This document shows positions 1 to 36,800 of a stretch of DNA of 36,800 bases, piece after piece. Within the stretch, counting starts at the first letter, position 1, and the number at the start of each line of letters is the position of its first letter. Source of the stretch: Candidatus Cyanaurora vandensis. GTDB lineage: Bacteria; Cyanobacteriota; Cyanobacteriia; Gloeobacterales; Anthocerotibacteraceae. The notes beneath the pieces are model-generated. The model was not told the origin of the DNA and did not search any database. It was given only the letters and a program-made list of their open reading frames with translations. The position numbers were made by a program, and so were the translations under genes. The stretch lies in contig NZ_JAAXLT010000154.1 of the NCBI RefSeq assembly GCF_013285555.1, positions 1 to 36,800 on the forward strand, given 5' to 3'.

Positions 1-1
1 C

Positions 2-232
2 CCCTACGGCCGTGCTCCCCAAGACCTCGGGATCCTTGTGGACAGTCATCCCCAGGACCCGGCCCAACACCTACTCCAGATCTTTACTGAACCTATCTTT
101 GGGGAACCGACGTTCTTCTGGGAGATTATCCAACGCTGCGGTGAGCGTAAGGGCTTTGGCGAGGGCAATTTTCAGGCCTTGTTTGTAGCGATGGAGCACG
201 AGCAATCCCAACGCGGCAGCCTCACTCGGTGA
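2..232 (+). CDS. hppD: 4-hydroxyphenylpyruvate dioxygenase, C-terminal fragment (5' end outside window)
   Basis: The open frame runs in from the window edge (base 2) to a stop at 230-232, giving about 76 residues of the C-terminal catalytic barrel. The blocks LLQIFT, PTFFWEIIQR and GFGEGNFQALF are the closing signature of 4-hydroxyphenylpyruvate dioxygenase. The Glu in FFWEIIQR is the family's third iron ligand (2-His-1-Glu site). In the family, the enzyme converts 4-hydroxyphenylpyruvate to homogentisate, which cyanobacteria use for tocopherol. It is followed 42 bases later by pyrH on the same strand. The ATG at base 38 is internal and not a true start. Confidence 0.9.
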   Translation, partial: PYGRAPQDLGILVDSHPQDPAQHLLQIFTEPIFGEPTFFWEIIQRCGERKGFGEGNFQALFVAMEHEQSQRGSLTR

Positions 233-274
233 GCCTAGGATGTTAAGCTATTACCGCATTGCACAAGGACGGAT

Positions 275-985
275 ATGGGGTATAAGCGGATTCTGCTCAA
301 GTTGAGCGGGGAGGCCCTGATGGGTACCCAAGAGTATGGCATTGCCCCGGATATTGTCCGTCATATCGCTGAAGAGATCGCCCAAGTTGCCACGAGTGGG
401 GTCGAACTGGCGGTGGTGGTCGGAGGCGGTAATATTTTCCGGGGGGTGAAGGCTGCCGCGAAGGGCATGGACCGGGCGACGGCTGACTATATCGGGATGC
501 TCGCCACGGTAATGAACGCCCTGACCCTCCAAGATGCCCTCGAACACTTGGGGATTGTCACTCGGGTCCAGACCGCAATTGCTATGCAGGAGGTCGCTGA
601 ACCCTACATCCGCCGTCGCGCCATCCGCCATCTTGAGAAGGGCCGGGTCGTAATCTTTGGGGCCGGGTCGGGGAATCCTTTTTTCACTACCGATACCACC
701 GCAGCGTTACGGGCGGCAGAAATTGACGCCGAAGTAATCTTTAAAGCGACCAAAGTAGATGGGGTCTACGACTCGGACCCGATGTTAAATAGAGACGCAA
801 TTCGTTATCAACACTTAAACTACTCCGAAATGCTCGCGCGCGATTTACGAGTCATGGATGCCACTGCCATCGCCCTCTGCCGTGAAAACAAGATCCCAAT
901 TCTCGTCTTCAACCTCTTTGAGCGGGGGAACATCTGGCGGGCGACCTGTGGCGAGAATGTCGGTACACTGGTCACGACGGGTTAG
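275..985 (+). CDS. pyrH: UMP kinase
   Basis: A complete 236-residue bacterial UMP kinase of the amino-acid-kinase fold, phosphorylating UMP to UDP in the cytosol. Visible motifs are KLSGEAL near the N-terminus (phosphate binding), GGGNIFRG at about residues 50-57, the [23 protein letters not shown] stretch (split: RRRAIRH and [14 protein letters not shown]) and [12 protein letters not shown]. Length matches the family (about 235-245 aa). An AAGGA Shine-Dalgarno sits just before the ATG. In many bacteria frr follows pyrH; here a roughly 195-base spacer and then dnaX follow instead. Confidence 0.97.
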
Positions 986-1181
986 TCCTGAGAATTCAAT
1001 TTTAGCTAGTGAACTTGTGACCAAAGCACAAACTCCCGCTTAGTCAAACATGGTTGTAGGCTTTGGCCTAAACCTCCAGTGGCTAATTTAGATGAGTGGT
1101 TGATCTAGATGCGCTAGCCCTGCCCTTGAATCCGACGACAAAACCGTACATGATGGAGTGTTCCTTAGCCACCTAGGGGCT

Positions 1182-2945
1182 GTGTACCAACCCCTCTTCC
1201 TCAAATATCGTCCGCAGACCTTCAGCCAATTGGTGGGTCAAGAGCCCATTGTGGTGACGCTCAGCAGTGCCCTCAAAACCAACCGTCTCGCCCATGCCTA
1301 CCTTTTCACGGGGTCACGGGGGACGGGGAAGACCTCGACGGCCCGGATCTTGGCTAAGGCGGTCAACTGTGAGCAGGGCATCTCGCCCGCACCTTGTGGG
1401 CAGTGCAGTCTCTGTATCGCCATTACCCAGGGTTCCGCCCTAGATGTGATTGAGATTGATGCAGCCAGTAACACTGGAGTAGACAATATCCGTGAGATCA
1501 TTGAACGTGCCCAACTCTCCCCCGCCCAAGCCCGCTACAAAGTTTATGTAATTGATGAAGTCCATATGCTCTCTAATGCAGCCTTTAATGCACTATTAAA
1601 AACCCTGGAAGAGCCGCCCCAACACGTTATTTTTATCCTGGCAACTACTGATCCCCAACGGGTTTTACCAACCATTATTTCGCGCTGTCAACGCTTTGAT
1701 TTCAAGCGAATTCCCTTGACGGCAATGACGGAACATCTAAGTCGGATTGCCCTCGCGGAGAATATTCAGATTACGCCCATGGCCCTAGAACTTGTCGGTC
1801 AGATTGCCCAAGGGGGCCTGCGGGATGCCGAGAGTCTATTGGACCAGTTGGGTTTGCTTGAAGGGCCAGTCCAGGTAGACCAGGTATGGGATTTGGTGGG
1901 AGCGGTGCCCGAGCGGGATTTGCTCGCCCTACTTATGGCAATCCAGCAGCAGGAAGGTGTACAGGTCATCGGTCTAGTCCGCAAACTCCTCGATCACGGA
2001 CGTGAACCCCTCCAGGTCTTACAGGACTTAGTTGGTTTCCTACGCGACAGCTTCCTGGCAAAAGTGGTACCCCAACAACCGGAATGGGTCGCCTTGACTC
2101 GTCCGACTTGGGAACAGTTAGTCCATCTCGGTCCCGGTCTCGATACCGCTTGGCTAACGAAGCTTCAAACTGTTCTACGAGAAGCCGAACCACTGATTAA
2201 ACACAGTACCCAGCCGCGACTGTGGTTAGAAGTGACATTGTTGGAATTAGCCCAAGCGATAGTAACTGTAACTTTGCCGATGCCAATTGTTACTGAACCT
2301 ATTCGACTTGAACCCATTCGCCCCGAGCCAGTTCGTCCTGAACCCACGAGACTCGAACCTACTCGTCCTGCACCACTCCGCCCCGAACCACCCCCAGTCA
2401 CTCCGCACCCAGTTACCCCGCCTCCAGTCCAACCCAGCCCCACCCCACTCCCTATCATCTCCCAAACCGTAGCGACGTTAGAAACCCGGTGGTCTGAGTT
2501 CACCGCGATGCTCCGGCCCAACACCAAGGGCATCCTTGCCCAGGCTTTTGTCATGCGAGAGGACGCGCAACAGATAGTCTTCGGGTTCAAAGAAAAGTTC
2601 TTCATTAATATGCTCCGTGACCCCCGCCAGGGAGCTAAGGCCCGTGAAGAAATCCTGGGAGCCGTGGAGAAAATTCTAGGTAAACGTGTGGTCCACTTTG
2701 AACTCGCCCCCCAGGGTCCTCCTCCCAAAATCCATAGCCCCAGTCACCCGGCCCCACCCACGGTCGTACCACCTCCCGTAGCTATACCCGTGGCCACAGC
2801 CAAGCCAGTTCCCCTTTCCAATGAAGACCAGGAATTCGATAGTGGTGCCCGCAACTTTGCCAGCTTCTTCAATGGCGTCTTAGTCACAGAGAACACCAGC
2901 CTCCCAGTCAGCACTGAAGTCCTAGATGACGACGATGACTTCTAA
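1182..2945 (+). CDS. dnaX: DNA polymerase III subunit gamma/tau
   Basis: Clamp-loader ATPase of the replicative polymerase, 587 residues from the chosen start. Counting from that start: KYRPQTFSQLVGQ at 8-20, Walker A GSRGTGKT at 44-51, a zinc module with a Cys followed by CGQCSLC, Walker B VYVIDEVHMLS, and SRCQRFDF. A proline-rich linker at about 368-426 leads to a tau-like C-terminal domain ending in an acidic tail. GTG 1182 is chosen because it yields the family N-terminus (YQPLFLKYRPQ) and has AGGGG just upstream. An in-frame GTG at 1158 would add eight residues. No intein is present, although some cyanobacterial DnaX proteins carry one. Confidence 0.95.
   Translation: MYQPLFLKYRPQTFSQLVGQEPIVVTLSSALKTNRLAHAYLFTGSRGTGKTSTARILAKAVNCEQGISPAPCGQCSLCIAITQGSALDVIEIDAASNTGVDNIREIIERAQLSPAQARYKVYVIDEVHMLSNAAFNALLKTLEEPPQHVIFILATTDPQRVLPTIISRCQRFDFKRIPLTAMTEHLSRIALAENIQITPMALELVGQIAQGGLRDAESLLDQLGLLEGPVQVDQVWDLVGAVPERDLLALLMAIQQQEGVQVIGLVRKLLDHGREPLQVLQDLVGFLRDSFLAKVVPQQPEWVALTRPTWEQLVHLGPGLDTAWLTKLQTVLREAEPLIKHSTQPRLWLEVTLLELAQAIVTVTLPMPIVTEPIRLEPIRPEPVRPEPTRLEPTRPAPLRPEPPPVTPHPVTPPPVQPSPTPLPIISQTVATLETRWSEFTAMLRPNTKGILAQAFVMREDAQQIVFGFKEKFFINMLRDPRQGAKAREEILGAVEKILGKRVVHFELAPQGPPPKIHSPSHPAPPTVVPPPVAIPVATAKPVPLSNEDQEFDSGARNFASFFNGVLVTENTSLPVSTEVLDDDDDF
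2295..2390 (+). repeat. short tandem degenerate repeat coding a Pro-Glu-Arg linker in DnaX
   Basis: About six imperfect 12-18-base units encode alternations of EPIR, LEPIR, PEPVR and PEPTR, after which the linker becomes Pro-rich without Glu. The repeat separates the ATPase/collar part from the C-terminal tau-like domain. This is the kind of tract likely to vary in copy number between strains. Confidence 0.75.
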
Positions 2946-2979
2946 CCCAGTAAACTAGGGCTGCATTCTGAGGCAGACC

Positions 2980-3852
2980 ATGGAACCCAAACTCATCATC
3001 CACGGCGGGGCGGGCTTGGCCCTGAGTGACCCCGACCGCGCTCAATCTGTGCGTATAGCTCTGGCTCAAGTGGTCAATGAGGTGCAGCAGGCCCTCTCGA
3101 CGGGGCTGAGCGCGACGGAAGCCGTGATATTAGCCGTCACCCGCCTAGAGGACGAACCCCGCTACAACGCAGGTACAGGCTCTGTGTTGCAATCCGATGG
3201 ACAGATTCGGATGAGTGCCAGTGTCATGGACGGGGCCAAGCAGCGGTTCAGTGGGGTGATCAATATCTCTGGCGTCCGTAACCCGGTGCTTCTCGCACAA
3301 TACCTGCAAGAAAGTCCTGACCGGGTGGTTTCCGAAACTGGGGGGCAATACCTAGCCCGTGAGATGAACCTCCCTCCCTATGACCCGACCACCGTGCGCC
3401 GTCTCGAAGAATGGTTTGAGCAAAAGAAAAGCGGAATTGTGCAACGGGCCGGGGCCTTGACCATGGGGACCGTCGGGGCCGTCGCCTTGGACCAACAGGG
3501 TCAAATTAGTGCCGCCACCTCCACGGGCGGACGGGGCTTCGAGCGCAACGGGCGGGTGAGTGATTCGGCCCAACCCGCCGGGAATTATGCCAATGACTGC
3601 TGTGGGGTCAGTTGTACCGGGATTGGTGAAGACATTATTGATGAGGCGGCGGCGGTGCGGATTGTCCTGCGGGTCACCGACGGGATGAACTTAACTGAAG
3701 CTTTAGCCAAAACCATAGGCGAGGCGAAAGTACGAAATCGGGACTATGGAGTGATTGCCTTAGACCATCACGGTACTGTGGGCTGGGACAAAAATATGCC
3801 CCTGTTACTCGCTGCATACACGGCTGAAGGGACTGTAGGGTTTAGCTTCTGA
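2980..3852 (+). CDS. iaaA: isoaspartyl peptidase / plant-type L-asparaginase
   Basis: A 290-residue Ntn-hydrolase of the plant-type asparaginase family (peptidase T2). It is expected to self-cleave before Thr164 in MGTVGAV, making alpha and beta chains. Other family marks are IIHGGAG at residues 6-12, RYNAGTGSVL, TSTGGR and GRVSDSAQPAGNYAND. These enzymes hydrolyse beta-aspartyl dipeptides and asparagine. In cyanobacteria the key role is splitting the beta-Asp-Arg released by cyanophycinase, whose gene lies at 22271. It starts 34 bases after dnaX and may be co-transcribed with it. Confidence 0.95.
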   Translation: MEPKLIIHGGAGLALSDPDRAQSVRIALAQVVNEVQQALSTGLSATEAVILAVTRLEDEPRYNAGTGSVLQSDGQIRMSASVMDGAKQRFSGVINISGVRNPVLLAQYLQESPDRVVSETGGQYLAREMNLPPYDPTTVRRLEEWFEQKKSGIVQRAGALTMGTVGAVALDQQGQISAATSTGGRGFERNGRVSDSAQPAGNYANDCCGVSCTGIGEDIIDEAAAVRIVLRVTDGMNLTEALAKTIGEAKVRNRDYGVIALDHHGTVGWDKNMPLLLAAYTAEGTVGFSF

Positions 3853-3860
3853 ATCCGTCA

Positions 3861-3878
3861 CTGCCATCAGGGTGGCAG
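3861..3878 (+). terminator. hairpin just after iaaA, weak terminator candidate
   Basis: A 6-bp perfect stem CTGCCA/TGGCAG with a 6-base loop lies nine bases past the iaaA stop. There is no T-run directly after it, so intrinsic termination is doubtful; it may only protect the 3' end. Confidence 0.25.
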
Positions 3879-3911
3879 GGTGTCCGCCTAATTACAATTC
3901 TTAACTGAAGC

Positions 3912-3940
3912 TTGCCTTGAAGTCGTTTGGAGCCTATGGT
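3912..3940 (+). promoter_or_regulatory. candidate sigma-70 promoter for apcAB
   Basis: TTGCCT (3912-3917) and TATGGT (3935-3940) are separated by exactly 17 bases, giving a reasonable -35/-10 pair. Transcription would start near 3947 and leave a leader of about 55 bases before apcA, with a stem-loop at 3956-3974. Confidence 0.45.
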
Positions 3941-3955
3941 ACCAGAGATATAGCA

Positions 3956-3974
3956 CGCCTGAAGCCCGCAGGCG
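3956..3974 (+). promoter_or_regulatory. stem-loop in the apcA 5' leader
   Basis: CGCCTG (3956-3961) pairs with CAGGCG (3969-3974) around a 7-base loop. It lies between the proposed transcription start and the AGGAG ribosome-binding site at 3987-3991. A leader hairpin of this kind could stabilise the abundant apc mRNA. Confidence 0.35.
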
Positions 3975-4001
3975 GCTAGTCCTGTTAGGAGTTGCAACCC
4001 C

Positions 4002-4487
4002 ATGAGTGCCATTACCAAAGCCATCCTCAATGCGGATGCGGAAGCCCGTTATCTCAGTCCCGGCGAGCTTGATGTCGTCCGTAGCTACCTCACCTCTGGC
4101 GAGCGTCGCGTCCGCGTGGCCCGTGTCCTTTCGGACAATGCCCTCCGCATTGTCAAAGGGGGCGGGGACAGCCTGTTCCAGAAGCGTCCTGACTTGGTTT
4201 CTCCCGGTGGCAATGCCTACGGCGAAACCATGACCGCCAAGTGCCTGCGCGACCTCGATTACTTCTTGCGTCTGGTCACCTACGGCGTTCTCGCTGGTGA
4301 TACTGCCCCGATCGATGAAATTGGTCTCATCGGTATTAAAGAGACCTACAGCCTGCTTGAAACACCCATCCCCGGTGTTATTGACGGAATCAAGGCAATG
4401 AAGTCCCAGGCCACCAGCATGATGCCGGGCGAAGATGCCGCTGAAGCAAGCTTTTACTTCGATTACGTCGTGAGTGCCATGTCCTAA
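4002..4487 (+). CDS. apcA: allophycocyanin alpha subunit
   Basis: A 161-residue phycobiliprotein of the alpha-allophycocyanin type, part of the phycobilisome core. The N-terminus (SAITKAILNADAEARYLSPG) and C-terminus (YFDYVVSAMS) are typical of ApcA rather than ApcD. The phycocyanobilin-attachment Cys is Cys81 in AKCLRDLDYFLR, with Asn71 in SPGGNAYG. AGGAG at 3987-3991 lies ten bases before the ATG. apcB follows after a 32-base gap with its own AAGGAG. A variant alpha subunit, such as one forming a specialised far-red or low-light allophycocyanin, cannot be excluded without comparison to other apc genes in this genome. Confidence 0.92.
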   Translation: MSAITKAILNADAEARYLSPGELDVVRSYLTSGERRVRVARVLSDNALRIVKGGGDSLFQKRPDLVSPGGNAYGETMTAKCLRDLDYFLRLVTYGVLAGDTAPIDEIGLIGIKETYSLLETPIPGVIDGIKAMKSQATSMMPGEDAAEASFYFDYVVSAMS

Positions 4488-4519
4488 CGGACGGGTGAAA
4501 TTACTGCAAGGAGCTACCC

Positions 4520-5008
4520 ATGATTGACTTAGTGACCCGAATCATCAACCGTACCGACTCCGAGGGCCGTTACCTCGGGGGCGTGGATTTTGAAGAAGTA
4601 ACTCGTTTTTACCAGACGGGCGAACTGCGGCTACGGGCGGCTTCCACGATCTCAGCCAATGCCTCCGCCATCCTGCGCGAAACCGCTGCCAACCTGTTCT
4701 CTGAGCAACCCGACCTGCTGCGTCCGGGCGGATATACCTACACCTCCCGTCGTTACGCCGCCTGTATCCGGGATATGGAGTATTTTCTGCGTTACGCGAG
4801 CTATGCCATGGTTGCTGGGGATACTTCGGTGATTGATGAGCGGGTCCTCAACGGCCTCAAGGAGACCTACAACTCCCTCGGCGTGCCCATCCCCTCAACC
4901 ATTGTCGGGATCAACGCTATGAAGAACGTGGTAGCGGGTATGGTCGGTGGTGAGGCTGGTGCCGAAGCTGCCAAATACTTTGACCACATTGCCAAGGGCC
5001 TCAGCTAG
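4520..5008 (+). CDS. apcB: allophycocyanin beta subunit (ApcB-like, Tyr72 variant)
   Basis: A 162-residue beta-type phycobiliprotein. ApcB marks are ASTISANAS, RRYAACIRDMEYFLRYASYA with chromophore Cys82, DERVLNGLKETYNSLGVP, and an ending YFDHIAKGLS without the longer ApcF tail. The residue ten before the chromophore Cys, normally the gamma-N-methylated Asn of beta subunits, is Tyr72 (RPGGYTYTSRR). The N-terminus (IDLVTRIINRTDSEGRYL) is divergent and slightly ApcF-like. apcC, which usually follows apcAB, is absent: a terminator comes 16 bases after the stop. It is a phycobilisome-core beta subunit; whether it is the major or a specialised copy is unknown. Confidence 0.85.
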   Translation: MIDLVTRIINRTDSEGRYLGGVDFEEVTRFYQTGELRLRAASTISANASAILRETAANLFSEQPDLLRPGGYTYTSRRYAACIRDMEYFLRYASYAMVAGDTSVIDERVLNGLKETYNSLGVPIPSTIVGINAMKNVVAGMVGGEAGAEAAKYFDHIAKGLS

Positions 5009-5024
5009 TCCCTAGGTTTATGTC

Positions 5025-5054
5025 AAAAACCCCGGTCAGTGACTGGGGTTTTTT
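5025..5054 (+). terminator. intrinsic terminator of apcAB
   Basis: AAAAACCCC pairs with GGGGTTTTT (outer) and GTCA with TGAC (inner), forming an almost continuous 14-bp stem that ends in six Ts. The A-run before the stem makes it usable in both directions, so it may also serve the opposing gene ending at 5065. Confidence 0.9.
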
Positions 5055-5064
5055 AATGGGCGAG

Positions 5065-6156
5065 TCAGACAGAAACTTTGGGGTCTGGGACTTGGTAAAA
5101 AGCACAGAAGCGGTCTAGGTCTAAGTACTGCGTGAGTAACTCCTGCATCCGCTCAACTTTGATGGGTTCTTGGAAGCGGGCTTGGTGGATCGCAGTCTCA
5201 ATGAGGCGGACAGTTTTGAGGGTGTCGTGGCTGACGGAGAGGACCGGGACCTCCATTTCCTCCGCACGGGCTAGGATCTTCGGGTCTGGAGGGAGTTGTC
5301 CGGTCAGGATGAGACAGTTAGTCGAGGTCTGGAGGGCGGCCAGTTGAATATCAGCCCGGTCACCGCCTGTCACCACCGCCTTGTGACTCATCCGCCGGAA
5401 GAAGCGCAGGGCCGCACTCACCGCCATCGCCCCGATATTGACCTGCTCCACCAAGAGGTCCAAGTGGTCGCGTCCACACAACACTTCCGCGCCTAATTTC
5501 TGGGCCAATTCCCCGACACTGATACTGTGCATCAGGCTATCGCTGGGTAAGACCGCTAGGACGTGAATGCCATGCGCTTCAAGACTCGGGATGATTTCCT
5601 GGGTCAGGTGTTCGTATTGACTAGCCGGGACATCATTGAGAATGACCCCGATGCGTTGCTGCGGGAACTGGGCCAGCAAAGAAAGTAGCGGCTCGACACT
5701 TGCTAAGGACTGATAGCGCACCACCATTAACAGGTCCGCCGCCAACTCTTGTACGAGATTGTCGAGCGATAGCCCAAAGAGTCGTCCTTCACTGGGACTA
5801 GCCCCCCCTTCGACTAGGGTCCAAGTTACAGGTCCGCCCGCTGTCTGCTGGAGGCGACCCAACTGCTGCCGGAGCCGTTCACTGTAGGGAATGGGGTCTT
5901 TTTTGAGTAGATAATACTCTAGGGCCTGAGGGTCGAAGAGGACCAGAGGTGCGGGCACCTGTAACCCCAGCCGTTCTCCGATATAACGGGAATCCTCATC
6001 CACGCAATAGCCGTTATTGTCACAGGTAGGTGAACCAAGGGGTTTGTAATAACCTACAGCGATACCCCGTGCCTTGAGTTGCAGACCCAGGGCGAGGACC
6101 AGCGATGACTTGCCACTATGGGGCTGGGTGGAGCCCACCAACAGAAAACGCGTCAC
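5065..6156 (-). CDS. BioD-like P-loop ATPase with DRTGG domain (phosphotransacetylase N-terminal-like family)
   Basis: A 363-residue protein. The N-terminal domain is a dethiobiotin-synthetase/CobB-like P-loop: FLLVGSTQPHSGKSSLVLALG contains the Walker-type GSTQPHSGKSS, and LVEGGASPSEGR is the BioD-like switch region. The C-terminal part (about 210-330, with GDRADIQLAAL and LILTGQLPPDP) is a DRTGG domain. This architecture matches the N-terminal half of long phosphotransacetylases, found free-standing in cyanobacteria; its role is not established. GTG 6156 is chosen because it starts directly at VTRFLLVGST. The longer frame up to 6288 runs into the tRNA gene and is not credible. Confidence 0.8.
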   Translation of the reverse strand: MTRFLLVGSTQPHSGKSSLVLALGLQLKARGIAVGYYKPLGSPTCDNNGYCVDEDSRYIGERLGLQVPAPLVLFDPQALEYYLLKKDPIPYSERLRQQLGRLQQTAGGPVTWTLVEGGASPSEGRLFGLSLDNLVQELAADLLMVVRYQSLASVEPLLSLLAQFPQQRIGVILNDVPASQYEHLTQEIIPSLEAHGIHVLAVLPSDSLMHSISVGELAQKLGAEVLCGRDHLDLLVEQVNIGAMAVSAALRFFRRMSHKAVVTGGDRADIQLAALQTSTNCLILTGQLPPDPKILARAEEMEVPVLSVSHDTLKTVRLIETAIHQARFQEPIKVERMQELLTQYLDLDRFCAFYQVPDPKVSV

Positions 6157-6236
6157 GGTGCCCCACAATAAAAGGTATGCCCAAAAAATACACGATCTAG
6201 CTCCAGTCCGCGCCGCAAGAATCTTAAATTGGCAAA

Positions 6237-6326
<90 letters not shown>

Positions 6327-6421
6327 AATGACGCTTTCTGAGTTTAACAGGTGGGGTGAAAAGGGAACGAATTCCTGGGGGTTTTCGCCTGTATGATCAA
6401 CAAAACCTCACGACCGTCTTT

Positions 6422-7555
6422 ATGAAAGTCCTGTGTCCCCAACATCTTTTTAACCAACACCTCGCCTTGGTCAGTCGGGCGGTGGCCTCGGCGCGTCCGG
6501 TCCAGCCCATCCTTGCCAATATCAAGCTGGAAGGTTCGCCCGACCAGGGCGGGGTCCTCCGGCTGACGGGCTACGACCTGGAGTTGGGGATCGTCAGTCA
6601 ATTGCCCGCTCAGGTAATAGAACCGGGGGCCGTCACCCTCCCGGTGCGACTCTTGGGGGATATCGTCTCGCGGTTGCCTAATCTGGATATTACGCTGCGG
6701 GGGCTGACGGGGGATGGGGATGAGTTGGCAGCGATTACTTTGGACTGCGGGGCGGGGTCCTACCAAATTCGGGGCATGGGGGCTCAAGATTTCCCCCATT
6801 TGCCGGAGCTACCCGAGGGCGAGAGCCTTTATCTGTCGGTAGAACAATTTTTAACAGGTATCCGTAAGACGCTTTTTGCCATTGCCACCGACGAGAGTAA
6901 ACATATCTTGACCGGGGTCCACCTCAAGGGCACGGGCGCGGGGCTGGAGTTTGCGACGACCGATGGGCATCGCCTCGCGTTGATGGCTCTACCCCAGTCG
7001 GATGAGTTATTGGGGCTAGACCTCACCGTACCCGGACGGGCACTTCAAGAATTAGAGCGGATGTTGGGATTGAGTCCCGCCGAACTCCTGGAAGCTCGCT
7101 ATGACCGTAGCCAGATTATTTTCACGATGCCAGACCAGACCTTGACCTCCCGGCTCCTGGAGGGCCAGTATCCGAATTATGGGCAACTCCTTCCCAAAAA
7201 TTTTGCCCGTCAAGTGACGATCAACCGCAAGGAGTTCATTAGTGTCCTAGAGCGGATTGCGGTCATCGCCAGCCAAAAAAATAATATTGTCCGTCTTGAG
7301 ATCACCAGTGACCAGATCGCGCTCTGTGTGGATGCTCCAGACGTGGGCAGTGGGCGCGAGGAGATTGCGGTAGAACTCGTGGGCGATGACCTGACCTGCG
7401 CCTTCAACGTCAAATACCTGATGGACCCGCTCAAGGTCATGGACTGTTTGGAAGTCCAACTCAACCTCAACGGGGCTGTGCAACCTGCCGTCCTCAAACC
7501 TGTGGATAGCACGGATTTTCAATATCTCATCATGCCCGTCCAGATTCGCGGTTAG
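6422..7555 (+). CDS. dnaN: DNA polymerase III beta subunit (sliding clamp)
   Basis: A 377-residue processivity clamp with three repeated clamp domains. Typical features are the opening MKVLCPQHLFNQHLALVSRAV, NIKLEG, FATTDGHRLA, LLEGQYPNYGQLLP and the C-terminal YLIMPVQI(R). ATG 6422 gives the expected N-terminus; the frame extends 22 codons upstream without family resemblance. No dnaA or recF is adjacent, as is common in cyanobacteria, where dnaN is unlinked from dnaA. The tRNA-Ser lies divergently about 95 bases upstream, so the promoters face apart. Confidence 0.96.
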   Translation: MKVLCPQHLFNQHLALVSRAVASARPVQPILANIKLEGSPDQGGVLRLTGYDLELGIVSQLPAQVIEPGAVTLPVRLLGDIVSRLPNLDITLRGLTGDGDELAAITLDCGAGSYQIRGMGAQDFPHLPELPEGESLYLSVEQFLTGIRKTLFAIATDESKHILTGVHLKGTGAGLEFATTDGHRLALMALPQSDELLGLDLTVPGRALQELERMLGLSPAELLEARYDRSQIIFTMPDQTLTSRLLEGQYPNYGQLLPKNFARQVTINRKEFISVLERIAVIASQKNNIVRLEITSDQIALCVDAPDVGSGREEIAVELVGDDLTCAFNVKYLMDPLKVMDCLEVQLNLNGAVQPAVLKPVDSTDFQYLIMPVQIRG

Positions 7556-7562
7556 TCAACAG

Positions 7563-7757
7563 CTAGGACCGCTTACGGGCTTTCCAGGTACCACCGTAGC
7601 GATAGTGCGGGTTATCAATACCGGTCTTGAGCCAACAAGGGGGACAGACGAGCAGCCAAGGACCATTTTTGCTGATGACTACCCGATAGAGCAGTTCCCC
7701 CGACTGACTACAGAGGGAGCAGGGGCGGGGGTCTAGGTAGCGTAGCTGTTTTGCCAT
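7563..7757 (-). CDS. small CxxC/CxxC zinc-finger-like protein, conserved in cyanobacteria
   Basis: A 64-residue basic protein with two CxxC pairs (CSLC about 13-16 and CPPC about 38-41), consistent with a treble-clef or ribbon-type zinc site, and a conserved-looking tail NPHYRYGGTWKARKR. I believe this matches a family of small cyanobacterial hypothetical proteins, but no function is known to me. It is convergent with dnaN, with a 7-base gap. The start ATG encodes MAKQLRYLDPRPC. Confidence 0.7.
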   Translation of the reverse strand: MAKQLRYLDPRPCSLCSQSGELLYRVVISKNGPWLLVCPPCWLKTGIDNPHYRYGGTWKARKRS

Positions 7758-7817
7758 GGGACTACGATCACTTCTATCCTGAATAGGAATCGGTTAGTCG
7801 TCATCCCCTGCTTCACG

Positions 7818-8249
7818 TTAATGGGCGATTATTTCCAACGCTTCAGGGCCGCCCGCCACTGCCATCGCGGCAATTCGCTGATCCAGGGTTGCCAACTTGC
7901 CGCCTTTATAGGCAGCTAGACCAAGCAAGAAAACATCGGTGAGTCGGGAATGGGGAATCAGTACACTGGGTTTTAGTATTGTACGAATACTCACCTCGGC
8001 AGACCAGAAGTGGTGGCCTTGGGCTGCACAGAATTGGCGGAGTATTGCCATCACTACCGGAAGCTCCCCTGGGCGATTGGGATAGTTAGGGTGGCTTGCG
8101 ATACGAACAAAGCCATTTTCGGTGATTGGACAGGTAGCCCAAGCTGTTTGCCCCCTGTCACTAAACCAGCGATGGACTCCTTCATGATGAATATGCATCG
8201 GATCGCTTAGAGCGAGCAACACATTGACATCCAGAAGGTAGGTAGTCAC
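7818..8249 (-). CDS. vapC: PIN-domain ribonuclease toxin (VapC family)
   Basis: A 143-residue PIN domain. The acidic catalytic set is visible as Asp7 (LLDVNVLLAL), Glu44 (PITENGF), Asp105 (LTDVFLLGLA) and Asp123 (ATLDQR). These residues coordinate Mg2+ in VapC RNases, which cleave specific tRNAs or rRNA. The ATG overlaps the last four bases of the preceding antitoxin gene (8246-8249), the standard translational coupling of an antitoxin-toxin module. All four catalytic acids are present, so the toxin looks functional. Confidence 0.88.
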   Translation of the reverse strand: MTTYLLDVNVLLALSDPMHIHHEGVHRWFSDRGQTAWATCPITENGFVRIASHPNYPNRPGELPVVMAILRQFCAAQGHHFWSAEVSIRTILKPSVLIPHSRLTDVFLLGLAAYKGGKLATLDQRIAAMAVAGGPEALEIIAH

Positions 8250-8470
8250 AGTTCGTCCCGCAATTGATTCACCAGTTCTAGCGTGACGACCTTGGGTTCA
8301 GGGGCAACTGGAAAGAGCGGTAATCCATTGCGCGATGGCGTGACCGCCTGTCGGGACAGGGCTTGACGGGCTAGGTCCGACAATACTTTCCCCACCGAAA
8401 CCCCGCGTTGCCGTGCTATTTCTCTAGCAGCAAATAGAACATCTTCTTCAAGATTGAGCGTGGTACGCAT
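8246..8470 (-). CDS. vapB: ribbon-helix-helix antitoxin of the VapBC module
   Basis: A 74-residue protein whose N-terminus (MRTTLNLEEDVLFAAREIARQRGVSVGKVLSDLARQAL) is a ribbon-helix-helix DNA-binding fold. The C-terminal tail (NGLPLFPV to VVTLELVNQLRDEL) would wrap the toxin. The start at 8470 is preferred over an ATG ten codons upstream because RTTLNLEEDV opens the beta-strand of the fold. It probably autorepresses its own promoter between 8470 and the divergent doxX-type gene. Confidence 0.85.
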   Translation of the reverse strand: MRTTLNLEEDVLFAAREIARQRGVSVGKVLSDLARQALSRQAVTPSRNGLPLFPVAPEPKVVTLELVNQLRDEL

Positions 8471-8579
8471 CCTTGGCTCCCAGGTATGGCTAGCGTGCAA
8501 TCAACTTGATGCTAACGCATCAAAAGCTTGGTGTTGAAGCATCATGGGAATTTGTAAGCCGGGGACCTATTCTGGAACC

Positions 8580-8945
8580 ATGATCAAAACCTTGTTGCGG
8601 TGGGTCCTAGCGGCTTTTATGGTGACGGCGGGGGTCCTCCATTTTGTGACCCCAGAGCCTTTTGTGCGGATTGTGCCCGCGCTGTTGCCCTATCCCTTGG
8701 CCTTGGTCTATATCAGTGGGTTCTTTGAGGTCCTCGGCGGGGTGGGACTCTTGATCCCTCTGGTCAGTCGGGCGGCGGCTTGGGGATTGATTGCGCTGTT
8801 TGTTGCGGTCTTCCCCGCCAACATCAATATGGCGGTCAACCAGATTACCCTTGAGGGCATCCCCAATGACCCGCTTTTGTACTGGTTACGGTTGCCATTG
8901 CAGGGCGTTTTGATTGCTTGGGCTTGGTGGTTTACTCGACCCTAG
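8580..8945 (+). CDS. DoxX-family membrane protein
   Basis: A 121-residue integral membrane protein with four hydrophobic helices: LLRWVLAAFMVTAGVLHF, YPLALVYISGFFEVLGGVGLLIP, AWGLIALFVAVFPANINMAV and LPLQGVLIAWAWW. The pattern (GVLHF...PxxF...SGxxExxGGxGLL...ANINMAV) is that of small DoxX-like proteins. No specific function is established. ATG 8580 is chosen over 8544 because the upstream 12 codons are not membrane-like. The 3' end overlaps the convergent SGNH gene by 14 bases. Confidence 0.8.
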   Translation: MIKTLLRWVLAAFMVTAGVLHFVTPEPFVRIVPALLPYPLALVYISGFFEVLGGVGLLIPLVSRAAAWGLIALFVAVFPANINMAVNQITLEGIPNDPLLYWLRLPLQGVLIAWAWWFTRP

Positions 8946-10059
8946 GTAAATCTCGTTCCGCCAAAAACTGGGCCAAGGCACGGGCAGCAACGGCATGACC
9001 CGCCCGGTTCCAGTGACCATCAATCCGAAAATAGAGTTGCTGAGCCTGTCCTGTGCTGGAAAGGGCGGCCTGTTGCAGCGCGGGGGTCAAGTCAAGATGG
9101 GGGATATTTTGGCGGGTGAGTCGGACTTTGAAATCGCGGTAGGTCTGGAAGGCGGTCTGGACTAGCTGGCGTTGTTCCGGGGTGAAGACATGGGCAACCC
9201 TGGGGTAGTAGACCATTTCTTTGGTCGGGATGAGGACTAGGACTAGCTGGCAGTCTTGGGCCTGACACTGGGTCTGGACTCGGCTCACCCCGGCCTCAAG
9301 CTCAGCAAGTCCCCTGGCAAAATCCGGGGTCCGGGGGTCCACGATGTTATGGGTCATTGGAAAGAGGACCAAATCGAGACCGCTGTCTTGATAACTGATC
9401 GGTTGCTGGTCGGAGAAGTACGCGCCCTGGATCACAAATTTGACCAAACGGTAAATCAGGGAATGAGAATCCAACCAGACCCGTAGATTAATTACCGCAG
9501 TGGTGATGGTTTCGTTCTGGCTGGTAATCTGAGCGGCGGCGGGTTGCAGGTCATTGGCAAAAAAAGACCAAATAACCACCTGGGGCCGTTGCGGGGCGAC
9601 ATACTGCTCAAAAACCTTACGGTACTGCCAAGCGGAGAAACCACTCTGCCCATAGCCCGCCGCCACCGTGTTCCGTGCCTGTCCAACCTGCTGGACCCAG
9701 GTAGCCGCCTGGGGTACCCCGAATCCCCAGACAAAGGAATCCCCCAGAAAAGCCACGTCTGGGTTCTGGCTCCCAGTGGGATTACGAAAGCCGAACTCAT
9801 CAGTCTGGACGGTGATGGTCTCGGTATCGTTGATGCGGATGGCGGGGCGGTTGAGGTCTGGGCGGGTCATCGTACCCACCCCTGGTACAAAGGTAAACAG
9901 GTCCTCGTCCGTCGCCCGAGTAAAAAGGGCCTGCTGGAGTTCAAGGCTGAGTCGGGGTCCCACGAGTCGTAGTCCCAGTTCCAATAACCCCACGCCCAGC
10001 AGGGTACTCGTCAGGACTAGCCCCAGGTTTAACCCCAGGGACCGCAACCGTTTGACCAC
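8932..10059 (-). CDS. membrane-anchored SGNH/GDSL-type hydrolase
   Basis: A 375-residue protein beginning with one N-terminal transmembrane helix (LGLNLGLVLTSTLLGVGLLELGLRLV). SGNH motifs follow: block I FLGDSFVWGFG with nucleophile Ser108, a Gly-rich GYGQSGFSAWQY, Asn in FFANDL, and the catalytic DGHWNRAGH near residue 350. Such proteins are periplasmic esterases or polysaccharide O-acetyl hydrolases/transferases (AlgX/DltD-like); the substrate is unknown. The start is GTG. It lies 49 bases downstream of the FG-GAP mini-gene on the same strand. Confidence 0.8.
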   Translation of the reverse strand: MVKRLRSLGLNLGLVLTSTLLGVGLLELGLRLVGPRLSLELQQALFTRATDEDLFTFVPGVGTMTRPDLNRPAIRINDTETITVQTDEFGFRNPTGSQNPDVAFLGDSFVWGFGVPQAATWVQQVGQARNTVAAGYGQSGFSAWQYRKVFEQYVAPQRPQVVIWSFFANDLQPAAAQITSQNETITTAVINLRVWLDSHSLIYRLVKFVIQGAYFSDQQPISYQDSGLDLVLFPMTHNIVDPRTPDFARGLAELEAGVSRVQTQCQAQDCQLVLVLIPTKEMVYYPRVAHVFTPEQRQLVQTAFQTYRDFKVRLTRQNIPHLDLTPALQQAALSSTGQAQQLYFRIDGHWNRAGHAVAARALAQFLAERDLPRVE

Positions 10060-10108
10060 TCACCCAATCCGTGTGATGGACCTATCATCCCACGGGACCC
10101 CCTCCTAG

Positions 10109-10345
10109 CTAGAGCGTGATGTTGAACAAAACCGAGCGGTTATTAGAATGCGTGTCTTGGTTTGCCGTGGCTAGGTCCAAATCCCCATCCCCGTCAAAGT
10201 CCACACTGACCACCGAGCGCGGTTGGTTCAACTCAAAAGTCCCGACGGAAAAATTCTGGACAGGCGCAGAGTCAATCGGTGCAACTCGGGCCACGGAACT
10301 CAAGGTCGCCGCGAGTAAACGGGTGACAAAACAAGCATTCATCAC
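10109..10345 (-). CDS. mini FG-GAP/VCBS repeat protein, possibly a remnant
   Basis: A 78-residue ORF. An N-terminal stretch (MNACFVTRLLAATLSSVARVAP) could be a weak signal peptide. The rest is a single FG-GAP unit with an intact calcium-type loop DFDGDGDLD followed by LATANQDTHSNNRSVLFN. Complete FG-GAP proteins carry about seven repeats forming a beta-propeller, so one repeat alone cannot close a blade ring. GGGAG lies before the ATG, so translation is plausible. It is either a truncated descendant of a larger adhesin-like protein or a short secreted protein. Confidence 0.5.
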   Translation of the reverse strand: MMNACFVTRLLAATLSSVARVAPIDSAPVQNFSVGTFELNQPRSVVSVDFDGDGDLDLATANQDTHSNNRSVLFNITL

Positions 10346-10519
10346 AATTCTCCCTAGGGTTTAAGCAGGATTCTCATCAATGGCTAAAGACTACCAACGC
10401 CGCCGGGTAAGGGTAGGTCATCCATAACACCCGGCCCCAGAATTGTAAAAATATTCTAAAGCTCCCTCCAGTCCATGCTCTAAAATTAAAAAGCACGACG
10501 TAAAGTTTTTTAAACCGCC

Positions 10520-10861
10520 ATGGAACAACCGCCCCTAGACCCGCAACGCCTAGACCGTGGTGAATGTAACGTCTGTGGTTACATCTATGAACCGGTGGAT
10601 GGCGACAAAGCGCGGGGCATTGCCGCCGGGACTCCTTTTGAGGCCGTGCCTGAGACGTGGCGGTGTCCTAGTTGCAATTCTCCGCGTGTCCGCTTCTCGC
10701 GCATCGGGCCACGGGCAGGGGCGCAGGAGGGGCTGGAGGAGAACGTCAAATTTGGTTTGGGGGTCAATACCCTCAACCCTCAGGTCAAGAACTTACTGAT
10801 CTTTGGGGCATTGGGGGTCGGGTTATTGTTCTTGATGAGTTTCTACTTTGTGGGTCAATAA
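10520..10861 (+). CDS. rubA: membrane-anchored rubredoxin RubA
   Basis: A 113-residue protein. The rubredoxin domain has Cys16/Cys19 (CNVCGYIYEP) and Cys49/Cys52 (CPSCNSPR) binding one iron. A linker leads to a single C-terminal transmembrane helix (LLIFGALGVGLLFLMSFYFV). In oxygenic phototrophs RubA is required for photosystem II assembly (and reported for photosystem I). It overlaps or abuts ycf48 downstream, the conserved rubA-ycf48 pairing. The 174-base region upstream is AT-rich and probably holds the promoter. Confidence 0.95.
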   Translation: MEQPPLDPQRLDRGECNVCGYIYEPVDGDKARGIAAGTPFEAVPETWRCPSCNSPRVRFSRIGPRAGAQEGLEENVKFGLGVNTLNPQVKNLLIFGALGVGLLFLMSFYFVGQ

Positions 10862-10865
10862 CGCC

Positions 10866-11876
10866 ATGTTGGGAGTAATCGGTCGCTGGTGCGGGGTGCG
10901 GACCCTGGTGCTGTTGGTTCAAGCCTGTAACTTTATTAAGACCGCTGAGCAGGTCCCTTGGTCAGAAGCTTCCCTCACCACTGAGGCGGACCTCCTGGAT
11001 GTCCATTTTGTAGATAGTCAGACCGGCTGGATGGTCGGGACCAAAACCACCGTCCTCAAGACAATAGATGGCGGTACAACTTGGCGGCCTGCTTTCGATA
11101 AACCCCTCCAAGGCGACAAGAATGCCGAGGGTGAGACAGCGGACCTCAATGCCCGGTTTGTCGCCGTAGCGTTCACCCCCAATGGACAGGAGGGCTGGAT
11201 CTCGGGCAACCCCCGCATCGTCTTGCATACTACAAACGGCGGGAAAAGTTGGTTCGCCATCCCGCTCAACAAACGGATTGTCGGCAACCCACTCCTCATT
11301 ACGGCCCTGGATACAGGCGTAGCAGAGATGGCAATGAATACGGGTTTTGTCTTCAAAACAGAGAATGGCGGTAAGGTCTGGCGGGCTTTGACCCCCACTT
11401 CCGCCGGGGGTATCCGCAACATCACCCGCTTGGAGGACGGCAGCTACTGGGCCGTCTCGGTGCGGGGCTCCTCCTATCTCAGTTGGAAGCCCGGTGAGCG
11501 CGAATGGAAATTACGCGAACGCAAGAGTTCACGCCGCATCCAGAACTTAGTCTTTGTCGATAACCAGCGCGGTCTAATGCTCAACAACGGCGGTGAAGTG
11601 CAGTTGACTAGCGACGGGGGCGAGACCTGGAGTAAACCGACGACGCCAGACATTGCTTCGGCGGCGGGGTTACTGGATTCTGGGGTGGATGAGAAGGGCC
11701 GCATCTGGGTGACGGGGGGCAATGGTACGCTCCTCGTTAGTTCAGACCTAGGCAAGACTTGGGCCAAAGCTCCCCTCCAAACCCGTAGTACCCTGTTTCG
11801 GATCAGGTTTGAGGAGAACGGTCAGGGTTTCATCATGGGTCAGCGCGGTCTCATCCTCCGCTATCAGGCTTCTTAA
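10866..11876 (+). CDS. ycf48: photosystem II assembly factor Ycf48 (HCF136)
   Basis: A 336-residue lumenal/periplasmic beta-propeller. Repeats with GWMVG, GGTTW, GWISG, GGKSW, GGETW and LGKTW mark the Asp-box/BNR-like blades. It binds the D1 precursor during early photosystem II assembly. The N-terminus carries a lipobox-like LVQAC with Cys21, fitting the lipoprotein form known in cyanobacteria. ATG 10866 is used; an in-frame start at 10848 would overlap rubA. Psb genes usually follow in the order psbE-F-L-J, but here a phytol-kinase-like gene follows. Confidence 0.95.
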   Translation: MLGVIGRWCGVRTLVLLVQACNFIKTAEQVPWSEASLTTEADLLDVHFVDSQTGWMVGTKTTVLKTIDGGTTWRPAFDKPLQGDKNAEGETADLNARFVAVAFTPNGQEGWISGNPRIVLHTTNGGKSWFAIPLNKRIVGNPLLITALDTGVAEMAMNTGFVFKTENGGKVWRALTPTSAGGIRNITRLEDGSYWAVSVRGSSYLSWKPGEREWKLRERKSSRRIQNLVFVDNQRGLMLNNGGEVQLTSDGGETWSKPTTPDIASAAGLLDSGVDEKGRIWVTGGNGTLLVSSDLGKTWAKAPLQTRSTLFRIRFEENGQGFIMGQRGLILRYQAS

Positions 11877-11890
11877 GGGCCGTGGGGGGC

Positions 11891-12538
11891 ATGGTCATCG
11901 CCCTGGTTTGGCTGGCTCTGGTCCTTCTGGTTGCCGAGGGAATGCGCCTGAGACAGGTGGAGCCGGAGTGGGTCCGTAAGTTTGTCCATATTGCGGTCGG
12001 GAACATCATCCTGCTCGCTTGGGGATTTAACTTCCCATTGGCGTTTTGTCTAGCTTTTTGTATTCCGTTTATGGGGTTGACGTTACTTTCTTACCGACTG
12101 CCACTATTACAAAGTATCAATGGGGTGGGGCGGCGGAGTCTGGGGACTTTTTATTACGCACTTAGTTTCACTTTATTGATTGGGATTTTTTGGAGCTTGA
12201 GCCGACCAGAGTTTGCGGTCTTGGGCATCTTGGTTATGACTTGGGGCGATGCACTCGCTGCCATCGTGGGTCAGCGTTGGGGTACCCACGGCTACCGGGC
12301 GGCAGGAGTCTACAAAACTTGGGAAGGTTCCCTGGTAATGGCCTTGGTCTCGGCGGGGGTGAGTCTGGCAGTGTTGAGTGTGAGCCTCGGGTTTAGTTGG
12401 GGACTCGTGGCGGTGGCTTTGGGCATCGGGGCGGTGGCTTGCGGGTTAGAGGTCTTTTCGCAGGGCGGGATTGATAACTTGACCGTACCCCTCGGGAGTG
12501 CCGTCCTAGCGTGGTTATGGGTAGGACCAGGCTTCTAA
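11891..12538 (+). CDS. phytol kinase / dolichol-kinase-like membrane protein (VTE5 family)
   Basis: A roughly 215-residue polytopic membrane protein with RKFVHIAVGNIILLAW near the N-terminus and a loop MTWGDALAAIVGQRWG followed by KTWEGSLVM. This WGD...GR...K(T)xEGS arrangement is the CTP-dependent polyprenol/phytol kinase signature. In phototrophs the family salvages phytol released from chlorophyll for tocopherol. The start at 11891 follows a GGGGGG stretch acting as ribosome-binding site; a GTG nine bases earlier is the alternative. It begins 14 bases after ycf48 and is probably co-transcribed with it. Confidence 0.82.
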   Translation: MVIALVWLALVLLVAEGMRLRQVEPEWVRKFVHIAVGNIILLAWGFNFPLAFCLAFCIPFMGLTLLSYRLPLLQSINGVGRRSLGTFYYALSFTLLIGIFWSLSRPEFAVLGILVMTWGDALAAIVGQRWGTHGYRAAGVYKTWEGSLVMALVSAGVSLAVLSVSLGFSWGLVAVALGIGAVACGLEVFSQGGIDNLTVPLGSAVLAWLWVGPGF

Positions 12539-12612
12539 ACTATCGTCACCTCAGCATCGAACTTCCGGTTATCTTTCAGTCCTGCATCGCCAATGATTGC
12601 CAAGCTCAAAAG

Positions 12613-13335
12613 TTATATAGTTCTCCGGTTGGGAACAACGATGTAGCCCTCGGCTTGACTGCCTAGAACCTGATTACGCTCTGCACCCCAGTACCACCAA
12701 TGAGCTCCCACGTAGGCACAGATGAGCGCATCTAACTCATCCTCTAGGGCTTTGAGTAACGTCCCGGTAGTGGGAATCGGCGGGAGGTCTTCTAGGGTCA
12801 GGGTCGGGATGTGCTGGGGTAACGCTTGGAGGAGCAGTCCACGGTAGTGGGCCAAGGCGGTACGGCGTTGGGCCAAGGGGCCTTTTTTGTACTTGAGGAT
12901 GAGCGGTAGATCAAAAAGGTTGACGATGGCGGGATGGGGGAAGCACTCGATTTGATAGCGGCCCGGTTGCTGGGGGGCGATGGTGTCGGCGTGGGCAAAA
13001 CCACGAGCTGCGAGTTGCTGACCGAGGAGTACCGTCCGTTCGGCAAAAGGACGGCCTTGATTGGCGGGGTAACACCCGGCATGGTACTTGCCGAAATACT
13101 GGTGGGTGAGTTTGTCGGGGACCCGCGTTCCGGTCAGGTTGGGGATGAGGGTGGGCGCGTCTACGGAGACGAGGGCCGGACCTTGACCCGCGAGACTATC
13201 CACCCAATCCAGGATCTCCGGCAGACTCAAGAGTCGTCTCATTTCCACTAAGGTAAGCTTCGTGTCGTCCCAATGCAGAGCCGCTAACCCGCTCAACCCC
13301 GTGCGCCAACCAAAATCAATGCCTAAAAAGAGCAT
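12613..13335 (-). CDS. DUF429 family protein (RNase H-like fold)
   Basis: A 240-residue protein of the DUF429 type: MLFLGIDFGWRTGLSGLAAL at the N-terminus, VSVDAPTLIPN in the middle, a YQIECFPHPAIVNLF segment and a C-terminal DELDALICAYVG. The spacing of the acidic residues is that of RNase H-like/predicted nuclease proteins. The molecular function of DUF429 is not known. Its ATG overlaps the upstream acetyltransferase stop by one base (TGATG), so the two are translationally coupled. Confidence 0.82.
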   Translation of the reverse strand: MLFLGIDFGWRTGLSGLAALHWDDTKLTLVEMRRLLSLPEILDWVDSLAGQGPALVSVDAPTLIPNLTGTRVPDKLTHQYFGKYHAGCYPANQGRPFAERTVLLGQQLAARGFAHADTIAPQQPGRYQIECFPHPAIVNLFDLPLILKYKKGPLAQRRTALAHYRGLLLQALPQHIPTLTLEDLPPIPTTGTLLKALEDELDALICAYVGAHWWYWGAERNQVLGSQAEGYIVVPNRRTI

Positions 13336-13778
13336 CAGGGTCCTAGGGTCGTGGTCATGTGGCGGTGGGGGATGTCAGCGTCCAGGAAAACCTCCCCGTG
13401 AGCATGGAACCCTAGTTTCTCGTAAAACGGGATGGCTTGCACTTGGGCGTGGAGGGTGACGGTCGAGGCGTTCAGTTCCCGAGCGTAATCTAGGGCGGCA
13501 ATCATCAACTGTCGTCCGTACCCCCGTCCCCGAAGACCCGCTTGAACCGCCATCCGCCCAATCGTCCATTGCCCCTGTTCATCTCGAAAAACCCGGAGCG
13601 TCCCCACGGGTTCCTGACCAAGGTGAGCGACAAGGTGCCACGCCTGGGTGTCCTGCGCGTCTAGTTCAAGCTCGGGGGGGACTTGCTGCTCAATCACAAA
13701 AACAGCGGTGCGGATGGTCAAGGCTATCCCGCCTGAGTCTAGGCCCCAAGTCCAGTTCAGCCTCAAGCCCGCACCCAT
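13335..13778 (-). CDS. GNAT-family N-acetyltransferase
   Basis: A 147-residue acetyltransferase. Residues IRTAVFVIEQQVPPELELD open the family fold. The acetyl-CoA site is GRMAVQAGLRGRGYGRQLM (RGRGYG loop), and the closing motif is AIPFYEKLGFHAHGEVFLD. This resembles the YjcF/ElaA-like group of small GNATs acting on unknown small molecules or proteins. AGGGAG lies shortly before the ATG, and DUF429 follows in the same operon. Confidence 0.85.
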   Translation of the reverse strand: MGAGLRLNWTWGLDSGGIALTIRTAVFVIEQQVPPELELDAQDTQAWHLVAHLGQEPVGTLRVFRDEQGQWTIGRMAVQAGLRGRGYGRQLMIAALDYARELNASTVTLHAQVQAIPFYEKLGFHAHGEVFLDADIPHRHMTTTLGP

Positions 13779-14060
13779 TGAACTCCCTGACCGCGTCTAC
13801 GTCCTAGGAGATAGTGCCACAGACGCCCCATGAACGCAACCACTGAGCGAGCGCATTTCTTTCGACGGGCAAATTTGGGCGCCGACCCAGCGAGAACGGT
13901 TCGCGGGGGACCGACCACGGAACCGCCGGAGCCATGGTTTTCCTCGGTCCCGGCAAGGGTGGTTTCTACGGCGGCTCGCCCCAATTGGCGGATTTAAGCA
14001 GGTAGGTAATTTATTTATCAAGTCCAAGCTCTGAAACCCAGTCCTAGGCGGAAAATCTAT
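13779..14060. other. gene-poor GC-rich block, unexplained
   Basis: About 280 bases between the GNAT gene and the decayed toxin-antitoxin pair hold no recognisable gene. The only forward frame with an ATG is 13830-13997 (55 codons, rich in Arg, Pro and Thr, unrecognised). The segment 13880-13960 contains several inverted sequences, such as GACCG against CGGTC and GCGA against TCGC. It could be a structured repeat or an old mobile-element scar. From about 14000 it switches sharply to AT-rich sequence. Confidence 0.4.
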
Positions 14061-14072
14061 ATAACTAGTGGT

Positions 14073-14201
14073 ATGAGCATTCCAGACTTGCTAGAAGACT
14101 ATCCCCAACTGGAACCAGCAGATATTTATGCCTGCCTTGCCTATAGTGCTGAAACGTCTCGCGAACGGTACCTTGACATTCCGTTGGAGAAACCCTTGTG
14201 A
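14073..14201 (+). pseudogene. 5'-truncated DUF433 antitoxin remnant
   Basis: Only the C-terminal half of a DUF433 (VapB45-like) antitoxin is present: SGMSIPDLLEDYPQLEPADI and IYACLAYSAE. The usual first half, with the GKP...IRGTR helix-turn-helix region, is missing: in-frame sequence upstream of 14073 shows no resemblance to it. The stop (14199-14201) overlaps the GTG of the following PIN-like gene, preserving the normal coupling of the module. It is a decayed copy. Confidence 0.7.
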
Positions 14202-14560
14202 GGCTGAAACTTGACGAAAATCTAGGACAGCGCGGCTCAGATTTGCTACGACAGGCAGGGCATGATGTGGCAACCGTTACCGAATAGGGATTAGCGTCTA
14301 CCGCCGATCCAAATTTGATTGCGATTTGCCCTGTAGAAGCGCGTTGTTTGGTCACGCTCGATTTAGATTTCAGTAATCCGCTGCAATTCAATCCGGCTGA
14401 ATATAGTGGTATTGCTGTGCTGAGGCTTCCGGCAAGAGTTTCGCCAGAGGATTTGTTTGCTACTATTCAAACACTGATTGGCGGATTGGAGCGAGAAGAT
14501 ATTACGGGCAAGTTGTGGATAGTACAACGGGAACGCACACGCTACCAACAGGAGGACTGA
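14198..14560 (+). pseudogene. DUF5615 PIN-like toxin gene with in-frame TAG
   Basis: The frame from GTG 14198 reads RLKLDENLGQRGSDLLRQAG and then HDVATVTE, hits TAG at 14285-14287 (codon 30), and continues intact as GLASTADPNLIAICPVEA, LVTLDLDFSNP, to a TGA at 14558-14560. The LDENL and TLDLDF acidic motifs are those of DUF5615 PIN-like toxins. The position of the stop usually carries Gln in a TxxEQGL-like motif, and CAG to TAG is one change. With the truncated antitoxin upstream, this is a dead or dying module of lower GC than its neighbours. Confidence 0.8.
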
Positions 14561-14620
14561 GGCGTAGGGATAAGGGGAGCGCATCAGCAATTTTGAAGAT
14601 AGAGAACTAGGAAAGTCTCT

Positions 14621-15661
14621 CTACTTAATCGCCCCGCCGCAGGAACTCCCGCTCCCAGCAGTACAGCCAAAACAGTGGCGGTCGGTGCGGATTTGACGGT
14701 CGGCGAGGAGACGGGGGTTGAAGTCGCGGAGGTGGAGGCCTTCGGCTCCCTGGCCCTGGGTCTCTAGATCTAGCATTTGGTTGAAATCACAATCGAAAAC
14801 CCGCCCGTCCCAACTGATGGAGAGGGTATTACGGCACATCAGACCACTGACCGTGGCGGGGTTGAAACGGTTAACAAGTAACTCCATGTACTGCTGCAAA
14901 TGACCCGCTTGTGCCAACCATTCCAAGTGACGGCTAATCGGCATATTGTTGAGGGCAATCAGACGGTCAAATGTCACCCCGTAATTATTGAGGAGGGCCG
15001 CTTGCCATTCCTTCTCCATACAAGCTTGGCTACCACTCAGACCCGTCCCCGTCGGGTTCGCCATCAGAGTCAGCCGGCGCTGGGGATCGCCTTGACCGTA
15101 ACCCGCGCTATTCAGCCGTTGGAGGGCCGTGATGGATTTGTTGTAGGTCCCATCGCCGCGCTGACTATCGGTCTCGCGCTCTTGATAGTGGGGTAGTGAA
15201 CAAACCACTTCCACCCCCCGCGCCGCAAACCACTCCGGCAGGTCCTCATAGTGCGGAGCTAGCAAGATCGTCAGGTTACAGCGGTCAATCACCTGTTTCC
15301 CCCGTTGCACGCACTGGTCCACCAGATAGCGGAAATTGGGGTTCATCTCCGGGGCACCGCCCGTGATGTCTACGGTGTGGGCGGTGGTCTGGTCTAGGGC
15401 TTCCAAACAGAGGTCTACGGTGGCGCGGTCCATATTCTCGACCAGCCGATCCGGGGCACTGTCCACATGGCAATGGCGACAGGTCATATTACAGAGCTTA
15501 CCGATATTGATCTGGAAGATTTCCAACCGCGCCGGGGTCAAGGGCTGTCCCAGAGTCTCCGCAAAATTACCCTGGGGGAGAATCAGACTATTGAGTAGGG
15601 CTAGTTGGTGTTGGGGTCCGCTCAGGGGCGAGCCACGCCGGAGAAGAGAGGTTGGCAGCAT
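14621..15661 (-). CDS. arsS: radical SAM protein ArsS (arsenosugar biosynthesis)
   Basis: A 346-residue radical SAM enzyme with the cluster motif CNMTCRHCH (Cys57, Cys61, Cys64), VDITGGAPEMNP as the SAM-binding GGAPE segment, and a C-terminal Cys-rich end (CFGCTAGSGSSCGGAI) typical of the ArsS group. Homologues in some bacteria have selenocysteine in the tail; here all positions are Cys codons. The enzyme transfers the adenosyl moiety of SAM to dimethylarsenite in arsenosugar formation. No arsM or arsR is adjacent. It diverges from the EamA transporter gene with 92 bases between starts. Confidence 0.88.
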   Translation of the reverse strand: MLPTSLLRRGSPLSGPQHQLALLNSLILPQGNFAETLGQPLTPARLEIFQINIGKLCNMTCRHCHVDSAPDRLVENMDRATVDLCLEALDQTTAHTVDITGGAPEMNPNFRYLVDQCVQRGKQVIDRCNLTILLAPHYEDLPEWFAARGVEVVCSLPHYQERETDSQRGDGTYNKSITALQRLNSAGYGQGDPQRRLTLMANPTGTGLSGSQACMEKEWQAALLNNYGVTFDRLIALNNMPISRHLEWLAQAGHLQQYMELLVNRFNPATVSGLMCRNTLSISWDGRVFDCDFNQMLDLETQGQGAEGLHLRDFNPRLLADRQIRTDRHCFGCTAGSGSSCGGAIK

Positions 15662-15753
15662 CGGATTTCGGGTCAGGCGCAGTTCTTCCCTATCCTAATG
15701 GGGCAATTACAAGAGACGACGGGCTAGGGTGAAGTCTGGATGGGGAAGCAGTC

Positions 15754-16656
15754 ATGAAGCAAGGACTGGGCTGGGTGGGCTGGGTTGCCCTCTGGCTGGC
15801 TGTCTTGGTCTGGGGCGGTTCTTTTTTGGCGACGCAACGCTTGGTGAGTGAAGTGACTCCTCTAGTCGCGGCGTGGTTGCGCTTCAGTATTGCCTCGGTC
15901 CTCCTGCTAGTTCTTGCTTTTGTCCAGGAGCGTAAGCTCGTGATTCCCAATTGGGCACAAGTCAAGGGCCTAGCTCTCTACGGCTTACTAGCAGTGACGC
16001 TATGTTTCACCTTTGAGAACTACGCGCTCCAACTGACCTCCTCGGGGAATGCCAGTGTGGTCATCGGTCTAATTCCGGTAGGAACCTTACTCGCAGCGTG
16101 GTGGTTCCTCCACGAGACCCTGGGGGGCCGTCAGTGGTTGGGGATTGTCGTCGCGACGGTGGGGACGCTCTGGCTCGTCGGGTCGGGTAGTAACCTGGGC
16201 CTCTCGAACCCGGTGGGGGATGGGTTGATGGTGCTAGCGATGCTCTGTAGTGTGGCGGCGGGACTGGCTGGTAAACAGAGTTCAGCGCAGTTATCGCCTC
16301 TATTAAATGTCGGTTATAGCTTCTTGATTGGCGATTTACTGCTAGTTCCCTTGGCTCTGGGGGAATGGCTCCTTAATCCGGTCCCCTTGACGCTCTCCCT
16401 GGGGGGCTGGTTGGCGTTACTATATCTAGCGGTCTTCGCCTCGGCCTTGGCCTATACTGCTTATTTTTATGCCCTCAGTCGGATCAGCCTCAGTGCGGCG
16501 ACCCTACCCGGTTATCTGATTCCGGTGGTCACGCTGGGTTTGGCGGGTCTCGGTGGCGATGAGGTGCTTAGCTTAGAACGGGGTTTGGCGGCGGTGGTGG
16601 TCGTTGTGGGACTGGTCCTCAGTAGTCCGGGTCAAGTGGAGTCTAGCCCTGAGTAA
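15754..16656 (+). CDS. EamA-family (DMT) metabolite transporter
   Basis: A 300-residue membrane protein with about ten hydrophobic helices in two homologous EamA halves. WGGSFLATQRL in the first helix, GNASVVIGLIPVGTLLAAW and SALAYTAYFYALSRISLSAATLPGYLIPV are the characteristic blocks. Members export amino acids or other small metabolites; the substrate cannot be read from the sequence. An asparaginase gene follows after 21 bases on the same strand, which hints at, but does not show, a link to amino-acid metabolism. Confidence 0.88.
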   Translation: MKQGLGWVGWVALWLAVLVWGGSFLATQRLVSEVTPLVAAWLRFSIASVLLLVLAFVQERKLVIPNWAQVKGLALYGLLAVTLCFTFENYALQLTSSGNASVVIGLIPVGTLLAAWWFLHETLGGRQWLGIVVATVGTLWLVGSGSNLGLSNPVGDGLMVLAMLCSVAAGLAGKQSSAQLSPLLNVGYSFLIGDLLLVPLALGEWLLNPVPLTLSLGGWLALLYLAVFASALAYTAYFYALSRISLSAATLPGYLIPVVTLGLAGLGGDEVLSLERGLAAVVVVVGLVLSSPGQVESSPE

Positions 16657-16677
16657 GGGATCTGTTAGGGTTAATTC

Positions 16678-17604
16678 ATGGAGAGATATAAAACAAGCCA
16701 GCCCGTTTTTGTTCAACTGTTGCGCGAGGGTCTAGTCGAGTCAGTCCATCAAGTCCATGTGGTGGTGACCGATACCCGAGGCCGCGTCTTAGCGCAGGCG
16801 GGAGACGCGAACCTCCCGGTTTTTGCCCGCTCCGCGCTCAAGCCTTTTCAGGCATTGGCGGTATTACGGGCCGGGGTCCAACTGGCGGAGCCGGGACTGG
16901 CGACCCTATGTAGTTCCCATAACGGAGATATCCAGCACTGCCGTGAGGTTTTTAACTTACTCTGGCAAGCCGATCTAGACGCGAGTAACCTCGCTTGTCC
17001 GGTCCCAGCGGGGACAAATTCCGTCTTGGCCCACAACTGTTCGGGGAAACACGCCGGGATGCTCTTGGCCTGTCAAGCCCAGGGCTGGCCCTTGCCGGAA
17101 TACACTAACCCCCGCCATCCTCTACAACAATTTATCGGCAAACTTCTGAGTGAGTTGCTGGGTCTCCCGATGGCGGAACTGATTGTCGCCCGTGACGACT
17201 GCGGGGCACCGACCTATCAAGTCCCGCTCAGCCAATTGGCCCGCCTCTATGCCCGTCTCTCCGGTGGAGAGTATGCCCAGATGGAAGCAATCGCCCGCGC
17301 CATGACCAATCATCCCGGACGAGTAGCGGGGGTGGACCGTTTCGATACCTTGTTGATGGAGATGACCCAGGATCTCGTCAGTAAAGGCGGGGCGGAGGGG
17401 GTCCAGTGTATCGCCGGACGGGGCATGGGACTCGCCGTCAAAGTCACCGATGGCGCCGAGCGGGCTAAGTATCCGGTGGTCATCCACCTATTACGGCAGT
17501 TGGGCTGGCTCGATCCCAGTGCCGCCCAGACCCTCTGGGACCGTTTCACCACTGTGGAACCCTACAAACGATTGGAATTATTAGGGGATCTAGAAATTAT
17601 TTAA
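16678..17604 (+). CDS. L-asparaginase, class 3 (asparaginase II / ReAV-like family)
   Basis: A 308-residue protein of the asparaginase family exemplified by the Rhizobium etli thermolabile enzyme. Key features are the SxxK pair Ser52-Lys55 (RSALKPFQAL), SSHNGD, HNCSGKHAGML, RDDCGAPTYQ and MTNHPGRVAG. It is unrelated in fold to the Ntn-type asparaginase at 2980. It hydrolyses asparagine to aspartate and ammonia in the cytosol. It follows the EamA transporter gene closely and may share its transcript. Length fits the family (about 310-340 aa), with a slightly short C-terminus. Confidence 0.9.
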   Translation: MERYKTSQPVFVQLLREGLVESVHQVHVVVTDTRGRVLAQAGDANLPVFARSALKPFQALAVLRAGVQLAEPGLATLCSSHNGDIQHCREVFNLLWQADLDASNLACPVPAGTNSVLAHNCSGKHAGMLLACQAQGWPLPEYTNPRHPLQQFIGKLLSELLGLPMAELIVARDDCGAPTYQVPLSQLARLYARLSGGEYAQMEAIARAMTNHPGRVAGVDRFDTLLMEMTQDLVSKGGAEGVQCIAGRGMGLAVKVTDGAERAKYPVVIHLLRQLGWLDPSAAQTLWDRFTTVEPYKRLELLGDLEII

Positions 17605-17637
17605 TAGAGAGAAGCAACACCTTTTAAGGAGAGAGCG

Positions 17638-17832
17638 ATGGGTCTCGTGTTTTATTACGCTCCTAGGTCTACCGCGAGCGTCACTGAAGCGGTGCTTGGC
17701 ATCCCGTGTGAGCGCGTGAAGCTCGACATCCAGGCCGGCGACACCCAGCAGCCAGACTTCCTCAAGGTCAACCCGAACGGGCGGGTTCCCGTGATTGTGC
17801 ATGAAGGTTACACCCCATCAATCTTTACTTGA
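17638..17832 (+). pseudogene. truncated glutathione S-transferase (N-terminal domain only)
   Basis: A 64-codon frame with a strong AAGGAGAG site and ATG 17638. It reads FYYAPRSTASVTEAVLGIPC, then KLDIQAGDTQQPDFLKVNPN and GRVPVIVHEG, the thioredoxin-like glutathione-binding half of a GST. After HEG the family continues with an ESxAI glutathione-contact motif, but here four unrelated residues and a stop follow. Full GSTs are about 200 aa, so the C-terminal helical domain is gone. The remaining DNA to 17865 shows no continuation in any frame I could follow. It is a deletion remnant behind the asparaginase gene. Confidence 0.75.
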
Positions 17833-17865
17833 AATGCCTGAGTAAGCTGCTTTCAGAAACAGTGA

Positions 17866-18108
17866 CTACTGATTAGCCCCGAACCACTGAAACTTAGTTG
17901 GCACTGGGTCTACACCGCCGGGATGCAAAGGATGACAGCGGCAAATCCGGCTGGCCCCGAGCCAAGTCCCGCGTAGCGCACCATGTCGCTCAATGGCCTC
18001 TAGAGTGTATTGAGAGCAGGTGGGATAAAATCGGCAGTGCGGACCCAAGAGGGGCGAAATCCCTTTTTGGTAGAGCCGGATGAGCGAGACGAGCGGGGAT
18101 TTTGGCAC
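17866..18108 (-). CDS. yidD: YidD-type membrane protein insertion efficiency factor
   Basis: An 80-residue protein with [39 protein letters not shown] and [10 protein letters not shown], the full YidD signature including its conserved cysteines. It assists the YidC insertase at the inner membrane. GTG 18108 gives a family-length product. The frame is open to an ATG at 18216, but that would overlap btpA and add atypical sequence. It usually sits in the rnpA-yidC cluster; here it is alone, divergent from btpA with about 50 bases between starts. Confidence 0.85.
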
Positions 18109-18159
18109 AGCGGTGGTAAACTTATCGCCGGGACTTACTTCAGTGTATCGAGTGACCCT

Positions 18160-18996
18160 GTGAATTGGCTGGCTCAAGTTTTTACGAAACCCGCCCCGGT
18201 GATTGGGGTGGTCCATCTGTTGCCCCTCCCCGGCTCGCCCCGGTGGGGCGGCTCCTTGACCCAGGTTTTAGCGCGGGCGGAGCAGGAGGCGACGGCTCTG
18301 GCGACCGGGGGCGCGGACGGGATTATTCTGGAGAATTTCAACGATGCACCTTTCACTAAGGGGCAAGTGGACCCGGCGGTGGTGAGTGCGATGAGTCTGG
18401 CGGTGCGTCGGGTCCGTCAACTGACCCATTTACCGATTGGCATCAATGTCCTGCGTAATGATGCCTACAGTGCGATGGCGATTGCCTGTTGTACGGAGGC
18501 GGCTTTTATCCGGGTGAATGTGTTGACGGGGGTGACGGTGACGGACCAAGGGTTGATTGAGGGCTGTGCCCACGAACTGCTGCGCTACCGCCGTCATCTC
18601 GGTTGTGATGTGAAAATCCTGGCGGATGTGTATGTCAAGCATGGGATGCCCCTCGCCCCGGTGGGCTTGGTCCAACAGGCCCAAGAGACAATTGAACGGG
18701 GACTCGCCGATGGCATTATCCTCTCCGGTCCCATGACGGGTCATCCCCCGGCGGTGAGCGACCTGCAAGCAATTCATAAAATTGCGCCCGGTGTACCCGT
18801 ATTCATTGGTTCGGGAGCAACTCCAGAGAATATCGGGCAACTGTTGCCCTGGTGTGATGGTGTGATTGTCGCCAGTGCCCTCAAACGCCACGGTCAGCCC
18901 CAACAAGCCATTGACCCGATTCGCGTCCAACGTTTTGTTGAGACCGCCCAGCACGTACTACATCCTGAGGCCGTGGAATCCCTCCCATCAGAGTAG
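18160..18996 (+). CDS. btpA: photosystem I biogenesis protein BtpA
   Basis: A 278-residue TIM-barrel-like protein. [18 protein letters not shown] near the N-terminus, [44 protein letters not shown] and [10 protein letters not shown] are BtpA family blocks. In cyanobacteria BtpA stabilises the photosystem I reaction-centre proteins at the thylakoid surface. GTG 18160 gives the expected short leader before [16 protein letters not shown]; the open frame back to 18010 overlaps yidD and is unlikely. Confidence 0.92.
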
Positions 18997-19007
18997 GGCC
19001 GAGTTTC

Positions 19008-19034
19008 AAACCCGCCCCTACCGGGTTTATTATT
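19008..19034 (+). terminator. intrinsic terminator after btpA
   Basis: AAACCCG (19008-19014) pairs with CGGGTTT (19022-19028) around CCCCTAC, followed by ATTATT. It begins 12 bases after the btpA stop. The tail is not a pure T-run, so efficiency is uncertain. Confidence 0.55.
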
Positions 19035-19057
19035 GGAGAATCCTAAGTTGAATCCCG

Positions 19058-20080
19058 ATGTTTCAAAAATTTTGGCTTTGCATACTTTTAATCAGTTTAG
19101 CCCCGCCAGTTCTAGCTCAACTCACCTTCCAGACCTGGTTGGAGGATGTAAAAAAACGAGTTGATACCTTCTTGAGTCCGCCTCGTCCTTATTTCCGTGA
19201 ATTCGGGTCTCCCCAGAATGAGAGCGAAACTATTTTAGCTTTGTATATTGAGCCCTCCGGTAAGCTGGCTGCTGTATACATACAAAAGCCCTCAACCGTT
19301 GCCGGGATGGATCAAGCTACCCTTGCAGCAGTTCGACAAGCCGCACCCTTCGCACCCCTTCCTCCAGGTATAACGAACGTTGAAATTATGATTAAGTTAA
19401 ATATTCTAATTGACTCTGCTAAGTATATCGATCCTAACGACACAAGAGATGAACAGCTAAATAGACAAACAGAGAAGCTAGCCTTAGCCGAGAAGCAGTG
19501 TACTCAGGATGTCGAGAAGTCAGCCCGTGAAGCACTCATTACCTACGCAACCCAGCCGGATGATGCTTCAGCCCTGAACCTCTTGACCTCTCAAGTTAAG
19601 GCTGGACAATGGGAACAAATACTCAGCACAGGCTCCCTACTCGAAGGTCTTTATCCCAACCGCAGGATTAGGCTCTACCGTAGCCAAGCCCTCTTTATGA
19701 CAGGGAAACTCGATGAAGCTCTGAAATTACTAACCCAGCGGGCACCTTGGCAAAGCCCGGATGAACAAGCCATCTACGCAGCAGATTACCTAGACCTCGA
19801 AGGGAAAATCCGTTACGAATTGGGTCAAGTCCCGGAAGCTATCGCTCGTTGGGAACAGGCTTTGGCTCAAGCACGGCCCCCTGAAAAGCCCCGACTCCAG
19901 TTTTTGCTCAAACTCGTAAAAGGAGAACCCAATTGGCAAGTAGATGAGGCAAAGCACAACAGCCTCTATCGTCGGTGTGCCAACCGTAAACCCCTTGGTC
20001 AAACCCTCTCGGGTAAGCTCGCTCAGAAATACCAACAAGCTAAACTAAAACAGCCGCAGACCGTTACGCCGATCCACTGA
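19058..20080 (+). CDS. exported protein with TonB C-terminal-like domain and TPR region
   Basis: A 340-residue protein. A signal peptide (FWLCILLISLAPPVLA) is predicted to be cleaved after Ala20. Residues about 50-125 (ETILALYIEPSGKLAAVYIQ, MDQATLAAVRQAAPFAPLPP) look like a TonB C-terminal or TonB-box-like periplasmic fold. Residues about 170-280 contain tetratricopeptide-like helices (LYRSQALFMTGKLDEALKLL, GQVPEAIARWEQAL). No membrane anchor remains after cleavage, so it is probably periplasmic. Its function is unknown. The base composition is a little AT-richer than the flanking genes. Confidence 0.65.
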   Translation: MFQKFWLCILLISLAPPVLAQLTFQTWLEDVKKRVDTFLSPPRPYFREFGSPQNESETILALYIEPSGKLAAVYIQKPSTVAGMDQATLAAVRQAAPFAPLPPGITNVEIMIKLNILIDSAKYIDPNDTRDEQLNRQTEKLALAEKQCTQDVEKSAREALITYATQPDDASALNLLTSQVKAGQWEQILSTGSLLEGLYPNRRIRLYRSQALFMTGKLDEALKLLTQRAPWQSPDEQAIYAADYLDLEGKIRYELGQVPEAIARWEQALAQARPPEKPRLQFLLKLVKGEPNWQVDEAKHNSLYRRCANRKPLGQTLSGKLAQKYQQAKLKQPQTVTPIH

Positions 20081-20162
20081 GATTAACATCAGTCTAAAGA
20101 CGATTTTTAAGCACCCCTAAACTGTCTTTGGGTAGAGTGACTTGAGCCTCGTCGGTGTCAGC

Positions 20163-20267
20163 ATGAGTGAAGAGCGTTGTTCTGACGTTCCCAGTCATTA
20201 CCAAATAACCTGGGTGGAAGAAGAGTCTTTTTACTCCTATTCTACATCGGGTAAGGAGACACCATGA
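20163..20267 (+). CDS. 34-codon leader ORF upstream of the DUF2382 gene
   Basis: ATG 20163 opens a 34-codon frame, rich in Glu, Ser and Tyr, with one Trp and one Cys. Its TGA (20265-20267) interlocks with the ATG of the next gene as ATGA. The AAGGAG site serving the downstream gene lies inside this frame. There is only a weak ribosome-binding site before it. The exact stop/start overlap suggests a coupled leader peptide, but chance is possible for a frame this short. The product is unrecognised. Confidence 0.3.
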   Translation: MSEERCSDVPSHYQITWVEEESFYSYSTSGKETP

Positions 20268-21166
20268 ATAGCAATCCCAATCCCATACGTACCGAGCGCA
20301 GTACGGTAGCTGGACTTTTTTCAGACTCCATGCAGGCTGAGTCCGCCATCCATGATCTTCAAGCCGCCGGGTTTTCGCTGAGTCAGATCCAAGTTGCCAT
20401 GCGTGACCGTTCCGAGCAACAACGGCTAATTGACAACACCGGGACTAAAGCCACCGCCACGATGGGTAGTAGTACCAGCGGCGGGATCTTGGGGAGCATT
20501 GTTAACTTTTTCACCCATGACAGCGACACCGGGAACCGCTTTTATGATTCGTTGGTTAGCTCTGGGTTGAATGAAGATGAAGCACGTTACTTTGAGGGTA
20601 GATTGCACGGTAACAATGTGTTGGTTGTGGTCAATGGCGTAACCCAAGGAATGCAAGTCTTGGGCATTCTTGAAAAGCACGGGGCGGACCTAGGCACGGT
20701 GACCATTGATACTCCTTCTGCGCCCATGGCTGCCCCCAAACCAACGACCACGACCACCGATGACCGCGAACGGATTCAACTGCGCCAAGAAGAACTGAAT
20801 GTCCGCCTAGAGCGGGTGGAGAGCGGCGAAGTCCGCATCCGTAAGGAAGTGATTACCGAGAACAAGACCATTGAAGTACCCGTAACCCACGAGGAGTTGG
20901 TGATTGAACGCCATCCAGTGAACCGGGTCGAGTCCACCACCGCTGACTTTAACAACGCTGAAGAGATCCGCATCCCCCTCAGCGAAGACCAAATCCGGGT
21001 GGAGAAGCGGGCCGTTGTGACTGAAGAAGTCATGGTGGGCAAACGCGAAGTCCAGGAACAAGAAACTGTCCAGGACACTGTGCGCCGCGAAGAAATCCGT
21101 ATCGAGACCGAAGGCGAAGTGGATATGCGCGACCGCCGCTCCACCGATCCCACCGTGCGCCCCTAG
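20264..21166 (+). CDS. stress protein with GSP17M-like N-terminal and DUF2382 C-terminal domains
   Basis: A 300-residue protein. Residues about 12-150 (VAGLFSDSMQAESAIHDLQA, NNVLVVVNG) form a general-stress-protein-17M/ferredoxin-like domain. Residues about 168-290 are DUF2382 (IQLRQEELNVRLERVESGEV, RKEVITENKTIEVPVTHEEL, PLSEDQIRVEKRAVVTEEV), a charged repeat domain of beta-hairpins. Paralogues are induced by desiccation, salt or heat in cyanobacteria and Deinococcus, with no known reaction. AAGGAG precedes ATG 20264. The related gene at 21214 follows after a 47-base spacer that holds a hairpin. Confidence 0.85.
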   Translation: MNSNPNPIRTERSTVAGLFSDSMQAESAIHDLQAAGFSLSQIQVAMRDRSEQQRLIDNTGTKATATMGSSTSGGILGSIVNFFTHDSDTGNRFYDSLVSSGLNEDEARYFEGRLHGNNVLVVVNGVTQGMQVLGILEKHGADLGTVTIDTPSAPMAAPKPTTTTTDDRERIQLRQEELNVRLERVESGEVRIRKEVITENKTIEVPVTHEELVIERHPVNRVESTTADFNNAEEIRIPLSEDQIRVEKRAVVTEEVMVGKREVQEQETVQDTVRREEIRIETEGEVDMRDRRSTDPTVRP

Positions 21167-21172
21167 CTAGTC

Positions 21173-21190
21173 TGGCCCCTGCGGGGGCCA
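21173..21190 (+). promoter_or_regulatory. intercistronic hairpin between the two stress genes
   Basis: TGGCCCC (21173-21179) pairs perfectly with GGGGCCA (21184-21190) around a TGCG tetraloop. There is no T-run, so it looks like an mRNA-stabilising or processing hairpin rather than a terminator. It would allow different levels of the two products from one transcript. Confidence 0.5.
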
Positions 21191-21213
21191 CTTACCCCAC
21201 CCTGGAGCCACCC

Positions 21214-21714
21214 ATGAACCCCAATCACCCCGACCAACCCTCGCTCTACAGCGCGACCCGCGACCGTGCCCAGCCGCCATTGTTGCAACGGGATATCGCA
21301 GCAGCAGTTTTCCCGGACCAAGCCCAGGCCCAAGCCGCCTATGACCAGCTAAGAAATCTCTCTTTTGAGCGTACCCAAGTGGGGATCGCCATGGCAGACC
21401 CTACTGCTCAAGGGAATTTCATTGCCCGGACGGGGGGACGCGGGACGGTGGTCTCAGGGGCTAACGATGCGGGGGCAGGCTTAGTGGATGGTCTGGCCCG
21501 GTCTTTCGATGGTGACCGTCTCAAAACCGATAGCCTATTGGATGTTTTGGTCAATGCGGGCTACGACGAAGGCGAAGTGGCGATGTTTAGGGCTAGTCTC
21601 AATGCGGGCGGGGTCCTATTGACCATCAGTAACCCCGGCTCTCGTCACAAAGAAGCCCTCGACATCTTAGAACACCTCGGCGGCACGACCCTCCGCAACC
21701 ATCCCCGCTCCTAA
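21214..21714 (+). CDS. GSP17M-like stress protein (paralogue of the preceding N-terminal domain)
   Basis: A 166-residue soluble protein: DIAAAVFPDQAQAQAAYDQL, RTQVGIAMAD and DSLLDVLVNAGYDEGEVAMF, then GGVLLTISNP. It matches the order of strands and helices in the N-terminal domain of the DUF2382 gene just upstream (NxDEARYFEG versus DEGEVAMFRA; VLVVVNG versus VLLTISN). It lacks the DUF2382 part. It likely arose by partial duplication and is co-regulated with its neighbour. Function is unknown beyond the stress association of the family. Confidence 0.75.
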   Translation: MNPNHPDQPSLYSATRDRAQPPLLQRDIAAAVFPDQAQAQAAYDQLRNLSFERTQVGIAMADPTAQGNFIARTGGRGTVVSGANDAGAGLVDGLARSFDGDRLKTDSLLDVLVNAGYDEGEVAMFRASLNAGGVLLTISNPGSRHKEALDILEHLGGTTLRNHPRS

Positions 21715-21721
21715 AATAAAG

Positions 21722-21743
21722 AGGCCCTGACCGGGGCCTTTTT
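21722..21743 (+). terminator. intrinsic terminator after the stress-gene pair
   Basis: AGGCCC (21722-21727) pairs with GGGCCT (21734-21739) and is followed by TTTT. It starts 8 bases past the stop codon and only 12 bases before the next start, so ridA must use a promoter overlapping this region or rely on read-through. Confidence 0.8.
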
Positions 21744-21754
21744 GTGAGGGAGTC

Positions 21755-22141
21755 ATGATGAGTCAGATTGAACGGATACAGGGGATTGGTAACCAGGGAC
21801 CCTACGCCCAAGGCGTAAGGGTGGGGGATTGGGTCTATACGAGTGGTCAGATCCCGATGGTCCCCACGACAGGCTTAGTCTTGACCGGACCGATTACCAT
21901 TCAGGCCCCCCAGGTTTTTGCCAATTTGCAAGCTGTCCTTGCTGAGTGTGGAGCCGACCTGACCCAAGTGGTCAAGGTAACGGTCTACCTCACAGACCTT
22001 GCCGATTTTGCTCAATTCAATGAAGTTTATGCCCAAGTCTTTGCTACCGACCGTCCGGCTCGCGCCTGTGTCCAGGTGGCAGCTCTGCCTCGGGGTGTTG
22101 CGGTGGAAGTAGAAGCAATTGCCTATACAGGCCGGGTTTAG
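21755..22141 (+). CDS. ridA: RidA-family reactive enamine/imine deaminase
   Basis: A 128-residue trimeric YjgF/RidA protein. NQGPYAQGVRVGDWVYTSGQ, ANLQAVLAECGADLTQVVKV, and RPARACVQVAALPRGVAVEV carry the family residues, with Arg103 and Glu120 forming the active pocket between subunits. It hydrolyses 2-aminoacrylate and related imines produced by PLP enzymes. Two adjacent ATGs make the start uncertain by one codon. Confidence 0.93.
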   Translation: MMSQIERIQGIGNQGPYAQGVRVGDWVYTSGQIPMVPTTGLVLTGPITIQAPQVFANLQAVLAECGADLTQVVKVTVYLTDLADFAQFNEVYAQVFATDRPARACVQVAALPRGVAVEVEAIAYTGRV

Positions 22142-22270
22142 CTGATTAGCTCTGCCAATTCCCTATAGACCGGGCAGGAGGGGGCTTTATGCCGCATCAT
22201 GTTAAGATCAACCCCGTGTTGAGGTAAGACCCTGCTTAGTTCACGCCCGTGGCCTCCCGGTGGGCTGGTC

Positions 22271-23101
22271 ATGCCCGAAGGCTCAAACCTAACCATGCCG
22301 ATCCAGCCTCCCGTCAACGTCATCATCATCGGCGGTGCCGAGGACAAAGAGAACGATAAGCTCATCCTTGCCAAGGTCTTCCAGGCGGCGGGGGGGCTTA
22401 AGGCTCGTATCCTCATTGTCCCGACAGCCTCGGCGGAACCGGAGCTATTGGGGGCGGTCTATGAGCAGCTTTTTATTGAGATGGGTGCCCAGTCCGTTGT
22501 GGTATTAGACCTGACGACCCGCGCCCAGGCGGACCTACCAGAGATGGAATGGCGGCTCAAGCAGGCGACCTGTGTATTTTTGACCGGGGGCGACCAAGTC
22601 CGGCTGACGACGATCCTGGCGCATACCCGGTTCAGTCGCGTGCTGCGGCAGTTGTGGGAAGAGCACCGTCTCTTGATTGCGGGGACCAGTGCTGGGGCGT
22701 CGGCCTTGGGCAGTTGCATGATTGCTTGGGGAACCAGTGGCGAGTCACCCAGCCGCAGTATTGTTGAGCTCGCGACGGGAATGGGGTTACTGCCCTCGCT
22801 CATCATTGACCAGCATTTTTTTAACCGCAATCGCTTGGCTCGTCTGATCGCGGCGGTGGCGGCTCATCCTACCTACTTGGGCATGGGGATTGACGAGAAT
22901 ACAGCGGTTTTGTTGGGGGCTGAGGGTTTATTTGAGGTGGTGGGTGAGGGCGCGGTCACGATTGTAGATGGCAGTCACCTCACCTACAGTAATGCTCTCT
23001 ACCTCAGCGAAGAGGCTCCCCTGAGTGTCTGTGACCTCAAAGTACATATTCTGGTCCATCAAGCCCGTTATCACATTGGTAAACGTCAGGTCCTGCGCTA
23101 G
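22271..23101 (+). CDS. cphB: cyanophycinase
   Basis: A 276-residue peptidase S51 enzyme with VNVIIIGGAEDKENDKLIL, PTASAEP, FLTGGDQVRL and nucleophile Ser140 in AGTSAGASALG, followed by SIVELATGMGLL, DQHFFNRNRLARL and GIDENTA. It cleaves cyanophycin (multi-L-arginyl-poly-L-aspartate) to beta-Asp-Arg dipeptides. Those are then split by isoaspartyl peptidases such as the one at 2980. Cyanophycin synthetase (cphA), often adjacent, is not in this window. An in-frame ATG at 22295 is an equally plausible start. Confidence 0.95.
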   Translation: MPEGSNLTMPIQPPVNVIIIGGAEDKENDKLILAKVFQAAGGLKARILIVPTASAEPELLGAVYEQLFIEMGAQSVVVLDLTTRAQADLPEMEWRLKQATCVFLTGGDQVRLTTILAHTRFSRVLRQLWEEHRLLIAGTSAGASALGSCMIAWGTSGESPSRSIVELATGMGLLPSLIIDQHFFNRNRLARLIAAVAAHPTYLGMGIDENTAVLLGAEGLFEVVGEGAVTIVDGSHLTYSNALYLSEEAPLSVCDLKVHILVHQARYHIGKRQVLR

Positions 23102-23223
23102 ATGGGTGTGCGGGCAAAGACTCTTTATACAAACTAATTTACTGTTCTGTTATGGATGCCGACCTACGCTGCTAGCTGCTTATGATGCATTAATCTAGTC
23201 CTTAGCTATGACACAATAAATAT

Positions 23224-23805
23224 ATGTTGCAAAATGTAAAGCCGATTCCCTGGTATCGTCTCAGTCATCACTGGCAAGCCACCCCCGAACAGATCCGTAC
23301 CGGGCTATCACAGTTGACTGGACCCTGGCAGATGTTGTTGCTGGGGGACGGAGCCGTAACGCGCCATTTACAACTCTTAACTGGGGCTGAGGTCACGGTG
23401 GATGTAGTAGCCATGGAGGCTACGACGGAGGATGACCAGGCTCCCCCTGAAGTGAGCGCGGTTCCCGGTCCACGTTTGCGCCGTCAGGTCTGGTTGATGG
23501 CTGGGGGAGAACGGCTGGCCTACGCGGTTTCCTGGTGGGGCATACAGTCGGTGGACCGCTACCTAGAGGACCGCAGCCTACCGATTTGGAAGAGTCTGGC
23601 AGTTAAACGTACCGAACATTTCCGGGATATCCGGGGGCTCGTCTGCGGTGAAGAACCGGCCCTTACCCACGCTTTTGGCGTCCCGGGTCAACTATGGGGC
23701 CGCTATTATCTCCTCTGGAGCCAAGGCCAACCCCTGACCTTGATCTATGAAGTCTTCTCCCCTCGATTGAATCATTACCTCGGTGAGCCCGCAAAAATGG
23801 GTTGA
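23224..23805 (+). CDS. chorismate lyase, Ycf21/DUF98 type
   Basis: A 193-residue protein of the cyanobacterial chorismate-pyruvate lyase family: LTGPWQMLLLGDGAVTRHLQ at about residues 31-50, RRQVWLMAGGERLAYAVSWW, and LWGRYYLLWSQGQPLTLIYE followed by VFSP. It makes 4-hydroxybenzoate, the head-group precursor of plastoquinone in cyanobacteria. It stands 38 bases before the (p)ppGpp synthetase on the same strand. Confidence 0.85.
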   Translation: MLQNVKPIPWYRLSHHWQATPEQIRTGLSQLTGPWQMLLLGDGAVTRHLQLLTGAEVTVDVVAMEATTEDDQAPPEVSAVPGPRLRRQVWLMAGGERLAYAVSWWGIQSVDRYLEDRSLPIWKSLAVKRTEHFRDIRGLVCGEEPALTHAFGVPGQLWGRYYLLWSQGQPLTLIYEVFSPRLNHYLGEPAKMG

Positions 23806-23843
23806 TACGTTACAATCGCAACACCCCATGGAAGTAGGTACCC

Positions 23844-26024
23844 ATGACCCCAGCCGCCCTTGCTGCCGCAACTAACTACACCCTCCCAGAATGGTTGAGC
23901 GTGAGTTTGCGCGAGAAACCGGCAGGGCTCGTCAGTCGAGCTTTTTTGTATGCCGAAGCCCTGCACCGGGGACAGTTTCGCAAGTCTGGTGAACCCTACA
24001 TTATTCATCCAGTCCAGGTGGCGACCTTACTGAAGGAATTGGGTTCGGATCCAGCGATGGTGGCAGCGGGTTTTTTGCACGACTTATTAGAAGATACTGA
24101 AGTCACGGCTGAGGAACTAGAGCAACAGTTCGGGGCGGAAGTCCGCCAACTCGTTGAGGGGGTCACGAAGCTCTCTAAGTTCAGCTTTTTCAGTAAAAAA
24201 GAACAGCAGGCGGAGAATTTCCGCCGGATGTTCCTGGCGATGGCGCAAGATATCCGGGTAATTGTCGTCAAACTTGCGGACCGCCTGCACAATATGCGGA
24301 CCCTCGAACACTTATCGACTGAACAGCAAGAGCGTATCGGGCGCGAGACGATGGATATTTTCGCGCCCCTTGCTAATCGCTTGGGGATTTGGCAGTTCAA
24401 GTGGGAATTAGAGGATCTGTCTTTCAAATACTTGATGCCCCAGGAATATCAACAAATGCGGGCCTTAGTCGTCCAGAAACGCACCGAACGTGAAGAGATG
24501 ATCCGCGAAATGGTGCATGTTTTCAAAGAAGAATTCCTCCGTATCAGCGTAGGGGCTGAGGTAACGGGGCGACCCAAACACCTCTGGGGCATCTACCAGA
24601 AGATGCAACGCCAGGGTAAAGAATTCCACGAGATTTACGATATCTCGGCGGTGCGCGTCATCGTCCATGACGACAATATCAACGATTGTTACCGGGTCCT
24701 TGGGGTCGTCCACGAACGTTTCCGGCTGATTCCCGGTCGCTTCAAAGACTATGTGGGCCTCCCCAAACCCAACGGCTATCAGTCCTTACACACAGCAGTC
24801 CTCGGTCCCACTAAAACTCCCGTGGAAGTCCAGATCCGCACCCAGGTCATGCACAAAGTCGCTGAACTGGGAGTAGCAGCCCACTGGAAATATAAAGAAG
24901 TCGGTTCCGTCGCCCTATCTGACAAAGACCAAAAGTTCACTTGGCTCAGGCTCCTACTGGACTGGCAAAAAGACCTCCAGGATGGTCAAGAATACCTCCA
25001 ATCGCTCAAAGAAGACCTCTTCGAGTCCGAGGTCTATGTTTTTACGCCTAAGGGTGATGTCTTAGAATTACCCCGGGGCGCGACGCCTGTGGACTTTGCC
25101 TACCGGATTCACACGGAGATTGGCAATCACTGTATCGGGGCCAGGATTAACGGCCGGCTCGTCGCCCTAGAATCCACGTTACATAACGGGGACATCATTG
25201 AGATCCTGACGGCTAAAAACGCTCACCCCAACCTAGACTGGCTGAGTTTTGTGGTGAGCAGTGCCGCCAAAAACCGCATCCGCCAGTGGTACAAAAAAGA
25301 ACGCCGCGATGAGAATATCATCCGGGGCCGTCAGATCCTCGAACGAGAGTTGGGCCGCGCCAATCTCGACCAGATCCTGCGCTCCGAGACCATGGTTAAA
25401 ATCGCCCAACGCCTCAACTACACTACGGTTGAAGATACCCTTGCCGCCCTGGGGTATGGCGAGATTACGGCTTCAGCCATCCTCAACAAACTCCAAGAAC
25501 GTGCCCGCGAACAACAAAAACTCATCCCTAACCTGCCTAGCGAAGTCAACCACACCGAACCCGTCGTTGGGATTGAGGGCCTGCCCTATCACCTGTGTAA
25601 ATGCTGTACACCCCTACCAGGGGACGGGATTATCGGGGTCGTCACCCGGGGAGCCGACAACCGAGGGATTAGCATCCACCGGCAAGACTGTGACAATGTG
25701 TATAAGGTCAACCCCGACCAACTGATCCCGATCCGCTGGAATCCCAACGGCAAGCTCCGGCCCCCCACCTATCCGATTGAGATCCAAGTCGAAGTCATTG
25801 ACCGGGTGGGCGTAATGAAGGATGTCCTGGACCGCTTGGCCTCTGACCGGATCAATGTTCGTAACGCCTCGGTCAAGACCTTTGCCGACCAAACGGCTGT
25901 AATTGACCTCTGTATCGAAATCGCCAACAAAGACCAATTGGAACACGTCACCCACCAAATGCTCAAGATTGCCGATGTGGTCGGAGTCCGTCGTCACCAA
26001 GCCCGCCAAGGGAAGTCGGCTTAG
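23844..26024 (+). CDS. rel: bifunctional (p)ppGpp synthetase/hydrolase
   Basis: A 726-residue Rel enzyme. The HD hydrolase domain has HRGQFRKSGEPYIIHPVQVA and His79-Asp80 in FLHDLLEDT, then KLADRLHNMRTLEH. The synthetase domain has GRFKDYVGLPKPNGYQSLHT at about 297-316; its RFKD loop is the RxKD form of bifunctional enzymes rather than the ExDD form of monofunctional RelA. A TGS domain (VYVFTPKGDVLELPRGATPV) is followed by a Cys-containing conserved region (HLCKCCTPLPGDGI) and a C-terminal ACT domain. It controls the stringent response. Its TAG interlocks with the stop of the opposing gene in TTAG. Confidence 0.97.
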   Translation: MTPAALAAATNYTLPEWLSVSLREKPAGLVSRAFLYAEALHRGQFRKSGEPYIIHPVQVATLLKELGSDPAMVAAGFLHDLLEDTEVTAEELEQQFGAEVRQLVEGVTKLSKFSFFSKKEQQAENFRRMFLAMAQDIRVIVVKLADRLHNMRTLEHLSTEQQERIGRETMDIFAPLANRLGIWQFKWELEDLSFKYLMPQEYQQMRALVVQKRTEREEMIREMVHVFKEEFLRISVGAEVTGRPKHLWGIYQKMQRQGKEFHEIYDISAVRVIVHDDNINDCYRVLGVVHERFRLIPGRFKDYVGLPKPNGYQSLHTAVLGPTKTPVEVQIRTQVMHKVAELGVAAHWKYKEVGSVALSDKDQKFTWLRLLLDWQKDLQDGQEYLQSLKEDLFESEVYVFTPKGDVLELPRGATPVDFAYRIHTEIGNHCIGARINGRLVALESTLHNGDIIEILTAKNAHPNLDWLSFVVSSAAKNRIRQWYKKERRDENIIRGRQILERELGRANLDQILRSETMVKIAQRLNYTTVEDTLAALGYGEITASAILNKLQERAREQQKLIPNLPSEVNHTEPVVGIEGLPYHLCKCCTPLPGDGIIGVVTRGADNRGISIHRQDCDNVYKVNPDQLIPIRWNPNGKLRPPTYPIEIQVEVIDRVGVMKDVLDRLASDRINVRNASVKTFADQTAVIDLCIEIANKDQLEHVTHQMLKIADVVGVRRHQARQGKSA

Positions 26025-26341
26025 TTTCTCGAATTACCCGAGAACTCCGAGTGAGATAACTCTATAATTTTGCCGTCAGCTATGTCTTTCCCCTCCCATA
26101 GCTTAATTGGCTTGCCTTTAAGCAAGTATGGCAATGCAGCTTGCGGGTTTAAGAGTTTAATAGGTATTTTATACGTCTCACCAAAATCTATTAATTTGCC
26201 AGATAGGATTAGTCTACAGTCGAACATCATAGGACCTACAACAAGTGGGCAACTATAGAAATCGCCCCGGATAGGTTTTTGCTTACCGCCCGCCCTAGCG
26301 GTTCTAAATCTAACTTCTATGATTGCGTCTGGCTGGTACAT
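26021..26341 (-). CDS. EF-Tu-barrel-like small protein, possible immunity partner
   Basis: A 106-residue protein (DAIIEVRFRTARAGGKQKPI, DFYSCPLVVGPMMFDCRL, LPYLLKGKPIKLWEGKDIA) that resembles small uncharacterised beta-barrel proteins related to EF-Tu domain II/III. Its ATG follows directly on the stop of the gene at 26342-26677 (TGA-ATG), so the two are coupled. Base composition is clearly lower in GC than the rel and aroQ genes (hand count 39% over 26041-26220). If the upstream gene is a toxin domain, this would be its immunity or antitoxin gene; that is inference. Confidence 0.5.
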   Translation of the reverse strand: MYQPDAIIEVRFRTARAGGKQKPIRGDFYSCPLVVGPMMFDCRLILSGKLIDFGETYKIPIKLLNPQAALPYLLKGKPIKLWEGKDIADGKIIELSHSEFSGNSRN

Positions 26342-26677
26342 TCATCTACTTGGTAGCGGCAGAAAGTTTAGAACCTGGGGCACCAAGCTGAGTAGGTTGC
26401 TATCTGGCACGACAATAGCTGGAATACCCCTGTCTACAAAAATCATATCAAGCTTACGCAATAAGCTGTTTGAGATTTTTGTTTTAACGAGCGTGTAGGG
26501 AGGGTCACCGAATCCATAATAGGCTTGTTTAGCATAGGAGGCAGCGCCTTTGACGGTCATGGAGAAATATTTACCCTCAGCGGAACCAAGGTTACGAAAC
26601 CTACGGTAGAGTAAGATATCGCCTAACTTTTCAGGCTTAACTACACGGTACAGTGTGAATCCCCTTCTGTACTTCAC
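26342..26677 (-). CDS. small protein resembling a polymorphic-toxin C-terminal domain (ADP-ribosyltransferase-like?)
   Basis: A 111-residue ORF: GFTLYRVVKPEKLGDILLYR, RNLGSAEGKYFSMTVKGAAS, YAKQAYYGFGDPPYTLVKTK, VDRGIPAIVVPDSNLLSLVP. The order LYRVV, then GKYFS-T with a helix of A-x-x-YAKQ, then strands, recalls toxin domains of Rhs/CdiA-type proteins with an ADP-ribosyltransferase-like fold. I cannot assign a definite catalytic triad. The start is GTG at 26677, two bases after the aroQ stop. GC is low compared with neighbours. It carries no secretion or delivery domain. Confidence 0.45.
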   Translation of the reverse strand: MKYRRGFTLYRVVKPEKLGDILLYRRFRNLGSAEGKYFSMTVKGAASYAKQAYYGFGDPPYTLVKTKISNSLLRKLDMIFVDRGIPAIVVPDSNLLSLVPQVLNFLPLPSR

Positions 26678-26679
26678 TC

Positions 26680-27138
26680 TTATTGCGGAGGCGTTAAGGT
26701 CTGCAAGTGTTCCACCAAGGCCTGTAGGCCCAAGCGGTAACTGTTGGCCCCGAAGCCTGCGACCTGACCGACAGCAATGCCAGCAATATGGGAATGGTGC
26801 CGGAAGCTCTCGCGTCGGTAGATGTTTGAGAGGTGGACTTCTACGGTGGGAATACCTACGCCACTCAGGGCATCCCGGATCGCCAAGCTGGTATGGGTGT
26901 AAGCCGCTGGGTTAATGAGGATACCCGCAAACACGCCCATCGCTTGATGGATCGCGGTGATGAGTTCGCCCTCGTGGTTGGACTGGTAACAAACTATCTT
27001 GACGCTGAGTTGGGCCGCTTCAGTTTCCAGTAGGGCGTTGATCTGCGCCAGGGTCGTAGACCCGTAGACTTCCGGTTCGCGCTGGCCCAATAGATTGAGG
27101 TTGGGACCGTGGAGGACAAGGACCTGCATGATAGGCAT
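26680..27138 (-). CDS. aroQ: 3-dehydroquinate dehydratase, type II
   Basis: A 152-residue type II dehydroquinase of the shikimate pathway. The motifs are [20 protein letters not shown] with catalytic Tyr25, [44 protein letters not shown] with the catalytic His, and GFGANSY. The dodecameric enzyme converts 3-dehydroquinate to 3-dehydroshikimate. The two small low-GC genes follow directly on the same strand. metK lies divergently, sharing the upstream region. Confidence 0.96.
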
Positions 27139-27178
27139 CGTTAGTACAGTCTTAGGATACCGGGGCTTGAACCTAATC

Positions 27179-27207
27179 TTGACAGCGGTAAATGGGACTG
27201 ATAGGCT
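27179..27207 (+). promoter_or_regulatory. candidate promoter for the metK riboswitch transcript
   Basis: A consensus TTGACA (27179-27184) is followed 17 bases later by TAGGCT (27202-27207). Transcription would start near 27214, just ahead of the riboswitch P1 stem at 27221. The -10 is weak. Confidence 0.5.
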
Positions 27208-27220
27208 CTGTTAAATCTCA

Positions 27221-27312
27221 GATTCATCCAGAGTGGCGTAGGAATACGTCCGGCAACCCACTTCAAGTGAAGTTTTGGTGCCCTTTTCGGGGATTAACCC
27301 GGAAGATGAGTC
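27221..27312 (+). promoter_or_regulatory. SAM riboswitch (SAM-I/IV clan) upstream of metK
   Basis: P1 is GATTCATC (27221-27228) with GATGAGTC (27305-27312), eight pairs including one G-T. CCAGAG follows P1. P2 is GGCGTA (27235-27240) with TACGTC (27245-27250), closed by a GGAA tetraloop. P3 is GGCAACC (27252-27258) with GGTGCC (27277-27282), the hallmark SAM-I core. P4 is CGGG (27288-27291) with CCCG (27298-27301). It lies before metK, whose product makes SAM, so feedback control is expected. There is no terminator between P1 and the GGAGG at 27322, which suggests control of translation. P2 is shorter than in classical SAM-I, so the subtype may be a SAM-I/IV variant. Confidence 0.85.
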
Positions 27313-27333
27313 TCTATTACTGGAGGAAGCCCC

Positions 27334-28566
27334 TTGCCACGTCAATACTTGTTTACGTCGGAGTCCGTCACCGAAGGACATCCTGATAAAATCTGTGACC
27401 AAATTTCCGATACCATCCTTGACGCGCTCCTGTCTCATGACCCCCAATCACGCGTCGCGGCGGAGACAGCAGTGAGTACGGGGCTAGTGCTATTGACCGG
27501 GGAGGTAACCACCCATGCTCAAGTGGATTACAGCCAACTTATCCGCGCCAAGATCCGCGATATCGGCTATGTCCATGCTGAGAACGGCTTCTCTGCCGAC
27601 AGTTGTGCGGTGATGATTGCCCTAGGCCGCCAATCTCCAGATATTGCCCAAGGCGTAGATGCGGCTTTGGAAGCTAGAACGGGTCAAGGCGACCAACTCG
27701 ACCAAGTGGGGGCCGGGGACCAGGGTTTGATGTTTGGGTTTGCCTGTAATGAGACCCCGGAGATGATGCCCCTACCCATCTCCATCGCGCACCGTCTGGC
27801 CCGTCAACTCGCCAAAGTCCGCAAAGACGGCACCCTCACCTACCTCCGCCCCGATGGTAAAACCCAGGTGACCGTCCTCTATGAAGACCGCCAGCCCCTG
27901 GCCCTCGATACACTACTCATCTCCACCCAACACACCGCCACCATCGGAGCGATTACCGACGAAAAAGCGGTCCAAAAACAGATCCGGGCGGACTTGTGGG
28001 AAATGGTGGTCCAACCGGCGTTAGTTGACTTGACCCTGCAACCCACCGCCGATAAGTTCTTGGTCAACCCGACCGGCAAGTTTGTAATTGGGGGTCCTCA
28101 AGGGGATGCGGGCTTGACTGGGCGCAAGATTATTGTGGATACCTATGGGGGCTATGCCCGTCATGGTGGTGGAGCTTTCTCGGGTAAGGACCCGACTAAG
28201 GTGGACCGCTCAGCCGCCTATGCCTGCCGTTATGTGGCGAAAAATATCGTCAAGGCGGGCTTGGCCCAACGCTGTGAAGTCCAAGTGGCCTACGCCATCG
28301 GTAAAGCCCATCCGGTCAGTATCATGGTCGAGACCTTCGGCACTGCAACCGTGGACGAGGAACGCCTAGAACTCTTGGTCAAACAACACTTTGATCTACG
28401 ACCCGCTGCCATCCTGCGGGACTTCAATTTACTCAACTTGCCTAAGTTGCGTGGGGGTCGTTTTTATCAAAACACGGCGGCCTATGGACATTTGGGCCGC
28501 CCGGACCTCGACCTACCCTGGGAGCGTACCGACAAAGCCGAGTTGCTCCGTGATGAGTGCTGTTAA
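27334..28566 (+). CDS. metK: S-adenosylmethionine synthetase
   Basis: A 410-residue enzyme making SAM from methionine and ATP. Motifs are [20 protein letters not shown] with His16, [16 protein letters not shown], and [20 protein letters not shown] followed by [19 protein letters not shown]. The initiation codon is TTG at 27334: it is the only one that gives the family N-terminus ([11 protein letters not shown]) and it has TGGAGGA at 27321-27327. A SAM-clan riboswitch lies directly upstream. The TAA shares TTAA with the stop of the convergent ogt gene. Confidence 0.97.
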
Positions 28567-29075
28567 CCAGTTTTTCGCAAGCTAGCTGACTCCTGGTTAA
28601 GGAGAGCTTGTTTTCGCGTCAAGCCCCAACGGTAGCCGCCGAGACCGCCATCACTCCGCACCACCCGATGACAGGGGATAACCAGCGAAACGGCATTCGT
28701 CGCACAGGCCCCTGCCACCGCCCGCACCGCTTGGGGTTGGTCTATGGCTCGGGCGACTTGTTGGTAGGTCAGGGTATTCCCGTAGGGAATGGCTTGCAAC
28801 TGTTGCCAGACCCGGTGCTGGAATGCGGTCCCTGGGCTATCTAGGGGTAAAGCCAACTCGGTCCTAGTGCCCGCTAAATAATCCTGGAGGGCCACCAGCC
28901 AAGGACCGAGATGGGCTAGGTTCCGTTGCCGATTAGGATAAGCATCTAAGACGGTTTCGAGAACGGCATCAGTCTCACCCAGACTCACGGCACGGATGCC
29001 CTCTGTAGTCCCCGCCACCAAAATTCGGCCCAAAGCACAATCCGCCGTGGTGTAATAAACAGTTTGGTTTTTCAT
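28563..29075 (-). CDS. ogt: methylated-DNA--protein-cysteine methyltransferase
   Basis: A 170-residue DNA repair protein that takes the methyl group from O6-methylguanine onto Cys135 ([21 protein letters not shown]). [20 protein letters not shown] and [20 protein letters not shown] form the helix-turn-helix DNA-binding region. The N-terminal domain is short, as in Ogt. It converges on metK with interlocked stops. folK lies upstream on the same strand with a 37-base gap. Confidence 0.95.
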
Positions 29076-29112
29076 ATAGAAAGAATAGCCCGCCTGTTAC
29101 GTAAAGACCCCA

Positions 29113-29580
29113 CTACCACTGCGGCCCCAAACACACCAAACCCTCCCGATTTAACCTTGCGGCGAGGACTGCCAGGGATTGCTGAGCCACCGGATGTAAC
29201 CAGTGGGGAGCCAGTTTTGCCAAAGGAAGCAAGGCAAAATTGCGCTCTAGCAGATGGGGATGGGGCACCATTAGCCGGGGGGTCGTGAGAATTATCTCCT
29301 CGTATAGCAAGATGTCTAGGTCTAAGGTCCGTGGTCCCCAGCGTTGTCTCCGCACCCGTCCCCACTGTCGCTCAATCGTCAGGAGTTCATCTAGGAGTAG
29401 TTCCGGGGCGAGGGGGGTTTCAATAATCGCCACAAGATTGTAGTAGTCTGGCTGGGGCGGACCCCAAGCTGTACTCTGATACAGGTCCGACCGGGCAACC
29501 GGATTCAGACGGTGCAGTGCGCCGCTCAAGATCTTCAGACTATCCCCTTGGTTAGAACCTAGCCCAATCGCCGCCCTCAC
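29113..29580 (-). CDS. folK: 2-amino-4-hydroxy-6-hydroxymethyldihydropteridine pyrophosphokinase
   Basis: A 155-residue HPPK of folate biosynthesis. AAIGLGSNQGDSLKIL, YQSTAWGPPQPDYYNLVAII, and RWGPRTLDLDILLYEEIIL with the metal-binding DLDIL are diagnostic. It starts with GTG overlapping the proA stop by four bases (GTGA), so it is translationally coupled to proA. There is no folP or folB next to it. Confidence 0.95.
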   Translation of the reverse strand: MRAAIGLGSNQGDSLKILSGALHRLNPVARSDLYQSTAWGPPQPDYYNLVAIIETPLAPELLLDELLTIERQWGRVRRQRWGPRTLDLDILLYEEIILTTPRLMVPHPHLLERNFALLPLAKLAPHWLHPVAQQSLAVLAARLNREGLVCLGPQW

Positions 29581-30818
29581 GGACGAATCTGACCGTTCCC
29601 CTGGAGGATGTACTTCGTGGTGGTTAATTCTGGAAGTCCCACCGGACCCCGGGCGTGGAGTTTTTGGGTGGAGATACCGATTTCTGCTCCGAACCCGAAC
29701 TCAAAGCCATCAGTGAACCGGGTCGAGGCATTCACATAGACACAGGCTGCATCCACCCGTTGCGTGAAGAGTTGCGCCTCCCCATAGGAACCCGTCAAAA
29801 TCGCCTCAGAATGCTGGGTGCCGTAACGATTAATCCAGTCAATCGCCACTGGGGTAGAGTCCACTATTTTGATGGCAAGGATTAAGTCCAGATACTCTGT
29901 GTCCCAATCAGCCGCAGTGGCGGGGATGACGCTGGGGACCAAGGCGACTGTCCGTTCGCAGCCCCTGACCTGGACTCCGCTCTGTTGTAGGACTTGGACT
30001 AGGGCTGGTAGTTGGGCGACCGCGCTTTGGTGGATGAGGACTTTTTCACAGGCATTGCAGACGGAGGGACGTTGAACTTTGGCATTCAGCACGATTTTTT
30101 GGGCTTGGTCGGGGTCCGCACTAGCCGCAATATAGATGTGACAGTTACCTACCCCAGTCTCTAGGACTGGCACTGTGCTATTTTCAGTGACAAACTTAAT
30201 CAGCCCCGCACCGCCCCTAGGGATGACTAAGGCCAAGTGACGTAAGGTAATGAGTTGCTCGACGATGGCCCGGTCCGTGCCGGGGACCTGCTGGATACAG
30301 CCAGTGGGGATGCCCTGGGCGTAGGCCGCCTGTTGTAGGAGTTGGCTAATTGCTTGGTTGGAGTGCTCGGCTTCTTTGCCACCCTTGAGCATGACCCCAT
30401 TGCCAGATTTGAGACAAAGCCCAATCGCGTCGGCGGTGACATTGGGCCGCGCCTCGTAGATTACGCCAATTAACCCCAGCGGAACCCGTACTTGACGAAT
30501 CTCAATTCCATTGTCGTGCCGCCAACCCCGTACCACCGTGCCCACCGGGTCCGGGAGCCGCGCAATCTCTTCGAGTCCCGTCGCCATCGCCTCAACCCGG
30601 TGGGGATTGAGTTTGAGGCGGTCCAGCAGGCTCTCGGTGAGGCCCATCTCGCGGCCCGTCTCTAAATCGAGGGTGTTGGCACTCAAGAGGTCTTGTTTTC
30701 GTTCGCGCAGGGCAAGGGCCATGGCGCGGAGGGCTTGGTTTTTGGTCTGGGTGGGGAGGAGAGCTAATTCTTGACAGGCCGTAAGCGCGGTCTGTCCGAG
30801 GGTGTCGAGGTTGTGCAT
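29577..30818 (-). CDS. proA: gamma-glutamyl phosphate reductase
   Basis: A 413-residue NADPH-dependent reductase of proline biosynthesis that makes glutamate 5-semialdehyde. Family blocks are VPLGLIGVIYEARPNVTADA, LKSGNGVMLKGGKEAEHSN, VIPRGGAGLIKFV, the catalytic Cys in RPSVCNACEKVLIH, and NASTRFTDGFEFGFGAEIGI. Length is typical. Upstream is a zinc-ribbon membrane protein gene with only four bases between; downstream folK overlaps. The three genes look like one operon of unrelated functions. Confidence 0.97.
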   Translation of the reverse strand: MHNLDTLGQTALTACQELALLPTQTKNQALRAMALALRERKQDLLSANTLDLETGREMGLTESLLDRLKLNPHRVEAMATGLEEIARLPDPVGTVVRGWRHDNGIEIRQVRVPLGLIGVIYEARPNVTADAIGLCLKSGNGVMLKGGKEAEHSNQAISQLLQQAAYAQGIPTGCIQQVPGTDRAIVEQLITLRHLALVIPRGGAGLIKFVTENSTVPVLETGVGNCHIYIAASADPDQAQKIVLNAKVQRPSVCNACEKVLIHQSAVAQLPALVQVLQQSGVQVRGCERTVALVPSVIPATAADWDTEYLDLILAIKIVDSTPVAIDWINRYGTQHSEAILTGSYGEAQLFTQRVDAACVYVNASTRFTDGFEFGFGAEIGISTQKLHARGPVGLPELTTTKYILQGNGQIRP

Positions 30819-30822
30819 AGAG

Positions 30823-31230
30823 TTAACGTCGCTGACGCAGAGAGAGCCAAAACATCAAGGCGGGGATCACCAACAGGAGCGCGGTCAACAGCGACCACAA
30901 CACCATGGAGGGCGTGCGGGGAAAATCCATCACCGTCGGTAGCCACAATAGTAGCAACGGCAAGATCACCACCAAAATCGCGGCGGGTAAATAGGTACTA
31001 TCAATGCCCCGGCTATCATCCCGCCAGACGGTCCCGCTCCACTGCCAAGCCTTCTTGTAGGGGTAGCTAGTGGAGAGTTGTTCGAGGGTATAGCTCTCCT
31101 CCGCGAGACCGAAGATCTGGTTACAGCGGTCACAGCCAAAGGCTTCCGTCAGCACAATTGCCTTGAGTTGCCCCCGCTTACAACGAGGACAGGGGTAGTG
31201 CTCCTCCAAATCAATTTTCTCTGGCTTCAT
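30823..31230 (-). CDS. zinc-ribbon protein with two transmembrane helices
   Basis: A 135-residue protein. The N-terminal zinc ribbon uses CPRC (about 14-17) and CDRC (about 33-36). The middle part (YPYKKAWQWSGTVWRDDS) is polar. Two hydrophobic helices follow: YLPAAILVVILPLLLLWLPT and SMVLWSLLTALLLVIPALMF, ending in a basic tail. I take it for a conserved cyanobacterial protein of unknown function. It is four bases upstream of proA and probably in the same transcript. Confidence 0.65.
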   Translation of the reverse strand: MKPEKIDLEEHYPCPRCKRGQLKAIVLTEAFGCDRCNQIFGLAEESYTLEQLSTSYPYKKAWQWSGTVWRDDSRGIDSTYLPAAILVVILPLLLLWLPTVMDFPRTPSMVLWSLLTALLLVIPALMFWLSLRQRR

Positions 31231-31293
31231 GGGCTGAGACTCAAGCTGTACCCAAATCTTAGCAAACGTGGTCTAGCACAATCATTTAGCCCC

Positions 31294-31632
31294 TCAACTC
31301 GTGGGCGCATCTTTCAGAAATGCCCTGGTAATCCAGAAAACCACCAAGGCAATCAAAATGAAATCCAAGAAAGTTCCTATCAAGTGCCCGTAGGCAATTG
31401 CGTTTTCCGTGACTTTCCCGGTGGCATCAGTAGCCGTCTTCAGTACAATCTTGGCCTCACGCCAGTCCCCGGCGGGTAGGAGCATCCCGATAATCGGCAT
31501 CAATAGGTCATCCACCACGGCTGAGACTACCTTCCCGGTAGCAGCCCCGATAATTACGCCCACCGCCAGAGCCAGCGCATTGGACTGCGTCAGGAAACTC
31601 TTAAATTCGTTCAGCACAGTCGCCTCCGGCAA
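31294..31632 (-). CDS. mscL: large-conductance mechanosensitive channel
   Basis: A 112-residue MscL, a pentameric channel that opens under membrane tension during osmotic downshock. The first helix is NALALAVGVIIGAATGKVVS with the gating Gly/Ala pattern and VVDDLLMPIIG; the second is GTFLDFILIALVVFWITRAF. It lacks much of the C-terminal cytoplasmic bundle (E. coli protein 136 aa). It lies 37 bases downstream of infA. Confidence 0.93.
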   Translation of the reverse strand: MPEATVLNEFKSFLTQSNALALAVGVIIGAATGKVVSAVVDDLLMPIIGMLLPAGDWREAKIVLKTATDATGKVTENAIAYGHLIGTFLDFILIALVVFWITRAFLKDAPTS

Positions 31633-31669
31633 ATACTGAACATACTACCGCCCCGTGCCTAAAAACGGA

Positions 31670-31891
31670 TTACTTACGCAATCGGAAGGTAATCCGGCCC
31701 TTAGTCAAGTCATAGGGGGTCAGTTCCACCTTGACGCGGTCGCCGGGGAGGACTTTGATGTAATTTTTTTTCAATTTACCCGCCAAGTGGCTCAGCACCA
31801 CAAACCCATTGTCAAGCTCTACCCGGAACATGGCGTTGGGCAACGAGTCCTTGACGATTCCTTCCATCTCAATCAGGTCTTCTTTGGACAC
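31670..31891 (-). CDS. infA: translation initiation factor IF-1
   Basis: A 73-residue OB-fold protein: [40 protein letters not shown], and [20 protein letters not shown] followed by ITFR. It binds the 30S A-site during initiation. The start is GTG. It follows map after 17 bases. In most bacteria this pair precedes rpmJ-rpsM-rpsK-rpoA; here mscL follows instead, so the pair is outside the ribosomal-protein cluster. Confidence 0.97.
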
Positions 31892-31908
31892 GCAAAATTA
31901 CCTCAAAG

Positions 31909-32688
31909 CTACAGGGTACTACGGTCGGTCATCAACTCGTAACCATCCCGAGTCACTAAAACCGTATGTTCAAACTGGGCCGAGAGACTGCCATCTACCG
32001 TCACCACCGTCCATTTATCCGCCAGCAACCGCGTGGCAAAGGAGCCGACATTAACCATCGGTTCAATCGCTAGAGTCATCCCTGCTTTAAGGCGGGGATT
32101 AGGTAGTTCTTTGGTCCGGTAATTGGGGACTTGGGGGTCTTCATGAAGTTTACGACCCACGCCATGACCGACGAACTGACGGACGACCGAGAATTTATGG
32201 GACTCAACAAAGTCCTGGATCGCCCCGGAGATATCTTGTAACAACACCCCATGCTTGACTTGGGCAATCCCGGCGTAGAGGCCCTGTTCGGCGACAGCAA
32301 TCAGGTGACGGGCTTGGTCGGTGAGGGGTTCGAGGCCGATGGTCACACAGGAGTCCCCGTGCCAACCTTGGTAAATCACCCCAAAATCTACTTTGACCAC
32401 ATCCCCCGGTTTGAGGACTTTGGTCGGGCTCGGGATACCGTGGACCACTTCATTATTGACACTGGTACAGAGACAGGCCGGGAATCCTCCGTAACCCTTA
32501 AACGCCGGAATGACATTAAAATCGCGGCAACGCTGCTCAGCGTAGGCATCTAGGTCAGCGGTGGTCATGCCCGGTTTGGCGAGTTCCATGATTTCTTTGA
32601 GCACGGTCCCCACAATTTGACCCGCCCGACGCATCTTCTCAATTTCTTTTTCGGACCGAATCCCAATCATCATACTGCGTAGGGCCAT
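31909..32688 (-). CDS. map: methionine aminopeptidase, type I
   Basis: A 259-residue enzyme that removes N-terminal Met. The metal ligands are recognisable as the two Asp in VKVDFGVIYQGWHGDSCVTI, His in FVGHGVGRKLHEDP, Glu in AIEPMVN and Glu in AQFEHTV. GAGGAG immediately before ATG 32688 supports this start over the ATG pair five codons later. It heads a map-infA transcript. Its promoter should lie in 32689-32760. Confidence 0.96.
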   Translation of the reverse strand: MALRSMMIGIRSEKEIEKMRRAGQIVGTVLKEIMELAKPGMTTADLDAYAEQRCRDFNVIPAFKGYGGFPACLCTSVNNEVVHGIPSPTKVLKPGDVVKVDFGVIYQGWHGDSCVTIGLEPLTDQARHLIAVAEQGLYAGIAQVKHGVLLQDISGAIQDFVESHKFSVVRQFVGHGVGRKLHEDPQVPNYRTKELPNPRLKAGMTLAIEPMVNVGSFATRLLADKWTVVTVDGSLSAQFEHTVLVTRDGYELMTDRSTL

Positions 32689-32770
32689 TGCTCCTCAGTT
32701 ACCAGATCTACTCAGTTCACTCTAACGCATCTGCCTTGTTGCCTGAGTCTGGACCCTGCAGCCTAAATAC

Positions 32771-32796
32771 AAAAAGAGCAGGTCAGCCCTGCTCTT
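32771..32796 (-). terminator. intrinsic terminator of the small lipoprotein gene
   Basis: Perfect 9-bp stem AAGAGCAGG/CCTGCTCTT (32774-32782 with 32788-32796) and a 5-base loop. On the minus strand it runs into a T-run followed by TGTATTT. It lies about 20 bases past the lipoprotein stop and separates it from map. Confidence 0.85.
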
Positions 32797-32817
32797 AGCG
32801 ATGAACGTACCTTTGCC

Positions 32818-33057
32818 CTAGGGCTTGGTCTCTTCAGTGGTCGTGGTGGTCGTGGTCTCTTCCTTCATCGCACCCTCTTCTTTCATCTCGCCGCCCTCTT
32901 TCATGGCACCGGATTCAGTGGTGGTTTCAGCAGGGGCTGTCGTAGTGGTGGATTCGGTGGTCGTTTCGGTTTTTTCGGTACTTCCGCCACAAGCGGCGAG
33001 ACCGACGAGCAAAGTAGCCAGGCCCAAGGCCATTCCAACTTGCTTGAAGGATTGCAT
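32818..33057 (-). CDS. low-complexity Thr/Glu-rich small lipoprotein
   Basis: A 79-residue secreted protein. The signal peptide ends in a lipobox LAAC with Cys23. The mature part is almost only Thr, Glu, Lys, Gly, Ala and Met: two Thr/Glu stretches flank a repeat of GAMKEGGEMKEEGAMKEE. It should be disordered and acidic, anchored by lipid in a membrane. No function can be assigned. It has its own terminator and a promoter region between it and moaB, so it appears to be independently expressed. Confidence 0.75.
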   Translation of the reverse strand: MQSFKQVGMALGLATLLVGLAACGGSTEKTETTTESTTTTAPAETTTESGAMKEGGEMKEEGAMKEETTTTTTTEETKP

Positions 33058-33149
33058 GTTCTCTCCTCAATATTTGGGCATATCCAGTTAGCATCTTACA
33101 GGGAAGTGGGACCCGTGTAACCTTTCTTTACATCTTGCGAGGGATGCTA

Positions 33150-33635
33150 ATGCCCGAATTCGTAGCCTGTGCTGTCTTGACCCTCAGTGATACCCGTACC
33201 CAAGCCGAGGATGTCAGCGGACAGATCATTCAACAATTGCTCCAGCAAGCCGGACATCAGATCATCGCCTACCAAGTGATCCCCGACGAATCTGCTCAAC
33301 TCGCGGACTGGTTGGACCGTTGGCGAGTTCAACCTACCATCCAGGCCATCCTGATTACTGGGGGAACTGGGGTCAGCCCCCGCGACATTACCCCCGAGGT
33401 CCTCCAGACCCGTTTGACCAAACCGCTACCGGGCTTCGGTGAACTCTTCCGTTTACTCTCGTGGGAACAGGTCGGCACCAAAGCCTTAGCTTCACGGGCA
33501 CTGGCGGGGATGATGGAGACTACAGTCGTTTTTGCCCTCCCCGGCTCAACTAAAGCAGTCACGCTGGCGATGGAGCGGTTAATCTTACCGGAGTTGGTCC
33601 ATTTAGTACGGTTAGGAAGTGGGGCAGGGCATTAG
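33150..33635 (+). CDS. moaB: molybdenum cofactor biosynthesis protein MoaB/MogA family
   Basis: A 161-residue molybdopterin-binding-fold protein: VLTLSDTRTQAEDVSGQIIQ, ILITGGTGVSPRDITPEVLQ, and ALPGSTKAVTLAMERLILPE. It activates molybdopterin by adenylylation or a related step. ATG 33150 is chosen because GAGGG lies seven bases upstream and the protein then opens directly on the first strand; TTG 33135 and ATG 33144 are in-frame alternatives. No other Mo-cofactor genes are next to it. Its stop interlocks with that of the convergent antiporter gene in TTAG. Confidence 0.9.
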   Translation: MPEFVACAVLTLSDTRTQAEDVSGQIIQQLLQQAGHQIIAYQVIPDESAQLADWLDRWRVQPTIQAILITGGTGVSPRDITPEVLQTRLTKPLPGFGELFRLLSWEQVGTKALASRALAGMMETTVVFALPGSTKAVTLAMERLILPELVHLVRLGSGAGH

Positions 33636-34831
33636 GCGGGCTCTTTTTTTAAAATCCAGTTCAGGAGCAGGGGTCCTAGGAAGGTGGTCAACAGGACCAT
33701 GATGATGAGGGCGGTATGATTCACGCCATTGAGGACCCCCGAGGTCAGGCCGACACTGGCAAAAACTAGTCCCACCTCTCCCCGAGGCACCATCCCCGCC
33801 CCAATCGCCAGACGGTTAGCCCGGGTCCCCACTGCTGCATAACCACAGAAAAGTTTACCGACTACCGCCGCCACGGTTAGGGCTAGGGCCAGTCCTAGAG
33901 CCTGGGGATTCTGCAACAAAGCCAAGTCCACCCCCGCCCCCACCGTAATAAAGAAGATAGGCAAAAAGAAATCGGTGACAGGCCGCAGTTGCTTCTCGAT
34001 ATCGTGGCGACGGTCTGACTCCGCCAGGACCAACCCCGCCGCAAAAGCCCCAATGATGGCGGCTGAACCCAGTTGTTCCGCGAGATAGGCCAGGGCAAAG
34101 GCAAAAATTAAGGCAGCAGTCAACAGTTCACCTCTGGTTCTGAGGATTAGAACCACTCGCAAAAAGAGCGGCAACGCCAAGTTCCCGAGGACGATCGCCC
34201 CAATTAAGAAGCCCAGGGAGGTGCCGACAATCCACAGGACACTGCCCAGTTCTAAACTTGCGCCGCCTGCGATACTGCTTACTACCGACAACACAACCAC
34301 GCCCAGAATGTCATCAAGGACCGCCGCGCCCAGGATAATCTTGCCCTCATCCCGCGTGAGATAGCCCAAATCAGATAGGACTTTAGCGGTAATGCCAATA
34401 CTGGTCGCTGTCATCGCTGCGCCGACAAAAATCGCTACTAGGGAGGTCGTTCCCACGGATTGCATTACGAGATACCCCAAGCCAAAGGGCACCACCATCC
34501 CCACTAACCCGACTGCCAAGGATTGCTTACCTACTTTTAATAGGCCGCGCAGGTCCGACTCTAGACCAATCTCAAATAGGAGTAGCGTGACCCCCACTTG
34601 CGCCAACAACAGGAGCACTGGCTGACTGGGGTCAATCCATCGCAACCCCGAAACCCCCACCGCCAATCCCGCCACCAACTCTCCTAAAACAGTAGGTTGT
34701 TTCAGCCGGAGAGCTAACTCACCCCCGACTTTGCTTGCGATATAGATAATCACCAAGCTGGCGAGGAGTTGTCCGAGACTGAGTAAGCCCGGTATTACTT
34801 CGCCTACGGGTCCGGCGGCGAGGAAATGCAT
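33632..34831 (-). CDS. CPA2-family cation:proton antiporter
   Basis: A 399-residue polytopic membrane protein of about 12-13 helices. LKQPTVLGELVAGLAVGVSG, LLLFEIGLESDLRGLLKVGK, GAAMTATSIGITAKVLSDLG and the ion-binding Asp pair in GAAVLDDILGVVVLS are CPA2 signatures (KefB/NapA-like). It lacks the RCK/TrkA_N nucleotide-binding domain found in longer KefB proteins. It most likely exchanges Na+ or K+ for H+. The start at 34831 has GGAGG eight bases upstream; the longer frame to 34894 has no matching site. Confidence 0.9.
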   Translation of the reverse strand: MHFLAAGPVGEVIPGLLSLGQLLASLVIIYIASKVGGELALRLKQPTVLGELVAGLAVGVSGLRWIDPSQPVLLLLAQVGVTLLLFEIGLESDLRGLLKVGKQSLAVGLVGMVVPFGLGYLVMQSVGTTSLVAIFVGAAMTATSIGITAKVLSDLGYLTRDEGKIILGAAVLDDILGVVVLSVVSSIAGGASLELGSVLWIVGTSLGFLIGAIVLGNLALPLFLRVVLILRTRGELLTAALIFAFALAYLAEQLGSAAIIGAFAAGLVLAESDRRHDIEKQLRPVTDFFLPIFFITVGAGVDLALLQNPQALGLALALTVAAVVGKLFCGYAAVGTRANRLAIGAGMVPRGEVGLVFASVGLTSGVLNGVNHTALIIMVLLTTFLGPLLLNWILKKEPA

Positions 34832-34982
34832 GGCTTGAACCTCCCTGATTCGTCCCGGTAGATTCCTTGAGGAACCTGACAGACTCCACCACACCGAGAG
34901 CTTTCAGGTCATTATATCGGCAGTGGGTGAGGAAGTTTGATGAGTAAGAATAGTAAGACAGCGTACCCAGGGATTCTAAGCC

Positions 34983-35546
34983 ATGACCACCCAAATGAAT
35001 AGCGTTTGCTGGACTACGGCTGACCTGGAACTGTTGCCTGACAACGGGACACGGTACGAAATTATTGATGGGGAGTTATTCATGACGAGAGCACCCCACT
35101 GGGACCATCAAGAGGCTTGTCTTAGTGTTGGCGCAGCGTTACGCGCTTGGTCAAAAGAGACCGGGTTAGGACGGACTACCATCAACCCTGGTGTGATTTT
35201 TTCTGATACCGATGCGGTTATCCCCGATGTGGTCTGGGCTAGTCAAGCACGCTTAGCCCTAGTCCTAGATACCTCCGGTCATCTCACCGCAGCCCCAGAA
35301 CTCGTCGTCGAGGTGCTTTCCTTGGGAGTAGAACACGAGCGTCGTGACCGGGTGACGAAACTTAAGCTCTATTCAGTGCGGGGAGTCCAGGAGTATTGGC
35401 TGGCGGATTGGCGTTTGCAGCGCGTTGAAATTTATCGGCGCGAACAAGCAGTTCTAGTTTTAGCGGGTACCCTGCTTACCGGAGACACCCTCACGAGCCC
35501 GCTCCTGCCCGGTTTCACCTGTCTCGCCACTTCCCTTTTTACCTAG
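34983..35546 (+). CDS. Uma2-family (DUF820) endonuclease-like protein
   Basis: A 187-residue PD-(D/E)xK-fold protein of the family hugely expanded in cyanobacteria. YEIIDGELFMT, Asp82 in AVIPDVVWAS, Glu110 in PELVVEVLS, and Lys126/Lys128 in VTKLKLYSVRGVQEYW are the expected catalytic arrangement. The biological role of Uma2 proteins is unproven. It is transcribed away from the antiporter gene with about 150 bases between starts. Confidence 0.88.
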   Translation: MTTQMNSVCWTTADLELLPDNGTRYEIIDGELFMTRAPHWDHQEACLSVGAALRAWSKETGLGRTTINPGVIFSDTDAVIPDVVWASQARLALVLDTSGHLTAAPELVVEVLSLGVEHERRDRVTKLKLYSVRGVQEYWLADWRLQRVEIYRREQAVLVLAGTLLTGDTLTSPLLPGFTCLATSLFT

Positions 35547-35630
35547 ACCCAAACACTGAGAATTTTATTACGGGATGCAACAAAACGTTACGACCTATTA
35601 ACATGGGGAGAGCGTGTCGTTTAGCGTGCC

Positions 35631-36497
35631 ATGACCGTAACATATCCGAAGAAGCTGCGGGGCCAGTTCACTGCCCGTGACATGATGAATCTGGTCGTTC
35701 TGGACCCAGCTATCCAGAATCTCACCCTCAACCGCTATCGGTATTCAGAGCAGCGCAGTTGTAAGGATCTGACGGACCTCATCGAGCAGCTAGATGGTCA
35801 ACCCCGTGAATTAGTCCGGGACCTCGCGCGCCATATCAACGATGAAGCCCGTCACGCCATGTGGTTGACCGACCTCCTCTATGACCTGGATGCCCACCTC
35901 GGCACGCCCCTCGGTCCCTCCTACATTGATGAGTACGAAAAGCTCTTACCTGAACTCGCCCAGCCCGATATCATCAATGTCCTAGCTGCCATCAACGTCA
36001 CTGAGAAGCGCGGTTGTAACATTTTTGCTGCCCACCTCGCCGCTCTCAAAAACGCGCCCCAGACGCCCGAAAATAAAGAAGTTGCCCGTGTCCTCGGTCA
36101 GATCTTCCCCGAAGAAGCTGGTCACGTCCGCTGGGGAACCCGTTGGTTGGCGCAACAGGCCAAACTCAGCCCCGACCACGCCCGCCGGGTCGAGGAAGCC
36201 AAATGCACCTACAGCACCGTCGAGCAAGCCGCTTTTGAAGCAGGACTTGACATCACCGTGGGGGCCGAGTTGCGCCGTCTGCAACACCTCACCGAGATTA
36301 CTAGTACCCTGCCCTTGTGGGAGCGGCCCGGTTACTTCTTGGAGCAGTTGCCCCGGATCTTACCGGACCTCAATCAGGCCCGACTCGGGACCGCCCGCTA
36401 CTTCCTGGAGTCAGACCCGGTTAGCTTCATACAACGCTACATCCCAGTTCTGATGGGCAGCCGGATTCCAGCTAAGGCTCCCCAGCCTACCACTTGA
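35631..36497 (+). CDS. ferritin-like di-iron protein of unknown function
   Basis: A 288-residue, mostly helical protein. Probable iron ligands follow the ferritin-like pattern: Glu40 (YRYSEQRS), Glu72 and His75 (DEARHAMW), Glu125 (VTEKRGCN), and Glu162 with His165 (EEAGHVRW). A C-terminal helical extension follows (YFLEQLPRILPDLNQARLGT). It could be an oxidase, oxygenase or storage-like protein; I cannot name the family with certainty. It begins at ATG 35631 with GGGGAG 16-20 bases upstream, a long spacing. No obvious partner gene is adjacent. Confidence 0.7.
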   Translation: MTVTYPKKLRGQFTARDMMNLVVLDPAIQNLTLNRYRYSEQRSCKDLTDLIEQLDGQPRELVRDLARHINDEARHAMWLTDLLYDLDAHLGTPLGPSYIDEYEKLLPELAQPDIINVLAAINVTEKRGCNIFAAHLAALKNAPQTPENKEVARVLGQIFPEEAGHVRWGTRWLAQQAKLSPDHARRVEEAKCTYSTVEQAAFEAGLDITVGAELRRLQHLTEITSTLPLWERPGYFLEQLPRILPDLNQARLGTARYFLESDPVSFIQRYIPVLMGSRIPAKAPQPTT

Positions 36498-36566
36498 GCT
36501 TGTTGTTATCTGGGACAATGCCTAAGATTACACCCGTGGTCGCCGTCGTTCATGCCATGCAAATAA

Positions 36567-36707
36567 AGGTCGGATGGATACGAGACGGACATGGGCATAA
36601 CCGATGAACATAGGGGCACGCCGCAGTGTGCCCTTTTTATCGAGAGCGGCGTAAAACCCCTAGCTTCAGCGATGGGCATATCAGCCGTATCAGCCACAGG
36701 TGAATAG
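36567..36707 (+). pseudogene. 3'-end remnant of a TnpB-type (IS605/IS1341-like) element, with right-end/omega-RNA-like sequence
   Basis: After a TAA at 36564-36566 the forward frame reads ESGVKPLASAMGIS near its end and stops at 36705-36707. I associate this tail and its DNA (the block around 36654-36677) with the 3' end of tnpB copies in cyanobacteria, where coding sequence runs into the right end and guide-RNA scaffold. The upstream bulk of tnpB is missing. Recognition rests on memory of the tail only. If right, this is a solo right end left after deletion. Confidence 0.4.
36613..36638 (+). terminator. GC hairpin with T-run, terminator or part of the TnpB right-end structure
   Basis: GGGCAC (36614-36619) pairs with GTGCCC (36628-36633), followed by TTTTT. 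It could end the transcript of the ferritin-like gene, whose stop lies about 115 bases upstream, or be one of the stem-loops of a TnpB guide RNA/right end. Confidence 0.5.
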
Positions 36708-36741
36708 GATATCTAAGCGACAACTTTCAGCTTAAATAAAC

Positions 36742-36747
36742 TACAAT
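36742..36747 (+). promoter_or_regulatory. -10-like box directly before tnpB
   Basis: TACAAT at 36742-36747 lies seven bases before the tnpB ATG, so transcription would begin at or near the start codon (a leaderless message). It sits in a small palindrome, CTAC-AATA-GTAG plus flanking bases. No strong -35 is visible. Confidence 0.3.
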
Positions 36748-36753
36748 AGTAGT

Positions 36754-36800
36754 ATGTTAGTTCTTGAGTCAAAGTTAGTCGCCACCTCTGAGCAGTTCGC
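36754..36800 (+). CDS. tnpB: start of a TnpB/OrfB-family RNA-guided nuclease (3' end outside window)
   Basis: ATG 36754 opens a frame that stays open to the window edge: MLVLESKLVATSEQFA. This matches the usual opening of cyanobacterial IS1341/IS605-group TnpB proteins (M-L-V-x-E-x-K then E-Q-x, followed in the family by an IRTxQFIRN block beyond this window). Only 15 full codons are visible, so the element's completeness, its tnpA and its ends cannot be judged. Confidence 0.6.
   Translation, partial: MLVLESKLVATSEQF

Follow-up and report, generated by a model that had tools for sequence, protein, structure and literature searches.

The apcA1-apcB1 gene pair and its surroundings

The stretch of DNA analysed here (the window; 36,800 nucleotides, GC content 55.3%) is contig C134 of a genome assembly of 3,073,437 bases in 234 contigs (93.8% complete, 1.69% contamination). 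At this degree of completeness, the absence of a gene from the assembly is no proof that the organism lacks it.

Two adjacent ORFs on the forward strand encode allophycocyanin subunits. The first, apcA1 (4002..4487), encodes an alpha subunit of 161 amino acids, and the second, apcB1 (4520..5008), a beta subunit of 162 amino acids whose translation includes the sequence ...LLRPGGYTYTSRRYAACIRD... Both products were assigned to the phycobilisome protein family (PF00502) by profile search, and at the score obtained for ApcB1 (193 bits) a chance match is no concern. Codons 71-74 of apcB1 are GGA-TAT-ACC-TAC. Codon 72 (TAT, Tyr; 4733..4735), which was placed by a pattern match at 4727-4765 and by codon alignment, occupies the site of the gamma-N-methyl-Asn (position 71 in other numberings). 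Codon 82 (TGT; 4763..4765) aligns with the conserved bilin-attachment Cys, and the aligned stretch containing both residues is RPGGYTYTSRRYAAC. The original prediction that Tyr replaces the methylatable Asn ten residues before an intact Cys82 was thus confirmed by ORF translation and alignment. Of the two residues that mark a beta-type subunit, Cys82 is present, and the methyl-Asn at position 72 is absent.

A hairpin with a terminal U-run, AAAAACCCCGGUC-AGU-GACUGGGGUUUUU, lies 3' of the apcB1 stop codon (5025..5053, forward strand), and is the probable intrinsic terminator of apcA1B1. The folding energy of positions 5022-5062 was -19.6 kcal/mol, compared with -9.2 +/- 2.6 kcal/mol for shuffled sequences (z -4.0). 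A consensus terminator scan of positions 3800-5100 reported no terminator, probably because its rule requires a T-run after the stem, and here most of the Ts lie within it. When the genome's two ApcC proteins were used as tblastn queries (E 1e-8 or better), the main-operon loci were recovered, but no apcC was detected anywhere in the 36.8-kb window.

The window and a second genome of the same family (G001) have dnaX, an isoaspartyl-peptidase-like gene, apcA1 and apcB1 in the same order. On the other side of the pair, a tRNA gene on the reverse strand (6242-6326; Rfam RF00005, 63 bits) overlaps the 5' end of a long reverse-strand ORF (5065-6288), the true start of which is therefore probably further in. 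Positions 10520-12538 carry what are presumably, from the ORF translations, rubredoxin-like and Ycf48-like genes, with a phytol-kinase-like gene immediately after them; the psbEFLJ cluster, the usual neighbor of the rubredoxin and Ycf48 genes, does not adjoin them.

Relationship to the ApcA1 and ApcB1 proteins of A. panamensis

The best PDB match of the window ApcB1 was chain 8imk_G of A. panamensis, named 'ApcB1' (E 1.6e-78, 265 bits), with ApcB2 second at 219 bits. ApcA1 likewise matched 8imk_A, 'ApcA1', best (E 6.6e-90, 302 bits), ahead of the allophycocyanin alpha chain 9v7j_M (249 bits), and was 86% identical to the copy in G001, 81% to that in G002 (a member of another family of the Gloeobacterales) and 66% to ApcA2 of its own genome. 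The ApcB1 of G001 is letter for letter the 8imk_G chain.

A tree was built from 70 beta-subunit rows after removal of the variable columns 72-73. In it, the window protein, that of G001 and one protein of G002 formed an ApcB1 clade (support 100/92) outside all other ApcB and ApcF rows, and the remaining 64 ApcB/ApcF-type rows joined at 96/88; the bootstrap had not yet converged (correlation 0.976 against a target of 0.99). The ApcF rows L087 and L101 were added to the tree, and L102 was dropped. The latter (G016:C5:255540-256180), which was the only match to the ApcB1 query in its genome, is without the PGGN loop and reads GGKGSRRYAAC. ApcB1 is set apart from other ApcB and ApcF proteins in the same way in the A. 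panamensis structure paper (PMC10696076).

By best match, tree position and local gene order, the window pair therefore resembles the A. panamensis ApcA1 and ApcB1, and both of its genes are regarded as orthologues of these. The two ApcB1 proteins are well kept overall (125/158 residues identical), but differ in having Tyr72-Thr73 in the window and Asn72-Ala73 in A. panamensis, and in length (162 and 158 amino acids, the difference lying near the C-terminus). The N-terminus, described as divergent in the original prediction, does differ from that of ordinary ApcB (MQDAIT...), but among ApcB1 proteins it is of the same type as in A. panamensis (MLDAVTKIINRTDAEGRY).

In a gene-order search of nine genomes, ApcB1 was found in three. 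One scan of GTDB contigs, from which records of the window's own genome were possibly left out, gave four loci with 55-57% identity, none of the ApcB1 kind.

The PF00502 profile search of the genome gave nine matches: the window pair, an apcA2/apcB2 alpha/beta pair with two apcE pieces on contig C116, a cpcB/cpcA pair on C21, and one beta-type gene on C60, which grouped in the tree with the third A. panamensis beta gene and Gloeobacter ApcF. No separate apcD was seen among these nine matches, in agreement with the published description of the organism's MAG, which reports it to be without ApcD (PMC7368068).

The genes on C116 form the main core operon, apcE-apcH-apcA2-apcB2-apcC1-apcC2. The apcH product (8240-9538) matched 8imk_1, 'ApcH', best in the PDB (644 bits; next ApcE, 437 bits), apcC1 (10775-10960) matched ApcC1, and the second apcC gene matched ApcC2. 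Core gene set and order were the same in G001 and G002, and A. panamensis shows the same division, with apcA1B1 apart from this operon. G002 resembles the window genome in its ApcB1 clade member, its apcH and its two apcC genes; its apcA1B1 pair, however, is separated from the end of the main operon by about 2.7 kb that include a helicase-like gene on the opposite strand, whereas the window pair is on a separate contig. In this lineage both apcC genes follow apcB2 in the main operon, and an apcB1 without an apcC after it is therefore the rule. The strong terminator and missing apcC noted in the original prediction were thus real, but the missing apcC is no peculiarity of this operon.

The prediction of a specialised pair beside the main core set was borne out, as the main set is on C116. 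A reading of the pair as a far-red or low-light allophycocyanin (a FaRLiP ApcB or a LoLiP ApcD4-ApcB3 form), with Tyr72 shifting absorption to the red, would be consistent with a duplicated pair that is not part of the main operon and has an altered residue beside the bilin. Against this, ApcB1 clustered with the two other Gloeobacterales ApcB1 proteins, far from L059, which has Asn at the site; from its motif, L059 is taken to be a far-red ApcB, and is the only such row in the tree. The chains 8uhe_B, 8or7_B and 9i1r_B, presumably far-red forms, scored 186-189 bits, compared with 265 bits for ApcB1. A far-red or low-light role is consequently highly improbable. Nor is the window gene the only, ordinary ApcB of a clade in which Tyr72 is conserved, because apcB2 is found elsewhere in the genome and the A. 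panamensis ApcB1 has Asn. The earlier interpretation as a whole was therefore supported in part.

Residue 72 in ApcB1 and ApcF across cyanobacteria

The site was scanned in 388 cyanobacterial genomes with the pattern GG-x-x-Y-x-x-R-R-[YF]-A-[AS]-C, a form that misses phycocyanin beta (RRM) and some ApcF (L087 and L101, both with Asn). The Asn form was found in 344 genomes. Site codons not beginning with A occurred at ten places in ten genomes, and all were Tyr (TAY); codons ACN, AGN or ATN occurred in two genomes, and both were Ser (AGT). All 12 of these non-Asn places (12 of 388 genomes; the scan did not cover the Lys codons AAR) were identified as ApcB1 or ApcF. From sequence and tree, the ten Tyr places comprise two ApcB1 (the window and G002) and eight ApcF, and both Ser places are ApcF. 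Position 72 is therefore treated as a variable site of the family, and the loss of Asn as no bar to beta-type membership of the window protein.

Among the 70 aligned rows, site 72 was Asn in 58, Tyr in ten and Ser in two. Asn was invariant in the main ApcB rows (27/27). The crown ApcF rows had Asn in 17/27, a figure which is not a frequency since these rows were partly picked for lacking Asn. The Tyr label required five changes on the best tree and 5-6 over the bootstrap trees, of which the strongly supported branches alone force two. ApcF forms a clade separate from ApcB1 (100/100), and on the best tree gained its Tyr separately, although it too is a core subunit other than the bulk ApcB. The Tyr-bearing ApcF (beta-18) rows are L073, L074 and L077-L082, from eight crown genomes (G013, G368, G312, G134, G189, G121, G076 and G155), six of them in one family; about three gains are indicated, at weakly supported forks. 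The Ser rows are L103 and L104 (G183 and G029). No other column separated the Tyr from the Asn set in a comparison of eight Tyr with 17 Asn crown ApcF rows.

Within ApcB1, residue 72 is Tyr in two of three proteins (window and G002) and Asn in A. panamensis. An ancestral Tyr (one gain, one reversal) and two independent gains each cost two changes. Restoration of Asn in A. panamensis ApcB1 by gene conversion from apcB2 was also considered. Twenty-codon windows gave no clear tract, while a short old one is possible: codon 72 of G001 is AAT in apcB1 and AAC in apcB2, and the likeness of the two genes over codons 61-100 was 0.78-0.83 in G001, 0.73-0.78 in the window genome and 0.65-0.70 in G002, the mid-gene region being more alike in all three.

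A Tyr produced by a sequencing or assembly error would need only a one-base change (AAT to TAT), and the assembly is in 234 contigs. However, the separate genome G002 has Tyr with different surrounding codons, which makes an error unlikely, and residue 73 also differs (Thr in the window and Ser in G002, compared with Ala in A. panamensis). An error at codon 72 can be all but set aside.

The loss of the methyl site might also be neutral or slightly harmful, and tolerated in ApcB1 and ApcF because their bilins are less important, without any tuning. Neither protein is the bulk beta subunit, Ser occurs in two ApcF, the A. panamensis ApcB1 keeps Asn, and the well-supported branches force only two Tyr-label changes. 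A neutral loss might, however, be expected to yield any of the residues one base change away from Asn, yet ten of the 12 non-Asn places (Lys codons AAR aside) were Tyr, and ApcB1 is otherwise well conserved. The BLOSUM62 scores from Asn are +1 for Asp, Ser and His, 0 for Thr and Lys, -2 for Tyr and -3 for Ile. That Tyr was chosen repeatedly despite its score looks like selection, which is an argument and not a proof. Neutral loss is a real possibility, if one given less than an even chance.

Twenty matches to Methyltransf_25 were found in the genome; in ten of the 20 that were compared with NCBIfam, none of the matches listed named CpcM. A search of the accessible literature, with most subscription papers and supplements outside its scope, gave no paper on a Tyr in place of the methyl-Asn or on its repeated occurrence in ApcF, and none that described a Tyr72 form by spectroscopy or structure determination. 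The words 'methyl' and 'Tyr' do not occur in the main text of PMC10696076.

Proposed function in the phycobilisome core

The window protein falls in the ApcB1 clade, its gene lies alongside apcA1, and apcH and apcC1 are present in the genome. The roles of ApcA1, ApcB1, ApcC1 and ApcH were described for the paddle-shaped A. panamensis phycobilisome (PDB 8imk) in PMC10696076, in which ApcH of Aurora was already included in the trees. On the strength of orthology and the same parts list, the window pair very likely represents ApcA1-ApcB1, which would build most trimers of two extra top core cylinders (D/D'). The core would then be of the heptacylindrical paddle type, an antenna form that occurs in early-branching cyanobacteria, with ApcH connecting the top cylinders and the pentacylindrical core below them, and ApcC1 serving as the small core linker of the top cylinders.

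In allophycocyanin beta, the side-chain oxygen of the gamma-N-methyl-Asn is about 3 A from ring nitrogen NC of the beta chromophore, and the modified residue contributes to directional energy transfer (PMC4414346, the latter citing Swanson and Glazer 1990). From this contact of the Asn side chain in ordinary allophycocyanin, Tyr72 would be expected to affect the same bilin: it would remove the methylation site and put an aromatic ring near the beta-82 bilin, shifting its energy or lifetime. Any such effect would be limited to the top cylinders, through which energy from the upper phycocyanin would reach the core. By this analogy, tuning of the beta-82 bilin by Tyr72 has about an even chance of being correct. 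Since the A. panamensis ApcB1 keeps Asn72, Tyr would be optional in the top cylinder.

Top-cylinder ApcA1 and ApcB1 are already known; the Tyr variant and its repeated occurrence in ApcF are new as far as the accessible literature shows. The preferred reading is that the methyl-Asn site has been lost repeatedly in core beta subunits of specialised type, and that the beta-82 bilin was probably retuned as a result. The site is free to change in these subunits, while Asn stays in the bulk ApcB. The Asn of the A. panamensis ApcB1 and the Tyr of its two relatives and of several ApcF form a natural series, and single-residue swaps in such closely matched proteins could test the methyl-Asn rule of energy transfer.

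The phycocyanin operon on C21 (1706-10348) encodes a three-domain (three-REP) linker of 853 amino acids, a two-domain (two-REP) linker of 492 amino acids and three single-domain (single-REP) linkers. The two-domain and three-domain genes are six genes apart; two Aurora linkers of these types carry the locus numbers 00691 and 00697 in PMC10696076, in keeping with a genome that is very probably that of Candidatus Aurora vandensis. The five-domain CpcN of A. panamensis was not found in this linker set, so that the two organisms differ in their phycocyanin linkers. For the three single-domain linkers, the search for an N-terminal CpcD-like domain gave 32.5 bits, 25.5 bits (Pfam cut-off 27) and nothing at E 0.001. 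One single-domain linker was compared with the PDB; summed over repeats, CpcN and Glr2806 were its best matches, and its alignment with Gloeobacter CpcC1 and CpcC2 began at residue 20 or 28. CpcC is reported to be absent from A. panamensis, and the 2023 paper cautioned that the Aurora phycobilisome might differ considerably (PMC10696076). In view of this caution and of the unlike linkers, the whole antenna need not be paddle-shaped, and the CpcC-like linker leads to the prediction that this organism may combine a 5+2 core with rods.

A broader reading, in which Asn72 to Tyr is a recurrent, selected retuning at an energy bottleneck (ApcB1, ApcF) and the 5+2 core with rods on Gloeobacter-type CpcC linkers may form a hybrid antenna of a kind new to observation, is offered tentatively and is on balance doubtful. 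Efficient energy transfer from the ApcE emitter depends on ApcF. If the reading is right, Tyr arose in ApcB1, the presumed link between upper antenna and core, and independently in ApcF.

The C21 operon also encodes a free CpcD-type protein (PF01383, 54 bits); CpcD is described as missing from the published MAG (PMC7368068).

Follow-up and report, generated by a model that had tools for sequence, protein, structure and literature searches.

We describe a 657-bp insert in a cyanobacterial genome that is very probably an orphan cassette of polymorphic toxin and immunity genes gained by horizontal transfer. Its first gene appears to encode a bare C-terminal toxin domain, of a type that in other bacteria ends Rhs or CdiA-like delivery proteins, and its second gene encodes a putative immunity protein with the predicted barrel fold of EF-Tu domain III.

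A two-gene insert between rel and aroQ

The cassette lies in a stretch of 36,800 nucleotides (hereafter the window), and the host can be identified as a cyanobacterium because the window encodes Ycf48, BtpA, cyanophycinase and a cyanobacterial chorismate lyase. The window also carries a gene for a radical SAM protein of the ArsS family, which belongs to arsenosugar biosynthesis (14621-15661, minus strand; TIGR04167, E 8e-122). The insert consists of two open reading frames on the minus strand, the toxin gene or gene 1 (26342..26677; GTG start, 111 codons, 111 aa) and the immunity gene or gene 2 (26021..26341; ATG start, 106 codons, 106 aa), and at their junction (26339..26344, minus strand) the TGA of the first is directly followed by the ATG of the second, which makes translational coupling possible. 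On one side, an intact aroQ encoding a type II 3-dehydroquinate dehydratase (26680..27138, minus strand; TIGR01088, E 2e-61) ends just ahead of the cassette, its stop codon being separated by two bases from the GTG of the toxin gene (TAAGAGTG, 26675..26682, minus strand). On the other side, an intact rel of the RelA/SpoT family (23844..26024, plus strand; TIGR00691, E 8e-256) is convergent with the cassette and its stop overlaps that of gene 2. The two frames occupy the entire gap between the aroQ and rel stops, with no spare sequence.

The 657 bases of the insert have a GC content of 43.8% versus 55.3% for the window, and represent the lowest value of all 657-base segments of the window (mean 55.3%, sd 2.8%). 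GC at third codon positions is 0.48 for gene 1 and 0.43 for gene 2, compared to 0.63-0.68 for rel, aroQ and metK. An earlier note on this DNA had pointed to two minus-strand genes, joined TGA to ATG and wedged between GC-richer housekeeping genes, and our coordinates and composition agree with this description; its figure of about 39% GC came from a sub-count and does not apply to the whole insert, although the low GC content itself is real.

The GTG codon is the sole ATG, GTG or TTG start available ahead of the toxin domain, and no clear ribosome-binding site was found upstream of it. The toxin may be translated through coupling to aroQ, or may be silent with gene 2 left as an immunity gene. 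Promoter and terminator scans gave no match above chance, a possible rel terminator hairpin within the end of the immunity gene was weak (z -1.4), and the search for flanking repeats typical of a mobile element returned short, imperfect matches only.

Distribution and architecture of the homologues

Scanning one genome per species, we recovered homologues of gene 1 at 13 loci, with 38-62% identity, in genomes labelled Riflebacteria, Proteobacteria, Akkermansiaceae and Flavobacteriales. In most of these loci the homologue forms the final ~105 residues of a larger protein. At the eight loci with sufficient upstream DNA, the toxin domain forms the C-terminus of a longer protein of Rhs or CdiA-like (DUF637) type, Rhs_assc_core being found upstream of it in six (L001, L002, L004, L005, L006 and L008) and the CdiA-type DUF637 in two (weakly in L003, clearly in L011). 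Reading of the translation at L013 shows just the tail of an Rhs core ahead of the toxin, and at L010 the homologue has a leader of its own and looks like a short secreted protein. The assignment of gene 1 to the C-terminal toxin domains of Rhs/CdiA-type proteins, which had been proposed from motifs in its sequence, is thus borne out by its relatives.

Two of these loci have unusual architectures. At L010 (3539-5312), three successive short open reading frames share the leader end '(G/A)E(Y/C)SDFGR(W/C)', one without a known family, one an EndoU nuclease (PF14436) and one the ART-like toxin (ART, ADP-ribosyltransferase); the arrangement resembles a series of toxin cassettes, each with a signal peptide of its own, in which no Rhs protein takes part. 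At L005 (3-5306), the architecture is Tc-like, since the Rhs protein that ends in the toxin domain has further matches to FG-GAP repeats and to the TcdB mid/N region (PF12256).

A homologue of gene 2 is found immediately downstream of the toxin in 12 of the 13 loci, the remaining one (L007) ending at a contig edge. A whole-genome search with a gene 2 profile recovered a single copy in each of these 12 genomes, in every case at the toxin locus; a further 368 genomes of the class to which the L008 genome belongs had none. The constant downstream position of gene 2 and the agreement of the reverse profile search indicate that both genes travel as a pair, in keeping with the possibility raised in the earlier note that they form a toxin/immunity unit; neighbours of this kind in unrelated phyla, next to toxin homologues of this level of identity, also place the cassette beyond chance. 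Both features by which polymorphic toxins are recognised, homology to the C-termini of delivery proteins and a conserved immunity gene directly downstream, are found here, and this pairing together with the Rhs and CdiA-like architectures of the relatives assigns the pair to polymorphic toxin systems. The toxin frame is broken in L012 (4950-5320) and in L013 (4515-5300), and both loci keep an open immunity frame downstream, as if the toxin decayed before the immunity gene.

Predicted fold of the toxin

Searches against Pfam and NCBIfam gave no match for either window protein, and sequence searches of the PDB, with single sequences and with profiles, returned nothing significant. Both folds are supported by structure models. 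The AlphaFold model of the toxin (mean pLDDT 81, pTM 0.75) retrieved PDB entries belonging mostly to the ADP-ribosyltransferase superfamily, namely Tpt1/KptA, TreTu, RhsP2, the catalytic domain of diphtheria toxin and PARPs, with a best E-value of 0.017, probabilities of 0.95-0.97 and TM-scores of 0.4-0.6, none of them reaching E 0.001. Against the viral library, the best match (E 4.9e-4) was an uncharacterised protein, and most matches were uncharacterised phage proteins, while a small number carried DarT or PARP-like annotations. In four of the 12 family members, PF18760 (ART-PolyVal) gave a weak local match of ~25 residues, with E-values from 0.05 and below the curated cut-off. The convergence of these weak matches gives moderate support to an ADP-ribosyltransferase fold for gene 1, so that the ART-like layout suggested earlier is favoured by the fold, short of proof.

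In the alignment, the invariant R11, Y37 with S/T39, and D82 are candidate residues for the three-motif active site of ARTs (R-S-E, H-Y-E or variants). The window toxin retains 31 of the 34 columns that are invariant among its relatives. In the YF[ST]T[ST] motif, beside presumed motif II, it has a Met where all relatives have a Thr, a change that might lower toxin activity. Synonymous sites are saturated, so dN/dS is uninformative on recent selection.

An immunity protein resembling EF-Tu domain III

The AlphaFold model of the gene 2 protein (pLDDT 89, pTM 0.78) gave a more uniform result, as its top 50 PDB matches in Foldseek are all EF-Tu, either as chains or as fusions containing EF-Tu, with probability 1.00, E from 1.7e-5 and TM-scores of 0.67-0.77. 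About 100 residues of the model align, which is the size of one of the three EF-Tu domains. One family member matches PF03143 (GTP_EFTU_D3) over residues 10-99 with an E-value of 0.003, at 18.2 bits and thus below the curated cut-off of 27; the window protein itself has no match to this family. We also compared the gene 2 family, profile to profile, with domain III sequences of EF-Tu taken from 14 genomes, using 200 column-shuffled controls. The alignment spanned 83 columns with a score of 21.4; the shuffles, which aligned over short stretches, never exceeded 17.0, and the toxin profile scored 10.8. The corresponding HHalign probability is low (9-10%), so the claim is carried by the fold evidence, sequence alone being insufficient. 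Taken together, there is strong support from the model for an EF-Tu domain III barrel fold, the choice of domain coming from PF03143 and the profile comparison, and the EF-Tu-like barrel recognised in the earlier note can be narrowed to this domain. Homologues that never adjoin, or folds resembling no toxin or barrel, would have spoken against that note, and neither was seen.

Origin of the cassette

In 385 further genomes from the phylum neither gene was detected, and the host genome contains one copy of each, with no second copy of either. Together with the deviant base composition, this distribution argues for horizontal acquisition. No toxin homologue was found in viral contigs, plasmids or phages. 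In the nearest relatives checked, the genes rel and aroQ are not linked, which makes a direct empty-site comparison impossible and means that the site of the cassette may be a rearrangement breakpoint.

As the earlier note had stated, no delivery domain is attached to gene 1, which is a free-standing open reading frame. A search of the host genome for TPS (FHA-type) domains gave no match, the control being likewise silent. Elsewhere in the host genome, two contigs contain RHS repeats and encode RHS-type proteins of 785 aa (C112, L045) and 1256 aa (C226, L044), both cut off by the end of their contig, so this genome may hold a complete Rhs gene that carries a different toxin.

Proposed function and alternative explanations

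In the relatives, the toxin is presumably delivered into neighbouring cells and the immunity gene protects kin, as in Rhs and CDI systems (PMC3482391; PMC9086364). The toxin, most likely of ART fold, would modify a cytosolic target using NAD+, and the barrel encoded by gene 2 would most likely bind the toxin and block it, perhaps by covering a surface that would otherwise meet EF-Tu. In a host where the toxin has no delivery domain, the pair would most likely be kept for the immunity it gives and as a unit able to recombine onto a delivery protein.

The earlier note had left open whether the genes form an intracellular toxin-antitoxin system or a captured cassette, and of these the captured orphan cassette is the better fit. 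A domesticated toxin-antitoxin system, in which an expressed toxin is restrained by the barrel protein and serves in stress or phage defence, would account for the compactness of the two-gene operon, its tight junctions and its lack of a delivery domain, for two frames that are intact and conserved, and for the DarT-annotated phage ART among the viral-library matches of the toxin model. We nevertheless consider it improbable, as the relatives are effector/immunity pairs of delivery proteins, the pair does not recur in related cyanobacteria as long-term retention would show, and the toxin gene precedes the immunity gene in the cassette, the order of Rhs/CDI loci and not that of most type II toxin-antitoxin operons. 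An orphan cassette, with retained immunity as the likely benefit to the host, ranks above such a role. A special case of the orphan cassette, overlapping with it, is that only the immunity gene matters, the toxin being a decaying, untranslated remnant and gene 2 being kept against competitors that deliver the toxin. The sole GTG start without a clear ribosome-binding site and the Thr-to-Met change in the conserved motif point in this direction, but the frame is open across the complete domain and nearly all invariant columns are kept, and we regard this variant as rather unlikely.

A further question, compatible with the orphan cassette, concerns the mechanism of immunity. The fold of its partner suggests that the toxin may bind or modify EF-Tu and that the immunity protein may be a decoy. 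More specifically, gene 2 could be a domesticated EF-Tu domain III, the toxin recognising EF-Tu through this domain and modifying it, while the free docking surface immunises the cell; this is a tentative proposal, which we would rather see as possible than as probable. TreTu is an Rhs ART toxin reported to ADP-ribosylate EF-Tu (PMC10469887), and among CDI systems there are toxins that require EF-Tu as a cofactor and a CdiI that touches EF-Tu at domains II and III (PMC9086364). A domain III barrel as immunity protein would fit a decoy of the target or of a cofactor. Alternatively, the barrel may be functionally unrelated to EF-Tu and, as a small beta-barrel, simply plug the catalytic pocket of a toxin with an ART fold whose substrate is NAD+ itself, RNA or another protein. 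Known ART-fold Rhs toxins include the NADase Tne5 (PMC13285283) and the RNA modifier RhsF-CT (PMC13324451), so that EF-Tu is a hypothetical target here, and occlusion of the active site by their immunity proteins has been modelled or demonstrated. We give this plug mechanism a somewhat less than even chance, given that the likeness of gene 2 is specific to EF-Tu, both in its top fold matches and in the weak domain III sequence match.

Relation to known systems

Orphan toxin/immunity cassettes are already known as a kind, and within this known kind of system the two genes represent an unnamed toxin/immunity family, neither window protein matching a Pfam or NCBIfam model. The family spans several phyla, with Riflebacteria, Proteobacteria, Akkermansiaceae, Flavobacteriales and one cyanobacterium, and the window copy lies at a distance from any delivery gene that can be recognised, in a phylum otherwise without copies found. 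If the decoy proposal is true, the cell would be protected through mimicry of the target, in a toxin family without a database model, and the antidote would allow a guess at what the toxin attacks, a guess that can seldom be made and that lends itself to direct testing.

Among characterised toxins, TreTu with its partner TriTu (PDB 7zhl, 7zhm) is comparable in being also an Rhs C-terminal toxin of ~110 aa with an ART-like fold (Foldseek probability 0.6-0.87); TM-scores with gene 1 are only 0.4-0.5 and no sequence similarity to the TreTu family was detected by phmmer or profile searches of the PDB. The link to EF-Tu also differs, since in TreTu it is the target, whereas in the window pair it comes through the fold of the partner. 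RhsP2/RhsI2 (PDB 7rt7) also pairs an immunity protein with an ART toxin from the C-terminus of an Rhs protein, with a TM-score of about 0.5 to gene 1 and no sequence similarity in the PDB searches. For gene 2, the resemblance to EF-Tu domain III (PF03143) is a common fold with a weak full-length sequence match in one member; unlike EF-Tu, it is a single detached domain of 106 aa, with 12-25% identity and neither GTPase domain nor domain II, and no immunity protein built like EF-Tu domain III was described in the literature searched, the coverage of which was partial. The closest parallel in organisation is with the orphan CdiA-CT/CdiI and standalone cassettes (PMC3482391; PMC9086364). These known orphans usually lie beside a complete cdi or rhs locus, whereas the window cassette lies between cyanobacterial housekeeping genes with no rhs or cdi gene seen nearby, but they likewise consist of a toxin domain lacking a delivery region followed by its immunity gene, and are homologous to complete toxins elsewhere.
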